From Isoetes taiwanensis (taxonomy: Eukaryota; Streptophyta; Lycopodiopsida; Isoetales; Isoetaceae): 64,000 bases of DNA. The position numbers and the translations under genes were made by a program. The stretch is taken from contig JAJEKV010000297.1 of assembly GCA_021234155.1 (NCBI GenBank), forward strand, positions 186,001 to 250,000, written 5' to 3'. Of the stretch, positions 1 through 64,000 are shown piece by piece; the stretch's first letter is position 1; each line of letters starts with the position of its first letter. The notes under the pieces are model-generated. The model ran no database searches and was not told the origin of the DNA. It worked only from the letters and a program-made list of their open reading frames with translations.

Positions 1-2330
1 CCTGTTTTTCTAGTTCATCCAAAAGATTAACTTATTGCACTACATTTCTTGCATAAGACTTTCAAACGATACAATATATGATAAAAAAAGATATAGAGAT
101 TTTTGACGTGGTCTTATTAGAAAAAAAAATGAAGAAACCTACTTATTTCTTACTTTATCATAAAGTTAGTCGATATGTGGCTGCTCCAAAGTGCTATAGT
201 TTAAGTAGGACCATGGTACATGTAGATCACATTTTTATGATATATTATAATTTTTATGAGTGTGAACCTTTGTTGGCAATATGTATCTCTCAAATTTCAT
301 GTTAGAATAACATATTACATACAAGATTTGAATATAAATAGGCATGGACTATTTATAGGTCCCGGATTGGATCAGTTGGATGGAGAAAGTCTATCTGGTT
401 ATTTGCACTGACTCTATTCATTTTGTCCCTTACAATGATACTACAACTTCTCATCTTCTATGAGATAACTTTTGAAGGGTGTAAGTGGACGTCCATATAC
501 ATTCAAAGCAGCCCTTAACTGCTTAGTTTTTGTGTTTCAACATCACCCTTTAGATAGAAAACTTCATCTAGCCAAGTAATGTTATAATATAGAATGTGGT
601 ATATGAAATTATATTCTAAAGCATTGTATAAGATGGTTATGTTCTTGACTTTTAAATGAGAAGCCATGTGGACCAATAATTGACATCGACATAGCAGTCT
701 AACTCGATCTTTTATAATCATAGCTTTTCATATTTTTCCTTGGTTCATTTTGCATCGCTTTCTCAATTTTGGAAAGCTTTGAAATATAGCTTTTGAAGTT
801 CATCTTCAAGGCACAAATCTAGAGATCAAATATGGAAACCATTGGATGATAACTTGAAATTAATACAAAAAAATTTAGCCCAAACCTAGCAATAAATATT
901 TTACTGATAGAGCATCTCATGAGCTACTAACATCCTAAAATTCAGCTTGAGATTGATTAAGATAAAGAAGTTATTGATTTAAAAAGAATTTATGGACCAG
1001 TAATGGTCTTAGGTATATAAACATTTCTTAATTTATTATGATCATGCCATTTGCTCTTTTTCTTTACTTGTTTTTGCATTGGTCGCATATCCGTACAAGC
1101 ATTCAAATATGGTTTTTTCAAGGGTTTAGGGTTTCAATAAATTTCATTCAAATTTAACAAGATAGACATCAATTAAAAGGCATTCGAAATTGTTATTATA
1201 AGTTAAAGGTGAAACTTTAAATTATAAGCCAAAAAATATTATTTGTGCTTGAAGTATTTAGTCAACTATTTATATACCAAATTTGAAGTAAAAAATCATT
1301 TCCATGCAAAAACCATTTCTAGGAACTATTATTGATCCACAGAAGACAAAAAAACAGTTTTGACCCTCTCATGTTTGACTGACTATATCTTCCTTCCTAG
1401 ACTTCGGTTTGAAACAAGGTCCTTTGTGCATTCATCCTTATCTCATTTAGAAAAATATCATTATAATGGAAAAAATAAAAAAAAATCATTTTATTGAGAC
1501 AGTTTTAGATTATATAAATATGAAACAAATAGGACTTGACCCCTGTTGATTTATCTAAGCATAACTTTCAATTTTCGAGGTATATGCATTTTTAATATTT
1601 TTCCAGTGCAACATGACTGCCATATATTAATATGTGGAAAAGGTTTTAACTGAATTTTATGCCATTGATTTTATATGGATTTTAAAGTGAACTATGCAAA
1701 TGAACCATTTATGGTCCATTAAGGGGCAACTCTAATGTTAATCTAGCAATGGAGATTATGAGTCTTTATGTTGTGCATTACATAGATCCAGTAGATTGAA
1801 GCTTGGATTATTGGTTTTTCATCCTTCTTGCAAGGTTGGAGTTTAGGCTCTAATATGCCTATTTTGATTCCGCTATGTATCTATTGCGTACAATGCGAAA
1901 TGGAAATAGGCACGACCATTTCGCTTAATAGGTCATCAACCGGTCGAAGTGTTAAGGTTAGGTTAAATATTAAGGTCAGATTAGGGCCAGAGCATGCCGC
2001 TGAGTGCTGTAATACCCTCTCTTGCCGGAACGAAAAGCCTGTGGCCAGAGCAAATAACATCTTCGATCTTTGTAGAACAGGAAGCTTATGGCCAAAATAA
2101 ATAGCATCTTCTATCTTCACAGCTTTAGCTTTGCATCTGAAGTTCAGGAGCTTATGAGCTTAGCTTAAGATCTGTTTCTTGTTTAGGATCTGAAGCTCTT
2201 TGTTGGATCTGAAGCTGCACCGGCTCTGGAGCTATTGCCGAATTTGAAGCTCTGGTTCATATGATACAAACTCGAAAAGGATCTTTGTTTCGAAAAAGGA
2301 TTTGAAACAAACACGAAATTTATGATTTAA
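1..2330. other. Intergenic, no supported gene
   Basis: AT-rich DNA. Only short ORFs without recognisable motifs occur on either strand, and I see no splice-compatible series of exons. Nothing here supports a gene, RNA or intact transposon. Confidence 0.6.
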
Positions 2331-2407
2331 AAAAAAAAATCCTCCCAAAGTTCTATATTGTAAGGCAATGGAGGTTCCATTCCCGTTTCCAGGTGACCCG
2401 CTCCTGG

Positions 2408-2565
2408 CCCTCTATTGCTGTAATCCTTTGGTGCATTATATAGGGGAATGGAGGTTGAGGACTCCATCCTGGCTGAAAACACGGGACCCCACTTGAAAAC
2501 CCAAATGGAGTCCCTGACCTCCATTCCCCTATACAAATGCATCAGTGGATTACAACAATAGAGGG
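2408..2565. repeat. Fold-back hairpin element (MITE-like)
   Basis: Two arms of about 60 bp (2408-2467 and 2505-2565) are inverted repeats of each other, both containing GGGGAATGGAGGT and separated by a 37-bp loop. A partial further copy of the GGAATGGAGGTT motif lies just upstream near 2362-2385. No coding capacity. The structure fits a non-autonomous fold-back or MITE element; I could not define a target duplication. Confidence 0.6.
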
Positions 2566-3048
2566 TTAGAGTTATAGATTATCTGGCTCAAGCCAAAACT
2601 TGTAGGAAATCTTCTTGCTTAAGTGAAAAACTTTTTGAAATAATTTGCTGGTGGGGTTCAAACTTTGTTCGTGAGTAATAGCAAATTGTCCATCATAGTT
2701 GAGATGGTATATTTTATTCAATTCTATGAGGCAGGGCATCAATATAACAATCGGGTCTAGCTTTCTTTCGATGGTGCATTTCTATGAGGCCACGTAGCTT
2801 GTACCAAGATCAGGGAATCGCAATCGGGTTGACCTATTCTTTGTTATCCCTTTCAACTGATCATCAAGAACCTGATCGTGAGCACATCAGTAGGTATAAA
2901 CCATCTCCGCAATTATGCCTCGATGAAATTTCTTTACAACAACATGGCAACTGGGTCGACGATTCTGTCTCCGGAATAGAAAGAGGCACAGTAATTCCGC
3001 TCAACCGGTCACCCCTGCAGGTAAAAATCAATCAGCTCCCAGTTGCCA

Positions 3049-3156
3049 TGTTGTGGCGGCATGGAATGTGGTCGCAAATTCCAGACCCGCTCCCGGCTCC
3101 CGCCGGTCGCGGGGCCCCTGGAATCTGCTTCCCACATTCCATGCCGCCATACAACA
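3049..3156. repeat. GC-rich fold-back hairpin
   Basis: TGGCGGCATGGAATGTGG near 3054-3071 is repeated inverted at 3132-3149, and the similarity continues inwards around the AATTCCAG/CTGGAATCT blocks. It lies about 500 bp from another hairpin and is much more GC-rich than its surroundings. Probably a small fold-back element. Confidence 0.55.
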
Positions 3157-3406
3157 AATCCGTGAAATTTTAGCATGAAATACGGTGTCATATCACTACA
3201 GTAGTCGTTTTCAATAGCAAATCCATCAAATCCGCCATAGCCAAGCACTCAAAAGCTGTCCCCGATTGTTATATTGTAGGGATAAGCAATCTCATCTCCC
3301 TTTCGGTTCGGGGGAAATTAAGCTCCGGCTGCCGCCCGATCGAGAAGATCCCCTGCCCCGAACCAAAAGGGGTCCCAGTGGCTTACCGCTATACATCAAC
3401 CATATA

Positions 3407-5367
3407 AATGGCATTTACCTTCGTTTCACAGAATAGAAGGTAAATGAAGTTCTAGAACTACGGAGGTAGTTGGTTGGTTGGTTAGTTAGTTTGTCTTTTC
3501 CTTATCCTCCCCTATTTAGCTTCTTTCACGTTACTTCGTTCTTCATCGACTCCTCATTTTAGCATCTCCGTCTTAGGTGTTTGGTCCCAAAGCACGCCGG
3601 GTTGCCGATTGTGGTCTGCTAAAGTTTTTATGCTTTTGGTGCTGCCCACCAAGTTTTTCTTGTTATTTCGTGCACACCCACCAAGTTCTCTTTAGAGGCT
3701 ACGGCTTTGCAAGTCCGTCTATGCAACAATCCCTGCTTTTCAGAGTTCGTCGGTGATTCCGATCCAGGTCTGCGAAAACTTTCCACAGAGTTTTGCCCTT
3801 TGATATTTGAGATTCTGTCGTCGCTGTGCAAGATCTTTTTCGAGCTTCTTGCCCCTTTCTGTTGTCTTTGCCAAGTTTTTTTTTTTCCCCTTTATTTTTC
3901 CTGTTGTGCTGCTTCACGCTTTCTTCTTCCTTATTTAGGCTTCTTTAGTTTAGCCTCTAGTGCATTGTGTTGCTGTCTATGGCTCCAAGAATTAATCTCA
4001 AGCTTTAAGAAGAAGCATGTCGCAAATGCAGAGCGAGTTCCAGCATGGGTTAAAGCCATGGAAAACAGGTTGGAGGCTAAGATAGAAGATTTGAACGGCT
4101 CTAAGGATAGAATCATTGCAGCTTTGGAATCCAAGATCTCTAATTTGTGGTGAGTCCATTTAAAACCCGTTTAAAGCCAGTACGCTGTATTTAAGACTCT
4201 GGTTTTTTTTTCCAGCATAATTTAATGAATTTCAGTTAAGATAAGTTTGGTTGCCTTCTGGCTGTTCTGGAGGAAGCAGAGCTTTACAAGAAAGTTTGAA
4301 TAATTGGTTCGTTTCACCAAGATTGAAATGATTTGGGTTCTCTATTTATGATTTCGATGTCATAGATTTTCTCGTCTGTGTCCACCTTGATGGTTGCTTG
4401 TGTTAAACCCTGATCTCTGATAAGTATGTGACCTCTGAATGTGCGTTTGTGACTACCTCATTCTGCAACATAGGCCAGTCGGTTCCGAGATCATCTGCTG
4501 GAGTCAGCCTTTTCATATTTTAGTCGTTTCACCTGTGTATGTTTTTCTAAAACCGATCTCCTGTTACCTGTTCTTTTCTTCTGCTGAGTTGCTGGTCAAC
4601 GATTCATGTCTCCCCCTCAAAAGATTTGCCGAGGTCGCCCTTCAGATCGCCAACAGAAGCCAAGGGCGTAGTCTGGATACCATGTTTTTAAGAGTTAGAC
4701 CTAGATATTTTTCTTTTCCCCTCTTATAACTGCTTGGCCATGCCTGGCCTGATCGTTCTTGCTGTGTCGCCCTTGCACTTTGCCATGGCTTTAAAAGTGT
4801 TATTAAAGTAGTGATAGTGGCAAGGCTTGTGGCAAGGCTTGTTTGGTAGGTTCAATGATATTTAAGAAATTGGGCTATTTTAAGCGCTAATGTGTTGTTT
4901 TTGGCTTGAATTTTGGGTTCACATGACAGTAAGGTTGCACGGACAGCAAGACAGAGATCGTTGCCCACCTTGACCTTGGTGCCTCATAAGTCTTTAGTCA
5001 TGTAAACCTTGTATTTATACCATTGGTGCTTCCCACCATGGGTTGTCTGTGTAATTTCCAATGGAAATCTTTTAATCCCTCATCTTCTATACCCTTTCTA
5101 GTACTTGCTTAACTGAATTGTCATTATTTTTTACTCTGCCTCTTTTTCAGCATTCTTGCCTTGTCTATCCGTAGTAGTTCTAGAAATGGCATTTACCTTC
5201 GTTTCACAGAATAGAAGGTAAATGAAGTTCTAGAACTACGGAGGTAGTTGGTTGGTTAGTTAGTTAGTTTGTCTTTTCCTTATCCTCCCGTATTTAGCTT
5301 CTTTCACGTTACTTCGTTCTTCATCAGCTCCTCATTTTATCATCTCCGTCTTAGGTGTTTGGTCCCA
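3407..5367 (+). mobile_element. Unit bounded by 183-bp direct repeats (TRIM-like candidate)
   Basis: Positions 3407-3589 and 5185-5367 are direct repeats of 183 bp that differ at only a few sites. They begin AATGGCATTTACCTTCG and end TTTGGTCCCA. Inside each is a small hairpin (CATTTACCTTC/GAAGGTAAATG). The internal part includes a short ORF whose 3' end (about 4010-4153) encodes a charged, coiled-coil-like segment, reminiscent of a gag-type helix. The layout suggests a short LTR-type (TRIM) element, but the repeats do not start TG or end CA, and I see no clear primer-binding site. A simple segmental duplication is the alternative. Confidence 0.4.
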
Positions 5368-5425
5368 CCCACCCGCCCTTCCTTATTAGATGTTGCGTAC
5401 TTGGTTGATGTGATTTGGTATTTGG

Positions 5426-5526
5426 TGAGGCCCTCGTGCCTGGTTAGAGGCCCTCGTGCCATGGATGGAGGCCCTCGTGCCGTGGATGGAGGCCTCGTGC
5501 CTAGTTGGAGGCCCTCATGCCTGGAT
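5426..5526 (+). repeat. GAGGCCCTCGTGCC minisatellite
   Basis: About five imperfect tandem copies of a 14-24 bp unit containing GAGGCCCTCGTGCC. It is locally GC-rich and lies between AT-rich flanks. No function can be inferred. Confidence 0.6.
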
Positions 5527-5967
5527 GGCCGGATTTTGTTTTCTTTGTTGTATTTTGCAGAAAGCAGGTCGAGAGCACGTAGAAAATGATTTGGGATTTT
5601 GGTCAAGCAGGCTGTACTCTAGGCACTTGTTGAAGACTAATAGAGAAGGCAATGCAAACATGGAGTTTTATTTTATTATTCATTGTATTTCCTACCCGAC
5701 AAGACTGGTGAGCATGAGGGTATAGCATTTGTACTCTGTTATGACTTTGGGCTCTAGCATAAGTTAGTGATGCCATTATGGTTAGGGTTTTTCCTCGAAA
5801 ACCCGTGAGGGCGAGGTTTTTTAATCCCGATCATAATGGTTTTACTAACTCGCTAGCATGTACCTGCAACATGTATTTTTTCTTGATTATTAAGGAGATG
5901 CCGAGAGTAGCAAGCATTCTTGCCTTGTCTATCCGTAGTAGTTCTAGAATAAATACTAATAAATTAA

Positions 5968-6540
5968 AAATTAATAAATAATAAAAGAGCCCGCCTTTTA
6001 CTAGAATTTGAAAACGCTCAGTCCTTGACGGTCAGGATTTGTCCTAAAGCCTCGGGTCGCCACTCTAACGTATACTCGAAGGCTCATTCGAATACTTGTG
6101 GACAAGCGATTTGGGCGTAAAATGGTTTGTTGGAGTTTAGAAATGCTGGGTTCTTGCCTAACTGCATCCTTTTAAGTCTGGAGCTTCGGATATTTACATT
6201 AGGGCATTGGTGGAGAATTACAATGGACTGCAAATCCAGGTATTTTCTTGGCAGCATTTAAAAAAATGTAAAATGTCCAATGCGCAGCTCATATGTCCAA
6301 GATGAGTGATAAAGATTTTACTTCTAGCCTTAGAATGCTTATTGAACAATGCAAAAACATTTGGCCTTCAATATCACATTAGAATCAAAGGCAAAACCAT
6401 ATCATGCTGATGAATCTTTTTACCTATGCAGAGCACAACTTTCTTTTTCACACAGAAGGAACAGGGCACGTTTGATGCAATCTAAACCCTTATGCATTCA
6501 GTGACAAAGTTCTACTGTATAGCAGACACGACTTAAAGAC
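5968..6540 (+). promoter_or_regulatory. Upstream region of the kinesin gene
   Basis: About 570 bp without ORFs directly precede the kinesin start codon. This must contain the promoter and 5' leader if transcription starts close by, but I can point to no distinct element. The interval 5368-5968 likewise contains no supported gene; near its end (about 5915-5947) it has a second copy of a 34-bp sequence also found at about 5152-5185. Confidence 0.3.
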
Positions 6541-9500
6541 ATGGAAAGAATATCTGTTGCTGTTCGCGTGAGGCCAATCATAAAGCAAGACAATGATATA
6601 AATAACCCTTGGAAAGTAGATGAGAATACTATTTCCTTGTGCAATTCATATGGCATACCTGTTCCTTCTTCTTCTTATACTTTTGGTAAGAGCATATCAT
6701 TTAATCTTTATGCTAACTTATAGTGATTACTTCTAATGTTCAGTGTTCATGCAGATCATGTTTTTGGTACAAAGGCTAGAAATGCAGAGGTCTACAACAT
6801 CCATACAAAGGAAGTAATTGCTTCTGCAGTACAAGGCTTTAATGGTAAAAAATACGTCAAAAGTCATGTTTTTGGGTTGTTTGCAAACTGATGACGTACG
6901 TGCACTAAAGTAGATTAAGAAAGAGTTGTATCGTCTATTACAAACAACATATTTCAGAAACTTAGATTTCTCATACTATAACCAATGTTAGTGAAATGTC
7001 TTTATTATGCTTTTGCTGTTGGACAGGCACAGTGTTCGCATATGGACAAACCAGTAGTGGAAAAACCTATACAATGCAGGGATCAGGAGATGTTCCTGGT
7101 ATTATTCATCTAGGCGTCCGTGATGTCTTTGACAGCATAAAAAATGTATGCACATTCCTCCAGCATATTATACACATGCCATGATGGAGATTTGCATGTC
7201 ATAAGTATATTGTTTTGTCAATAAAACTTCACAGATCTCTGGCAGGGAGTTTCTGACCCGTGTCTCTTACATGGAGATTTATAATGAAGATATTAACGAC
7301 CTTTTGGCACCAGAAAATAGAAAGCTTCGTATCCATGAAAATTTGGAGGTAAGCTGATATCTTTTACAATTGAATCTGATAGAAACGTAGTTAAAGTCTA
7401 TTTTTCTTGAAAATTATATGCAGCGGGGAATTTTTGTTGCTGGCCTTAGAGAGGAAATAGTTAACAGTCCGGACCAGGTTTTCGAGTTTCTGAGATTTGG
7501 AGAAGGTACCATCTTTGTTTCACCTAATCACAAATCAGGAATCTAACTGTGCTCACTTCAGCTCACCGACATTATGGAGAGACAAACATGAACATATACA
7601 GCAGCAGGTCACATACTATATTTCGAATGGTATGTTTTGTGGTAGCCTCAAGTGTTTCATACTTTTACATGGCCTTCTTAAATAAAGCAGATCAGTAACC
7701 TTGCATACCACGGTAGTTTATCATTTGGAAGTAACTCTTTTTGAGTGCAGGTTATTGAGAGCAGGGACAAAAGCAAGGACTCAGCTGCTGTCCGGGTATC
7801 TACCCTAGTAAGTCAAGGAATCTTAAATTCATGGAACCAAACCACATTCTCTGCTTACCTTAATCCTTAATTGCCGGGATGGTCATAGAACATGGTGGAC
7901 TTGGCGGGATCTGAACGTGTTGCAAAGACTGGAGCAGGTGGGGTTCGTTTAAAGGAAGGAACTCATATCAATAAAAGCCTTATGATACTTGGGACAGTTA
8001 TCAACAAGCTCAGTGAAGCTCCTGGGAAACAAGGGTGCGTGTATGCTTTGTTTTTGATAGAACTTGATTGACAGGATATTAATAATGTTTCAATGTGTAT
8101 TATTTGTACAGAGCAGCTCACATACCATATAGAGACAGTAAGCTTACCCGTATTCTACAGTCCGCTTTAGATGGGAATGCTAAAACTGCTATCATTTGTA
8201 CTATTACTCCAGATGAGGTAAATCAATTAGTTCTATAACTCAGAAAGCTCACTGCTCTAGCTTATCTAGGAAAGTGGCATGAAATGTTTAAATGCAGATC
8301 CATGTTGATGAATCTCGAGGCACCCTACAATTTGCAAGTAGAGCAAAAAAGGTTTCAATTTGTGCGCATGTTAATGAGGTATGCAAGTTTTTTGTGAGAA
8401 ATGTTTAAGCGTGCAGTTAGTATAGTAAGCATACAAGCTTTCAGTGTGACCACCATATGCTCTACTTTGTCCTTATAACTGATCTATCAGTCTATCAATT
8501 TTAAGGGATGTAGTAGTATATGGGAAGTCCTGATGCACAAGCAAAATGATACCTTATTTGGCCGCTTAGCTAAATACAGGAAGCATGGAAATGTTATACA
8601 AGTTCATTTTTAGATTATGCTTTTTTAATATTGCTTTGATTACCAAGGTCATCTATTCTTCTCTTACCAAATTGTTTATCCTACAGATACTCACTGATGC
8701 TGCCTTGTTAAAGAGACAGAAGAAAGAAATTGAGGATCTTCGTCAGAAGCTACAGGTAATTAGGTACTCCATTTTTTTTTGGTAAGAATCTCATGCTGGC
8801 TATAATTAAGTTTGGATAAGCCAATAGTTTCATCTGTAATCCAGGGCTCGCGATCGGATGATCTGGAGAAACAAATTCTGAATCTTCGTAATGACTTACT
8901 AAAGGTTGCTTTTTTCACTTTTAAGGTTCAAATATCCTCATTTGCTTCATGCTAACAAGATTTGTATCAATCTAGTATGAACTTGAGAAGGAAAGGCTAT
9001 GCTTAGAGCTTGAGGAGGAAAAGAAGGCTCAACTAGAGAGAGAACGGCGCATAAAAGAACAGGAGGCAAAGATTGAGAATCTTAGCAGCATGGTGATAAA
9101 CTCGGCCTGGGATGATAGGGATATTAAAATGTTAAGAAAGGTACAGTTTATTTACCTGCTTCTCATTTATATTCAAATTTTAACAGCTAATTGTGTTTGG
9201 TTTAACTGCTTGTTAGGTGAATCGCCGTGAGACATGGTGCCCGCGCCAATTAAGTTCCGATTTAGCAGTTGAGGTAGGCGTACTTAAAATGCTACAATAT
9301 ACATAAAGGTGGTTCACGTGACTAGTTTATATTGGTTTTTTCTTACATAAGAGCTTCGAGAAGAACCATACAAAAGAACCTGCAGACTCTTTTGATTACT
9401 CCAGGGTGTCATTTCGAAGAGACAATTCTCAGACTCCGCTTCCAGCTTTTGAAGAACTTTTTGACAATGAGGACCAAACTCCATGGAGCTCTGCCAGCAT

Positions 9501-11725
9501 ATCTCCATTTACGGATAATGTTTCATTCCCTTCAGCTTTTGACCAGACTGCAGATGAAGAGACTTGGTTAAGCCTTAACAAGGATTCAACCCTCAAAATG
9601 GACTTCTTAGATCAAGATTTCACCGGCAATGTGTCCCTCCCGAATGGCAATTCGACAACGAGAATGTCAACAGTGAGTATGGCACTTCGTTTGCAATCTT
9701 GGCATTATCTTGAAGATGATATATTGTTTGCTATTACAGGTGGAATTTGAATTGAGAGAACTTAAAGTTCAAAATGAGGAACTAGAAGAACGTCTAAGGA
9801 TAAAGGTAGCAATTTTTCTTTTGGCTCTTAGTATAATCATCTAATTCCTTGTAAGCTATCCAGGAAGAGGAGGCTTCTAAACATGCCCAGGAAGTGAATA
9901 AGCTTCGTAAAGAAAGGGAATCGATGCAGGTAGATTTCATTTGAGGGAAAAATAATGGGAAATAAGTTGGCAAAATAAAAAAGATGGTAGATATTTATAT
10001 TTCAGGCACTTTTTAAAGATCAGCAGAGGATGCAGGAATGCCTAAAAGAAGCTCTAGCTGAACTAGAAATGGAAGTTAATAACTTCAGGATTCTGAAGCC
10101 GTCACTCGAAGAGACCTTGGCAGATTGTCATGGAATCCATAAAACAACCTGCATTTTCTTACACGTATATTATCTTGTCTCTACACGTATTTCCATGTGA
10201 TAGACGAGTCCATCATATATCATTGTTTTCTTTCTCCAGGAAACGAATGAGAGTATTAAAACGCTGATACATGAAGTAACTCATTGGTTGGAAAACAATG
10301 TGTCCAACATTATAAAGCAGGAAGAAAGTAAGAGAATTACAGATCATGACATGATAGACATTTGTCATGGAGCTGAAAATAGTGGAGAAAAACAGGTAAC
10401 TGTATGTGCCATTGGTCTTTCTTGTAGCTGGAGAACCTACATATGGTCTACTTATAAAAATGGTTTTTTCTATACAGACACATGCCTTCTTGGCTATGCC
10501 ATCTGCATCTGAGATTGCATCATGCAATGGACGATCTAATGCTGATACCTCAGGTTCAAAAACTGCTGAACAGTGGCAATCCACTGATATGCAAATGATG
10601 GAAAGGGCATCAACATGTGAATTGGAAGACAATGGTTGTCAATCATACATTACCAATATAATAAGAAAACTTGGAAATGGTGATGGGGAAGCTAAAACTA
10701 TTGAGAATGCACATTCATTTGGAGAATACAATGGAGAAAATAATTTTACTGAGAGAGTGGCAGAAGACCTATCCGGTGAATCGCCAAGTTTTGAGGGCGG
10801 TGAACTACCAAGTGATATAATAAGAAAACTTGGAAATGGTGATGGGGAAGTTAAAACTATTGAGAATGCACATTCACTTGGAGAATACAACGCAGAAGAT
10901 AAATTTACTGAGAGAATGGCAGAAGACCTATCCGGTGAATCGCCGAGTTTTGAGGGTGGCGAACTACCAAATGCATCATCTCTTAGCATCAGCAAACCTG
11001 AGATAGAGGTGGCCAATATAGAAGCCATGTCCTTGCTTGCATCTGAACTAATGTGTAAGCTGCAGTGCGCATTGCAAGCGGCAGATGGCAGCTTGGGGGG
11101 TGGGAAGAATGAAAGGATAGATAGGCTTGTTGAAGTTCTTAAGGAGCTTTTGATAACTATTGAAAATGTCCCTGAATATCGGATGGGGAACACAACACCT
11201 CATAACGAAATTTCATTTGAAGACGCAAGCAATGACATTGAAACAAGGAGATGGTTAAGTCCGAAGGGCTTTAACTTGTCTACAATGCCAGAACATGAAA
11301 CTATGCCGTTGAAACAATTGAACGAAGAACCAGATACTGCTCTTGTGAATTTTGTGCCAGGAATCACTTCTGAAAAAGAGACTAGTGAGAATCAAAGGTT
11401 TCAAAATGGCCATTACTTCTCTCAGCTGTCCAAAGCTTGCTTATTGGAAAGGCTTTGTATGTCGGAAGAGCATATATCAATGCTAGATCAGCAGCTTGCT
11501 GCAGTAAACTTTGAGAAAGAGTTAGTCAGGAAAGCCCTGGCTGCCGAGATGAGCATGAACGAGCAGAAGATAGAGATGATGCAGCTTCAAAATTCCACCC
11601 TTACAGATGAATTAAGCAAATGCATGGGTACATTAGCTGCCCAACATGAGCATGTTGCATCTATCTGCAATGGAATTAGGGATTTTGAGAATGAACTAAA
11701 TGCAAACACAGTTTTAACCAGGTAA
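6541..11725 (+). CDS. KIN7N: Kinesin-7 family motor protein (CENP-E-like), about 20 exons
   Basis: Plus-end-directed microtubule motor of the kinesin-7 family, closest by eye to plant KIN-7N. I infer exons 6541-6685, 6755-6844, 7027-7145, 7235-7348, 7424-7505, 7562-7629, 7751-7807, 7889-8034, 8112-8217, 8298-8378, 8687-8755, 8845-8904, 8976-9140, 9217-9273, 9352-9672, 9740-9805, 9864-9929, 10006-10164, 10240-10395 and 10478-11725. All have GT-AG borders and keep one frame. The N-terminal motor domain begins [12 protein letters not shown]. It has the P-loop GQTSSGKT (exon 3), switch I NIYSSRSH (exon 6), switch II DLAGSE (exon 8) and the family neck ending [15 protein letters not shown]. Coiled coil follows from exon 11, then a Ser/Asp-rich linker and a C-terminal coil ending at TAA. 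The large last exon has an in-frame 53-codon duplication. The motor looks intact. Family members act in spindle or cytoplasmic transport; the exact role is unknown. The exon 18 donor is the least certain. Confidence 0.93.
10654..10971 (+). repeat. In-frame 159-bp tandem duplication inside the kinesin last exon
   Basis: 10654-10812 and 10813-10971 are tandem copies of 159 bp (53 codons) with scattered substitutions. Both encode a unit beginning [11 protein letters not shown] and ending [13 protein letters not shown] in the tail of the kinesin. The copies keep the frame, and several changes alter amino acids, so this is a diverged but apparently tolerated tail repeat. Confidence 0.9.
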
Positions 11726-12780
11726 ATAACTGTGAGGGCTTACTCCGAAGGTTGTACTGTATATTTCACCATATCATGTTCCTCTTACACTAAATCTGCA
11801 ACGTTGCTAAATAAGCATCTACAAAGGTTGACCAGTTCAAAAGGATGCCACAAGTAAATTATCATAGATGGCTGCTTCTAAACAACTCAAAAAAGCTTTC
11901 AAAAATCAAATTAATCAATCACATACATCCAAGTACTTCGAGAGTTTAATTCTAGTTGGCCTCATGATTGTTCTTGATTGTCCAGCATAATCAATCTTGC
12001 TGGCGTCCTCGAAGCTATGGACGTGCAACACATACAACAATGTGACGTCCCTCGTTAGTTAGAACGGTATTTCTTTGCCAGCTTTAGCCTATATAGACCG
12101 ACGACCCTATATAGAGTGTTTTATTACATTTGCTGCAATCAGATATAAAACTGCTGATTTATATATTAAGAAATTTATCGCGGTGGCCATTTCTTTTTCC
12201 GACTCCCTTGTATTTGGGAATTGAGTTGGGAAGTGAGTTTGTACCGATGTGGCGCCCAAGCGAATATTTTGAGCTATTACCTTGTGTTCTAGGGCCTATT
12301 AGATATAGAGTTTTGGTTCATAACAACCATAATATTTCCACTATCGAGTATCGTCTAATAGTTTAGAACAAACAATGAGAAACATAACACACAAGGCATT
12401 GTTTAAACATTTAATAAATTTTATAGGTTTTGCTCTGATGAAAACAAAACCATAGTAATGTTTAAAACTAATAATGTCTAAAATAATCTAATCTATGGGG
12501 AGGACTCTAATGTTTTTGTTAATGTAATGTGCCAATGCTGCCAAGTTGGATCAATTCTGAATGGGTTCCAAAGCTCAAGCTGCATAACTGGCAACAGCAA
12601 CTCAGGTGTTACATTTGTTGGGTGCGAGATATAGTCGCAAACACAAAGGACATCCATATAATGGAGTGGCCCTTATTGGACCAATGGGGTTGGTCAGGAA
12701 TGACTTTTTGACACAATTGACAACAAGTAGTCGGATAGCATGGCGGGTTGAGGAGGGCATGCTTATAATCATGCTTGTGG
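11726..12780. other. Region 3' of kinesin, no gene seen
   Basis: Immediately downstream of the kinesin stop this would hold the 3' UTR. I see no further exon that extends the coiled coil, and only short unremarkable ORFs up to 12.78 kb. Confidence 0.5.
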
Positions 12781-12793
12781 TTGCAGCCTCGCC

Positions 12794-13228
12794 ATGGCTG
12801 CCCTTGGTAATGGGGTGATCCATGTTGACAGTGATGAGGAGTTGCCTGCCACTCCTCCGGAGAGGCCTGCTGCTCCGGGGCCCTCTGTTGAAACCCTCAT
12901 CTCCAGGGCCATGCCCACTCCTGTGGCTTTTTCCGCATCTGGGGAGAGGGTGCAGGTGGCCTTGGAGGTTCTTTCTGGTGTTGTAAATATCAATACTCTT
13001 GTGAAATCGGTTGCTGCATTTGTCCATCTCTTTCGAATACAGCTGGGCAGGCTGTTGGCTGCACTGGAAGAGGCTGTGCTGCATATGGAATGGGAGGATG
13101 TCGAGGTGACTTAGGAGGAAATGGCTCATCTGAGGGCCCATATGAACCTCGCCAGGGGCCTGCTGTTGACAGAGCTTCGAAGAATTGATGCCCTTGCCCG
13201 AAGGCACAATGCTATCATGAATCACAAT
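12794..13228 (+). pseudogene. Orphan intronless ORF with one in-frame stop
   Basis: An open frame starts at ATG 12794 (MAALGNGVIHVDSDEELP), meets a TAG at 13112-13114 and continues in the same frame to TGA at about 13226, giving roughly 144 codons. The N-terminal third is acidic and Pro-rich. The rest looks helical with heptad-like Leu spacing (RIQLGRLLAALEEAV), then an Arg/Leu-rich end (RGLLLTELRRIDALARRHNA). I do not recognise a family. It lies just upstream of the 7.2-kb transposon but outside its inverted repeats. It could be a decayed transposon gene; the longer minus-strand ORF over the same bases appears to be a shadow. Confidence 0.4.
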
Positions 13229-13896
13229 TGAATGGAGCTCTTGTGGGGTGTAGTATGTTTCTGATTATGTTTGGTGTTGCCTTTCTTCATGATTGCAGGG
13301 CCTTCACTTCGGCAAATGGAGGAGGGCGCTGCTTCTTGCATGTGGGGTGAAGGCATAGCGAAAAACCAAAAAAAAAAAGTCTGGTTTGTGTGTGGAAAGA
13401 AAAAAAGTTTGTGTGGTTTTCTTTTGTAATTTGGCTTGACATTGCTTTGAATGCTACATACTGCATAGGAATAGCTCCCGTCCCTTTAGGGGGAGGACAT
13501 GCCTGTGGGTTGCGCTCCGCGCAAGAGGTTCAATTTTCCTGACCTGTTTGTCTGCTATAGTTTTTGTGCATTGGATCAGGGAGATGGAGGAAGGCGGGCT
13601 TCAACAAGCCAAGTTTGAAGACGTATTGCAGCAGCCTACATTGTATTCAATTTGACCCTAAAAAATAGAGTCTTGCAAGGGTGTAAATTTGATAGTGGTA
13701 CCCCAAAATGCGCGAAAGCACCAAGCACCTAAAGCACCTAAATTCGAGCAGTGACAGTTTTTTTCAGAGGACATCATTTGCCTCGTTTCCCGCGCGCCCT
13801 TTCTTTATTCAGCCCCAATTTCGAATCCCCTGTTTCCGAATCCTCTTCCTAGATCACCAATTCCGTCACACAATCCTTTGATCCGTTCAATTTACA

Positions 13897-14487
13897 ATGG
13901 CCGAAGCGGTGACCGAGCAAGATTTCATAGACATTCATGGACTTTCTGGTGAAGGATTGTAGCCTGCTTTGAAAGTAAAATGGTTGAAAGAGAATGTAAC
14001 AGATGCACAATGGGCCTCGGTTTGGCAAGAAGGCCCAAGCAATAAGATGAAAGTTTCCATGATCCAGCCTCGGTTCCGAGAAAAATTGGACAGATTGTTG
14101 AAAAAATTATATCAAAAGGAAACTATGCCAAACAATGAAGTGAGAAAGCAGGTGGCTTATGCTTTTGCATGGGAAAATTGTGATACTGCCATTTCAAACC
14201 CTGCAAAGCACAAGATCAATTGGGCCTCTTTTGGAGCTCAAGTTATGAAGTATAGAAATTGCAGGTCCAGGGGAAAGGATGTCCATGTTGCCACTTCTAG
14301 CAAAGTTACTTGCTTAGAAAGTTCAAAATTAGACCACTCTGCTTTAAAAGAGAACTTTGAATTGATTAAGGAAGCTGTAACTAAGCTTGAGAATGAAAGG
14401 GCAAGCATGTTAGAAGAGGTGCATGCAATTGAGGTTAGTAGGCTAAGTCTAATGAAAAATTCAGTGTGGAACTTGAAGAGAGCATGA
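13897..14487 (+). pseudogene. Transposon ORF, N-terminal part (unknown domain plus coiled coil)
   Basis: Reading starts at ATG 13897 (MAEAVTEQDFIDIHGLS), hits TAG at 13960, and continues in frame for 175 codons. The first 100 residues form a compact, apparently helical domain with repeated Trp (VKWLKENV, QWASVWQEG, NWASFGAQV), reminiscent of a DNA-binding SANT/trihelix-like fold, although I cannot confirm this. After that it becomes coiled coil, and the frame breaks near 14466 where the coil continues in the next frame. It lies directly inside the left end of the transposon and is probably the start of one long gene running to about 17.1 kb. Confidence 0.5.
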
Positions 14488-15099
14488 AGAAAGTTGAGGA
14501 TTTGAAGACCACAATATCTGAGTTGCGGGAGGATTCCGATCTGAGGAAGGAATTGAAGATGACACTACAAATGGAGACATATTACTGTAACCGAGTTAAA
14601 AACCTTTTCAAGTCTCCAGATACAGAAGGGAGCAGCTCGAGGAAGAATACCTTGGAAGTGGAGATCAAAGAGAAAGAGGCCAGAATTTCAGAACTCAGAG
14701 CTAATCTTTCTAATCTTACAGAATTGAAGAATATAAGTTGCAATCCATTCTGCATCAACACTATCAGCAGAAGACTACCAGGAATCTGCAACTTTGGTGC
14801 TTGCTGTGCTTGTGGCCTACTTTTTCATGATAGGTACTTTTTCATGATAGGTACAAATCATGAGTTGTGATCATGAGTACCATGTAGCTTGTGCAGCCTT
14901 GTTGAAGGAAGGTAAATGCAAGGTATGTGGGGGTGTAATTCATCCAGATTTATTTCTTGAGCTTGGCATGCATGTGACAGCAGCAGAAGGAAATAAAATA
15001 GTTGATATGCCTACAGTAGATATACCTACAAATCAACTTGATTCACTTGTTAGGTCCTCTTACGCTCTTGAAGACTATGTGCCACCTATACGGAATTGA
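14466..15099 (+). pseudogene. Coiled coil and RING-H2-like zinc finger of the transposon gene
   Basis: Continuation of the previous gene in two shifted frames. A coiled coil (about 14466-14730) is followed by paired cysteines in CCACGLLFH (near 14800). After a frameshift come CDHEYHVAC (14866-14892) and CKVC (about 14920). The C..C, C-x-H-x2-H-x2-C and C-x2-C order matches a RING-H2 finger, a domain of E3 ubiquitin ligases. The short spacing between the first cysteines and the CDH block suggests damage. A Lys-rich stretch follows in another frame (15098-15233). The gene cannot encode one intact protein here. Confidence 0.5.
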
Positions 15100-15281
15100 A
15101 AAAGTCTTTGAAAGATGCATTGTGTAGTCCTAAAAAGCGATTAAGGCAAAAGGCTAGAAAAGCATCCTTTGAAGGATATGCAAGTGAGCGGGATGAAACT
15201 GTTGTTGAACGGGATGGTGCGGGGATGTAGTAAGGATGTACAAATTACCCCCGAGAGAAGAAAGCAGCCAACAAAAGGAAA

Positions 15282-15593
15282 ATGAAAGATGGAGAGGTTG
15301 CAACAAAGAAGGGCAAAAACATTAAAAAGGAAAAGAACACAGGTCAAGAAGGCAGGAAGTACAATTTTAGAAGGAGGGCATTGGCAAAGGATATGGAATC
15401 TGTAAAGGAAGTTGAGGTTGAATATGAAAAGGATGAAACAATTACAGAAAATGAAGAACTAGAAAAGGAAGAAACAGAAAAGGAAGGACCAGAAAAGGAA
15501 GAACTAGAAAAGGAAGACACAGGTACCAAAATGAATGCAATTATGGAGGTCTTAAGAGGCAATTCAAATTTGTCTATAAAATCTTTGATTTAA
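15282..15593 (+). pseudogene. Lys/Glu-rich linker segment of the transposon gene
   Basis: An open frame of about 100 codons. It is very basic at first (VATKKGKNIKKEKN), then a run of acidic repeats built from LEKEE-like units. It sits between the RING-like part and the phosphatase-like part and most likely is a disordered linker of the same gene. After it come a stop and about 180 bp that could be an intron before the phosphatase part. Low-complexity composition means homology cannot be judged. Confidence 0.4.
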
Positions 15594-15768
15594 TTATAAA
15601 TGTTTGAATGTTCAGGTACAATTGTATTTCAAGACCAAAATGTTGAACAAATGGTTGATCAAAATGTTGACCAAAATGTTGACAGGTTATTATTATTTTA
15701 GTATTTTAAATTTCTGTTTGTGTTTGTGTTTGAGTTGGTGTTTACTTTATATTTTTTGAATGATAGGT

Positions 15769-17139
15769 GTACAGCAAAGTCCTCTTTGAAGAGGAAACTT
15801 CTTATTTTAGATGTGAATGGTGTTCTAGTAAGGACATCTGATGAGGACAATCTTATGCGTGTGGATGCAGATTGTGGATTTCAAAAACAAGCAAGAAATT
15901 GGTTGTTTTAAGGCCTCATGCTGCGGGAATTTCTACTTGGCGACAATGGTACACTTTGACATAGCAATTTGGTCATCCATGAACAAGGTTAATGTAAATG
16001 AAGTTGTGGATGTCATAGCACCAGTTATTAGACATGACTTTGTATTTATTTGGGATCAGACCCATTGCTTAGAGATGCCTTTCAAGTGGCCCATCCGATC
16101 TGAAAAACCATTGTACTTAAAACCTTTATCTGCAGTTTTTAGTGAATACCCACAATATGAGGGCAATTGCATATTGTTGGATGATAGTATTCATAAAACG
16201 TTTGCCTCTCCACCTTTCACATCTCTTTTGATTCCAGGCTTTAATTTGGATGCAGATGATTATGTATTGGACCAATTCCTGCCAGTACTTAAGGATGTGG
16301 CAATGGTTGATGATTTCTCTAACATTCTAAAGGAGCATTGTAGGCCATGGAATAATTTAAGGGCTAAACTTAGCTATTTGGCAATTTTTTAGCACATTTT
16401 TGAAAAAAATTGGCTAAAGTAAATGGAAAAAATTAGGAAAAAAATAATAATTTTAGCTTAACTTTTTTCGGGATTGCACCAACCCTGGAGCTCTTTAGCC
16501 AAACGCTAGAAAGTAAGAGAGTGAAATTTTGTATTGTTTAGCTAAACTATAGAAACTTTTAGAATGAATTTCATGCTAGTTTAGCTAATATCATTCTAGT
16601 TTATATGAAATATATGATTAGTAAATAGTTCTAGTAGCATTATAAATTAATTTGTCATAGATTTTGCTAGTTAGGATTTTTTTAGAATGTTTTCACAAAG
16701 AAAATGACTAAAATAAGTGGAAACAATTGAAAAAAAATATAGTAATTCGGTTTAATAATTTCCGTTGGCCACGCCATAGAAATTTTTGGGATGATGTTTA
16801 GGTTAGTTTAGCTAAATGCTAGAAAGTATGAGAGGAAAAATATGTAGAGTTTAGCTAAACCACAGAAAGTTTTGGGATTAATATCGAGCAAGTTTAGCTA
16901 AAGTCATTCTAGCTAATAAGAAATATGAGATTAGTAATTTATTCCCTGTTGTAGGCCAGATCAGTACACAGAGGATGCTCTCAGAATTCTAGAAACAATG
17001 TCAGAGTTTGAATTGGGAAAGGAAACCACTAAAATGGTAAAACAATATTGCAAAGGTCAGCTACAATGGTTAAGGGAGACCTTTCATACTTCAGGACACA
17101 GAGATAGAATGCAGAAGTTGATTCAGGATTCAGGTTAAG
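15769..17139 (+). pseudogene. FCP1/NIF-like HAD phosphatase domain, frameshifted and interrupted
   Basis: The start KRKLLILDVNGVLV carries the HAD motif I in the plant DxNG form (second Asp replaced by Asn). The frame is lost near 15900, where at least two small indels scramble the LRPHAA region. It recovers at FDIAIWSS and runs through IWDQTHC and the motif ILLDDSIHKTF. At 16348 the frame runs into a 601-bp insertion; the protein clearly resumes at 16959 (DQYTEDALRILETMSE) and ends at TAA about 17139. FCP1/NIF proteins dephosphorylate proteins, classically the RNA polymerase II tail; whether the DxNG group is catalytic I do not know. As it stands this is a pseudogene carried by the transposon. 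Confidence 0.75.
16348..16948. mobile_element. 601-bp MITE-like insertion with 10-bp target duplication
   Basis: TTGTAGGCCA occurs at 16338-16347 and again at 16949-16958, exactly where the phosphatase reading frame breaks and resumes. The insert starts TGGAATAATTTA and ends TAATTTATTCCCTG, giving short imperfect inverted ends (GGAATAAWTTA). Inside, motifs such as TTTAGCTAAA recur many times, typical of subterminal repeats. A 9-11 bp duplication is usual for Mutator-like elements, so a Mutator-type MITE is the best fit. Confidence 0.75.
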
Positions 17140-19400
17140 TTGAGACCAGATTCATGCAGGTTACATGTTATATATTGAAATAGACATGCCACAATTTTGT
17201 ACATGTTATACAGGCAGATATGCCACAATTTTGATGTAATACAGGAACATAAATACATGATTTTCAGGTTACAATTGCATTGATGTTTTTTGTGTGAGTG
17301 CTTTTGCTTTAATAGTCAAACTATGAATACTAATTGAGTCAATACCATATGAAGCGATATTTAAAATTTGAGTTTGACCATAGAATTTAAATTTGAGATT
17401 GGGAGGCTACATATAATCTGTTGGCAAGTGTCTTCACCATAGTATACAACATACCATCCTCTTCATCACGCAATCATTTCAAAGTTAGCTAATCTTACAA
17501 GGTGGCTATACACACTAGCCACTGGTTTGGTCATCCGGTAGCTCAAATTTGGACCACCCACTGTTTATAGTAATATCCCGAGACAATATGATTCAACTCC
17601 AAATACATTTCCCCATCCATCCACATAATCCTCAAGCAAAGTGTTCTTTTACATGCACTTCAATACATAAAAATCAACCCCCTCTTCATTGAGAATGATG
17701 AATGGCATAAAAATGCATGTCTAACCTCTACCATATGTACAAAGCTATGGTTTTGTCTTCCCTCATCTTGTGGTTTCATGTTCATCTTCTATTTTGATTT
17801 CCTTGATTTTAACATATTTGTTGCTTTAATCTCCGCCAGTTTTAGTTTAGAAGTTTAAGAATAACCAAGCGGGATGTTAATTAGAAAGTGTTTTGGAATT
17901 GAACACAAGTTTAGATTTTCATGAGAGTTTTCTATGTGTTACCTTTAGGTAAATTAAAGCTTTATCATGGTCTTATGCAATGGGTTGTGGAAGTTCCAAA
18001 CAAAGTGTGGCAGTCAAACCTTCAAAGGTTATCAATTTTTTGGGATCAATTTCCGAGGTTCTCCTTTTGAATTCAATCTTACATGCAACTAAAACTCACG
18101 AAGACATTTGTTCCACATAATTCGAGCTCATTGGCAAAAAAAACAATTCAGGACAATGTTTGATTTACATTTGCGGGATGATACTCATGTTTTACATAAT
18201 ATTTAGCCCATTAATTATGGATTTAAACACAAACAAGAAGCTCATTCATGCCATTGGCATCTTCTAAGTCTCCATTCTTGTACACATAACTTATAGAAGA
18301 ATGAGAGAAAACCGATTAAAGTATACCTTGTTATGTCATTAAGAAGGAAGTTGATGACAAACCATTAAAAAAAAAATGCAACTAGAAAAGAAAAACTCAT
18401 TGAAAGGAATTTCCATCATATTTCATATATTCCTTTGTTAAAACTCATGATCTTGAGTTTGTCCGACATTGTCTCAAAACCATCGTGATTCACCTTTTCT
18501 ATGGGAATTAAAATAACAAACATGTTATCCTTTTGATGGTTGTTCTTGTTTAACCTACCAAGGACCATTAAAATGGTCTTGGTAGGTTTCACAAACATCT
18601 TCAAAAGGATATTCCATCAATTTTTGCTAGCTCACATGGAAAAGTTAATTCCCATAGATTTTAGGTCTGCTTGATTTTGGTCATCAATCTTTGGACAAAC
18701 AAAGGTATCATGATGAAATCATGATGATAAAGAAAGTGAGTCTCCAAACAATTCCTTTCATTTCTTAGGTTTTACTTTTCTCTTTTGCAGATATTGACAT
18801 AACTCTTTATCATCTTCTTTTTCTTCGTCATACGCCTAAAGCATTTTCTCATTCTAAAGCATAAGTGTTAAGAATGGAGGGCATGAATATATAAATTGTT
18901 TGTGTATGTCTTGTTAATTTTAAATCCTCTAATTCTGTAAAAAATCTATTTCAGTCCTAAATCAAGTATTGTCTTCTTTGCAAATTTTTGAAACATTATT
19001 CTTTGTTTTGCTTGCCAATGAGCATTGAAATTACTGGAACAAATGTCTAAGACTTTTAGTTGCACGGGAAATTGAATTCAAAATAGATAGATCTGAGAGA
19101 TTTGTATGTCAATCTTTAACCTTTGAAGGTTTCTACAACAAGTTTCCATTGCATAAGACCATGTGACAAGGACAACACTCTAAAGGTAGCCTATACACCT
19201 CTCATAAAACTTCAGTAAAATCTAAACTGTTCAATTCAAATGGGACTTTCACAATTAACATCTGCATTGGTGGTTTCTTAACCTACTAAACTAGGGCATG
19301 GAGATTAAAGCAACTAATGATGCTAAATATGTTAAAATGAAGGCAATAAAAGATGAACATGAAGAAGAGGAAGATGAGGAAGCCTATGATAAACCACACT
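17140..19400. other. Transposon interior without a clear gene
   Basis: Between the phosphatase relic and the minus-strand transposase-like gene I see only short ORFs. A decayed C-terminal part of the transposase may lie here on minus, but I could not follow a convincing frame. Confidence 0.4.
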
Positions 19401-19401
19401 T

Positions 19402-20097
19402 CTATGGTAGAGGTTGGACATAATTTTTTATGCCATTCATCATTCTCATCCAATAATCACTAGTTGATTTGATTGTGTTTTCTTTAGCAATACATGTTGG
19501 ACCGAACCACAAAGTGCACTTACACTTGCAATCTTTGTGTACACCATAAGGATCAGTCCTCATGTTATTTATGGCTTGCATGGCAAACTCAAGATGCAGA
19601 TGGTATTGGCAACAACATGTTTCTCTTTCTTGAAGCCTCCTAATATAGCTTGGTTTCAATCTTTCAAAAGTCTGCTGGGATATCTTCATATCAGGATGTT
19701 CCTTTTCAAAAGCAAGGTATAGTTGCAACTGAACAAAAAAAAAAAAAAAATTAGATTTCAGAACCATGTAAGAAATATAGAAACTAAAAGCATGAGAATA
19801 ACAAATAAATGGTTCAAGGAATACCCGTGTCACTTCTAGCAAATGTATTGGATGATCAATTTTCTCACCACTCTCAGTTACATGCTTTCTAACATGTTTT
19901 TTATAAGGTGAAACTCGTGTATTCTCATGCCAAAACCTTCTCACAACACCTATCTCTTCTGGAGAAAGTGCATCAAATCTCTTCTTCCTTGCATGCATTG
20001 ACCATGGACCAGCATTAAACTCTGCACATATTCGTCTTCTAAATGCAGGCTCTGAGTTTTCTTTGGGAATTGAAAGAAGCCTTGAAATTGCTCTCAC
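19402..20097 (-). CDS. Transposase-like protein of the 7.2-kb element, partial
   Basis: Minus-strand frame starting MRAISRLLSIPKEN. Conserved-looking blocks are FWHENTRVSPYKKHVRKH, a segment LYLAFEKEHPDMKISQQTF and RLQERETCCCQYHLHLE. The order (Arg/Lys-rich block, 'EHPD-KIS--F--LKP', 'R-TC-C--H') resembles the N-terminal half of transposon-encoded proteins common in algae, non-flowering plants and invertebrates. The hydrophobic stretch between the first two blocks (about 19731-19825) is probably an intron: on minus it has a T-rich tract and a CAG acceptor before LQLYLAF. The Cys/His residues suggest metal binding. No catalytic triad is visible, so the copy is likely truncated. It is oriented inwards from the right inverted repeat. 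Confidence 0.5.
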   Translation of the reverse strand: MRAISRLLSIPKENSEPAFRRRICAEFNAGPWSMHARKKRFDALSPEEIGVVRRFWHENTRVSPYKKHVRKHVTESGEKIDHPIHLLEVTRVFLEPFICYSHAFSFYISYMVLKSNFFFFFVQLQLYLAFEKEHPDMKISQQTFERLKPSYIRRLQERETCCCQYHLHLEFAMQAINNMRTDPYGVHKDCKCKCTLWFGPTCIAKENTIKSTSDYWMRMMNGIKNYVQPLP

Positions 20098-20885
20098 GAT
20101 TAGTCCCTTTAACTATGGAGCTGCCATTTGGAGGGTGGTCTTCCTTGCTTGGAGTACATCGATTACTTCTTTGAAATTTTATTACTGCATGGTTTCTCTC
20201 ACATTGGAAATCATATCTTTCATCACATCAAATTCCTTGGGATGCTGCTATAGTAACATGTGGTAAATGTTTGATCCTTTTAAAAAAGCGTGTGCTACTC
20301 TTCCTTTTGAATCATCATCGGCACAATTCCTTACAATGTGAAAAAAAAGAATCCTCTAACTCTTTTGAAAGTTCTGTTGTCTTCTTTGATTTCGGAGAAG
20401 CGTTCTTTTTCTTCTCGTACTAAAGGTGCAATGTTCCCCTTCTCCAATTCTCTAATCCTCTTTCACGATTCTCGTTTTCTCACGGATTCTAGCTCAAGTA
20501 AATTCTTAGTTTAGCGAGAATCAATGCTTTCGAGGAGAACTTGCCATGAAATTGATATGATCAAGGAATTGCAATTCTAATTGGTGAAATTGCAATTGAA
20601 ATGAACTAGTTTATTCGGAATTGAAGAATGATAGCAAGAAGCGATACAAATTCCCGCCATCAAGAAATCCCGCCATCAGGGTAGAATCAACTAAGAAATC
20701 AATCTCGCCGCCCAAAGAATCAATCCATGTCATCGATCCCTTCCTCCTCGGAAGAGGATTGCTATTCACGGAATAACAACCTCATAATTAGTTACTCTAA
20801 ATTTTGATCGAGGAATAAGCACCTAAAGCACTTAAAGCAAGTGTCCGGACAGTGCTTTTGGGGTACCACTATCAAATTTACACCC

Positions 20886-21772
20886 GCAAGCGTTTGACCC
20901 CATCAAACGCATGTATGAAGGGCTTCCAGAATGTCTCCGGAATATGCCTACATCTAAGGGCCCAGGATCAAGAAAACAATCGTCCAACGCCAACGATAAC
21001 GTAATGTAGTTCAAGATGGTTAATCTAGTCATTGCCATTATTATCTGGTCATCTAGTCAGGTAAGAACACTTCTTTTCATATATCCTATCCATCCTTTTG
21101 CATGTATACCCCATAAGATATTTCTCTATATTCGAGACAAAAGTAGAAACTAGTAAACTTTTGTATGTATTCTCCGCACATAGTCAAAATTTTTATAAAT
21201 TTTTGTATATATTCTACCTCGCTGTATATTTCTTTATGCAAGTAGGCCAATACTTGCGTATTTTTTATGTACATATATGTACATAGATGCTAATAAAAAA
21301 TCCGTAAAAGTATTTGCTGATGTTATTTACACACAACAAATGTGCACCCCCCTTAGGAGGCTAGTGGTTAATCCAACAAAAAACAAGAAAAAGAGAAATA
21401 GTGGTTAATATGGGAAGGGGAAGGGGGGATGGCTTTGGTAATAGAAGTGGTTAATGTGAGAAAAAAAGGGGCTTTTGTGGTCGATTTACGAACATGGATC
21501 AAGAAATGCATAAGGAAGAAAATGAAAAATAAGTTCTTCGATACTCTTTGTCACGCATTTTTGTTAGAATTCCATCTAGATTACTTCCCATTTCTAGAGC
21601 GTTCAGTTTTCAAGTTGTTCTATCCGCCTCCAAAGGACGAATCCCCATTGCCCCGTTCCATAGATTGTTGAGTTTGCTACGTTAGTCAATCCTAAGCTCA
21701 GATTGAGCAACCATTCCTATAAACTTTGAAAACGGAAAACAAGCGGCGATGAAGACTAAAAGTAAAAGATGA
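20886..21772. other. Spacer between DNA transposon and LTR element
   Basis: AT-rich flank of the transposon. Only short ORFs on both strands; no gene supported. Confidence 0.5.
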
Positions 21773-23191
21773 TGTGACGTTCCATGTAACATGACACGTC
21801 ACCATGGGTATTTTGAAGCCATTATGGATTGAATTAAAAGGGTTTAAGTTAGCTATGCTAAAATGTCAGCTAATTAAGCTAATTAATAACTAAATGCCTA
21901 ACCAATTTAATTAGTATAAATCAACCAGTGAGGCCAACTCGATTGGCCCAGGCTACTTGCCTATCTGGGAGGCAATCAAGTGGGTCTCCAACCCCAATTC
22001 TACTCCAAATTGATTTGGGAGGATTTGGTGAAGGAGGAGATGCTTGATCATCCCTAATCAGACCAGCTACATGGAGACCTTAAGAGATAATGGCCCTAGC
22101 CAAGACACATGTTAGTAATTAGATAGCTTGAGCTTCTAGCTAACCCTTGTATATGTAGTTGTATGATTAGTCTTTATTTTATGCAATAATTGAGGTTGTG
22201 GATAGGATGTATGATGATTGCTCTCTTCCTGTTCTTCTTCGTGTTTGTGGGATTACGGGGAGGGGGGGTAGAGACCTAAAGGCTATGTAGAAGTTGATAT
22301 GCTCTAGCTCAAACCCCTTAAATTCCAATAAATACGACACTGTGCACAAGAGCCCCCACAGTGGAATTAGATGCTTGCCGATTGTGGTTACTGGGACTCC
22401 TATAGTGTGCTAGGCTTATAGTCGGTCACTGCGTGTGGGCAAGGTATGGGTCTGACACCCCCTAGGTCACAAGTAATGTCTGGTGTGATGCCCTGCTGAT
22501 CTACAGATTTAGGGGGATAAGTTGGGTATGGATACGTGGGTGCCCGTGGTGCCACGATCCTCTAGCGCACCCATGGAACTATTGTGTTCGGTGGGGACTT
22601 CGTCCTCTTTGCCTGCCTCACTTGGGACTAGGGAGATGCAACCTAGAGTAGTCTCATAGGGTGAATCCATGAGATTACATCTCTGGAAGGCTACATTCAC
22701 GCCATAGTATATTTCAGCCTATCTGTAAAGTGTGTACATGAGGGGCAGATGGAGTGGTCTACCCTAGCCATTGTTCTATGTCAGCCCACGCCGATGCCAT
22801 GATTTTGTCTGTTGTTATCCAGAGGCTCTGACTATCAGTTGACATGCCTTGAGTCCGAGCCCGGAATAGAACCCTCATTTCTGATGCATTTTCTATGTAT
22901 AAAGATATTGTGTGATGTCGTCTTGTTGATGGATGGATCTCCCTTCGTGGTGGCGTATTATTTTATATATATTATTGCTGGGTGCTAATATGTAGTAACG
23001 CGCTTTCGCCATATAGGATTTCCCATAAAAGGCATGGGACGAATGACACCTCCATACCCTTCATCTGGACACTTGGCCATCACAAAGTGGTCAAGTCGGG
23101 GCGGAGGGGCCTTTCAGTGGTGGTGAGTTGCTAGGGAGGGAATTTCCTATATTTATATGATGGGAGCATCATATAGGTTAGGGGCATCACA
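21773..23191 (+). mobile_element. Long terminal repeat of a Gypsy-type retrotransposon
   Basis: The segment begins TGTGACG and ends GCATCACA, giving TG...CA ends with a short inverted repeat. It is followed two bases later by TGCCATCAGAGCCATG (from 23193), which closely matches the initiator-Met tRNA primer-binding site usual for plant LTR elements (TGGTATCAGAGCC). A short coding-like leader and a gag start follow downstream. About 1.42 kb is a normal length for a plant Gypsy LTR. The matching 3' LTR is not in the window, although a similar end motif survives near 28.99-29.05 kb. Confidence 0.65.
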
Positions 23192-23907
23192 ATGCCATCA
23201 GAGCCATGATCTTGGTAGACCGGATCATAGCCCTGGCCATATTCTAATTAGTTAGATCGATTAGTTAGTAGGGAATAGTAAATGTAGGATATTATCCTAA
23301 ATCCATAGGTAGTATGCTATTTAGCCTAAATGTTTGAAGAATGAGTAAACTAGGAAGTAGATTGTAGAATGTAAATGTCGGGCCCTGTTGAGTTTTTTGG
23401 GCAGAATTAGGTTCCTTGCTCTCAGAGGCTATAACTTTTTGTAGGAGGCTCGGATTAAGGCGATTCTCGCACCATTACATCAAGAATACTTCAACTAATT
23501 AGGACCCCCATTGGGTGACGCGTCAGACATCATCATCTCGGCCCTTGGCTAAAGGTGGCGTAAAAGGAGAAAAATGGCTTTAGAAGCGGGAGTTAAGAAC
23601 CAAAAACCCCCTACACACCACACTATACGCGCCCGCCGTATAGAAAATGTTTATACGAATTAAAAAAAAAATAATTAAGGAAAAAAAGTTAGGATTTAAA
23701 TTTTTAGAAATATTTTTTTTACCTCCTTTCTTTTTTGTGTATTCTCTCGCCTCCTCCAGCTGCCATAGCCACCGAACTTCAAGCTTCCTTCCGCCATATC
23801 CATGCTTATCCAACCACCGGAGTTGACCGCCATAGTTGAGGTTGCTTCGCCACCGCCAGGCACTGCCCTCATTCCTTACCCAGGCACCTACCCTCGCCTC
23901 CATAACC

Positions 23908-24117
23908 ATGGCTCGCACCATGCAAACTCAGAGCTATGAGACCCTTGATATTATCCAAATTTTTGTTGAGATTGAATGCAACCTTACTAGAGATCCCGAG
24001 AAGATCGAACTTCTTCTTGAGCAGTTGATCCAATGTTTTAGGGTAGGAGGTCGGATACCTTATCCTGTTTTTCATATGATGGAGCAGTGGAGCAGCCAGA
24101 TCAAACCATGTCACTAG
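23908..24117 (+). pseudogene. Start of a retrotransposon gag gene, truncated
   Basis: ATG at 23908 opens a 69-codon frame (MARTMQTQSYETLDIIQIFVE) about 700 bp after the primer-binding site, the usual place for gag. Its residues are mostly helical, and the frame ends at TAG; a few more codons read on to about 24180, where fold-back sequence begins. No capsid or zinc-knuckle motif is left, so the assignment rests on position behind the LTR and primer site. Confidence 0.4.
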
Positions 24118-24237
24118 TCCACTATTACCCCCCTGAAACTGCGACGGGCAATGATGAGGAAGCTGCAAGAGTGGAGGCATAGAAGATCATGGACATGGCC
24201 ATAGTAGGAAGATGCTCTTTCACCATACCCTCATAAA

Positions 24238-24638
24238 ACACAAACCATTAACATCCAACATATAAAAATTAAATCCCCCCTAAAACCCCCTGTGGTTTGT
24301 GTGCATATTCACACGGGGGGTGACTCCGGGCATCGAGAGCTATTGGATGGGTATATTCATGAGTTATGCTTTGATTTGGACCGTAGATAGCGATCCTCGT
24401 TTGTGCGGTATGCTCGTACAAGTTTTTTTATACTGTATAGCAAGACTTGTGAAATACTATAAGGTTTGGTGCAATATACTTAATGGTGTTGATTTCAAAC
24501 ATGTATTATACCATTTTAGGCAGTATAAAAGGGCTCTCGCTACCCTACGTCACCCCCCGTGTGAATATGCACCCAAACCACAGGCGGTTTTAGGGGGGAT
24601 TTATTTTTTATATGTTGGATGTTAATGGTTTGTGTTGC
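24238..24638. mobile_element. Fold-back element, copy 1
   Basis: Long inverted arms start ACACAAACCATTAACATCC and end in its reverse complement. Each contains CATATTCACACGGGGGGTGAC, or its complement, near the inner edge. The middle 200 bp are AT-rich and non-coding. A related element lies 2 kb downstream, and a one-armed remnant at about 24,675-24,745 has the same inner motif. Non-autonomous, probably moved by an unknown transposase. Confidence 0.65.
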
Positions 24639-25324
24639 AAACAATTTTTTTTGGTCCCTTCGGGGTCTTAGGGACGTCATACCCCCCGGTGAATATGCAC
24701 CCAAACCATTGGGGGTTTTAGGGGGATTTTAATTTAAAAGTGTTTTATGTAATGGTTTGTGTTGTCTAAAATTTTTTTTTGCCCCTTCGGGGCCTTGGAG
24801 ATGGACAACATAACAACAAAAAATGTATTAAAGTAATTTAGAAGAGTTATCAATGGAATAAAGAACATTTGTTAAGAAGATGACCGTTAGGTCATGTCAT
24901 GGGGATTGAACCCAGCATATCCTTGTCCTTTATTTTAACGCTAACAACTTTGTATCAAACAATTTAAACTTAATGACATGAAGTTTCAATAGTGCAAATG
25001 TGTTTTGCTTTAGCACTAAGGCCTTTGAGTCCAACCATTTAAACTCAATGTATGTGAAGCTACATAAAACTAAGCATTTGCTTGATAATAAGAATTTAAT
25101 TTGAAAGCGACTTTAAGCAAAGTGTGAACACTGCTCATTGCAACCGCGCCAAATTATATCTTCAAGCTTTCTTGCCAATTCTAGTCCCTAAACATTAGGC
25201 GACCAACGGATAGGTCATGACTAAGATCCAAATCACGAGATGCATTAGTGAAAGATGAGAAAATAAAGAGGCACAAACAAAAAATTTAGAATTAAAACCA
25301 GGAAAAAACTAGAATTCATTTGAG

Positions 25325-27830
25325 GCTTTCATCACCTGTAGCTTTTGAATTTGATCACAATAAAACAAATAGAACATAAGTAAAAGTTACCATAAAGATA
25401 GAAATGATTGATCCCATTATTACGAAAGTCATAAAGTTTGCAACACCCATACACAAATATTTTTCAAGCTGGAATTTAACGGTGACCTTTGGCCTCCATG
25501 GATTCTTGTGGTGAGAAACCGAAGTGGGAAACTTTAATGCATGGTAATTTTTTGCAAGCTTCATTCAGAATGAGCCATAAAACAATATCCAATAGCCCAA
25601 TCCTGTAGTAATCAGCTGGTAGGATGTGAAAGTCTACCAAACCCGGCCAAAAAATTGCTGTTTTAGCATAGATAACTTAACCAAACATATCCATATCATA
25701 CACTATAAAAAGATCTCGGGGAGAGAGCTTTCCAGCATAATAAAAATCATCTCAAGCGAGCTCGGATCAAAAAGTTATGATAAGAAATGTGTTGCGGTGG
25801 GAAAGCGCACTACATGCGCCCTTCAAGCCCTTCATGTGCCCATTATGCACCACACACATAAAAAGAGAGCTTTTGTTGTGAGCCATTGGTTGTTGACCAT
25901 TGAAAAAAAAAGGCTAAAATCAATGGGCACATGAAAAAGGCTAAAATCAATGGCCCTTCATGTGCCCATTATGCACCATACACACAAAAAAGGGGCTTTT
26001 GTTGTGAGCCATTGGTTGTTGACCATTGAAAAAAAAAAGGCTAAAATCAATGGCTCAAAAATGGTGCACTCTAGATGTACGCATTAGTACATCCATTTGA
26101 ATACATCACGAAATCGTAGGAAAACCTTAGCGAAAAGCGTACAAAAACAACACATAACAACCAACACATAACAACCATTGACATTAACAACCAACACATA
26201 ACTACCATTGACATTAATTAACACAACCATTGGGTCCAACACATTTAAATTAAAATCCCCCTTAAACCCCCTTTGGTTTGGGTGCATATTCACACGGGGG
26301 GTGACTCCGGGCAACGAGAGCTGTTGGATAGGCATATTCACCCCTTATTCCTTAATCTACACCGTACGTAAAGTTCCTCGTTGTGGTGTATGCAAGTACA
26401 AAATTTACTATACTGTATAACAAGATTCGCAAAATACTATAAGATTTCAAGCAAATACTATATGGTGTTGATTTCGTATGTGCAAAATACAATTATGAGG
26501 GCTCTCACTGCCCTACGTCACCCTTCGTGTGAATATGCACCCAAACCAAAGGGGGTTTAAGGGGGATTTTAATTTAAATGTGTTGGACCCAATGGTTGTG
26601 TTAATTAATGTCAATAAGTTATGTGTTGGTTGTTAATGTCAATGTTGTTATGTGTTGGTTGTTATGTGTTGGAAGGATTTAATTTTTATATGTTGGATGT
26701 TAATGGTTTGTGTTGCAAAAAAAAAAAAAAAATTTGGCCCCCCGGGGCCTTAGGGACGATCCGGTGCGACAAAAATTTTAGAATTCAAACCCGGAAAAAA
26801 ACTAGAATTCATTTGAGGCTTTCATCACCTGTAGCTTTTGAATTTCATCACAATAAAACAAATAGAACATAAGTAAAACTTACCATAAAGATAGAAGCAG
26901 ATTGATCCCATTATTACGAAAGTCATAAAGTTTGCAACACCCATACACAAACATTTTTTCAATTTGGAATTTACTTGGTGACCTTTGGCCTCCATGGATT
27001 CTTGTGGTGAGAAACCAAAGTGGGAAACTTTTACGCTTGTTAGCACAAGGATCTAGAAGCCTTGGAATTTGCTTAATAAGCGCCTCAAAATCTAAAAATG
27101 CATGGTAATTTTTGCAAGCTTCATTCGGAATGAGCCATAAAACAATATCAATAAGCGCAATCTGTATTAATCGGTGGTAGGATATGAAAGCCTACCAAAC
27201 CCGGCCGAAAAATTGCTGTTTTAGCATAGATAAGCAACCAAACATATCCATATCATACACTATCAAAAGATCTCGGAGAGAGCTTTCCAGCATAATAAAA
27301 TCATCGAAGCGAGCTCTACGGATCAAAAGTTATAATAAGAAATGTGTTGCGGGAGGCGCACTACATGCGCCCTTCAAGCCCTTCATGTGCCCAACCCGGC
27401 CAAAAATTGCTGTTTTAGCATAGATAACAACCAAACATATCCATATTATACACTATCGGAAAGATCTCGGGAGAGAGCTTTCCAAGGCAATAACTCTTCT
27501 GGATCAAAAGTTATGATAAAAATGTGTTGCCGTGAAAAGCGCACTACATCGCCCTTCAAGCCCTTCATCGCCCTTCAAGCCCCTTCGCGTGCCCATTATG
27601 CACCACACACACAAAAGAGGGCTTTTGTTGTGAGCCATTGATTGTTGACCATTATGCACCACGCGCACAAAAAGGGCTTTTTGTTGTGAGCCATTGGTTG
27701 TTGACCATTGAAAAAAAAAGGCTAAAATCAATGGCTCGAAATGGTGCACTCTAGATATGCGCATTAGTACATCCATTTGAATACATCATGAAATCATAGA
27801 AAAACCTTGGTGAAAAGCGTACAAAAACAC
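25325..27830. repeat. Duplicated segments around the fold-back elements
   Basis: The block starting TTCATCACCTGTAGCTTTTG occurs near 25,331 and 26,820. A block containing AACCCGGCCAAAAAATTGC occurs near 25,640, 27,199 and 27,392. The block GCCCTTCAAGCCCTTCATGTGCCC also recurs. The spacing (about 1.49 kb) points to a tandem duplication of an AT-rich repeat of unknown origin, later invaded by the second fold-back element. No gene is seen. Short hairpins with CCCCTTCGGGGCC end several copies. Confidence 0.6.
26147..26672. mobile_element. Fold-back element, copy 2, with very long inverted arms
   Basis: Inverted arms of roughly 160 bp each. The inner 75 bp are perfect, including ATTTAAATTAAAATCCCCC and CATATTCACACG. 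The outer arms carry tandem copies of CAACACATAAC/GTTATGTGTTG. The centre resembles copy 1. The near-perfect arms suggest recent activity or gene conversion. Confidence 0.75.
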
Positions 27831-28209
27831 AAAGAAAACCCATGTTATTATGCTACATATTATTATGACACGAGAGACACAAAACTTCATGGGAGGAACT
27901 TCGCATACTTTACCCCAGCTCCTCCGCAACCCATTGAACTAGAGATGGTGGCTCGGTCGGGACCAGTACATAACGAAATATAAAGAAGGATCGAAGTCCA
28001 TCAAATCTTTGGAATGGCATGCCTGGAGGAGGCTGGGCGGATAGCGAAGAACTAGACAAAGCGGGATCTTTGACCAACTCGACACTCCTACAATAAAAAG
28101 AAAAGCGTAAAAAGTACCTCCAATAGATTGGGAAGCGGCTACAAACAACGCCTTGAGGGCAACAAATGGAGTCGGTAAGGCCACTTCTTCTAGCCCCTTT
28201 GTGAAGGGC

Positions 28210-28583
28210 CGAGTCCCTAGGCTGCTAATCTTGTTACAAGCGAGGGCAAGACTCTTCCCAAGCCGCTTCCTTGCCCAAAGAAGTCCCATAGGTGGAGATC
28301 TGGCACCATGGCATTGAGGAAGGTTAGGAAGTACCAAAGGTCCACAGAACCACGCTTTCTCGTGGTACGCCATTCAATGGCTAGTTCGGGGAGATCATCG
28401 GAAGTTCAACCACGGACCTTAAGTTTCAAACTTATGCTATCCTTGCCTTGCGAGGAAGCTCTGAGAATATTATCGATGGCCCTTTTGCCAATGCAAATCC
28501 TTGCGCTATTCCGCCAAGCGCATCACAATAACGCCAAGGATTTGGCATTTGCTTGGAGGACTCGGGGATCACCTATAGTATAA
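28210..28583 (+). pseudogene. Histone H3 pseudogene (canonical type)
   Basis: The frame reading KKSHRWRSGTMALRKVRKYQ matches the end of the H3 tail and the alpha-N helix. Upstream codons fit a decayed tail (LVTSEGKTLPKPLP). After RSTE a frameshift leads to GEIIGSSTTDLKFQTYAILA and NANPCAI in another frame, matching alpha-1, alpha-2 and the 'TNLCAIHAKR' region. A last shift leads to KDLAFAWRTRG, matching the C-terminal helix. There are at least two frameshifts, several missense changes and no intron, so this is a decayed, probably retroposed, H3 copy. It is far closer to ordinary H3 than the H3-like gene at 56 kb. Confidence 0.85.
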
Positions 28584-28589
28584 AAATTG

Positions 28590-31500
28590 TACATTTATTT
28601 TGTAATATAACATCACTGGATATTTTACTGTGTAAATGTAGACCTTTTTGGCCTTCATGTACATGCATAAATGTTTTCTGTAATTTTATCTATGTTTCAA
28701 AAAAAGAAAAAGAAAAAAGTAAATAGATATTGATAAAATAATTTCCATAGGGTGGCGTCAACACATTTAAAAGTAATTCTCACTTTTAGAGTTTCATTAT
28801 CTCTTGCTCCTTCAAAGCGCCTTTCCTCCTCCTTCTCTTTTTTCTTGCCTCATGGATTTCTCTAAGCATCGGCAATGGTACATGAATGGGAGCATTGAGA
28901 TTCCCAGGTTCCCTTCGAGCTTCCACCCTTATTTACTGCAGGAAGTCAATCTCATTGCCAACATGCAGGTTCATCCTGACTATGCTTGCATTTTTCGAGT
29001 TCTACATATACGATGGGATCATCTTATAGGTTCGAGGGCGTCATAGATGAAGACTAGAAAATAGATACCGCTAGAAGACAAAGACTACAAAATAGAAGAC
29101 AAAGCTAGACATACATGAGATTTTGAGATTTTCATATGTCGCTTCCACCTATGTTATACAAACTTTTAGATTTTAGGATGCCTCCTCATCCTAATGTTGA
29201 GCAATGATTTTAGCTCCCATTGAAAAATTTCCATGGTTGCTTTGGTTAGTTGGATATCTTGTATTTAGAGCCGAAACATTCCATTATCTGAATAGAAAAC
29301 CATAAAAAGCTTGCCGAAAGGATTCCTATAGTACAATAAATCGATTTTTTTTTTTTATAATTTCGACCAGTTAGTTTGTAGTGTTCACAAAACTTTGCTA
29401 ACACTGCAGCACCCATTTGAACTTTTTGAGGTTGCTGGTGCCATGTGAATATGTAGCAAAATAACAGGGGGTTCCATGGGGATTTGATATGGTTGTAAAA
29501 ATAACAATTCCTGATTATATAGCCCTAAAACAATTAAATGGGTTGTTAAAAAAAATACATAAATTCAAGATAAAAAATGATCACATTAGCTCACTGGGTA
29601 CATTCGTTAAAGTAGTCTTATTAGGACAATGAGTTATTTTGGTAGAGGTTCAAGCCCTCGTATTTCATATTCTAAATCTTAGGCAAAGCTGTATAGTGGT
29701 TCGATATTCCCTCAAAACCTTAGGCGAAATCATATTTCATATTTCAGAATCATAGGTGCCTTCAATCACAAATGACTACTATAAGCGAAATGAGAGGTGC
29801 CCAGAGGCCCCAGCATACGATCTGGTCGTTAAATCGACGAATCCAATGATTGTGGTAGTCCAGGGTGCACCTCGTTTAGAATATGTAGTGGAACCAAGCA
29901 AGGGGGATTCACTATGAATGCCATAGGGGTTTTTGACCCGTTTTCACATATATATATGTATGAGTTAGGGTTTTTTGCGATTACTCGAGGTAAATTTTAT
30001 ATGGAAGGTGTTGAATTTGACTTGCACCCTCTGCATGCACATATGGCATACTCCTCTTTGTATAATCGCATGCTCTAGGGAACCAAGGAAATGGGAATGA
30101 TTGCCCCACGAGGCGCGAAAAACTAAATGAGTTCTAAACAAAGTTATCTTGTTCGTGTCAAGCCTGTACCTTATAAAATGAAGAAAGCATAACAAATAGA
30201 ATTCGCGATTTTGTGTTGGGGTGTATTTTCATGGCACCACGTCGCATCATCTACACTGTAAAATGGAAATAGGATCAACCAATTTCATGTTATCGATTCT
30301 CCAGGGGTTTTAGGGCTTTGTTTTAGGGTTGCAACCATTGCAGTGAGCTTAACACAACTAGAACACAGGTACACCAATTTGAACAAATGCAGGTAGCCTT
30401 TTGCAGGCAAGATCTTCGAGCAAATACAATTTCTAGGTCCCTAGGAACAGGTCTTCGAGCAAACACATCTTAAATCTATAGAAATAGAGTCGGACCTATA
30501 GAAATAGTGTCGATCTTTGAAAAAATAGTTCGTAGGTTCCAACTCAAAAAATATAGAAGTAATCTAACAAGTCCGGTCAACTTGTTATGATGGCATTCAA
30601 TTCAATTGGTGGGAGTATTTTAAGAGTTTAATAACAAAGAAAGGGGGAATATCTAGAATTTGAAATTGAATTATATATAAAACAAGAAGTATGTTTAATC
30701 TCATAATCTTTTAGGACCAAAGGAAATGTCATGCGACAAAACCTTGCCGGTTAGAATTGTTCTAAATAATATAGTAACCTGTAGCTTTATGGATAGATAT
30801 GTTAATATAATAGGTACATCCATCGTAGGCAGTGAAATTATGTATAGCTAAGGCTAATAAATTAATGTAGTAAGTAAGAAGCATATAACATCTTAATGTG
30901 AAGAGTAGTTATGATGCTGTGGGTAGTATCATTGAAGGGGTGCAAGGCCATTTTTCATTATGAAGAAAGTGGGGTGTTGTGTGTTTTATCTTGACTATTT
31001 TTGCATGATGTGCTTAAATTGGTGAAATGTGTGCAGAAATTGAGAACAATATGGGTGTAATGTAGAGAAAATGTAAAAATGTGCAAATATTGTGGAGGAA
31101 ACATTTATGATGTACTGAAGTGGAACCTATGGATTTGAAGGAGTATTAAAGTCCTTAAAAAATATTTTCAATGGTTGATAAGTTAATGATGTGTCATGAA
31201 TCTGGAAGAGCATGGTAGTTGCAAGGAGTTTAGATGGCCTAGATTTGATGTTGAGTTGGCAAGAACTAGTGAACTTATGATAGTTAGAATTTGGATCTAA
31301 GGTTGAGATTTGCCCAGATTTTTGGTTAGGATCAAGTGCGATTTTGTATAAGATAGCCAAAATTCGTGTAGAAGGGAGGCCCAATTTTGGAAGATGAAAT
31401 CTGGGCAAAGTTCTTGAAGTTGTGGGTATCTTTCTTGATCGGTTGGATATTATTATGTTGAAGTATGATATTTTGAGTATGATTATGTGATTCTGTTGAA

Positions 31501-31800
31501 CTTTATCTCAATTTCTCTAATCTCGAATAAAGCTTAGGATTTGGTGCAAAAATTTATGATGGAATGATTATGTGGTGATGTATGATGCCAGTAGAGTGAG
31601 GTTTAGCCTGTCTCATATACCTTGAGATTTGCTTTGGTTCTTGTTGTTAATTCTTGGTCTTCAGTTTGCCTTGGTTCCATTGACCAAGCTAATATGTTTT
31701 GGCGGGCATTTCGAGAAAGCAACATTTTACTGATATGACATCGTGATGATAATCTTCATTATTTATGGCAACAAGAGAGCAGAATGAGTGTTCAGATTAT
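28590..31800. other. 3.2 kb without a supported gene
   Basis: AT-rich sequence. The only recognisable piece is at about 28,990-29,047, which resembles the 3' end of the Gypsy-type LTR at 23.15-23.19 kb (GATGGGATCATCTTATAGGTT) and is probably a remnant of that family. Confidence 0.5.
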
Positions 31801-31810
31801 TTATGGGCTA

Positions 31811-31954
31811 GATAACATCCTCTCCCGAGGCGTTATGGGCCAGAAAATGGCCAAGTAGGAAATTAGGGCCGTCTGGCGTGAGTTCGGGTAGAGGAATTTC
31901 TAACCCATATTACGAGGCCATTTCGGCCCATAATGCCGAGGGGAGGACGTTATC
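31811..31954. mobile_element. 144-bp hairpin MITE
   Basis: GATAACATCCTCTCCCGAGG at 31811 is repeated inverted at 31935-31954, and the arms continue inwards with CGTTATGGGCC/GGCCCATAATG. The centre is short and non-coding. The unit is GC-rich against AT-rich flanks. Target duplication not resolved. Confidence 0.6.
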
Positions 31955-33429
31955 GGCCTTAGCGTCTTTGGCCAAGGCATTTAGCGCAGTGGCCGCCATA
32001 CTCAAAAGCTTGGCCTAGCTTCGGAGCCTGCACTGTATTCTAGCATCACAGCAACCCAGTTTGACGCAGAAAAGCTTCATAGAATCAGCCTGTGATAGCT
32101 TAGGCATGCCTGTTTATGGCTCATACACAGCAACAACAGTAGGATTTGAAGGACCAAACACAAACAACAACACAGATTTTGAATGGAAGAAAAATCAACC
32201 AAATCAATTTTCTCCAGGACCTCCAAGTTATTATAGTAGATATGGGTATGAAAATAACGTGAACATACATCTAATTTTAGCAATTAATAAAGTCAAAACT
32301 TCCATGTCAAAACAAGACTGGGTACAATTTTCCTTATTTTTGTGATGAATTTGGCTGATAATCTTTTCATTCATCACAATAGCAACATACAATATCGTTG
32401 AAATGGAAAAGGTCAGTAGAATTACGGACCATGGGCACATTCTCGGATTACCCTATATAAAAAAAAAAAACATTTTTGAGAAATTAGAGGTATATAAGAA
32501 GTGTAGAAATATGGCAAGGCAAGAAGGGAGTACTCCAGTTGACACTTCTCATCGGAATGAAAAACTCTGTCTTAATGAGAAATAGTCATCAGAGTCTATT
32601 ACTTGAGTTTGACCAACCTCAAGGAGGGTGTTACCATAGGGATAAGTAGGTTCTCCAGATCACTTAGGGTGATCAATCCAAGGTGAAAACAATGGATTTT
32701 CCTGAAGGAAAAGAAAGCATAGCACTCAAAAAGTGGCTAAAAGATTTCCAAAAAGGAATTTTATTTATAATTGTTCTTTTCATAGTACTCAAAAAAGTTC
32801 ATGGAAGAAGTGCAAAAAGTAGAAAATTCATGAATGAGTGCAAAAACCTTTAGGCTTTTTAAATGGGGTCAAAACAAAGTCAATGGACAATCAAGACGGG
32901 ACCAATTATCAAAAACTTGAAATTTTCCAGAAATGATTTCTTCTTAAACTTTCGTCAACTAATAGTTTGCTCTAGATCAAACAAGGAAAAAGAGCATTGA
33001 AGAAAAATTTGATTTGGGGGTTATGTCTGGGAATAGAATAGAACCTATGGAAAACATATTGTTCTAGAAAAAACAGGGATTTCAAATTTTGATAGAGCAA
33101 TTGAAGGGGTCTTTTGTACTTTTATAAACTGTGGAAATGTTTGAAGTAAACCTAGGAGGAGGAACATCCAAAAAAATAAGTATTTTCAGTGTTATTTTTA
33201 GCAAAAAAATTGATTTTTTTTAAATGATCTGGACCCACTTGAACGGAGGAATTCTCAATTCAATTCAATTCAATGAAACATGGGTTTCAAATGCAATCAC
33301 TCATCAAAGTCATTAATGCAATCAATGACAAAGGTAGTACAAGTTGGAAACAAGTGTAAAGCACAGATCAATGGAGAAAAAGCCAAATTCCCATCGTTCT
33401 TGAATTCACTTGGAGTCTTCAAAAAGGAA

Positions 33430-33696
33430 GATAATTGGCTCGGATTGATGGGATTTTGCCCATTTTTCTTAAAAGATACGTTGATGATGGTTTTGGCATA
33501 TGGGTTGGTTCGCGTGAGAGTCTTGACTCCTGGCTTGAAGGGTATAATAGTCTATGTCCCACAATTAAGATTACTTCCCATGTATCTTGTACTCAGTGGG
33601 TGGACTTCTTGAATGTACCTTTTCAAAGGAGAACAGTTTGCCAAGATTTGCATCTTAGACTCTCGAACCTTTCAAAAAACCCTTAAACCAATATCA

Positions 33697-33727
<31 letters not shown>

Positions 33728-34110
33728 GTAGGCAAGATATTTTTATTTTATTATAATAAGTAAAATATCAATACCTCCCTTGTTATATCAGAGGTCTTCT
33801 TTTGTGAGGGGAGATCTAAGGAGATATATCATTCGTGAAACATCTTTTAAGAACTTCTCTAGCCTTAGGGATATTTTCTATTCGAGACTTAGAGCGAGAG
33901 GCTATCCTCGAAAATTTCTAAAGGTGAACTTTAGCAAACTTTCCTATCATGATAGATCATCTTTGCTCCATGCTGTATCTAAGCGTTGTCTTAAGAAGCG
34001 CCTTAGGCCCCCCTTGGTGTTTAAGCTTGTGTTTGCACTCTAAAGCTTTAGGCCTTGGGGACATTATAAACCCTAAGTTGTATACCATTATGACCAGGAG
34101 CAATGCTCTA
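33430..34110 (+). mobile_element. Penelope-like reverse transcriptase fragment
   Basis: One frame reads LKRYVDDGFGIWVGSRESL and then CPTIKI and VDFLNV. The YVDD catalytic box followed by 'HPTIKF' and 'FLDL'-like blocks is the palm signature of Penelope-like elements. A second frame, 100 bp on, reads VRGDLRRYIIRETS and FYSRLRARGYPRKFL, the downstream thumb region of the same proteins. Stops, frameshifts and a small poly-T insertion separate them. The endonuclease part is not seen. Recognition is by motif order only. Confidence 0.65.
33700..33763 (-). mobile_element. Tiny retroposed poly(A) insertion with target duplication
   Basis: AATATCAATA is present at 33690-33699 and 33764-33773. Between them lie 28 Ts and 36 bp of AT-rich sequence, that is, a minus-strand poly(A)-tailed insert, most likely a severely 5'-truncated LINE or SINE. 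It splits the Penelope-like fragment. Confidence 0.7.
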
Positions 34111-34670
34111 GAGTCGACGTGGAAGCATAAATGTGTCATTGCCCCTCTTCCTCGTCGTCCAACTAAGCTGCAGAAGCATAAATATAAGCACAGGCATCAT
34201 GCACATATCAACACATAAATGTGAACCACGAAGGGTGGGGCACCATCATCACTACATCATTGCATAGACATATCATCTGCATAAACAATGGAGATCCTAC
34301 CCAAGCTCTAACTCAGTATGGTATGGCTGACGGTCTGAGCCTCAAGATAACAACAGATGGAAGTCATAACAGTGGAGTTGATTGGCATAGAACAATAGCA
34401 AAGGTAGTCCGCTCCATCTGCCCCTCCTATACATACTTTGCTGAAAGATAAAAAAGCCTCGGGTCTCGATTGTAGCCTATCGAAGACATAGCTCTAAGGC
34501 TACTCAGGGTTCATCTCCTCAGGTCCAATGAGGCAGGAAGGTTGCTCCTTCTGGAAAGAGTCAAGGCCAAACTAATTTTGCATCAAAAAACATCTTGTAT
34601 ATTCATATAAATTATGTACATGTACAAGTATTTTTACAAATCTGAGTACATTTTCATTGATAGTAATTTT

Positions 34671-35300
34671 TTACGGATCATAGTCTGTAGGGTTTGCTTT
34701 TCCTTGCAAATCTGGTCTAACACTCGGGGAAAGGGGAGCCTTTGTAGGGGCTGATATGAGGGACTCAAATGTTTCTGCTGACACCCAATTCTCTTCATCT
34801 ACATTATTTGGGTGCCATGTCGGAGGATTTATGCTGTTGTCTACGTTTAAGCAACACTTGATGGGGTCATCATCCACCAAACATATCTGCTCTTCTGGAA
34901 ATCCTTCTATCACCTCCAAGGCCTCATGTATATTCTTGATGAAGTTGCTCCATGTTGTGGTCGACGAACAATCCCACAATTATCTTGATCTAATATAATA
35001 CAGAAATCAAAGTTCTTCAGCTCTGGAACAACTTATTTAATTTCTAATATATTGTTTCACAGCATGGATGACCATATACCAATGCTGGCTTTGTCGTTCA
35101 GATGGCTCAACAATTTGTGAACACCAGGTCTTGGATACACCCATTTGGTCTTTGTCTCTAGAACCCCTCCAGAAAAAGGAGGTGCACTACGGTACTCTGC
35201 CTTGGAGAAGGACTTGATAAGAACTCCATTCAGGTCGAAGAGAATAAGTTTGTTGTTATTTGAAGTAGTCTCCTCTCTGCACAATGCATATTTCAAGTTA
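34671..35300 (-). pseudogene. Second FCP1/NIF-like DxNG phosphatase relic
   Basis: On minus, KLILFDLNGVLIKSF carries the same DxNG motif I as the transposon copy, followed by YPRPGVHKLL and ASIGIWSSML. After a disordered 90 bp comes ILDQDNCG, and after a frameshift QICLVDDDPIKCCLN, the FCP1 motif with a double Asp. It ends at a stop near 34671. Stops and at least one frameshift argue for a pseudogene, unless short introns explain them. The protein is clearly a different copy from that at 15.8 kb. An open frame at 35617-35916 (minus) may be an upstream exon, but I could not join it in phase. Confidence 0.65.
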
Positions 35301-35376
35301 ACAATTTTTTTTGATATTTAAAAATAATACAATCACGCTACGCGCGAGACATGCTAAATATTATTATTATTATTCT

Positions 35377-35377
<1 letters not shown>

Positions 35378-35444
<67 letters not shown>
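35378..35444. repeat. (TCA)n microsatellite
   Basis: About 22 uninterrupted TCA/ATC trinucleotide units. The poly-Ser ORF across it is a product of the repeat. Confidence 0.95.
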
Positions 35445-35445
<1 letters not shown>

Positions 35446-35939
35446 GACTAGCTCACTTAGGGCCTATGAAGAGGCCATGGGCGAAATACATAATCATAGT
35501 TTCAACGAAATTTATGGTGTGCATCCCTTTGTTTTAAAGTAAGATCCTAATTTTAAAGGAGATAATGTAAAAAAAAAAAAGGTTTCTCGTGGACACCAAA
35601 CTTTATCCTAATATCCTCATATGCAGCATAAAGAAGTGAAAACGTGGTTCTCATCTTCTACTGTCTTAGCATCACATAAAATAAATGATCCATATAAAAA
35701 AGATCCATATGACTTACTCTTTTGTGGGTAAAGTCGCCTTTTCTCCCATCCTGGATGCCCTGTCTTCTTCTTCAGCTCGACCAATTTATGGAAATCCCTG
35801 AATAGTGTGGCTTTCGGGATATCTCTGTGAAGTGCCCTGTCCCGAGCCTTGGTGAGGCTCAAGGCCAAGCCTCGCTCATGCACATGAACTTCGTTGGTAG
35901 CATTGACATGCACCAAACTGGTTTAATAACCCATTGAGC

Positions 35940-35940
<1 letters not shown>

Positions 35941-35979
<39 letters not shown>
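35941..35979. repeat. Poly(A) tract
   Basis: A run of 39 adenines. It may mark the 3' end of a retroposed sequence on plus, but no clear body or duplication is visible. From here to about 36.95 kb I see no gene. Confidence 0.9.
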
Positions 35980-35982
<3 letters not shown>

Positions 35983-36959
35983 CAGAGATTAGAATGGCGA
36001 AATGATATTTGTACTAATTCAGCAAATACGAAATTGGAAATGTGCTACGAAATGGGATATCTGCTGACGTGTCTAAACCTGTTATGTCACAAACAGAAAT
36101 ATTTGATACTTTTGTATGAGTCACGCCCAACGCGACATATCTGTATTTGGTAAATTAATATAACTTTCTTATGTATTTTACAAAATTATGGTCCATACGT
36201 GTCACCTTAGCATTAAATGGCTATTGTGCAAACATTGTATAAATATTTCATTTATTGTTATTATATACAATACTATATTTTCCTCAACCTTTCTTCTAAT
36301 TTTCAGATTTCTAATGAAGCTAGTCTTTGGGGAACCCGTGACCAAGAACCTCCAATGAGAGAAGAATGATCTTTGATTATATGGATGTGGAAGAGATTAA
36401 TACAAATAAGAATGAGCAGTCACACGAAGCAAATCACGAGAAAATATTAAAACCCATTTGGAGCTAATGAGGAAAGAAGAATAGTAGTTTCAGTTAACAT
36501 GGAAGGATGAGAAAGTGATTTTGCATCATCAATGCAATAGAGAATTGTTGGTGAAGGTGTGCTTATACTATGGGATCCTATGCCTTTGCTATAATGGGCC
36601 GGGCTATTGGTGATGACTTTGTGGGAGTCTCCATTTCTTCAATCTGACTTCATAACCCGGTGTTGAGTGAAGGACAAACTCTTGCTATGCCCGCAATCTG
36701 AGAGTTGGCGTAAGGGAAAAGGAAGAAAATATCTCCTTGTGCAAGACTACATGTCCATCTTAGAATATCATTTAGTGCAACTACTCTCTAAGGCATCCAT
36801 GACATTGTCAATGATCACTTTTTCTCCATAAGGTTGTGAGAATGGATGCACAATATCTCCCTCCCGGGCTCTGTTATTGGTACAAGGACCACAACTTGTT
36901 GAAGAGAGTGTGGCGGAGCATTGTAAGGGGTGGTTCGCAAGATGGTCCATAGACTATCA

Positions 36960-37645
36960 GCAGTTATGGCTATCTTGGGATATCGAGGAACATGAGTGCA
37001 TTTGAAGGGCGCTTTGTTGCCTCTTTGTGGGATGTGCTCACTCTTGCAAAGCCCAAAGCGAGCACTACCACACCACGAGGTTAATCCGTTGCTTTCGAAC
37101 ATGGCCCTCACCAATACATCTCTACCAAAAGCGGAGAGCCATAGTTGCAATGAGGATAGGGTCCCACCATCTCGAATTGAGGCGGTATTTGGGAGATGCG
37201 GATGGAGGCGGGGAATCCCCGGCATGAGAAATTATGTCGATCTTTGTCACATGCGAGATAGTAGAAGATGAACACCATGCTCTCTGAGGAGTGTCAGGCA
37301 TATGCACACATCCGAAGCGACTCATGCCGATCTCGGATGCTTTGAGATAGCAATTCATCAATTCTTTGGCTTTGCCAATGGTTTGCGTCTCGGCGTCTCC
37401 TTTGTCGGAGAGTCCCTCACGGCCACGAGGGGAATTTGGCCTTGATAGGGGAATTTGAGCGCCTACTACAAGGGTTTTTCCTCCCACATGGGGGGTTTTT
37501 TCGTCCCAGTGGTAGAGACACATTGTATAGGGCTTTTGTGGTTTTCTTTTGTGTTTAGATACTATCCGATATTGTATTGTGACCGTCTCATAGGCGAGTT
37601 GGTCTCCGTGGACGTTAAAATATACTTCCTTTCTTCCTTCCTTCT
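36960..37645 (+). mobile_element. LINE 3' end, degenerate copy
   Basis: Shifted frames read FEGRFVASLWDVLTLAK, then RIGSHHLELRRY, then CEIVEDEHHAL. Block by block this matches the C-terminal region of the better-preserved copy at 46.2-46.6 kb. The unit ends CCGTGGACGTTAAA (37606-37619), followed by a TTCC-rich microsatellite. Only the end of ORF2 and the 3' UTR remain. Confidence 0.65.
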
Positions 37646-37689
37646 CACTGTTAGTCTTAAAGGTTTTAATTATTAACTGCATAAGATAA

Positions 37690-39160
37690 GTCATATATGA
37701 GACATGGAGATTGTGGGGAATGGAACTTGAATTTCTTTTTTTTTCCTTTCTTATCATATGAGAAGGATTAAATAGGAGTCAACATCAATCATTTCGCGAA
37801 AAAAGAAAAAGAGCTTCTCTTCCTCCACAACACATGCTACCATGAAGTGCACCATATATTTAGCATTTAAGAGGTGTTAGACAACATTTAAAAGGACTAT
37901 CTTGATAAATGTTAGATTCAACGTTTATCGCTTGGCAAAAAAGAAGAAAATCTCAGCATAGTACACCACATATTTAGTATTCCAAAGTATTAAACCACAT
38001 TTAAACACATCTCACATTCCTTTTGCAGTTGGCTGATCAAAGCACCTCTAATAATCATGTAGATCAAGTCAATGCTAGAACTTCCAAGGCATCATTAGTG
38101 TCGTAGGAGCCTGCCAGATGGTCTTTTTTTCCCTTTTTTTATATTATTAATGGATCTAAACTTGTGTACTATGATAATCTTTATCAACCATACATGTTAC
38201 GACAACAATAAATGATGTACAACATGGAGTTCGAGTCAGAAAATAAAATTACCAATTCATAATCGGAGTGGTAGGACCAATAGTTGAGAACAAGAAGAAT
38301 ATGAAGTGTTGAATGAGAAATCTTAAGTCGATTGATCGATACATGTGTACTTTGAATCCTTCGCTTACGAAGGCATTGTTGAAACCACTCAGGCTACAGT
38401 TAAATGCAAGTTGTGGGCAAAAGTGTGTGGGGCATACGAGTATTGTCTTTTTGCATAGGATGAATTGACAGTGAACTTCATTAAAAAGAGGAAGGGGTGG
38501 AAAGATGTGACAAGATTGTTAGGTGTCGAATTTTCTGTGCTTTTTTGGGTTAGAAGTTGTAGGAATGGCGGGCTACTCTTTGTTGAAGAAGAAAGAAAGA
38601 TGGCAGAAAGTGTATAAGGGAAAAAAGAAGTGCAAAAGGAAAATAAAAGGGCAAAATTGGTGGGCCAAAAACTAAGGGGGGCAAAAATAAACAAACAAAC
38701 AATAAGTGATTACATCATGGAAATCAGGTCTTGCATATCATGGTTGAGAGGTTGTTGCAGGTTGATAGGAGTTTTTAAGAATGAAAATTCCAGGGCATAA
38801 GATCAAGAAAATACAGTTGGCTTGCTAGACCTGCTCCTCCCGGCTAATGCCGCTCTCGTACCACTAGAATGTGGGCTCCTCAATTTCCATGATCTTATAT
38901 GAAAATCGTAATTAATGTGCAAAAACTTTCATAGCCTATCAATTTTCTCCTATACAGTCTGATATTTCAAGTTTCCATTTGGAAATTTGTATCGCATTTA
39001 TAGAAAAATACATGAAAATTTCCAGCCATGCACTATCTCAAGCAAAAAATTTATAGTTTTTATTCTAAAAAACATTTTTTACCCTGGAGTTTTCCAACAC
39101 TGTCGTAAATGTGAGATAATTTCATGTTTAAACCAAGAAGCTATGCTTTGCCCGTTGCCA
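37690..39160. other. Intergenic, no gene seen
   Basis: Short ORFs only, without motifs or splice patterns on either strand. Confidence 0.5.
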
Positions 39161-39162
39161 GT

Positions 39163-39705
39163 CATGAATATACTATACAATATATTGTAATACGAAGCAT
39201 AGTATCAAGCTCCATAAATATCGAACACAGTCAAGTCTAAACCACAGGCATATCCGTGGTATATCCGAACCTTTATCGTTTAAAATCCACATCCGAAAAA
39301 ATAAAGGGGATTTTCGTGGATTGACAATTTTTTTACATGACCATTGTGGTGAGGTGCAAGGCTCCATCATGTGCACCTAGGCCTATAAGACTGTAAAAAC
39401 AAACAAAGGCATTCTATAAAACGGAAAATGATATTTTGTTGAAATTACACACATGTTAGTAATTTCAACAATATAATGTTTATCAGTCAAGAATATACTG
39501 TGGAATATATTGTAATCAAAGCAAGTATCGAGCTCCATAAATATTGGAGACCGTCAAGTTTAAACCACGGGCATATTCGTGGTATATCCAAATCTTTATC
39601 GTTTAAAATTCACATGAGAAAAAATACCGGGGATTTTCGTAGATTTGACAATTTTTTTTACTTGACCATTGTGGGGAAGTGCAAGGCTAGGTCGCATGCA
39701 GGATG
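39163..39705. repeat. Two tandem copies of a 215-bp sequence
   Basis: 39163-39380 and about 39487-39705 match over most of their length (shared blocks TATATTGTAAT, GTGGTATATCC, CTTTATCGTTTAAAAT). They are 325 bp apart and 1-1.5 kb upstream of the NAC gene. Non-coding; possibly part of its distal promoter. Confidence 0.6.
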
Positions 39706-39829
39706 GCATTTTGTTGAAATCTATAAAACGAAAAATGGCATTTTGTTGAAATTACGCAAGGTTAGTAATTTCAACAAAAGTACTTTTACGGCGGGTGATA
39801 AAACCGCAAGGATACTGGTATGGTAACAA

Positions 39830-40667
39830 ACGTCAAGGGTGGTTAACGGTACCCAATATCAGCCAGAGAAAAAAAAAACGGCGATACAGACACCCGTGAA
39901 CAGCCAAAGGTCCTGGGCTATGGCTACCGACGCCGCTGCAGCAGGAGTAGGGAAAGGGCATAATAGTCGTCATATATGGCGATGCCAGAAACTGAATAGT
40001 TTTTCAAATCGGGCCCGTTGTCTGTATGCTGTTGTATTTTTTTTTCCCGATCCTTTAAATTCTTTACCGCTCTTGCCCAGCTCCCCGTTTTGGCCCTCTT
40101 CTTCTGTGTTTTTTTTTCTCGCTTCATTTCTTTCGTTTTTCTCGCCGTAGTGTAGCAGTCTCATTTCCGCATCTCCTTGCTTCATTTCGGCCGCCTTTGG
40201 ATCTGCCTTAAGCATGGGTTTTGCTAAAATAACCCACTGTTTTGTGCTTTCGTTTCTGCAACTTATGCGCTTTGAATTTATCAACTCAGCTTCTGCTGAG
40301 ATTTCTTAGAAGATTCGGCGAACTGGGTTCTCATCGGTGAAGTGGGTCCTAATCCGATGAATCTCTGCTTGTTGTGTGAGGCTTGGGTTAAATTTGTAGG
40401 ATCTGGGCTGCTAGAATTCTACCGATTTAGAGCAATCTGTTGTAAAGGGCTATAAGATTTTGATTCGGGAAGGTGATTTGGGTTATTTCTGTCTAGGAGA
40501 TGCGAATTCGGTTTGTAGAAGAAGAAATCTGTCGCTGAATCTTAAAGAAAAACAAGCGAATTAGAAGAACGACCGAGGGCATCAAAACTAAGGACCCAAA
40601 TCCGGCACAAAAAGCTGGACAGATTAGATCGAATCTGCAAATAATCTGCGAAGCGTTAAACGAAGAA
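39830..40667 (+). promoter_or_regulatory. Promoter and leader region of the NAC gene
   Basis: About 800 bp with pyrimidine-rich tracts (about 40,020-40,150) and no supported ORF. The start codon follows an A-rich stretch ending AACGAAGAA. I cannot place the transcription start exactly. Confidence 0.4.
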
Positions 40668-42783
40668 ATGGAGGGGCCAGCTATGGCGGAGATGGACGGC
40701 AAGGAAGAGCCATATCTACCGCCGGGCTTCAGATTTCATCCGACAGATGAAGAACTGGTAGCATATTATCTAACCAGGAAGGTTTTATACAGCAATTTTA
40801 GCGTGAGAGCCATCTCCGAAGTAGACCTCAACAAATGCGAGCCCTGGGAGCTGCCCGGTAATGGCCCAATTTTTATTTTCTGCTCCATTTTTCGAGACTA
40901 CCCAACACGATCTGGCACGATTCTTCTAACTCTCCTTAATTTTTTTCCTGTTTTTGGGCATTCCAGATAAGGCCAAAATGGGCGAAAAGGAATGGTATTT
41001 TTTTACCCTCCGAGATCGTAAATATCCTACCGGAATGCGCACCAATCGAGCTACCGAAGCTGGGTATTGGAAGGCCACCGGAAAGGATCGAGATGTCATA
41101 AGCTCCAGATCTCCAATTTTGGTCGGAATGAAGAAAACCTTGGTTTTCTACCGTGGCCGGGCTCCAAAAGGCGAAAAAACTAACTGGATCATGCATGAAT
41201 ATCGTCTCGAAGGCGAGGGCTGCCAATCCAGAATCCCCAAGGTTGTAAATCTTTAACCACCTGCTTTCGTTTTCGAATTAATTCCGTTTCTTATTTTGGG
41301 CTCATCAGTGCTGCATGATTGCTTGCTTGTTTCTGTAAAAATGGTGTGCTGCAGCGGCTTCGTGTATGATTGCTTTGCTTAAAAGGAATGTCACAGCGAT
41401 CAATCATTTTCTTGCCTCTCTGACATGAATGATGTGATTTGAGTGTCGAAATCGGTTTGAATATGAATAAATTTGTGGGTTGGATTCCGGAAAATTTTGG
41501 CCGTTTTGCTTGGACATTTGAAAGAGGGAATGCTGCAGCGGCAAGTTTTTGCAAATTGTCTGGCGTGATGTGATCTGAGATTTCATGAGTGATGTGATTT
41601 CAAACCACCTGAATTAGATAGTCTAAGCTCGTTCGAACTCGAAGGAGGATGCTGCTGCAGCGGGAGTTGAAATTTTTTTCAGGAAGCTGCTTCCTTTTCA
41701 TTATTTATTTGAAATTGAATCTTAAAACCAGAACGAAACATAAACAGATGTGTAAGAAGCGAAATGGGGTTTGATAAAAGGAAGGGGTTGTTAAGATTTT
41801 GAGATGTGTGTGAGTGGTGCTGCAGCGGCGGGCCGGTAAAAGCCTGTAAAATGCATGGGAACTGCTTGATCTTGACGGGTTTGATGAGCGGAATGCATAA
41901 CCGTAATAATTTTGATGACCCAAGTGAGCAGGAGGATGTGATGTCTGTAAAAAAAATCTATGGCATGATGTTGAAAACGAATAGGACGAACCGGATATCT
42001 GGTTCAAAAATGCCAAAGCCTAACCCCGTTTGATCCAAATTACAGGATGCGGAGTGGGTCGTATGTCGGATTTTCCAGAAGGTGCCAGGAGGCAAAAAGA
42101 GCTTGATCCGTAGCAAAGAAATCTACAAAGAAATTTACAGCGGAGGCCCAAATTCGCAGAACAGCTACGACGGAATGGAACCCATCCAGCACCAGAATCT
42201 GCCCCCTCTGCTCGAATCTCCCCATGTCGCTGTAATCGAAGATCCCAATCTGGACAGCGAGCCCAGCTCGGCCGATCAAATGGTTAATTTTGGCCCCGCC
42301 GATCGGAATTTTGGCCCCGGTTTTTGGATCAAATCCCCTATTCATCCCCCTGCCGCTGCAGCACAACACCCCCTTGTCCAGTTCTTCGATCCCGCTTCCT
42401 CCCATCCCAATTTTTCTTCCGGATTTGATTCTTCTGCCAGCCTTTTCCGCCTCAGACACGATCTGGGTCCCCATCTCCCTTCCGTTCCTGATCATCCCCA
42501 TAGCCAGTTTCACATCAGAAATTTTCCTGACCAGAAACTCCCTCTCGCCCGGCCCTGCAAAATCGAGCCTGTTCTTGCCCTTAATTCTCAGATTTTGATC
42601 AACCAGCAGAATAATCCTAACTGGTTTCAGCCCAATCAGATCGGTTTTGATCCTCAGCACCAAAATCAGATCCATTTGCAGCTCCAGACGCAGAATTCTG
42701 CCTTGCATGACCCTGAGCCTTACCGGAATCATCCTCCTGTGCATTCTGCAGCTGTGGATATGGAAAATCTCTGGGCTTATTAA
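40668..42783 (+). CDS. NAC-domain transcription factor, NAM/CUC subgroup
   Basis: Plant-specific DNA-binding regulator of about 400 residues. Exons 40668-40857, 40967-41241 and 42046-42783 have GT-AG borders and a continuous frame. This three-exon layout, with introns at ELPG/D and IPK/D, is typical of NAC genes. All five NAC subdomains are present: [49 protein letters not shown] with [32 protein letters not shown] with [11 protein letters not shown]; and [10 protein letters not shown]. These sequences place it near the CUP-SHAPED COTYLEDON/NAM group, which controls organ boundaries and senescence in flowering plants. The C-terminal half is rich in Pro, Gln, Asn and His, as expected for an activation region, and ends [10 protein letters not shown] find no match in exon 3 to the miR164 target of CUC1/2-type genes. 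The gene looks intact. Confidence 0.95.
41349..41830 (+). repeat. Recurrent TGCTGCAGCGG motif in NAC intron 2
   Basis: Four copies of TGCTGCAGCGG lie in the 804-bp second intron, near 41349, 41530, 41653 and 41818, with spacing of about 120-180 bp. Another GCCGCTGCAGC lies upstream of the gene near 39930. They may be remnants of a decayed tandem duplication or binding sites; the sequence alone does not decide. Confidence 0.55.
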
Positions 42784-43880
42784 ACAGGTCTGGATGATCC
42801 TTTTTACTTATATACTATTTGTTCATATGGTGCGGAAATGATCTGCTTTTGTAAATATGTTTCTGTCCAAGATTTCTATGCCTCAGAAGACTGATCTTGA
42901 TCCTTTTGTTCTCCCTTCAAGTTCTTTCAAGATAAAATCTTGATCTTTTGAGAAGGTTTCTGGCCTCAAAAGCTGAATCTATGCCTTGATTAATCACTCT
43001 TTCTGGTTTTTTTTTCCAACCTATGAATTCAAACCTCCTTCTTGTGGTTTTTTCTGTACATTAGTTTTTGAATCCTTCAAACTGTTATTTCCAGAGTTAG
43101 TTGAAGGATCAAACATTATTTTAGCAGTTGGAGAATTTTCAAAAGGGATATCAAAATGATTGTTTAAGCATGATAGGTATGATAGCAGAATTCTATGTTG
43201 ATTTACCTGCTCTGTGATCTAAAACTGGATTAAAAAAGGGGATTGACAGCAGGCACAGATCTTAAGGCAAATGATTGCCTAGTTGAATGCATGGGGATTA
43301 TGAACATGGCATGATTGAGGGGGTGATCAATCAAAAACCATGCATGCATGTTGAGAAAGTCTTGCTTGATATGATATCTATCACCTGCCTAATGCAAATT
43401 GCAATTGCATTATTTTATATATTCTCCACAGTGTTTTCTTTTATGATTAGAACCCACCCCTTGCTTCTTACCTTCCTCCACTACACCACTTCCCTTGCAG
43501 GGTTCGCCATTGGAAATATTTCATCATTTTATTTCCAATGTCCGCGCCCTCATCCCATGTGATGAGGGCGCGGACATTGGAAATGTTTCCTTTCACTTTG
43601 ATCCATGATTTCTAGCATTTACTTTGCCTCCCTCCCTGTCTTAATCATCGCCAAATTGTGCCCCTCTTTGTTGCCCACCATCATCCTATACAAAATAGTT
43701 TCCTCACGTACTCTACATCTGCATTTAAGTGCTTCGACTATATACAAATGTAAAAATACTATCTATCTATCTCTTCACCTAATGCACCTCTGCATACATT
43801 GAAACTTTCTCGTTCGTATACCCAAAATCTCACTTACATTGATGCTGTCACTTACACTGAAGCGATCGGTGTCAACCTTA
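42784..43880. other. Region 3' of the NAC gene
   Basis: 3' UTR and intergenic DNA. A 33-bp inverted repeat near 43,528-43,590 (ATTTCCAATGTCCGCGCC and its complement) forms a perfect hairpin. No gene is seen. Confidence 0.5.
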
Positions 43881-45799
43881 TGGAGTTCCAAGTGTTGAAA
43901 TCTATATTAGTTGTACTTGCGAATATTCATTGGATTTTTCATCTGTGGTACTACGAATAATGATACACGTGTCAAGGTTCCCACTACGCAATGGACACAG
44001 ATTGTCTTCAATCTGGCATTTTAGACCTAGAGACTTAAAGTTTTAATCATGCTGGCCCATTATGCTTAGTGATCTATTCCACAAAATATCGTGCTCCCCA
44101 ATTTTTTGTTCCATTGCCACTTCTATGGAGCACATTGGATTTATCATGTGTCTATAAGATCTTTGTACAACATGGAACTTTGCCATGGTCAATGCTTTAC
44201 TACTGCCAGCATTGTCAATCTTATGAAGCTCAAAATTTTGAAATTTATAAGAGCAGTGCATAATATTGGTGGTTTTTTTTTTTTTTTTTTTTTTATATAT
44301 ATATATATATATTTCCATGAGTATTGAGCAATGTTCATTCTAATAAAAGAAGTTAACAAAATTTGTCAAGAGACAATGGGCGAGAGATTATAGTCAATGC
44401 CACCTCGTAAAATAGACTCTGAAGTCTCTAATCAGCTTGTCCTATTATGCTTGCTGGCATCCTAGATCTGGCGTTCTAAATCTGCTTATTAAGCATTATA
44501 TTCAATAAATTATGTTGCTATCTAATTCTTTTTGTCACATTGCCCCTCTAGGTCGGTTGTTCTTTGTTTCTTTGTTTGGGTCCCATAGGCCATCTGGTCT
44601 CCATCGACAATAAAAGCAATTCAACTTGATTGGATTTAATTTTTATAAAACACATTGGGGTATCATGTGTCTAGGACCTCTTCACACACGAAGCTATATT
44701 GTTGTATACTCAACCCATTGCTCGGACAATTTTATGGAGCTTAAATCTTACAAAATGTATATATAATACATGCTACTATAGTTGGTTTTTTGTCTGTTGT
44801 ATCATGAATACTGAGCACTACTATACGTTGTATTAAATAAGGTACCACACTAGTCCTGGAACAAATATGTCTTGAGTTCGATGCGACTCAGAGTCACATT
44901 CAATGTAAGATGGTTAGGGGCAGGAACAAACAAAGCAATTCTGGTGTGGCGTGCGGGTCAAATATCCAATGGGATGTTGTAATGTGGTATAATGTAAAAA
45001 CTTCTTCTTCTTCTTTGAACCTAGACAATATATAATGAGTAGATCTAGTTAAATTTTATTAACCATTGGCATATGATTAGATAATATCTCTATCGACCTA
45101 TCTATCTACCAACATAAGAGCCAAATTGTGAGCCCTACGTGTGGCATCCATCAGAAAGAACCCAACAAAGAAGCCCCAGGGCAAGAAATGCTTTGTTTCA
45201 ACCTCGCAAAGCAAGAGCATAGCAAAGAAGCAAAGAGCTTACAAAAACCCTCTCTTCAGTATCAAAGAAGAAGACTAAGGAAGATCATAGGTGAAGCCCT
45301 TACAAATCTATGCAAAGCCCTTTTTCTTGGGAGAAAGCAAAAGCACTCCAATTGCACCCAAAACAAGGGTGAATATATCCAACCCTTACCAAAGCAAGAA
45401 TTTCTCTAAAAAATCCATTAGAATCGAAGTAACCTTGATAAAGGTTGGCTTCCTCAAATTTTGAGCAAGAGTGGCTATTTATACTAGATAATAGAAAATC
45501 ACAAACAAGCATGAATCTCGAGAGACTAGTTGTAGGACATAGAACTAGAAATTTATGCAAGTGGTTGAAGATTTTGATAAGCAAAAGGGGTTTCGAAGCA
45601 AAGCAATAATTCCTTTAGAAATCCATTAAATTCAGAACTTAGATCATTTAAAAATCAAAATTATCTTTCAAAAGCAAATCTATTTATGAAATTTGCACTT
45701 TTCAAACTTTTTTGTTGGGAAAAAAGTTTTAATTAGAAAAAGAGGAGATCTTATGGCAAACCTTTATTAGAAGAAAAAGATAGTTAAACCACTATAGAT

Positions 45800-46780
45800 A
45801 AAGAAGAAAAATGTGCCATCGAAAATAGACGAAGACCTTTTATTTTTTAGAAGGCCATCACAACATCCCATGCTTCTTACTTACAACCTAGGAGTGAAAA
45901 CAGTGCCGTATGCTATTCTTTTACAAGAGACAAGTTTTTGGCCTCTCCAATATTCTGCAATGAAGTGCCATCTCCACCATATCAACAAGATGCATCATAT
46001 GGATGATGATATGTACCCTTTTCTCGCGCTTACCATGGCTGAATCTCCCCAGTATTTGAAACGATGTTGGAAAGAGAATTATAACGCATGGTTTGCCCAT
46101 TGGTCTGTGCAACTGGAACACTGCATGGTGTTTGCTAATTCGATACCAAGCTTTTGCAAAAATATCTTAATGGTCGTTTTTCTCAGAAGATGTGGGATGC
46201 AGTTACCTTAGCCCAAGTTAAAACGGATCATTATCATGTACATGTAAATCCCACTTTGGCACTAGGACCACAGGCTTATTTGCTTGCTTTCTTTTCCAGG
46301 AAAAAGCTTGTAGCTATTGCATCAATTCGCACAGGGTTCCACAAGCTATGGATTGAGACAGATAGATGGGAGCGGCCGCAATTGCCACGCGAAGCGAGAT
46401 TATGTGCATGTTGCCAGTTACAGGTTATTGAAGATGAAAGCCATACTCTGCTACGATGTCCTGCTTTTAAGATGGTCAGGAACTGTTATTTGAGTTTAGC
46501 ATTCCATTCCACACTTCCACAACTTCTCAGAGCCCCATCTGTGCATGACTTGGCATTATACATACTTGGGGTTCTGGATGAGCATCTTTAATTATTCGCC
46601 CTCATTAGTCATCGCCTACTTATATTTTCTTCTTGCTTGTCTAGTATCATCATTACTGCAAAGGTTTCTCCCTTGAAAACATTTCGAGGTAGGGGTTTTC
46701 TAATCCTAGTAATAATGGTTGAACTAGGTCATTGTAGGGGTTCCATGGCCTCTTGGTCTTCGTGGACGTTAAACAATGTA
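45800..46780 (+). mobile_element. LINE (non-LTR retrotransposon) 3' end
   Basis: A frame from 45813 reads LLTYNLGVKTVPYAILLQET; a second, from 46154, reads MWDAVTLAQV, RTGFHKLWIETDRWERPQLP, CACCQLQVIEDESHTLLRCP and stops at about 46591. The 'R-G-HKL-IE--RW--P---R-C--C----IEDE-H-L--CP' pattern is the C-terminal, Cys-containing end of ORF2 proteins in many LINEs. The 3' UTR ends CGTGGACGTTAAA before a pentanucleotide repeat. A degenerate copy is at 37.0-37.6 kb, and a third 3' UTR remnant is near 44,565-44,612. Reverse transcriptase and endonuclease are missing. Confidence 0.75.
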
Positions 46781-46909
46781 TTCTATTCTATTCGATTCGA
46801 TTCGATTCGATTCGATTCGATTCGATTCGATTCTATTCTATTCTATTCTATTCTATTCTATTCTATTCTATTCTATTCTATTCTATTCTATTCTATTCTA
46901 TTCTATTCT
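46781..46909. repeat. TTCTA/TTCGA pentanucleotide microsatellite
   Basis: About 26 tandem pentamers. An inner block of TTCGA units is flanked by TTCTA units. It directly follows a LINE 3' end. Long ORFs through it are artefacts. Confidence 0.95.
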
Positions 46910-47105
46910 CAAACAAGGAAAAGGTGCAATCTAAAATAGGCAAAAGCCTTCTATTTTTGAAAGGGCCAACTTAACTTCTTAAAACGGCCCACATCGCATG
47001 CTTTATTAACAAGATAGATAGATATTATCTTATAAACGAGGAAAAGGTGCAATCTAAAATAGGCAAAGGCCTTATATTTTTTAAAGGCCAACACAGCTTT
47101 TTAAA
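46910..47105. repeat. Short direct repeats after the microsatellite
   Basis: GGAAAAGGTGCAATCTAAAATAGGC-type segments occur at about 46,917 and 47,041, with a related stretch at 45,806, the start of the LINE fragment. They probably mark tandem LINE-associated sequence. 47.1-48.3 kb shows ORFs without recognisable motifs. Confidence 0.5.
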
Positions 47106-49320
47106 AATGTGCGACCACAATATCAAACACCGATCTTCCTCAAACATAGACCAATAGCAGAATCTGACTCGATTGCTAACTTCCAGAGTGATGGCCAATA
47201 AAGCAGCTGGAAGCAAAGGATTCTCAGGTAAGAAGCCATGAATTTTGCCGTCATTGCCATTGCCATGGATTTTCGCAGAGAAGCTCGTGGAAGGGCTTCT
47301 ATACGAAGTTGCTTGGCTAATGAAAGAAGATTGCCAGAAAGTAGCTCCGTTGCGGCTGCCAGAGCATTGATAATGCAACGAGAGATTGATAATGCATTGG
47401 AGTGTTCTAGGGATGGAGGATGGTCCATTTTTTATGCCTTTAAAAGGGCAAAACGTATAGAAGGAATGTCTATGATCTTCAAGTTTCATTGTGCTCAATC
47501 TTGAGGGGGTGGTCCAGCACTCCCTTACCAGCATCCACTCAGCTTACTTAGGTTATGTCTTGCTTCATACTCTAAAAGTAGTAATGAAGTAAACAGGTCT
47601 CCATCCCAAGTGTCCTCTTATACTCTTGCTCTTTTCTGGCAACCTATCATGATATTACCGCCTAGAACCATTTTAGATGGCTAGGAGCTCAAGATTATGT
47701 GTGGGTATGAACCTCCAGTATCTCAAACCTATAAAATAACCCAAAGCAAAATTTTCCAATTTTATCATATAAAAGGAATATGCAAATATGCGAAAATACA
47801 AAATCGCAATCATCAGATCTCCAAATATGCTCTTGACCAGCATATGATGACAAAATTCATTTTTTGGCTAGCATTCTCTTCTTATCAAGGGAAATATAAC
47901 AAGTGTTACTCACAGAGGGTTGCTAACTGTAGTATAACTTATTATATTGGTTTAATAACTACTGATATATACTTATCTTATGGTAAAGTATTTACTCCTC
48001 AAATAAAATGTGATAAGTTCAAATTCTTATGTATTCATTATGTGAACTTCAAAGGGATGACCTCATGTTTCATGTTTCCCCTTTTCTTTTCTTTTCTTTT
48101 TTCCCTTTTCTTTTTTATCCGAAACATCCATTTTCAAAGTGCTAAAACTCCTACTTAGAGCATATAAAAGTATGATAAAAAAAGACAATAATCAAGATGG
48201 CAACCTGAAACTGAGTTGGTCATTTCTACATGATATCTTAACATATTTATTTTCGTACTATGACACAAGCTTTTGCCCTATGGGCAACTAAAAAAAGTCC
48301 TGTTTATTGAGGTCTCTATATACACAAACCATAGACACAAATTTTGCTCAATGCTGGGCACTTTGGATTAGACGTGGAAGTCTTTATTCAGGTTGTCCCA
48401 TTATGTTTGCTAGGATTATCAACCATGATTTGTTTCTTGTGTTTTAGTTTTTACAAAACCTGGTGCTTAAATTTTCTTTTTATCCCATTTTCGCTCTCCA
48501 ATTTTATGAGATACATAGGATTTATCATGTGCTTAGGGCCCTTGCACAACATGAAATAATGTTCTATAGCCAACACTTTATTGTTGCCATCTTTGCTAAT
48601 TATTGAGCTCAACATGTCGAAGATCATATAAGTAATACATGCTAAAATTATCTGTTCTTTTTTCATTTGTTGTACCATGAATACCGAGCAATTGTGTTGT
48701 TGTATTAAGAAATTATAAAGAAAACTATTATTTCTTTGTTAAGATCTCTATGCACAATCAATGAATGATGGTTTACTTAATGTGATCCTTTAGACTAGAG
48801 TCTCAAGTCTTTAATCATGTTGCTTCATTATGACTGTTAGGGTTTGAGATATGTTTATTTAGTATCATATTCCACAAAATATGTTTCTTTTTGTCCCATG
48901 TCCTCCACTTTTATGAGTCAGATAGGATTTGTCATATGTCCTATACAATTTACTATTGTAGTCTATTATCAATCCAAAGTGTTGAAAATATGTAGGAAGT
49001 ACATGCTAGGTTCTCATTTGTAGTACTACGTATATAAACCAAAACTATACATATAGACCTGACTGACCATTTCTTTATCAAAGTAGGCAAGCAACAGACA
49101 CAAGATTGTACTCAATATTGGTTCCTCAAACTAGACTTTAATGTCCCAGATCACATCACCTTATTATGTTTTCTACAGTTCTAGATTTATTTGATTGAAT
49201 GTTACGCTCCACAATAAGGTTCTTTTTATTATTTCAGTATCTACCCCACTTCGCTTACGAGAAACATGTAGAATTTATCATGTGCTTAGTTTTTTTCTTA
49301 TTCTAATCGAACTTATGCAC

Positions 49321-50209
49321 TGTTAGATTTAGGGAACACAGAAGAGGTAAGACAATAAGAATGGATTGGACTGAGCTTGGTGAGAATAGCCCTCACCGTA
49401 GCATTACAGATATATGCCTCCAAGAGGTGCGAACAGACACAGACACAACCCATAGCCAAGAGTCACGATTGCGGCTCTTGGGCTGGATCGGTGAGGTGTG
49501 CATGCAGTGCCACCTGGATATGCCACGTGGGCATATAATCTAACACTCCCACTGCACTAATGCACACCTGCTAACTGAAATTCTACACAGAAAAATTAAA
49601 AATTGTACTAAATTATAATAGTAACCACGAAGAACCACTCAACACTTAGAACTCCCACAAAACAGTCTGCTATTGTGACTTGGCGTCAACATGATATTCA
49701 TCTTCTTTCTTCTTCCTTTCTCTACACATGGCAATGAGATGACCTAGTTTCTTGCAATAAAAACATATTCACTCTCTTCTATTCTTTGATTGTGCCAGAA
49801 AAGCTGATGCTACAGGATCTTCCTTAGTCTTCTGCCTTGCATCTTCTTTAAGAAGAGCTTGGATGACATCTTGAGGTTTCAAATCTTTAATACTCAACAG
49901 ATTAAAGGATAATGTATCATAGATGCTTGGAAGCTCTCGTAACAATATTGCCACTCCTTCATCATCACCAATAGGCGAACCTATGGCTGCTAATTACTGT
50001 TGCAAAGAATTGTATTCACTTACAAAAGTCACAACATTGCTACCTGTAAGTCGCAAATCCAAGAGCTTGCTGCGCAGGAACACCATAGTTGATTTGCCCT
50101 TGTCTAACACAACCCATAGCCAAGAGTCACGATTGTGGCTCTTGGGCTGGATCGGTGAGGTGTGCATGCAGTGCCACCTGGATATGCCACGTGGGCATAT
50201 AATCTAACA
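49321..50209 (-). mobile_element. Small Copia-type LTR element with gag remnant
   Basis: The element starts TGTTAGATT and ends AATCTAACA, with a near-matching 5-bp flank (TGCAC at 49316, TGAAC at 50210). The left LTR is 49321-49545. The right one is truncated and its 103 bp (50107-50209) match 49443-49545 almost perfectly. Between them, on minus, a gag frame (about 50100-49690) reads VAILLRELPSIYDTLSF and QDVIQALLKEDARQK, then after a stop the zinc knuckle CFYCKKLGHLIAMC (CX2CX4HX4C). This is Ty1/Copia gag. There is no protease, integrase or reverse transcriptase. It sits inside an older AT-rich repeat. Confidence 0.85.
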
Positions 50210-50919
50210 TGAACAACATGAAACTATGTTGCTACTGTCAACACTTTTTGTCCTCTTAACACTGGAGTTGTTCCTTCATGGACCATTACGTTGACAATTG
50301 CTTTTCACAAAATTTTGATTGGGGAAAAAGGTTTTAATCAAAAATAGATTTTTATGGGTTTCTTTAATGAAATGGGCCATCGATTTGTGGCTCATATTTT
50401 CTTCCCCTTTAATAGGGTTTGAGACCAGAAGCACGAGCTTGGGTCTTTTGGATATGGATGAATTTAGCCTGAGCGTCAACTGGAGCAAGGCCGTCAGTTG
50501 AGCTTCCCTTGTGCTCTTGATTCTTGAGAAAAGGGCTTCTTAGAGACCTCGATTCTTTTAGGAAACAATGCAACCTCATGCATTGATCTAGGCAATGACA
50601 ATTTGTCTAGCAATGACAATCGCCCCATTGATTCGGAGCTTTTCAAGCACAAGGTATTAGCAACATGTAATTTGGAGCAGAATATTTGTAAGGAGACCTG
50701 CAAGCTTAGGGTTCTGTCTATTTTGGCCCGGAAGCTGGATTGTATTCCTAAGATTGTGTTTGATGCCTTTGAGCTTCGATCTCAGCTTTTGGGCATTTTT
50801 TTTTGCATTCGAAGCCCGCATGTTTGCATTTTTTTTTTGCATTCACTCTCTTCTTCTCTGCTCTGCTTATCTGCTTCTTCGTGGTGTCGACTGAGAGCTT
50901 TGTTACACTCGAACCTGCA

Positions 50920-51138
50920 ATGCGAGGTGAATGGCGAGTCAAAAGATGCAGGAGAAATGGTGTTTCTACACATTGGAAGGCTTTGGTGGTCGGTTCTCGA
51001 TCAGGCAAAGAGATATTTGTACAAGTAAGGCATGTATACACTCCAACAGATATGGCAAAAGAAAAAATAAGCAAACGACGAACTTTCCCACGGTTAGAAG
51101 CAAATTGTGAGTATGTACTTCTATGCAATCCATATTGA
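50920..51138 (+). CDS. Small unrecognised ORF at the start of the island
   Basis: ATG 50920 opens 72 codons, MRGEWRVKRCRRNGVSTHWK at the N-terminus and ending LEANCEYVLLCNPY. It is basic with several aromatics. Upstream in the same frame, a long hydrophobic stretch reads into it (about 50,830-50,905), which could be a signal peptide or membrane segment, but only a TTG precedes that. I do not recognise the protein. No intron is apparent. It is the first of a run of intronless ORFs on plus. Confidence 0.3.
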   Translation: MRGEWRVKRCRRNGVSTHWKALVVGSRSGKEIFVQVRHVYTPTDMAKEKISKRRTFPRLEANCEYVLLCNPY

Positions 51139-51334
51139 AATTAGTTCAGTTACTTATCCAGTTCATTCCTATTCTCTCAGGTTTGTGTATATATATCTGA
51201 TGTGGAGAACACAGTCTCTTCACACGCGATAAGTAGTGTATTCCATTGCTTTCACCAAGTTATGGGCTCCTTGTCTTCGAAGGTAGCACACCAGTGCAGC
51301 TCAGAGAAAGGGGTATATGGTTCTGGAGGTATGA

Positions 51335-51988
51335 ATACTCTCCACGAAGATCAAGCTAATTGAGCTTCCATTGCCCAGCCTGTCCGATTTATACTGCAGG
51401 CCTCTGGATGACACTTCTATCTTATTAGCACGGAGTAAGTTGTCGCAGGAAATGTTCACGGCATTGAAGGAGAAGGGAGGAGTCTGCGGGCATGTGAAGA
51501 TAAATTTAGGAATTGATCTGTTCATTGCCTTATTCAAGAGCGCCGACAATGTTAAGAGGACCTTAAAGATGTTTACAGTTCAATAGTCGGTGGATAGTTT
51601 TTTAGATAGTCTATTTCTTGAAGGTTGGAGTGCTCGACTTCACGATGGAGCTGAATCTACTGAATGCAGGATAAGTCGAGACACGGTTCGGTTCAGATAT
51701 TGCATTCGAAAGCAAACGATGTATGTCACTTTTAAGTATAGGAGATGGCGAAATGTCCGTGAAGGAAGAAAGTACGTCTGGATTCCTGTAGAGCAAGATG
51801 ACAATGATGGCACTCATTCCGTTGTCATAGACTTGAACATTCATAAAGATAATCAGCTATTCAAAAGTCTGAGAGCGAAGAGCGAGTGGTCTCTATTCGA
51901 TGTTCGGCGGCAATTAGAGTTTGAGACAGACTTAAATTTCTTCCATAGACGGCCAGAAGGTGGGAAAGCGCAGAGAAGAATGCTATAA
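51335..51988 (+). pseudogene. Unrecognised ORF broken by one in-frame stop
   Basis: An open frame from 51335 reads KIKLIELPLPSLSDLYCRPL and continues to TAG at 51587-51589. It then goes on in the same frame (SVDSFLDSLFLEGWSARL) to TAA at 51986, about 215 codons in all, with another in-frame stop (TGA) at 51332. No known domain. The second half is rich in Arg and aromatics (YVTFKYRRWRNVREG) with alternating hydrophobic stretches that suggest beta structure. A palindrome array starts 126 bp downstream. A nonsense-mutated single gene is the simplest reading; stop readthrough is the alternative. Confidence 0.4.
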
Positions 51989-52113
51989 ATTGGGGTCATG
52001 CATGCCACCCAAAGTCATATCTGTATATGAAACTATGTAATATAAATATAAGTGATAGTTAATTGGATATCTATTGTATATTAATTGCAAACATTTGCTT
52101 TCATTGGAATATA

Positions 52114-52425
52114 AGACTTAAAATAGCTACGGAGCGAAATTGTGTACAACATAAAATATGGATGTTGTATTTTCACACCGTACTTACAATGCGAAATTGT
52201 GGATATCATAAAATATGGAAGGGCTATTTTCGCACTGTAACCATGGTGCGAAAATGTGCATAGCATAAAAAATAAATGGGGTAGTTTCGCAGCGTAGCCA
52301 CGGTGCGAAATTGTACATAGAATAAATTATCGAAGTCTTGTTTTCGCACCGTAGCCACGGTGCGAATTTGTGTATAGCATAAATTAAGGAAGTGTTATTT
52401 TCGCATCGTTGCCACGTTGTTAGTC
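52114..52425. repeat. Palindrome array A (57-bp period, six units)
   Basis: A 26-bp palindrome (TTTCGCACCGTAG/CCACGGTGCGAAA, with variants) starts at 52114 (degenerate), 52171, 52228, 52285, 52342 and 52400. The period is 57 bp, once 58. The 31-bp spacers are AT-rich and related (ATAGCATAAATTA-like). It lies 126 bp downstream of the preceding ORF and 75 bp before the next ATG. Confidence 0.9.
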
Positions 52426-52498
52426 TCTCTTGCAAATCAAGCCGCTACAAAGGCGCTCACATTTAAACTGTCATAAATCGAGGCGTTGCTCCACAAGA

Positions 52499-53388
52499 AT
52501 GGCAAATAGAGGGTCGGATAAAGCATGGGAGCTGTTTAGCGCATGGTATGAAAAAATAGTGGAGAAAGAACGGGATTTTCGTCAGAAGCATCCAGAAGAG
52601 TTCGAGGAGGAGCTAGAGGAACCAGTGGATGCAACCACTGTATATAATAATTTTTGCCTGACAGTAGACATTATGGCAGAGTGTAACAGGTTTACTTCAT
52701 ATGGCGGCATCCTTCATAACTTCATGGCTAGAGCTGGTCCTGACGTGAAACCATGTCCTGTGATTGGTTTGCCTTCACTAAGCATGCAAGCTTTAATTAA
52801 GATGTTTCTGAAACCTGATCAAGACCGAATTAGAAGGTTCTTGAAGAGACTACCTGCAGAACTGTGCAGCAAGAGGGCAAAGAAAGTTTTTTCAGCCTAG
52901 ATATCATGTTCAGCACATACATGATTTACATCAAGCTAAGCAAAGATGCCGGTTCTTCTTCAAGTGCACAGGTCGCTTAAATAGAACGCCCTGCCTCACC
53001 AGTAGAGGAGCCGATAGATCCTGAGGAAGAGAAGCTCATATTGGAAAATGAGGAGAACGAGGTTCTGGGAGAGGAGGTCTCCGAGAAAAAATTGTCTACT
53101 TGGGGGTTATCAGAAGCATATCCCATCCATGTAGGTGGGAAACCATACTTGTTGCTGCCCGACATATCTGAAGTGACAGGGTTGAGAGAAGATGAGATAT
53201 TGGGCCAGATATATGCGCATGTTGTAGGCCTGGGAGGACTTATAGACTTTGAGACTGATGTCCCCAGATAAATGATGGAGGCTGTGACTTATAATGGATC
53301 CTCAATACCTCCAGAGGATGCATTTGAAATTGTCATGCAGCAAGCTGAATGTTTGGGGTCTGGGTTCTGTGAGGAGCCTTGGATCTAA
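52499..53388 (+). pseudogene. Unrecognised intronless gene, frameshifted
   Basis: ATG 52499 opens MANRGSDKAWELFSAWYEKI, a charged helical N-terminus with a Glu-rich patch. It runs through VYNNFCLTVDIMAECNRFTS and LKRLPAELCSKRAKK to a stop at 52900. The coding signal continues in the +1 frame (FFQPRYHVQHIHDLHQAKQ) and then a third frame (VEEPIDPEEEKLILENEENE, YPIHVGGKPYLLLPDISEV). It crosses one in-frame TAA (53269) and ends at about 53388. The original protein would have been near 295 residues. No family is recognised; the EEKEE-rich middle and His-rich part give no firm clue. It lies between array A and the GC-rich block. Confidence 0.4.
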
Positions 53389-53756
53389 CAGGAGAATCCG
53401 GGGGCTATGTCGCGCGGGATTTGCAAAAAGAACCAAGAAAAAGAGAAAAGAAAGCAAAAGAGAACAATGAGATCACAATAAGGAGAACAACTTCTTTGAT
53501 GTCAATGAAGATACATGAGCTCTCGCAATTGAGAGAAAACTGAAGTGAGACAAGACTCAAAACTCATCTAAAAACTCGAGTGCTAACTCTACTCATATAT
53601 ATAGTATAATGGCCTTTGGCCCAATATAGACACTCTGACTGATTTCGGTGCCGACTCCTGAAAGAAGGCCTGATTTGCAGGAATGGTGGCGGTGCCTCTT
53701 GAAATGCCTGAAATCACGCTGACGCTGATGCTGGCGGTGATGGGCCGTCACTTGTC

Positions 53757-54077
53757 TTAGCGCCTCCTCTTGGTGGCAGGCGCGACCTTTGACTGCGTGG
53801 TCTGCTGCTTGGTCTTCTGTGGGGCCTTGGACGACTGAGCAACTGGGTCCTTGGCCTTGACTTGGTCCTCAGTATGCATGAATAGTCCGTATCGGGGCGT
53901 CTGGACTAACACTACCCCACCAAATGACACTCGAGTGAAGAAAAGGAGGAAGTGTTTCCGATGGCGGGAATCCAGCTGTTTGAAAGTGATCCTCACGGGA
54001 ACGAGGACGGGCTCCATTGTGATAATTGCCAATGAGATCCTGACGTACTTGAAGAGCTTCTGGAGTGTTAAGCCCAA
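53757..54077 (-). CDS. Possible small basic-tailed protein
   Basis: A 106-codon minus-strand frame starts MGLTLQKLFKYVRISLAI and ends SKVAPATKRRR. The first 70 residues alternate hydrophobic and basic stretches, and the last 40 are Lys/Gln/Thr-rich with a basic end like nuclear or DNA-binding tails. It is in a GC-rich block where all frames stay open by chance more easily, and a plus-strand frame covers part of it, so this is tentative. Confidence 0.25.
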   Translation of the reverse strand: MGLTLQKLFKYVRISLAIITMEPVLVPVRITFKQLDSRHRKHFLLFFTRVSFGGVVLVQTPRYGLFMHTEDQVKAKDPVAQSSKAPQKTKQQTTQSKVAPATKRRR

Positions 54078-54343
54078 GTCTTGAGGATGGCGCCAAGGAG
54101 AAATCCTGGCGCCGCCATGTCTTCAAAGGGCGGCATGTGCCTCGGCGAACTAACCGGCACTCCATGAGAAGGCAGCGGTGAGGAGGCGAAGGCACCGACG
54201 CCGGGCATTCGGTTGCAATAAAAAGATGGGACGCCGATTTAACGAGCTTACCAGGAGGCACTTGAGAGCGGCACAGAAGCCGGTTTGACGGTGAACTGAA
54301 GGGTCCGGGGAGGTGGCGGCATTTTGCAAAAGGCATCAAGGCC

Positions 54344-54952
54344 ATGAACAGCCTCAGCAGGCTTTTGCCAACCACGCTCATTGGCAATATAGATTCAATT
54401 TTTCGGTGGTCCAAGGTGGCACCATCCTTCCAATTGGAGCTGCTCGACAAAACGTGGATCCCGGAGATCCGCCGAGATCTCGAGGGGAGTCCACCCAAAG
54501 ATGGCCTTCCCCGTGACCTTGGTCCAAAACGGAAGACGCCAGTCCGAGGTGAGAAACCGTGGTTCAACCCGTGGTCGCCAAAGGTTTGTTTTAAAGACAT
54601 TGGACCGCCGATGCATCCTTTTACGCCCTATCCCAACGATGGCCTCCGCCTAAACAAAGGGCATTTCATCTTGGTTCGGTTGGCTCCTATGGTCGATATG
54701 GGGAGTGTCGCGGAGAACCACATCTTTTCGGGGGCATTTATTCATCCGCACACGGTGTTATTACAGGTGGCCTTAAAAAAAGATATTGACGACCCTACGA
54801 GTGTTCTTCCCTTGACTCAGAACTGGTGGAACACATCTGGATTCAGTATCTTCGGATTGATTCTTATCATTAGTTTCCTATTCTGGAGTAAGTACATTGT
54901 GCTCCAGGCTCGTGCTCCTGTGGCATCTCTGTGTGCTTACACAGTTAGATGA
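54344..54952 (+). CDS. Unrecognised ORF with a C-terminal membrane segment
   Basis: A 202-codon intronless frame from ATG 54344 (MNSLSRLLPTTLIGNIDSIF). The middle has Trp/Pro-rich blocks (WFNPWSPKVCFKDIGPP) and a well-formed segment LNKGHFILVRLAPMVDMG. Near the end, GFSIFGLILIISFLFWSKYI is a strong single transmembrane helix, followed by a short tail. AATAAA at 54984 could be a polyadenylation signal, and array B starts 119 bp after the stop. I find no similarity to a known family. GC content is clearly higher than in the plant-like flanks. Confidence 0.45.
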   Translation: MNSLSRLLPTTLIGNIDSIFRWSKVAPSFQLELLDKTWIPEIRRDLEGSPPKDGLPRDLGPKRKTPVRGEKPWFNPWSPKVCFKDIGPPMHPFTPYPNDGLRLNKGHFILVRLAPMVDMGSVAENHIFSGAFIHPHTVLLQVALKKDIDDPTSVLPLTQNWWNTSGFSIFGLILIISFLFWSKYIVLQARAPVASLCAYTVR

Positions 54953-55070
54953 GACATGTAAATTTTGTACTTTTTCTCTGATTAATAAACTTTTTGGCTT
55001 TCGTCCTTCAACAAAAAAAAATATGTTAGGTCATCTTTAATAGTGAATTCAGTCATTTCCATGTATGTAC

Positions 55071-55210
55071 ATCAGGAGCGTAGCCACGGTGCGAAAATAG
55101 GATGTCGGCAGTTTTTGGACTGCCCTATTTCGCACCGTGGCTACGGTGCGAAAACAACCATTCCACGGCATGCGCATGACACCATTTCGCACCGTGGCTA
55201 CTATGAACAT
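55071..55210. repeat. Palindrome array B (57-bp period, three units)
   Basis: Palindromes start at 55071 (half degenerate), 55128 (perfect, TTTCGCACCGTGG/CTACGGTGCGAAA) and 55185 (right half degenerate). Spacing is exactly 57 bp. The spacers differ from those of array A. It follows the previous ORF by 119 bp, and the next ATG is about 80 bp further on. Confidence 0.9.
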
Positions 55211-55288
55211 TTTTTAGTCTAGGGGTTTATGAGATTGGGAGAGACAATATTGCTTATTTGAATTTCTTCTCCTTGCTAAAATCCGCTC

Positions 55289-55865
55289 ATGTCTATGGAA
55301 GGCGCTAGCTCTGAAAACCCACAAAATGAGGCACTTGACAAGCGCCAGAATCTTGACGAGGTCATTACTAGCGGGCAGAGGCGACTATTCCCATCACAGA
55401 GGCGAGCGCCTATTCCCATCACAAGCCGGCGGATGGGCGTAGATGAGACTGTCCTTCGAAATGGTTGGGCAAAGGCTTGAAAATGTCGCCCGGGACATTA
55501 ATAATAGTGTGGGCGAATATTTCCAAACCCGAGCGGGTTTCCTACTCGGTCTCCCTCACGAGCTCCGTGAAGGTTGTTGGGGAAGGAGTTTTCATGCGAG
55601 GCCTCATGCGCCACAATATTCCGTTTCAGGCGCAGTATTGTGGTATCGGTGGATGCGACTCACGGATCCAATGGCGATCTGCCCTTCCCCACCCCAGGCG
55701 AGAGGCGATGAGGAAGCCGTCGGGTCATGCGGCCAAGTGAAGGATGATGACATCCATGTCCCGTGGAGAAAGCGACCATTCAGTTCCTATGTAATGAGCT
55801 GGATTACATCTTTGGGACCGGGGGGGGGGGGTATCTACCGACCAAGTCTTTGTGGCGGAGGTTGA
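55289..55865 (+). pseudogene. Degenerate ORF, frameshifted
   Basis: ATG 55289 opens MSMEGASSENPQNEALDKRQ, 63 codons with a hydrophilic N-terminus and basic IPITSRRMG. It ends in a stop near 55480 while adjacent frames stay open: one from 55443 (MVGQRLENVARDINNSVGEY) to 55865, another from 55465 to 55740. Some frame change around 55450 is likely, but I cannot decide which later frame is real. No recognisable domain. Confidence 0.3.
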
Positions 55866-55939
55866 CAGGGGCCATGGTGCCTAGTGGCCGCTGAATCAAG
55901 TTACCCCGTCTAAGGCGTTGGGGCCTGACGCATTCCCAA

Positions 55940-56731
55940 ATGTTTGGCGGTGGTGAGGGAAGGAACAAGAGTCTGAAACCCGACTCATTTAGTGCGGCGA
56001 CAAACTACGGAAGTGCGGCAAAGATCGGCGGGACCAACATGATCGGCATCAGCAAGACCGGCGGGATCGGCGGGACCGGCAAGATCGGCCGGGACCGGCA
56101 TGATCAACATCGGCGGGACCGGCATGATCGGCAGGATCGGGATGATCACGGGAAGCCCGGGCCCGGTGGAACAGTACTAGGAAGATCATTTCCTACAAGA
56201 CGCTGTAAATCCACGCCCAAGAGATCCGGCCCGGCAAAGCCTCCTAAGCTTGTTCCTAGTTAGAGACAAGCTGAGAGAGATGCAGCCAAGGAGACAGATA
56301 AGCATGGGAATAAGCGGAAGCCGAAGGAAGGGGAGTCTAGTATTAGATATGGTGGCCCTGAGAAGATAAAGGGTGCTCCTCCTGGCACTCAGGCTTTAAG
56401 GGAGATTAGGTATTGGCAGGCACGCAACCAGCCTCTAATTCCCAAGCTTGCCTTCGCTAGCATGGTCAGGTACGAGATGCAGGCCATCATTGAGAGGAGG
56501 AAGAAATCAAGAAAGAAGAGGAGGGAGAGAGCACCAGACTATGTCCCGATGGTGGAGGAGGAGGTGAATAGAATCCAAGCAGAGGCCTTGGATATACTGC
56601 AAGAGGCAGCAGAGGCTCATCTAATTAGCCTCTTTGAGGACAGTATCCGATGTTGTGTGCACAGAGGACGTGTTACTGTGCAGGACAGGGACTATGCCTT
56701 AGCTAGATACTTCTGTGGATGCCTCCCTTAG
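55940..56731 (+). pseudogene. Divergent histone H3-fold protein with expanded alpha-1/loop-1 region; one in-frame stop
   Basis: The C-terminal half is a histone fold of the H3 class: PPGTQALREIRYWQARNQ (alpha-N; canonical PGTVALREIRKYQ), LIPKLAFASMVRYEMQ (alpha-1), ILQEAAEAHLISLFEDS (alpha-2; canonical LQEAAEAYLVGLFEDT) and VHRGRVTVQDRDYALAR (loop 2/alpha-3; canonical IHAKRVTIMPKDIQLAR). Between alpha-1 and alpha-2 there are about 20 extra residues with a basic run (RRKKSRKKRRERAP); long loop 1 is a mark of centromeric H3, but this one is longer. The upstream tail is Gly/Lys/Arg/Asp-rich, then TRRCKSTPKRSGPAKPPK, reminiscent of an H3 tail. A TAG at 56261-56263 separates tail and fold in the same frame; no ATG occurs between the stop and alpha-1. 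No introns. AATAAA at 56817; array C starts 151 bp after the stop. Confidence 0.75.
56023..56165 (+). repeat. GC-rich minisatellite in the H3-like tail
   Basis: Imperfect tandem copies of ATCGGCGGGACCGGC-type 12-18 bp units encode the Gly/Ile/Lys then Arg/Asp/His-rich part of the tail. A shift of reading register within the repeat explains the change from GGTGKIG to DRHDRQDRDD. Confidence 0.7.
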
Positions 56732-56881
56732 AAGCCTTTTGTAACCCTTTTTTGGTTGTTAATATATGAGTGTTTTAATATTTTTCTCTTTATGGTTACA
56801 TTTTAGTTCTCCTTCTAATAAATGTTGAGGTTCTGTAATTATTTGCTATTCTATTTATTGAGGCTGTGTATTCATTTACTA

Positions 56882-57134
56882 GTGTTGACCGTGGCCACGG
56901 TGCGAAAATGACTATTCCACATTCTGTGGGAAGGTCTATTTTGCACCGTCGTCACGGTGCGAAAGTAATAGTTCCAAAATTTCTGGAGGGCGCAATTTCG
57001 CACCGTGACTACAGTGCAAAATTGACTGTTCCACACGTTGTGTGGGGGGCACTTTCGCACCGTGGATACGTTCAGTCATTTTACTCAAACAACATGCTGG
57101 GGTGCCTATTTCGCACATGCAGAAGAGAATGCTT
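56882..57134. repeat. Palindrome array C (57-bp period, five units)
   Basis: Palindromes start at 56882, 56939, 56996, 57053 and (half only) 57109. Periods are 57, 57, 57 and 56. Spacers share GACTATTCCACA/ACTGTTCCACAC motifs, and one recalls the spacer of array B (CAACCATTCCACGG). It begins 151 bp after the H3-like stop codon. Confidence 0.9.
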
Positions 57135-57299
57135 ATCTGAATTTAGAATCTACATGTAAGGCAAATGGCCAAGAGCTTTCCAAATTGAAAATGTGCCATA
57201 GATAGATGGATCACATGTATCACTTATAGTTACATCTTTATAACTAGCGAATGTCTGAAATATTCTAGTAACAGAATTTAGAACTCATATAAGAGACAT

Positions 57300-57636
57300 A
57301 GCATACATGAATGAAGCAGTTCATTCAGGGTTGGGCTCATCATGAGCAGGTGGTTGAGTGATGCTATTAAGCTCATAGGCGCCGCGCTCTGGAACTCAAT
57401 CAAGGTGGATAACAACACGATAGAACCCAGAGGAAGAACGAGTTCGACCCAGGGATACCCCTCTGCTTGCATCTAACAAGATCATTAAATGTCATCGTGC
57501 AAGTAATGGAGTCTATATCTTCGGGACGAGGAGGCAAGGTAGACCCCCTGGAATAAGAAGATGAAGATCGAGACATAGCAAATGGATGCCTTCTGCATTG
57601 AATGGAGCTGTACTTATATCGAACAATTATTGACAT
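57300..57636 (-). pseudogene. Possible small minus-strand ORF
   Basis: On minus, MSRSSSSYSRGSTLPPRPED (from about 57577) leads to TFNDLVRCKQ. A shift to the next frame continues SRGVSLGRTRSSSGFY and YELNSITQPPAHDEPNPE before a stop near 57325. About 95 residues, Ser/Arg/Pro-rich. No family is recognised. It lies between arrays C and D opposite to the other ORFs. Confidence 0.25.
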
Positions 57637-57764
57637 GCACTGTAGCAGTATTATTGGTTATATATACGAGCATAGTGTACAAAATACACATGTAAATATA
57701 ATGTACATATATAGTATATAGTATATATACCTAGTTTCTCTTTAAAGAGCCATCTATGCCTTCA

Positions 57765-57935
57765 TTGTCTTTGCCTCTTTCCCCCTCTTGTCTGCTTCTT
57801 GTTTGCATGTTCCTTGCCTCCCTGTCCGCTTCTTGTTGCTCCTTGCCTCCCTGTCCGCTCCTTGTTTGCATGCTCCTTGTCTCCCTGTCTGCTCCTTGTT
57901 TTGCTCCTTATTAAGTAGCTTTTTTGCTCCTTGCC
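57765..57935. repeat. Pyrimidine-rich minisatellite
   Basis: Imperfect repeats of TCCTTGCCTCCCTGTCYGC and GCTCCTTGTTTGCATG. The minus-strand Lys/Gln/Arg-rich ORF through it is a by-product. Confidence 0.7.
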
Positions 57936-57956
57936 TGCTCCACTAGTTTCTTGCAA

Positions 57957-58530
57957 ATGGTAACTTTGCAAGAACATCCTCGCTGGGCTGATCCGAAATA
58001 CCTGCAAGCATGCGGCAGAATAAATACGTGCACTTTTGATGAATTTGTTAGCAACTTTTGGGAGCATCGGTGGCGTCACGGTCCAACCACAGAGCTTGCA
58101 AGGCAGCTGATCAACTTCATTATCGATCGCTATACTCGTCATCTCCCTCCACTGCAAGAGATCAGTCTGAGTCATGCAAGGATCACTCTAAGTGCTTTGG
58201 GACTTCTTGAACCCCCCTCAGATTTGAAAGATAGGCTAGAACAGTTGAAGGACATGCTTTTCCATGGTTTCATGGCCTACTCTCTGGATCACTATGTACC
58301 TCTGGTCATTCCTACTTGTGAAAAGAATAGGATTTATATCTTCATTGAACTTTACAACTTCCATTACAAATCTTTTGTGGATATTGGTCAGCTCCTATTC
58401 CGATCCCTTGACTTCAACATCTTGTGGCTACTGTCTTGTGGCCCCGTATAGGGATACAATTCCTTGGGATACACGTGAGCTATGGCTACATAGCACACAG
58501 CATATAATACGTACATATCACAGGTAAAGA
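57957..58530 (+). pseudogene. Unrecognised intronless gene, one frameshift near the end
   Basis: ATG 57957 opens MVTLQEHPRWADPKYLQACG and runs through NFWEHRWRHGPTTELARQLI, LPPLQEISLSHARITLSALG and HYVPLVIPTCEKNRIYIFIE to a stop at 58451. In the neighbouring frame the sense continues from about 58425 (YRDTIPWDTRELWLHSTQH) to a stop at 58527. The predicted protein is about 185 residues, globular, rich in aromatics, with mixed helix. No homologue comes to mind. Array D begins about 220 bp after the end. No introns. Confidence 0.45.
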
Positions 58531-58747
58531 TACTCCATTGGAATTATGTGTATAAATTGGTATGAACCTACGATTTTCATAGAAATTAAGTATATAAGCA
58601 TGTGATTTCCGTGTAATTAAGTAACTTCTATATATTATCATGTATTATCTTAGCAATAATTTTCCTTTTAACTTTTCGTGTAAGTGAATGATTTCTTCTA
58701 TTATTTTCCATGTATTTTCCCATGTGATTGTTCTATTTCTGGTCATA

Positions 58748-59058
58748 TTCGGCACAGTAGCCACGATGCGAAATCGCCTCAGTTACAAATTATTGAAGGG
58801 CCTATTTCGCACCGTGGCTACAGTGCGAAATACGTGGATCCAGTTTAGTTACAGACCCATATTTCGCACCATAGCCACGGTGCGAAATCGCCTCAGTTAC
58901 AAATTATTGAAGGGCCTATTTTGCACTGTGGCTACGGTGCGAAATATGTGGATCCAGTTTAGTTACAGGCCCATATTTTGCACCGTGGCCACGGTGCGCA
59001 ATACATGCATCCAGTTTACTTACAATACAGCATTTCGCACAGTGACCACTATCAAACT
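58748..59058. repeat. Palindrome array D (57-bp period, six units, alternating spacers)
   Basis: Palindromes start at 58748, 58805, 58862, 58919, 58976 and 59033: an exact 57-bp period throughout. Spacers alternate: TCGCCTCAGTTACAAATTAT after units 1 and 3, TGGATCCAGTTTAGTTACAG after units 2 and 4. So a 114-bp two-unit block has been duplicated. A plus-strand frame (58688-59086) stays open across it and encodes 19-residue repeats around FRTVATVRN. Confidence 0.95.
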
Positions 59059-59094
59059 GATAAATAAACCACCTTTTTTACAGTAGAGATATCA

Positions 59095-59990
59095 TCAAGA
59101 GCTCTCAATACAGACATAACCTTTGCCTTGTCTACATCTCATTAATCTCCACTCCCTTGATCGCTCAACAGCTGCGGACTTATACCAAGCTTCCCTCTTT
59201 TTTTCCCACTGGGTTTTTTGTCTAAACAACTTAGCAAGTGTTGACTCACTCTGGTTCCGTGATTTCTTGACCCATTTGGACACAATCCTTCTGTAAAACC
59301 ATTGACGCATCTGCTGTAAGGAATTCCCAACTGAACCTCTGTGTTGAGTGAAACGGAAGAATGCATTCTTTGCTTGCTTATGGGACTTCTCCATTTCCTG
59401 TGTATTACAAATTTCTAGGCTTCCATATTCCCTGACAAACCACACGCCATGTGCAAACAGAATATGGACATAGTGAGCCAAATTGGCCTCATCCCATGCC
59501 GTCAGGAAAGACTTAGGAAGTTTGTGACGGCCTCCTGGAATTTGGCAACATCATTTTCTTGCATTACCTTTTTCTGCATTTCCTTCACCAGTACAGAGAA
59601 ATCCTGCCATGCCTTGATTTTCTTCAGGCATGATCTACCACGATCATTTCGATCATCCTCAGCTGCAATAAGATCCTTGTAAGCTTCCCAAACACCAGAT
59701 AAGTTCTCTTTTGCGGAAGGCAAAAACCTCTTAGCCTTTGAACCACCCATACTGGGTTTCAGGGGAATCTTGCCAGATACCTTTGGATCTTGAAGTATTT
59801 TGTAGTGCCCACCATGAAGTCCCACATTAGATAGCACCTTTTCAACTTCATGCATGGCAGCTTCCCTAGAGCTTTGGGGTGATTTATTCCAAGCAAACAC
59901 GATGTAAACCATCTTGTCTATGATTCTCAAGAAAGCATGAAGGGTGGATATGTGCACTCTTTTTAACGGAATTAGCAGAATTGGCATCAA
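59095..59990 (-). pseudogene. Transposon-type protein, C-terminal region, frameshifted
   Basis: Two minus-strand frames follow each other. The first (59990-59502) reads HGGHYKILQDPKVSGKIPLK and KAKRFLPSAKENLSGVWEAY. The second (59481-59095) reads ILFAHGVWFVREYGSLEICN, then QEMEKSHKQAKNAFFRFTQH and SLQQMRQWFYRRIVSKWVKK. A pattern of 'H-----F---YG-------Q-(M/L)EK------K--F---T-H' is shared with transposon-encoded proteins I recall from animals and non-flowering plants, so this is likely a decayed transposase. It marks the right end of the ORF/array region and faces it. Confidence 0.45.
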
Positions 59991-59999
59991 GGTTGTGTC

Positions 60000-62800
60000 C
60001 TTCTCTTCTCTATTTGGTGGCTCATCCTAGATACAGTCTAATGTACTCTTGTCCAACGCAGCTGAATCTCTTCTCGCATAGAGACAGTAAAACCATCATT
60101 CATTTAAATTGGGATTATGTCTTAATTTTGGGACATTTTTCAGGTTGTAGTTTTTTACTGATGAATTCAAATTTACATTTCTTATTGTTTTTTTACAAAT
60201 ACGTAAGGGTAAAAGCATGTTAGGGTGTACCACTTTTGGAACCTGCAAAAGTACATACACTAGGTACTTCAGAACTGGGTACTTTCTCATTTTTCTTTTC
60301 ATTAAAACTAGTACAAAAGTCCAAAATAAAAGTCAAGGACGTGTTAATATTTAAAGGTAAGATAAATATAATGCTATCTAAGCCCAAAATATATATAAAA
60401 GTTCTAAAATGTACCTTTTATTGACATATTACACAGGTACCCAGTACCCAGTCCGCAAAAAATTCCACATGAGGCAGATTCTTTATTGAGAAAAAAGAAG
60501 AATAAGCATACCTATTCCTTTTTCATTTCAAAAGTAGACGAAATAATAACAAACAAATTACTTTCATAAAATTGAAGTCCCATACAAGAAAAAAAGTTCC
60601 ATTATATATTTCCGTAGAAATTACAATGTTTCTTCATCCACTATCCCAACAACTTCCACAATTTGTTTTTGAAATTGATGGGCTTGGGCTTTCTTATGTA
60701 GTCCAAAGTAGAACCCATCACAGCATGCATATAATAGCATCATGCGTCAAAGATACGAAAACCACAAAACAAATAGTATTTTCCATTACTGACGTGAAAT
60801 ATGAGATTCACAATTAAAAAATTTGTTTGGTAAGAGTTAAACTACAGAATATAGAAATCTCTAAGTTAGTGCCATAATTACAATTCTAGATGACATTCTG
60901 AACTAGAAGTAGCCATGGTTCCATATCAAACATGGTTTGATATTCTTAAAATTAGCCATGGCATATCAAACAGGTTTCGCATTCCTAAATAAAAGTTCTA
61001 AATATCTTGAAATAATCTCAAAGATAAAATGTGTATGTGTGCTTCCTCATATCTAATACACAAATATAATAATAAGATTCTAAATAGATAAAATATTATA
61101 TTCACTCAAGCTCATGGCGTAACATAAAAAAATGCTCAGTTTACCTTGAAAATGAGCACCTTGAAAATAAGCTTGAAAATAAGCTGAAAAGGCTCAAAAA
61201 TATATCCCAACAATTTATTTGGTTCACCTAAGAAAATACCCAAAAAGATTGATTTGACTCAAAAATAACTAAAAAGAAAAAGCTAATTGTTAGCATGAAA
61301 ATAAGCCAAAACAGGCTGGAAACACACGCTTGGCATGAATATGGTGGAAAGCAGAAAAGATTTAAATTGCTTACCAAAATCAAACTCTGGCTCCGGATTG
61401 CTTGGTGAGGCCCTATTAATAATTGTTAGTGTAAGATTTATGATTAGCAAGCTAAATAATTCGTCCAGATAAACAAAACTCACATATTTGGACTGGTCAA
61501 GTCGGTCAGGCGTTAATGGGGATTCAAATGTGGGCAAAATCAGAGGGCTGTCGGGAAGAACTAGATGCTTGGGTGATGCCGAAAGCAACATTCAGATGAT
61601 GGAGCAGAAAAAAGAAAAAATGGCAAGAATAATTGTATAGAATTGATAAATCCGTGATTTGGGAGTGATTAGCAGGGCGAGGGCCAACATTTGGAAGCCG
61701 GAATAGACAGGGGTTGACAGGAGGGGCTAGGCAGAGGTAAAGCTTGATGCTAGTGTAACTGTAGGTGTAAATCGTAAGATTGCAGAGTTCGCCCGAATAA
61801 TATTGTATAGACCAAGATAAATTTGTTCTTGGTTACAATTTCTAGATGACATCCTTTTTTGCAGGACATAAGGAGTGAGAATCAAAATATGGAACGGAAG
61901 CACAAATGTGTGAGAAATAAAAACAAATCAAACCTGGAAGCTCATATTCTTGCTATCAGATCTATTTTTGCCGGATCAGCTTGTGTTTTATTTTCGGAAA
62001 TGCTTTGGGTCTGTAGTATTCAGTGGCTGCATCAAAAACAAGAAGGTTAAAAGAAAGGAAAGTGCAGGAACTCAAATTTTAAGAAACACGTGCGTGAAAT
62101 TCAAATTTACAAAACACATTTTGTGCTTCTTTTGTGCTTCTTCTTCCAGCTTCTTGCTTGATCCATGGCTTCCCCTTTCATCCATTCATGATACAGATGT
62201 GATCTTTCGATTGTATTCGTAATTGCGTGAGCAGATATACCATAGTTGCTGATTCCAGAATATAATTTGCACATTTCGGTATAGAAATTCATTTTTTTTC
62301 TGTGTGGCGCTTTTGCTATTTCTCTGTTGGCTCTTTTGCTAGTTCAAGGCTTCATTCCCTCTATGTGCCTTACGAATCCAGCAATGCTGATCTCTATTCC
62401 AATTACAAGATGCCATACCCAGGGCTCTTCTTGAGAAAGAGATACATACAGCAAAAGAAAGAGAAACAGATACAACAAAAGAAATTGAGAGAAGCATAAC
62501 TTACCATTTTTCTGACATGCTTGTGTCGATGCCAGGGGAAAATGGAGAAGAAAAATTTTTCGTGAGCTGCTTTTTTTATAAAGGAGGTAAAGAAAAAAGG
62601 GAGAATAATTTTTTGAATGTGGGCGGCTATGGCAGACTGCTATAAGCATGGATAGAAAAAATAGCAGACAGAATGGCCGATTGAGCAGGCAGAGCGGTCG
62701 AATTTGGCAATGGCAGCTCCTCTTGATGGCGCCTATCTTTTTGCTCTAGGTGCCATCTATCTGCTTGGAGATGCAGCTATAGATGGCGGTGACTATGGCA
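60000..62800. other. Intergenic, no supported gene
   Basis: AT-rich DNA with only short ORFs. GTACTT/GGTACCCAGTACCC-rich segments near 60,225-60,290 and 60,405-60,460 form imperfect inverted repeats. Nothing recognisable as a gene or RNA. Confidence 0.5.
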
Positions 62801-62859
62801 TGCAGCTCTAATACTTCTTTCTTTTCTTCTCAGTCTCATCTGTTCACTTCTGTTTCTTG

Positions 62860-62995
62860 CTTGCAGATGACGTTGGCTATGGCAGAAGATGGCAATGGCA
62901 AGATTGATGCAGTGGCACAAGACGACTATGGCAAGATGGCGATGGCAAGATTGATGTAGTGGCAAGATTGATGCCAGATTGATGGCAGATGGAGG
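62860..62995. repeat. GGCAAGATTGATG minisatellite
   Basis: Imperfect tandem copies of ATGGCAAGATTGATGYAGTGG-type units of about 20-40 bp. The minus-strand ORF through it is a by-product. Confidence 0.65.
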
Positions 62996-63149
62996 CACGC
63001 GTTTATTCTTACCTTGCGTTTTTTTTTAAGCTTTCCTCCGAGTTTTTTTTTTAGAGCTTTCTTATGAGTTTTTCTCTTTATGTCCTATTTTTGCCTTACA
63101 ATTTCTTCCGTTCCATGACCTCCTTGTCAAGCATAAGAGGGAATTTAGG

Positions 63150-63525
63150 ACACGCTAAGCGTGATTTTCAGAAGAGTGAATATCTTAAATCACGCCAAGC
63201 GTGCATTGGTCTATAGCAAAGTGGATCCTAAACCAAATATTAGCACCTAAGCAATAAAAAACCAATTCCCTAGTGCTAAAACTACTTGCCTGGAACTTAC
63301 AATGGTGTTGATATATAAGGTATATCCTCAACTTCACTTTTACAATATTATTGTGCTCGCTAATACATGCTAGGCGTGATTTGTTTTGTTCCATATTAGA
63401 TTTCCTCTAGAATATTATGCTTGCTAATACAGGCTTGGTGTGATTTTTTTTGTTTCATAACTAGGTTTCCTTTACAATACACGGCTTGGCGTCATTTGTT
63501 TTATTCCATAACTAGGTTTCAGTTG
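63150..63525. repeat. Palindromic CACGCYAAGCGTG motif and 60-bp tandem repeats
   Basis: CACGCTAAGCGTG (63152) and CACGCCAAGCGTG (63191) are palindromes. Then three diverged repeats of about 60 bp (from about 63,360) each contain (G)GCTWGGCGTGATTTG followed by TTCCATAACTAGGTTTCC. Non-coding. The end of the window (63.5-64 kb) shows no gene. Confidence 0.6.
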
Positions 63526-64000
63526 TTGAAATAATTAGAGGAATGTGATGACGAGTTTGAACTTGAAGGGGTAACAACCACAACACAATCACCGAATCAA
63601 ATAATGCACAAGGGCAGGGAACTCTAAGAGTAGCTTGGAAAATAATTATAAAGGACTTGGCTAAGAGGTATAGTCATCTTTCCCTTACCTTGCTGTTAGC
63701 TGGAGAATCTCTAGTATGAATCTCATTTCTCTATTGGATAATATTAAGTTTCCTTGTCCACATGAAAAATGTGACATACTTGTTATATACTTGTTATTTT
63801 ATATCTTTCTTACTTTTCCATTACAAGATATGATGTTATTAATGCTAAGAAGTTTGCCTCTTTTATAATATCTCGTGTGCTTCTACCATCAAACTCAAGC
63901 TCAGAATCCATCATCTTATGATCCAAACAACTTTGCAATAGATGAGTTCGTTGTCCAATTTATAGCTATTGTGAATAATTTGGCTAGGGGGATGACAGTT

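Follow-up and report, generated by a model that had tools for sequence, protein, structure and literature searches.

A dispersed ~13 kb DNA transposon of Isoetes taiwanensis with a probably RAG1-related transposase and with palindrome arrays beside its gene 3' ends

RAG1 enabled the shuffling of vertebrate antibody genes, and its ancestry among transposons is still debated. An integron cassette consists of one gene and a palindromic 3' element (attC), baculovirus hr regions are made of short palindromes repeated at regular spacing, and large insect DNA viruses combine a histone-like gene with palindromic repeats. RAG and Transib are described as generating 5-bp target-site duplications (PMC7204232, PMC4411706). 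In plants, 39 Transib-like proteins have been reported (Tao et al. 2022, PMC9435367), and the presence of the Transib superfamily there is already known from that account. Fungal hAT elements are described as having captured histone H3 (PMC6710886).

We analyzed a stretch of 64,000 nucleotides from Isoetes taiwanensis (the window), in which a preliminary description had pointed to repeated modules of an open reading frame (ORF) and a palindrome array. By comparing twenty 10-kb stretches, mostly at clusters of palindrome matches, we found a repeated element of ~13 kb that spans this interval (Table 1) and whose copies are ~90% identical to one another. Three whole copies (12,994, 12,956, and 13,032 bp) were recovered, and both termini of each are a 32-bp terminal inverted repeat (TIR), CATTAGAGTTTTTTTGAGGTCAAATAAGGGCC, with 0-1 mismatch. 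This TIR gave 206 forward and 219 reverse matches in the 1.66 Gb genome and 0 in the control. A NAC/NAM domain gene in this genome points to a plant. All 70 distinct ends, which were gathered by the motif CATTAGAG itself, read CATTAGAG. The interval almost certainly lies in a truncated copy of this DNA transposon, which is dispersed, ~13 kb long, and bounded by 32-bp TIRs. Its anatomy, its copy number, and the fixed positions of its arrays at gene 3' ends are shown directly. From the left, full copies hold the edge, a plus-strand transposase ORF (Tnp, up to 797 aa), array A1, gene A, A2, gene B, a suggested plus-strand gene G, A3, genes C (histone-H3-like) and D, A4, gene E, A5, gene F, and the edge, with genes A to F on the minus strand. 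We assign a probability of about 0.5 to the joint reading that the interval is a truncated copy of a RAG1-like transposon whose arrays form the 3' boundaries of its genes.

Table 1 Features of the truncated element copy in the window (array limits are approximate).
Feature	Position	Strand	Remarks
Truncated copy of ~13 kb transposon	50877..60089	-	Element positions 12493 down to 2095
Gene F remnant	51111..51988	+	Core gene opposite transposase; first ORF of the preliminary description
Array A5	52124..52416	.	Lies 3' of gene F; made of 57-bp palindromic units
Gene E	52499..53352	+	5' part only; stop inside, then cut by foreign insertion
Foreign poly(A)-ended insertion	53350..55020	+	Holds ORF 54344-54952; outside the element's own content
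Array A4	55079..55201	.	3' of gene E in full copies
Gene D remnant	55280..55834	+	Upstream of H3-like gene; no array separates D and C
Gene C, histone-H3-like	56156..56731	+	Open frame starts 56282
Array A3	56888..57120	.	In full copies, flanked by C and G, whose 3' ends converge on it
Gene G, second exon/ORF	57290..57610	-	Approximate; position extrapolated
Gene B	57924..58451	+	Paralogue of gene A, which is missing from window copy
Fused array A2/A1	58744..59049	.	Gene A cassette between lost
RAG1-like transposase gene, part	59323..60089	-	3' end faces array; insertion cuts at 60089

The window copy is in reverse orientation and broken by two insertions. Beyond an insertion of ~4.45 kb, it continues at window-equivalent 64543; its left TIR lies at window-equivalent 66586, outside the window, and the right TIR is absent. 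The first exon or ORF of gene G belongs to sequence that the window copy has lost by deletion. An Rfam scan of 50800-60200 gave no match. The preliminary description was borne out in its four palindrome arrays with 57-bp spacing, in the plus-strand ORF upstream of each, and in the AATAAA seen in two of the ORF-to-array intervals. Two of its pairings had to be revised. The ORF ending at 54952 precedes an array by accident; it was rejected as a gene of the element, since it sits in the foreign insertion and a comparison with 113 candidates gave no homologue at E<=1. This insertion, which ends in a poly(A) run, had no match in any other element copy compared, and the proper partner of A4 is gene E, cut off near 53340. 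For the last array, other copies support an ORF at 57957-58451 instead of the one ending at ~58530, and in the array itself, two arrays that are separate in full copies are fused, with the intervening gene absent. The four pairings, one of them accidental, belong to one truncated element and are not separate cassettes. Nor are all the ORFs unrelated, as had been stated, since genes A and B, both present in full copies, are paralogues. An ORF followed by a shared 3' element is a genuine property of the dispersed ~13 kb element.

We then characterized the arrays. With up to 3 mismatches, the 26-bp palindrome was found at 8 sites in the window (0 in 100 shuffles) and gave 2161 forward matches genome-wide (1 in the reversed-pattern control); forward and reverse counts are mostly the same sites because the motif is nearly palindromic. 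Among neighbouring gaps below 400 bp, 118 of 148 were exactly 57 bp, and half palindromes were present at both array ends. Between different arrays, the arms agreed at 24-26 of 26 positions and the spacers at 8-16 of 31; the spacers of A5a and A5b, from one array, agreed at 21 of 31. Some of the spacer pairs exceeded shuffles in similarity (P 0.002 to 0.54), and a common ancestry of the arrays is therefore probable. Within arrays, the arms were more conserved than the spacers in 4 of 5 groups at all positions and in 5 of 5 outside CpG. Selecting units by their arms inflates arm conservation in this comparison, and 16 of the 118 units could not be placed in any group. RNA folding of two arrays gave z of -11.3 and -8.7. 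The number of units differs between copies of the element, as it would if the arrays were neutral, satellite-like repeats, expanded by slippage and homogenised, with their 3' placement marking where insertions are tolerated. A derivative with ~1.5 kb of expanded variant units and the lack of arrays in related families (see below) are also in keeping with this. We consider such neutrality quite unlikely, as the arms are shared across arrays though the spacers have diverged, the five positions are held in copies that are ~10% different, and the 57 bp are retained in all arrays.

In the window together with 28 loci, we counted 58 arrays, of which 56 were located at five element positions; the other 2 had no element flank, and none was found elsewhere in the element. 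Because L002-L004 overlap L009-L010, the distinct arrays number 55, of which 53 lie at the five positions beside gene 3' ends; the arrays examined are thus not scattered without relation to ORF ends. Arrays occupied 5 of 5 gaps with a gene 3' end and 0 of 3 gaps with 5' ends only (P = 1/56 = 0.018, or 1/21 = 0.048 leaving out G); the gap between the diverging B and G is one without an array. By hand, P is ~0.05 to 0.08 if D/C and the two G ORFs are separate genes: counting D and C as two leaves one 3' end without an array (6/126 = 0.048), and counting G as two as well leaves the first G ORF without one (21/252 = 0.083). All copies have one ancestry in common, and the layout therefore represents few independent events. 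The stop-to-array intervals measured 109-306 bp with 58-77% AT, and poly(A)-type hexamers were present in most of them, while a search for six such hexamers found none in the Tnp-A1 intervals.

The preliminary description had proposed a 3' processing, recombination, or packaging signal. Of these, a role at 3' ends is the best reading of the arrays, held tentatively and at slightly less than even odds. The arrays come after a 3'UTR-like stretch rich in AT, which in most intervals has poly(A)-type signals, and they may be 3' boundaries that work in either orientation. By forming hairpins or cruciforms, or by binding a dimeric protein, they would end or insulate transcription where tandem and convergent genes are tightly packed. 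A promoter or enhancer role was rejected because the genes on both sides of A1, and likewise of A3, have their 3' ends toward the array. The perfect dyad symmetry, the fixed 57-bp spacing, the array-specific spacers, and the several arrays in each element would also suit putative DNA binding sites for a protein of the element (transposase, F, or cargo) in replication, segregation, or synapsis, like insect virus hr. This possibility is credible but unlikely, given that arrays were found neither near the TIRs nor in gaps bounded by 5' ends alone, that related transposases work without arrays, and that the transposase model lacks a viral protein fold (best viral structure match only E 0.008). Subterminal repeats bound by the transposase were rejected, with none near the ends and relatives without arrays.

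A genome search with a transposase relative gave 123 matches among the best candidates, which alone were scored, and three matched places were taken for study. L085 measures 7,616 bp and has CATTAGAG TIRs; its transposase and a gene F homologue are convergent. In L086 both transposase and F are present, and a search for TIRs found none. L087, of ~5.2 kb, has TIRs, and gene F was not found in it. The ends of L085 and L087 carry variants of CATTAGAG. The palindrome (up to 8 mismatches) and any other array are absent from all three, and none matched genes A-E. Two further long palindromes at L087 fall past the element's end. Since these relatives lack cargo and arrays, the window's family looks like a two-gene core plus cargo with an array per joint, and arrays are dispensable for transposition in general. 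The core would be the RAG1-like DDE transposase gene and the convergent gene F at the opposite end, and cargo genes would have been gained between their 3' ends, with an array at every joint. A further element, L088, is a 4.45-kb derivative with TIRs and arrays, including ~1.5 kb of variant palindromic units also present in L008, and only part of gene E is kept of its cargo. A non-autonomous derivative retains and enlarges the arrays without the cargo genes, which weighs against the boundary reading.

Because the arms are common to all arrays, they would supply homology to duplicate (A/B) or delete (gene A, in the window) gene-plus-array cassettes. The proposed recombination role is borne out in part by the fused arrays, the loss of one gene, and the paralogous gene-array pair, but ordinary homologous recombination may suffice. 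In an integron-like alternative, the array at a gene 3' end would be the recombination site for capture, duplication, and loss of cassettes between the core genes. The confinement of cargo to between arrays, the core relatives L085-L087 without cargo and arrays, the duplicated gene-array pair (A/A1, B/A2), and the clean removal of one cassette from the window copy speak for it; however, ordinary homologous recombination between identical arrays accounts for the loss, no site-specific recombinase was recognised among the ORFs scanned, and the arrays are multi-unit instead of a single site, which makes it very improbable. Integron attC cassettes are similar in layout, with a gene and a palindromic 3' element, but the element is probably not a member, having multi-unit arrays, eukaryotic genes, and no integron integrase seen. 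It is improbable, if less so, that CATTAG elements are a RAG1-related plant lineage without target-site duplication whose integron-like cassettes work through arrays that also end or insulate transcription. A modified histone H3 would then be among the genes gained, copied, and dropped between two core genes.

The transposase was found to have an RNase H-fold DDE core and a RAG1-type overall fold, matching RAG1 over ~420 residues. The D-D-E, CxxC, and HxxxxH residues are at near-RAG1 spacing (98/108, 21/19, 208/207, 5/5, and 20/20, with RAG1 residue numbers from PMC4914335), and the element's ORF has all seven catalytic and zinc residues, as do L085, L086, and L087. Fold and residues make a relationship to RAG1/Transib very probable. 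Pfam gave no RAG1 match for the element ORF or 14 transposase relatives, PDB sequences searched with the transposase profile gave none, and PF12940 had no match in the whole genome and none in the control genomes either, which makes the PF12940 search uninformative. Within the group of RAG1/Transib transposases and RAGL (ProtoRAG) transposons, the match of the RNase H-fold DDE core and of the acidic and zinc residue spacing is to RAG1, and the convergent two-gene layout of L085 and L086 resembles RAG1L/RAG2L. By its ends and insertion, the element is not a Transib or RAGL transposon. RAG1/Transib termini have a CAC-type heptamer, whereas the ends here read CATTAGAG. RAGL has a RAG2-like Kelch partner; gene F and its relatives match no Pfam family, so that no Kelch protein was seen with Pfam. 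In contrast to Transib and RAGL, the element has multi-gene cargo and palindrome arrays and no sequence-profile match.

Insertion occurs without target-site duplication. A perfect direct repeat of at least 3 bp beside both TIRs was found in 0 of 12 elements of the window's family and in 0 of 2 related elements. One copy (E926) is located inside an LTR, and the sister LTR crosses the insertion point without duplication or loss. Target preference is weak: position -3 is A in 35 of the 70 ends (P 0.0005, for a feature picked after inspection). Spy transposons are described as a DDE-type group that likewise lacks target-site duplications, but they are PIF/Harbinger-related (PMC4482050), whereas the transposase here is RAG1-like.

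Pooled omega was 0.62-0.69 over seven ORFs, with the A-B comparison included in the values for A and B, and the copies contain many stops and frameshifts, which points to weak or old constraint on coding. In nucleotide alignments, omega for the transposase was 0.43 in its own frame versus 0.75 on the other strand, and the two were little separated for B (0.53 versus 0.60) and F (0.65 versus 0.84). Gene G is weakly supported, with omega of 0.21 for the first exon or ORF and 1.39 for the second; its two ORFs are paralogous (31% identity, E 8e-11). D and C may be one gene or two; their frames differ in one copy (E930). Gene E had no homologue at E<=0.01 among 4361 candidates. Most ORFs scanned match no Pfam family whatever. 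The H3-like ORF, reported earlier and found to be real (Pfam Histone 2.3e-16, PDB histone H3 1.6e-15), matches histone H3 in two blocks with ~30 residues in between. A histone-like gene and palindromes are reminiscent of large insect DNA viruses, but an endogenous DNA virus with hr-like palindromes is extremely improbable and was dropped given the TIRs, the copy structure, and the transposase: the 13 kb TIR-bounded copies carry a RAG1-like transposase, no viral family was matched in Pfam or BFVD by the ORFs scanned, and viral contigs had neither a palindrome match nor a transposase relative. Baculovirus hr regions share regularly spaced short palindromes, which here are linked to transposon gene 3' ends. 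A packaging signal was rejected as having no supporting evidence, with no viral gene recognised and three related transposon stretches without arrays.

The element appears to be new in its combination of multi-gene cargo and arrays, and it is related to RAG1/Transib by modelled fold and residues. A search of openly licensed papers gave no account of a plant element that is RAG1-like, holds several genes, and has palindrome arrays. The available account of plant Transib-like proteins (PMC9435367) describes no multi-gene element, arrays, or missing target-site duplication, and the element is set apart from them by description, not by sequence. The fungal hAT elements (PMC6710886) are alike in being DNA transposons that amplify an H3-like gene; they have another transposase and, in the account available, no mention of palindrome-array cassettes, whereas H3 is here one of several genes. 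A plant lineage with the RAG1 catalytic and zinc layout, other ends, and no duplication would broaden the range of the superfamily and offers a comparison for the mechanism of RAG-type integration. It is rare for one non-coding palindromic element to stand at all gene joints of a transposon, and this layout makes a mobile 3'-boundary element directly testable. The H3-like cargo gene raises the question of transposon control over chromatin.

The 32-bp TIR of the element, a ~13 kb DNA transposon, was almost invariant over 70 element ends, and the interiors of the copies differed by ~10%. The transposase gene of the window copy was found to be split by a ~4.45 kb insertion. Element positions 2095-2097 occur on both of its sides, a 3-bp overlap of the kind expected from a 3-bp target duplication.

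The related families L085, L086 and L087 have open transposase frames of 864, 911 and 930 codons, respectively. A homologue of gene F, the core gene at the element end opposite the transposase, was identified in two of the three, and palindrome arrays (57-bp units at the element's gene 3' ends) in none. Variant palindromic units with A/T runs form a tandem stretch of ~1.5 kb in L088, a 4.45 kb derivative with TIRs present; the stretch is common to locus L008.

The 202-aa ORF of the foreign insertion has a hydrophobic stretch close to its C-terminus, and a search for homologues found none at E<=1 among 113 candidates. The two frames of the host NAC/NAM-domain gene resemble exons.

Features in the window and at other loci of the genome
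Feature	Location	Content
Insertion in transposase gene	window 60090-64000, on to window-equivalent 64542	
Related transposon families, same genome	L085 7-7622; L086; L087	long open transposase frames
Variant palindromic units	L088 1508-3011	
Foreign insertion, poly(A)-ended	window 53350-55020	202-aa ORF
Host NAC/NAM-domain gene	window 40539-41256	two overlapping frames
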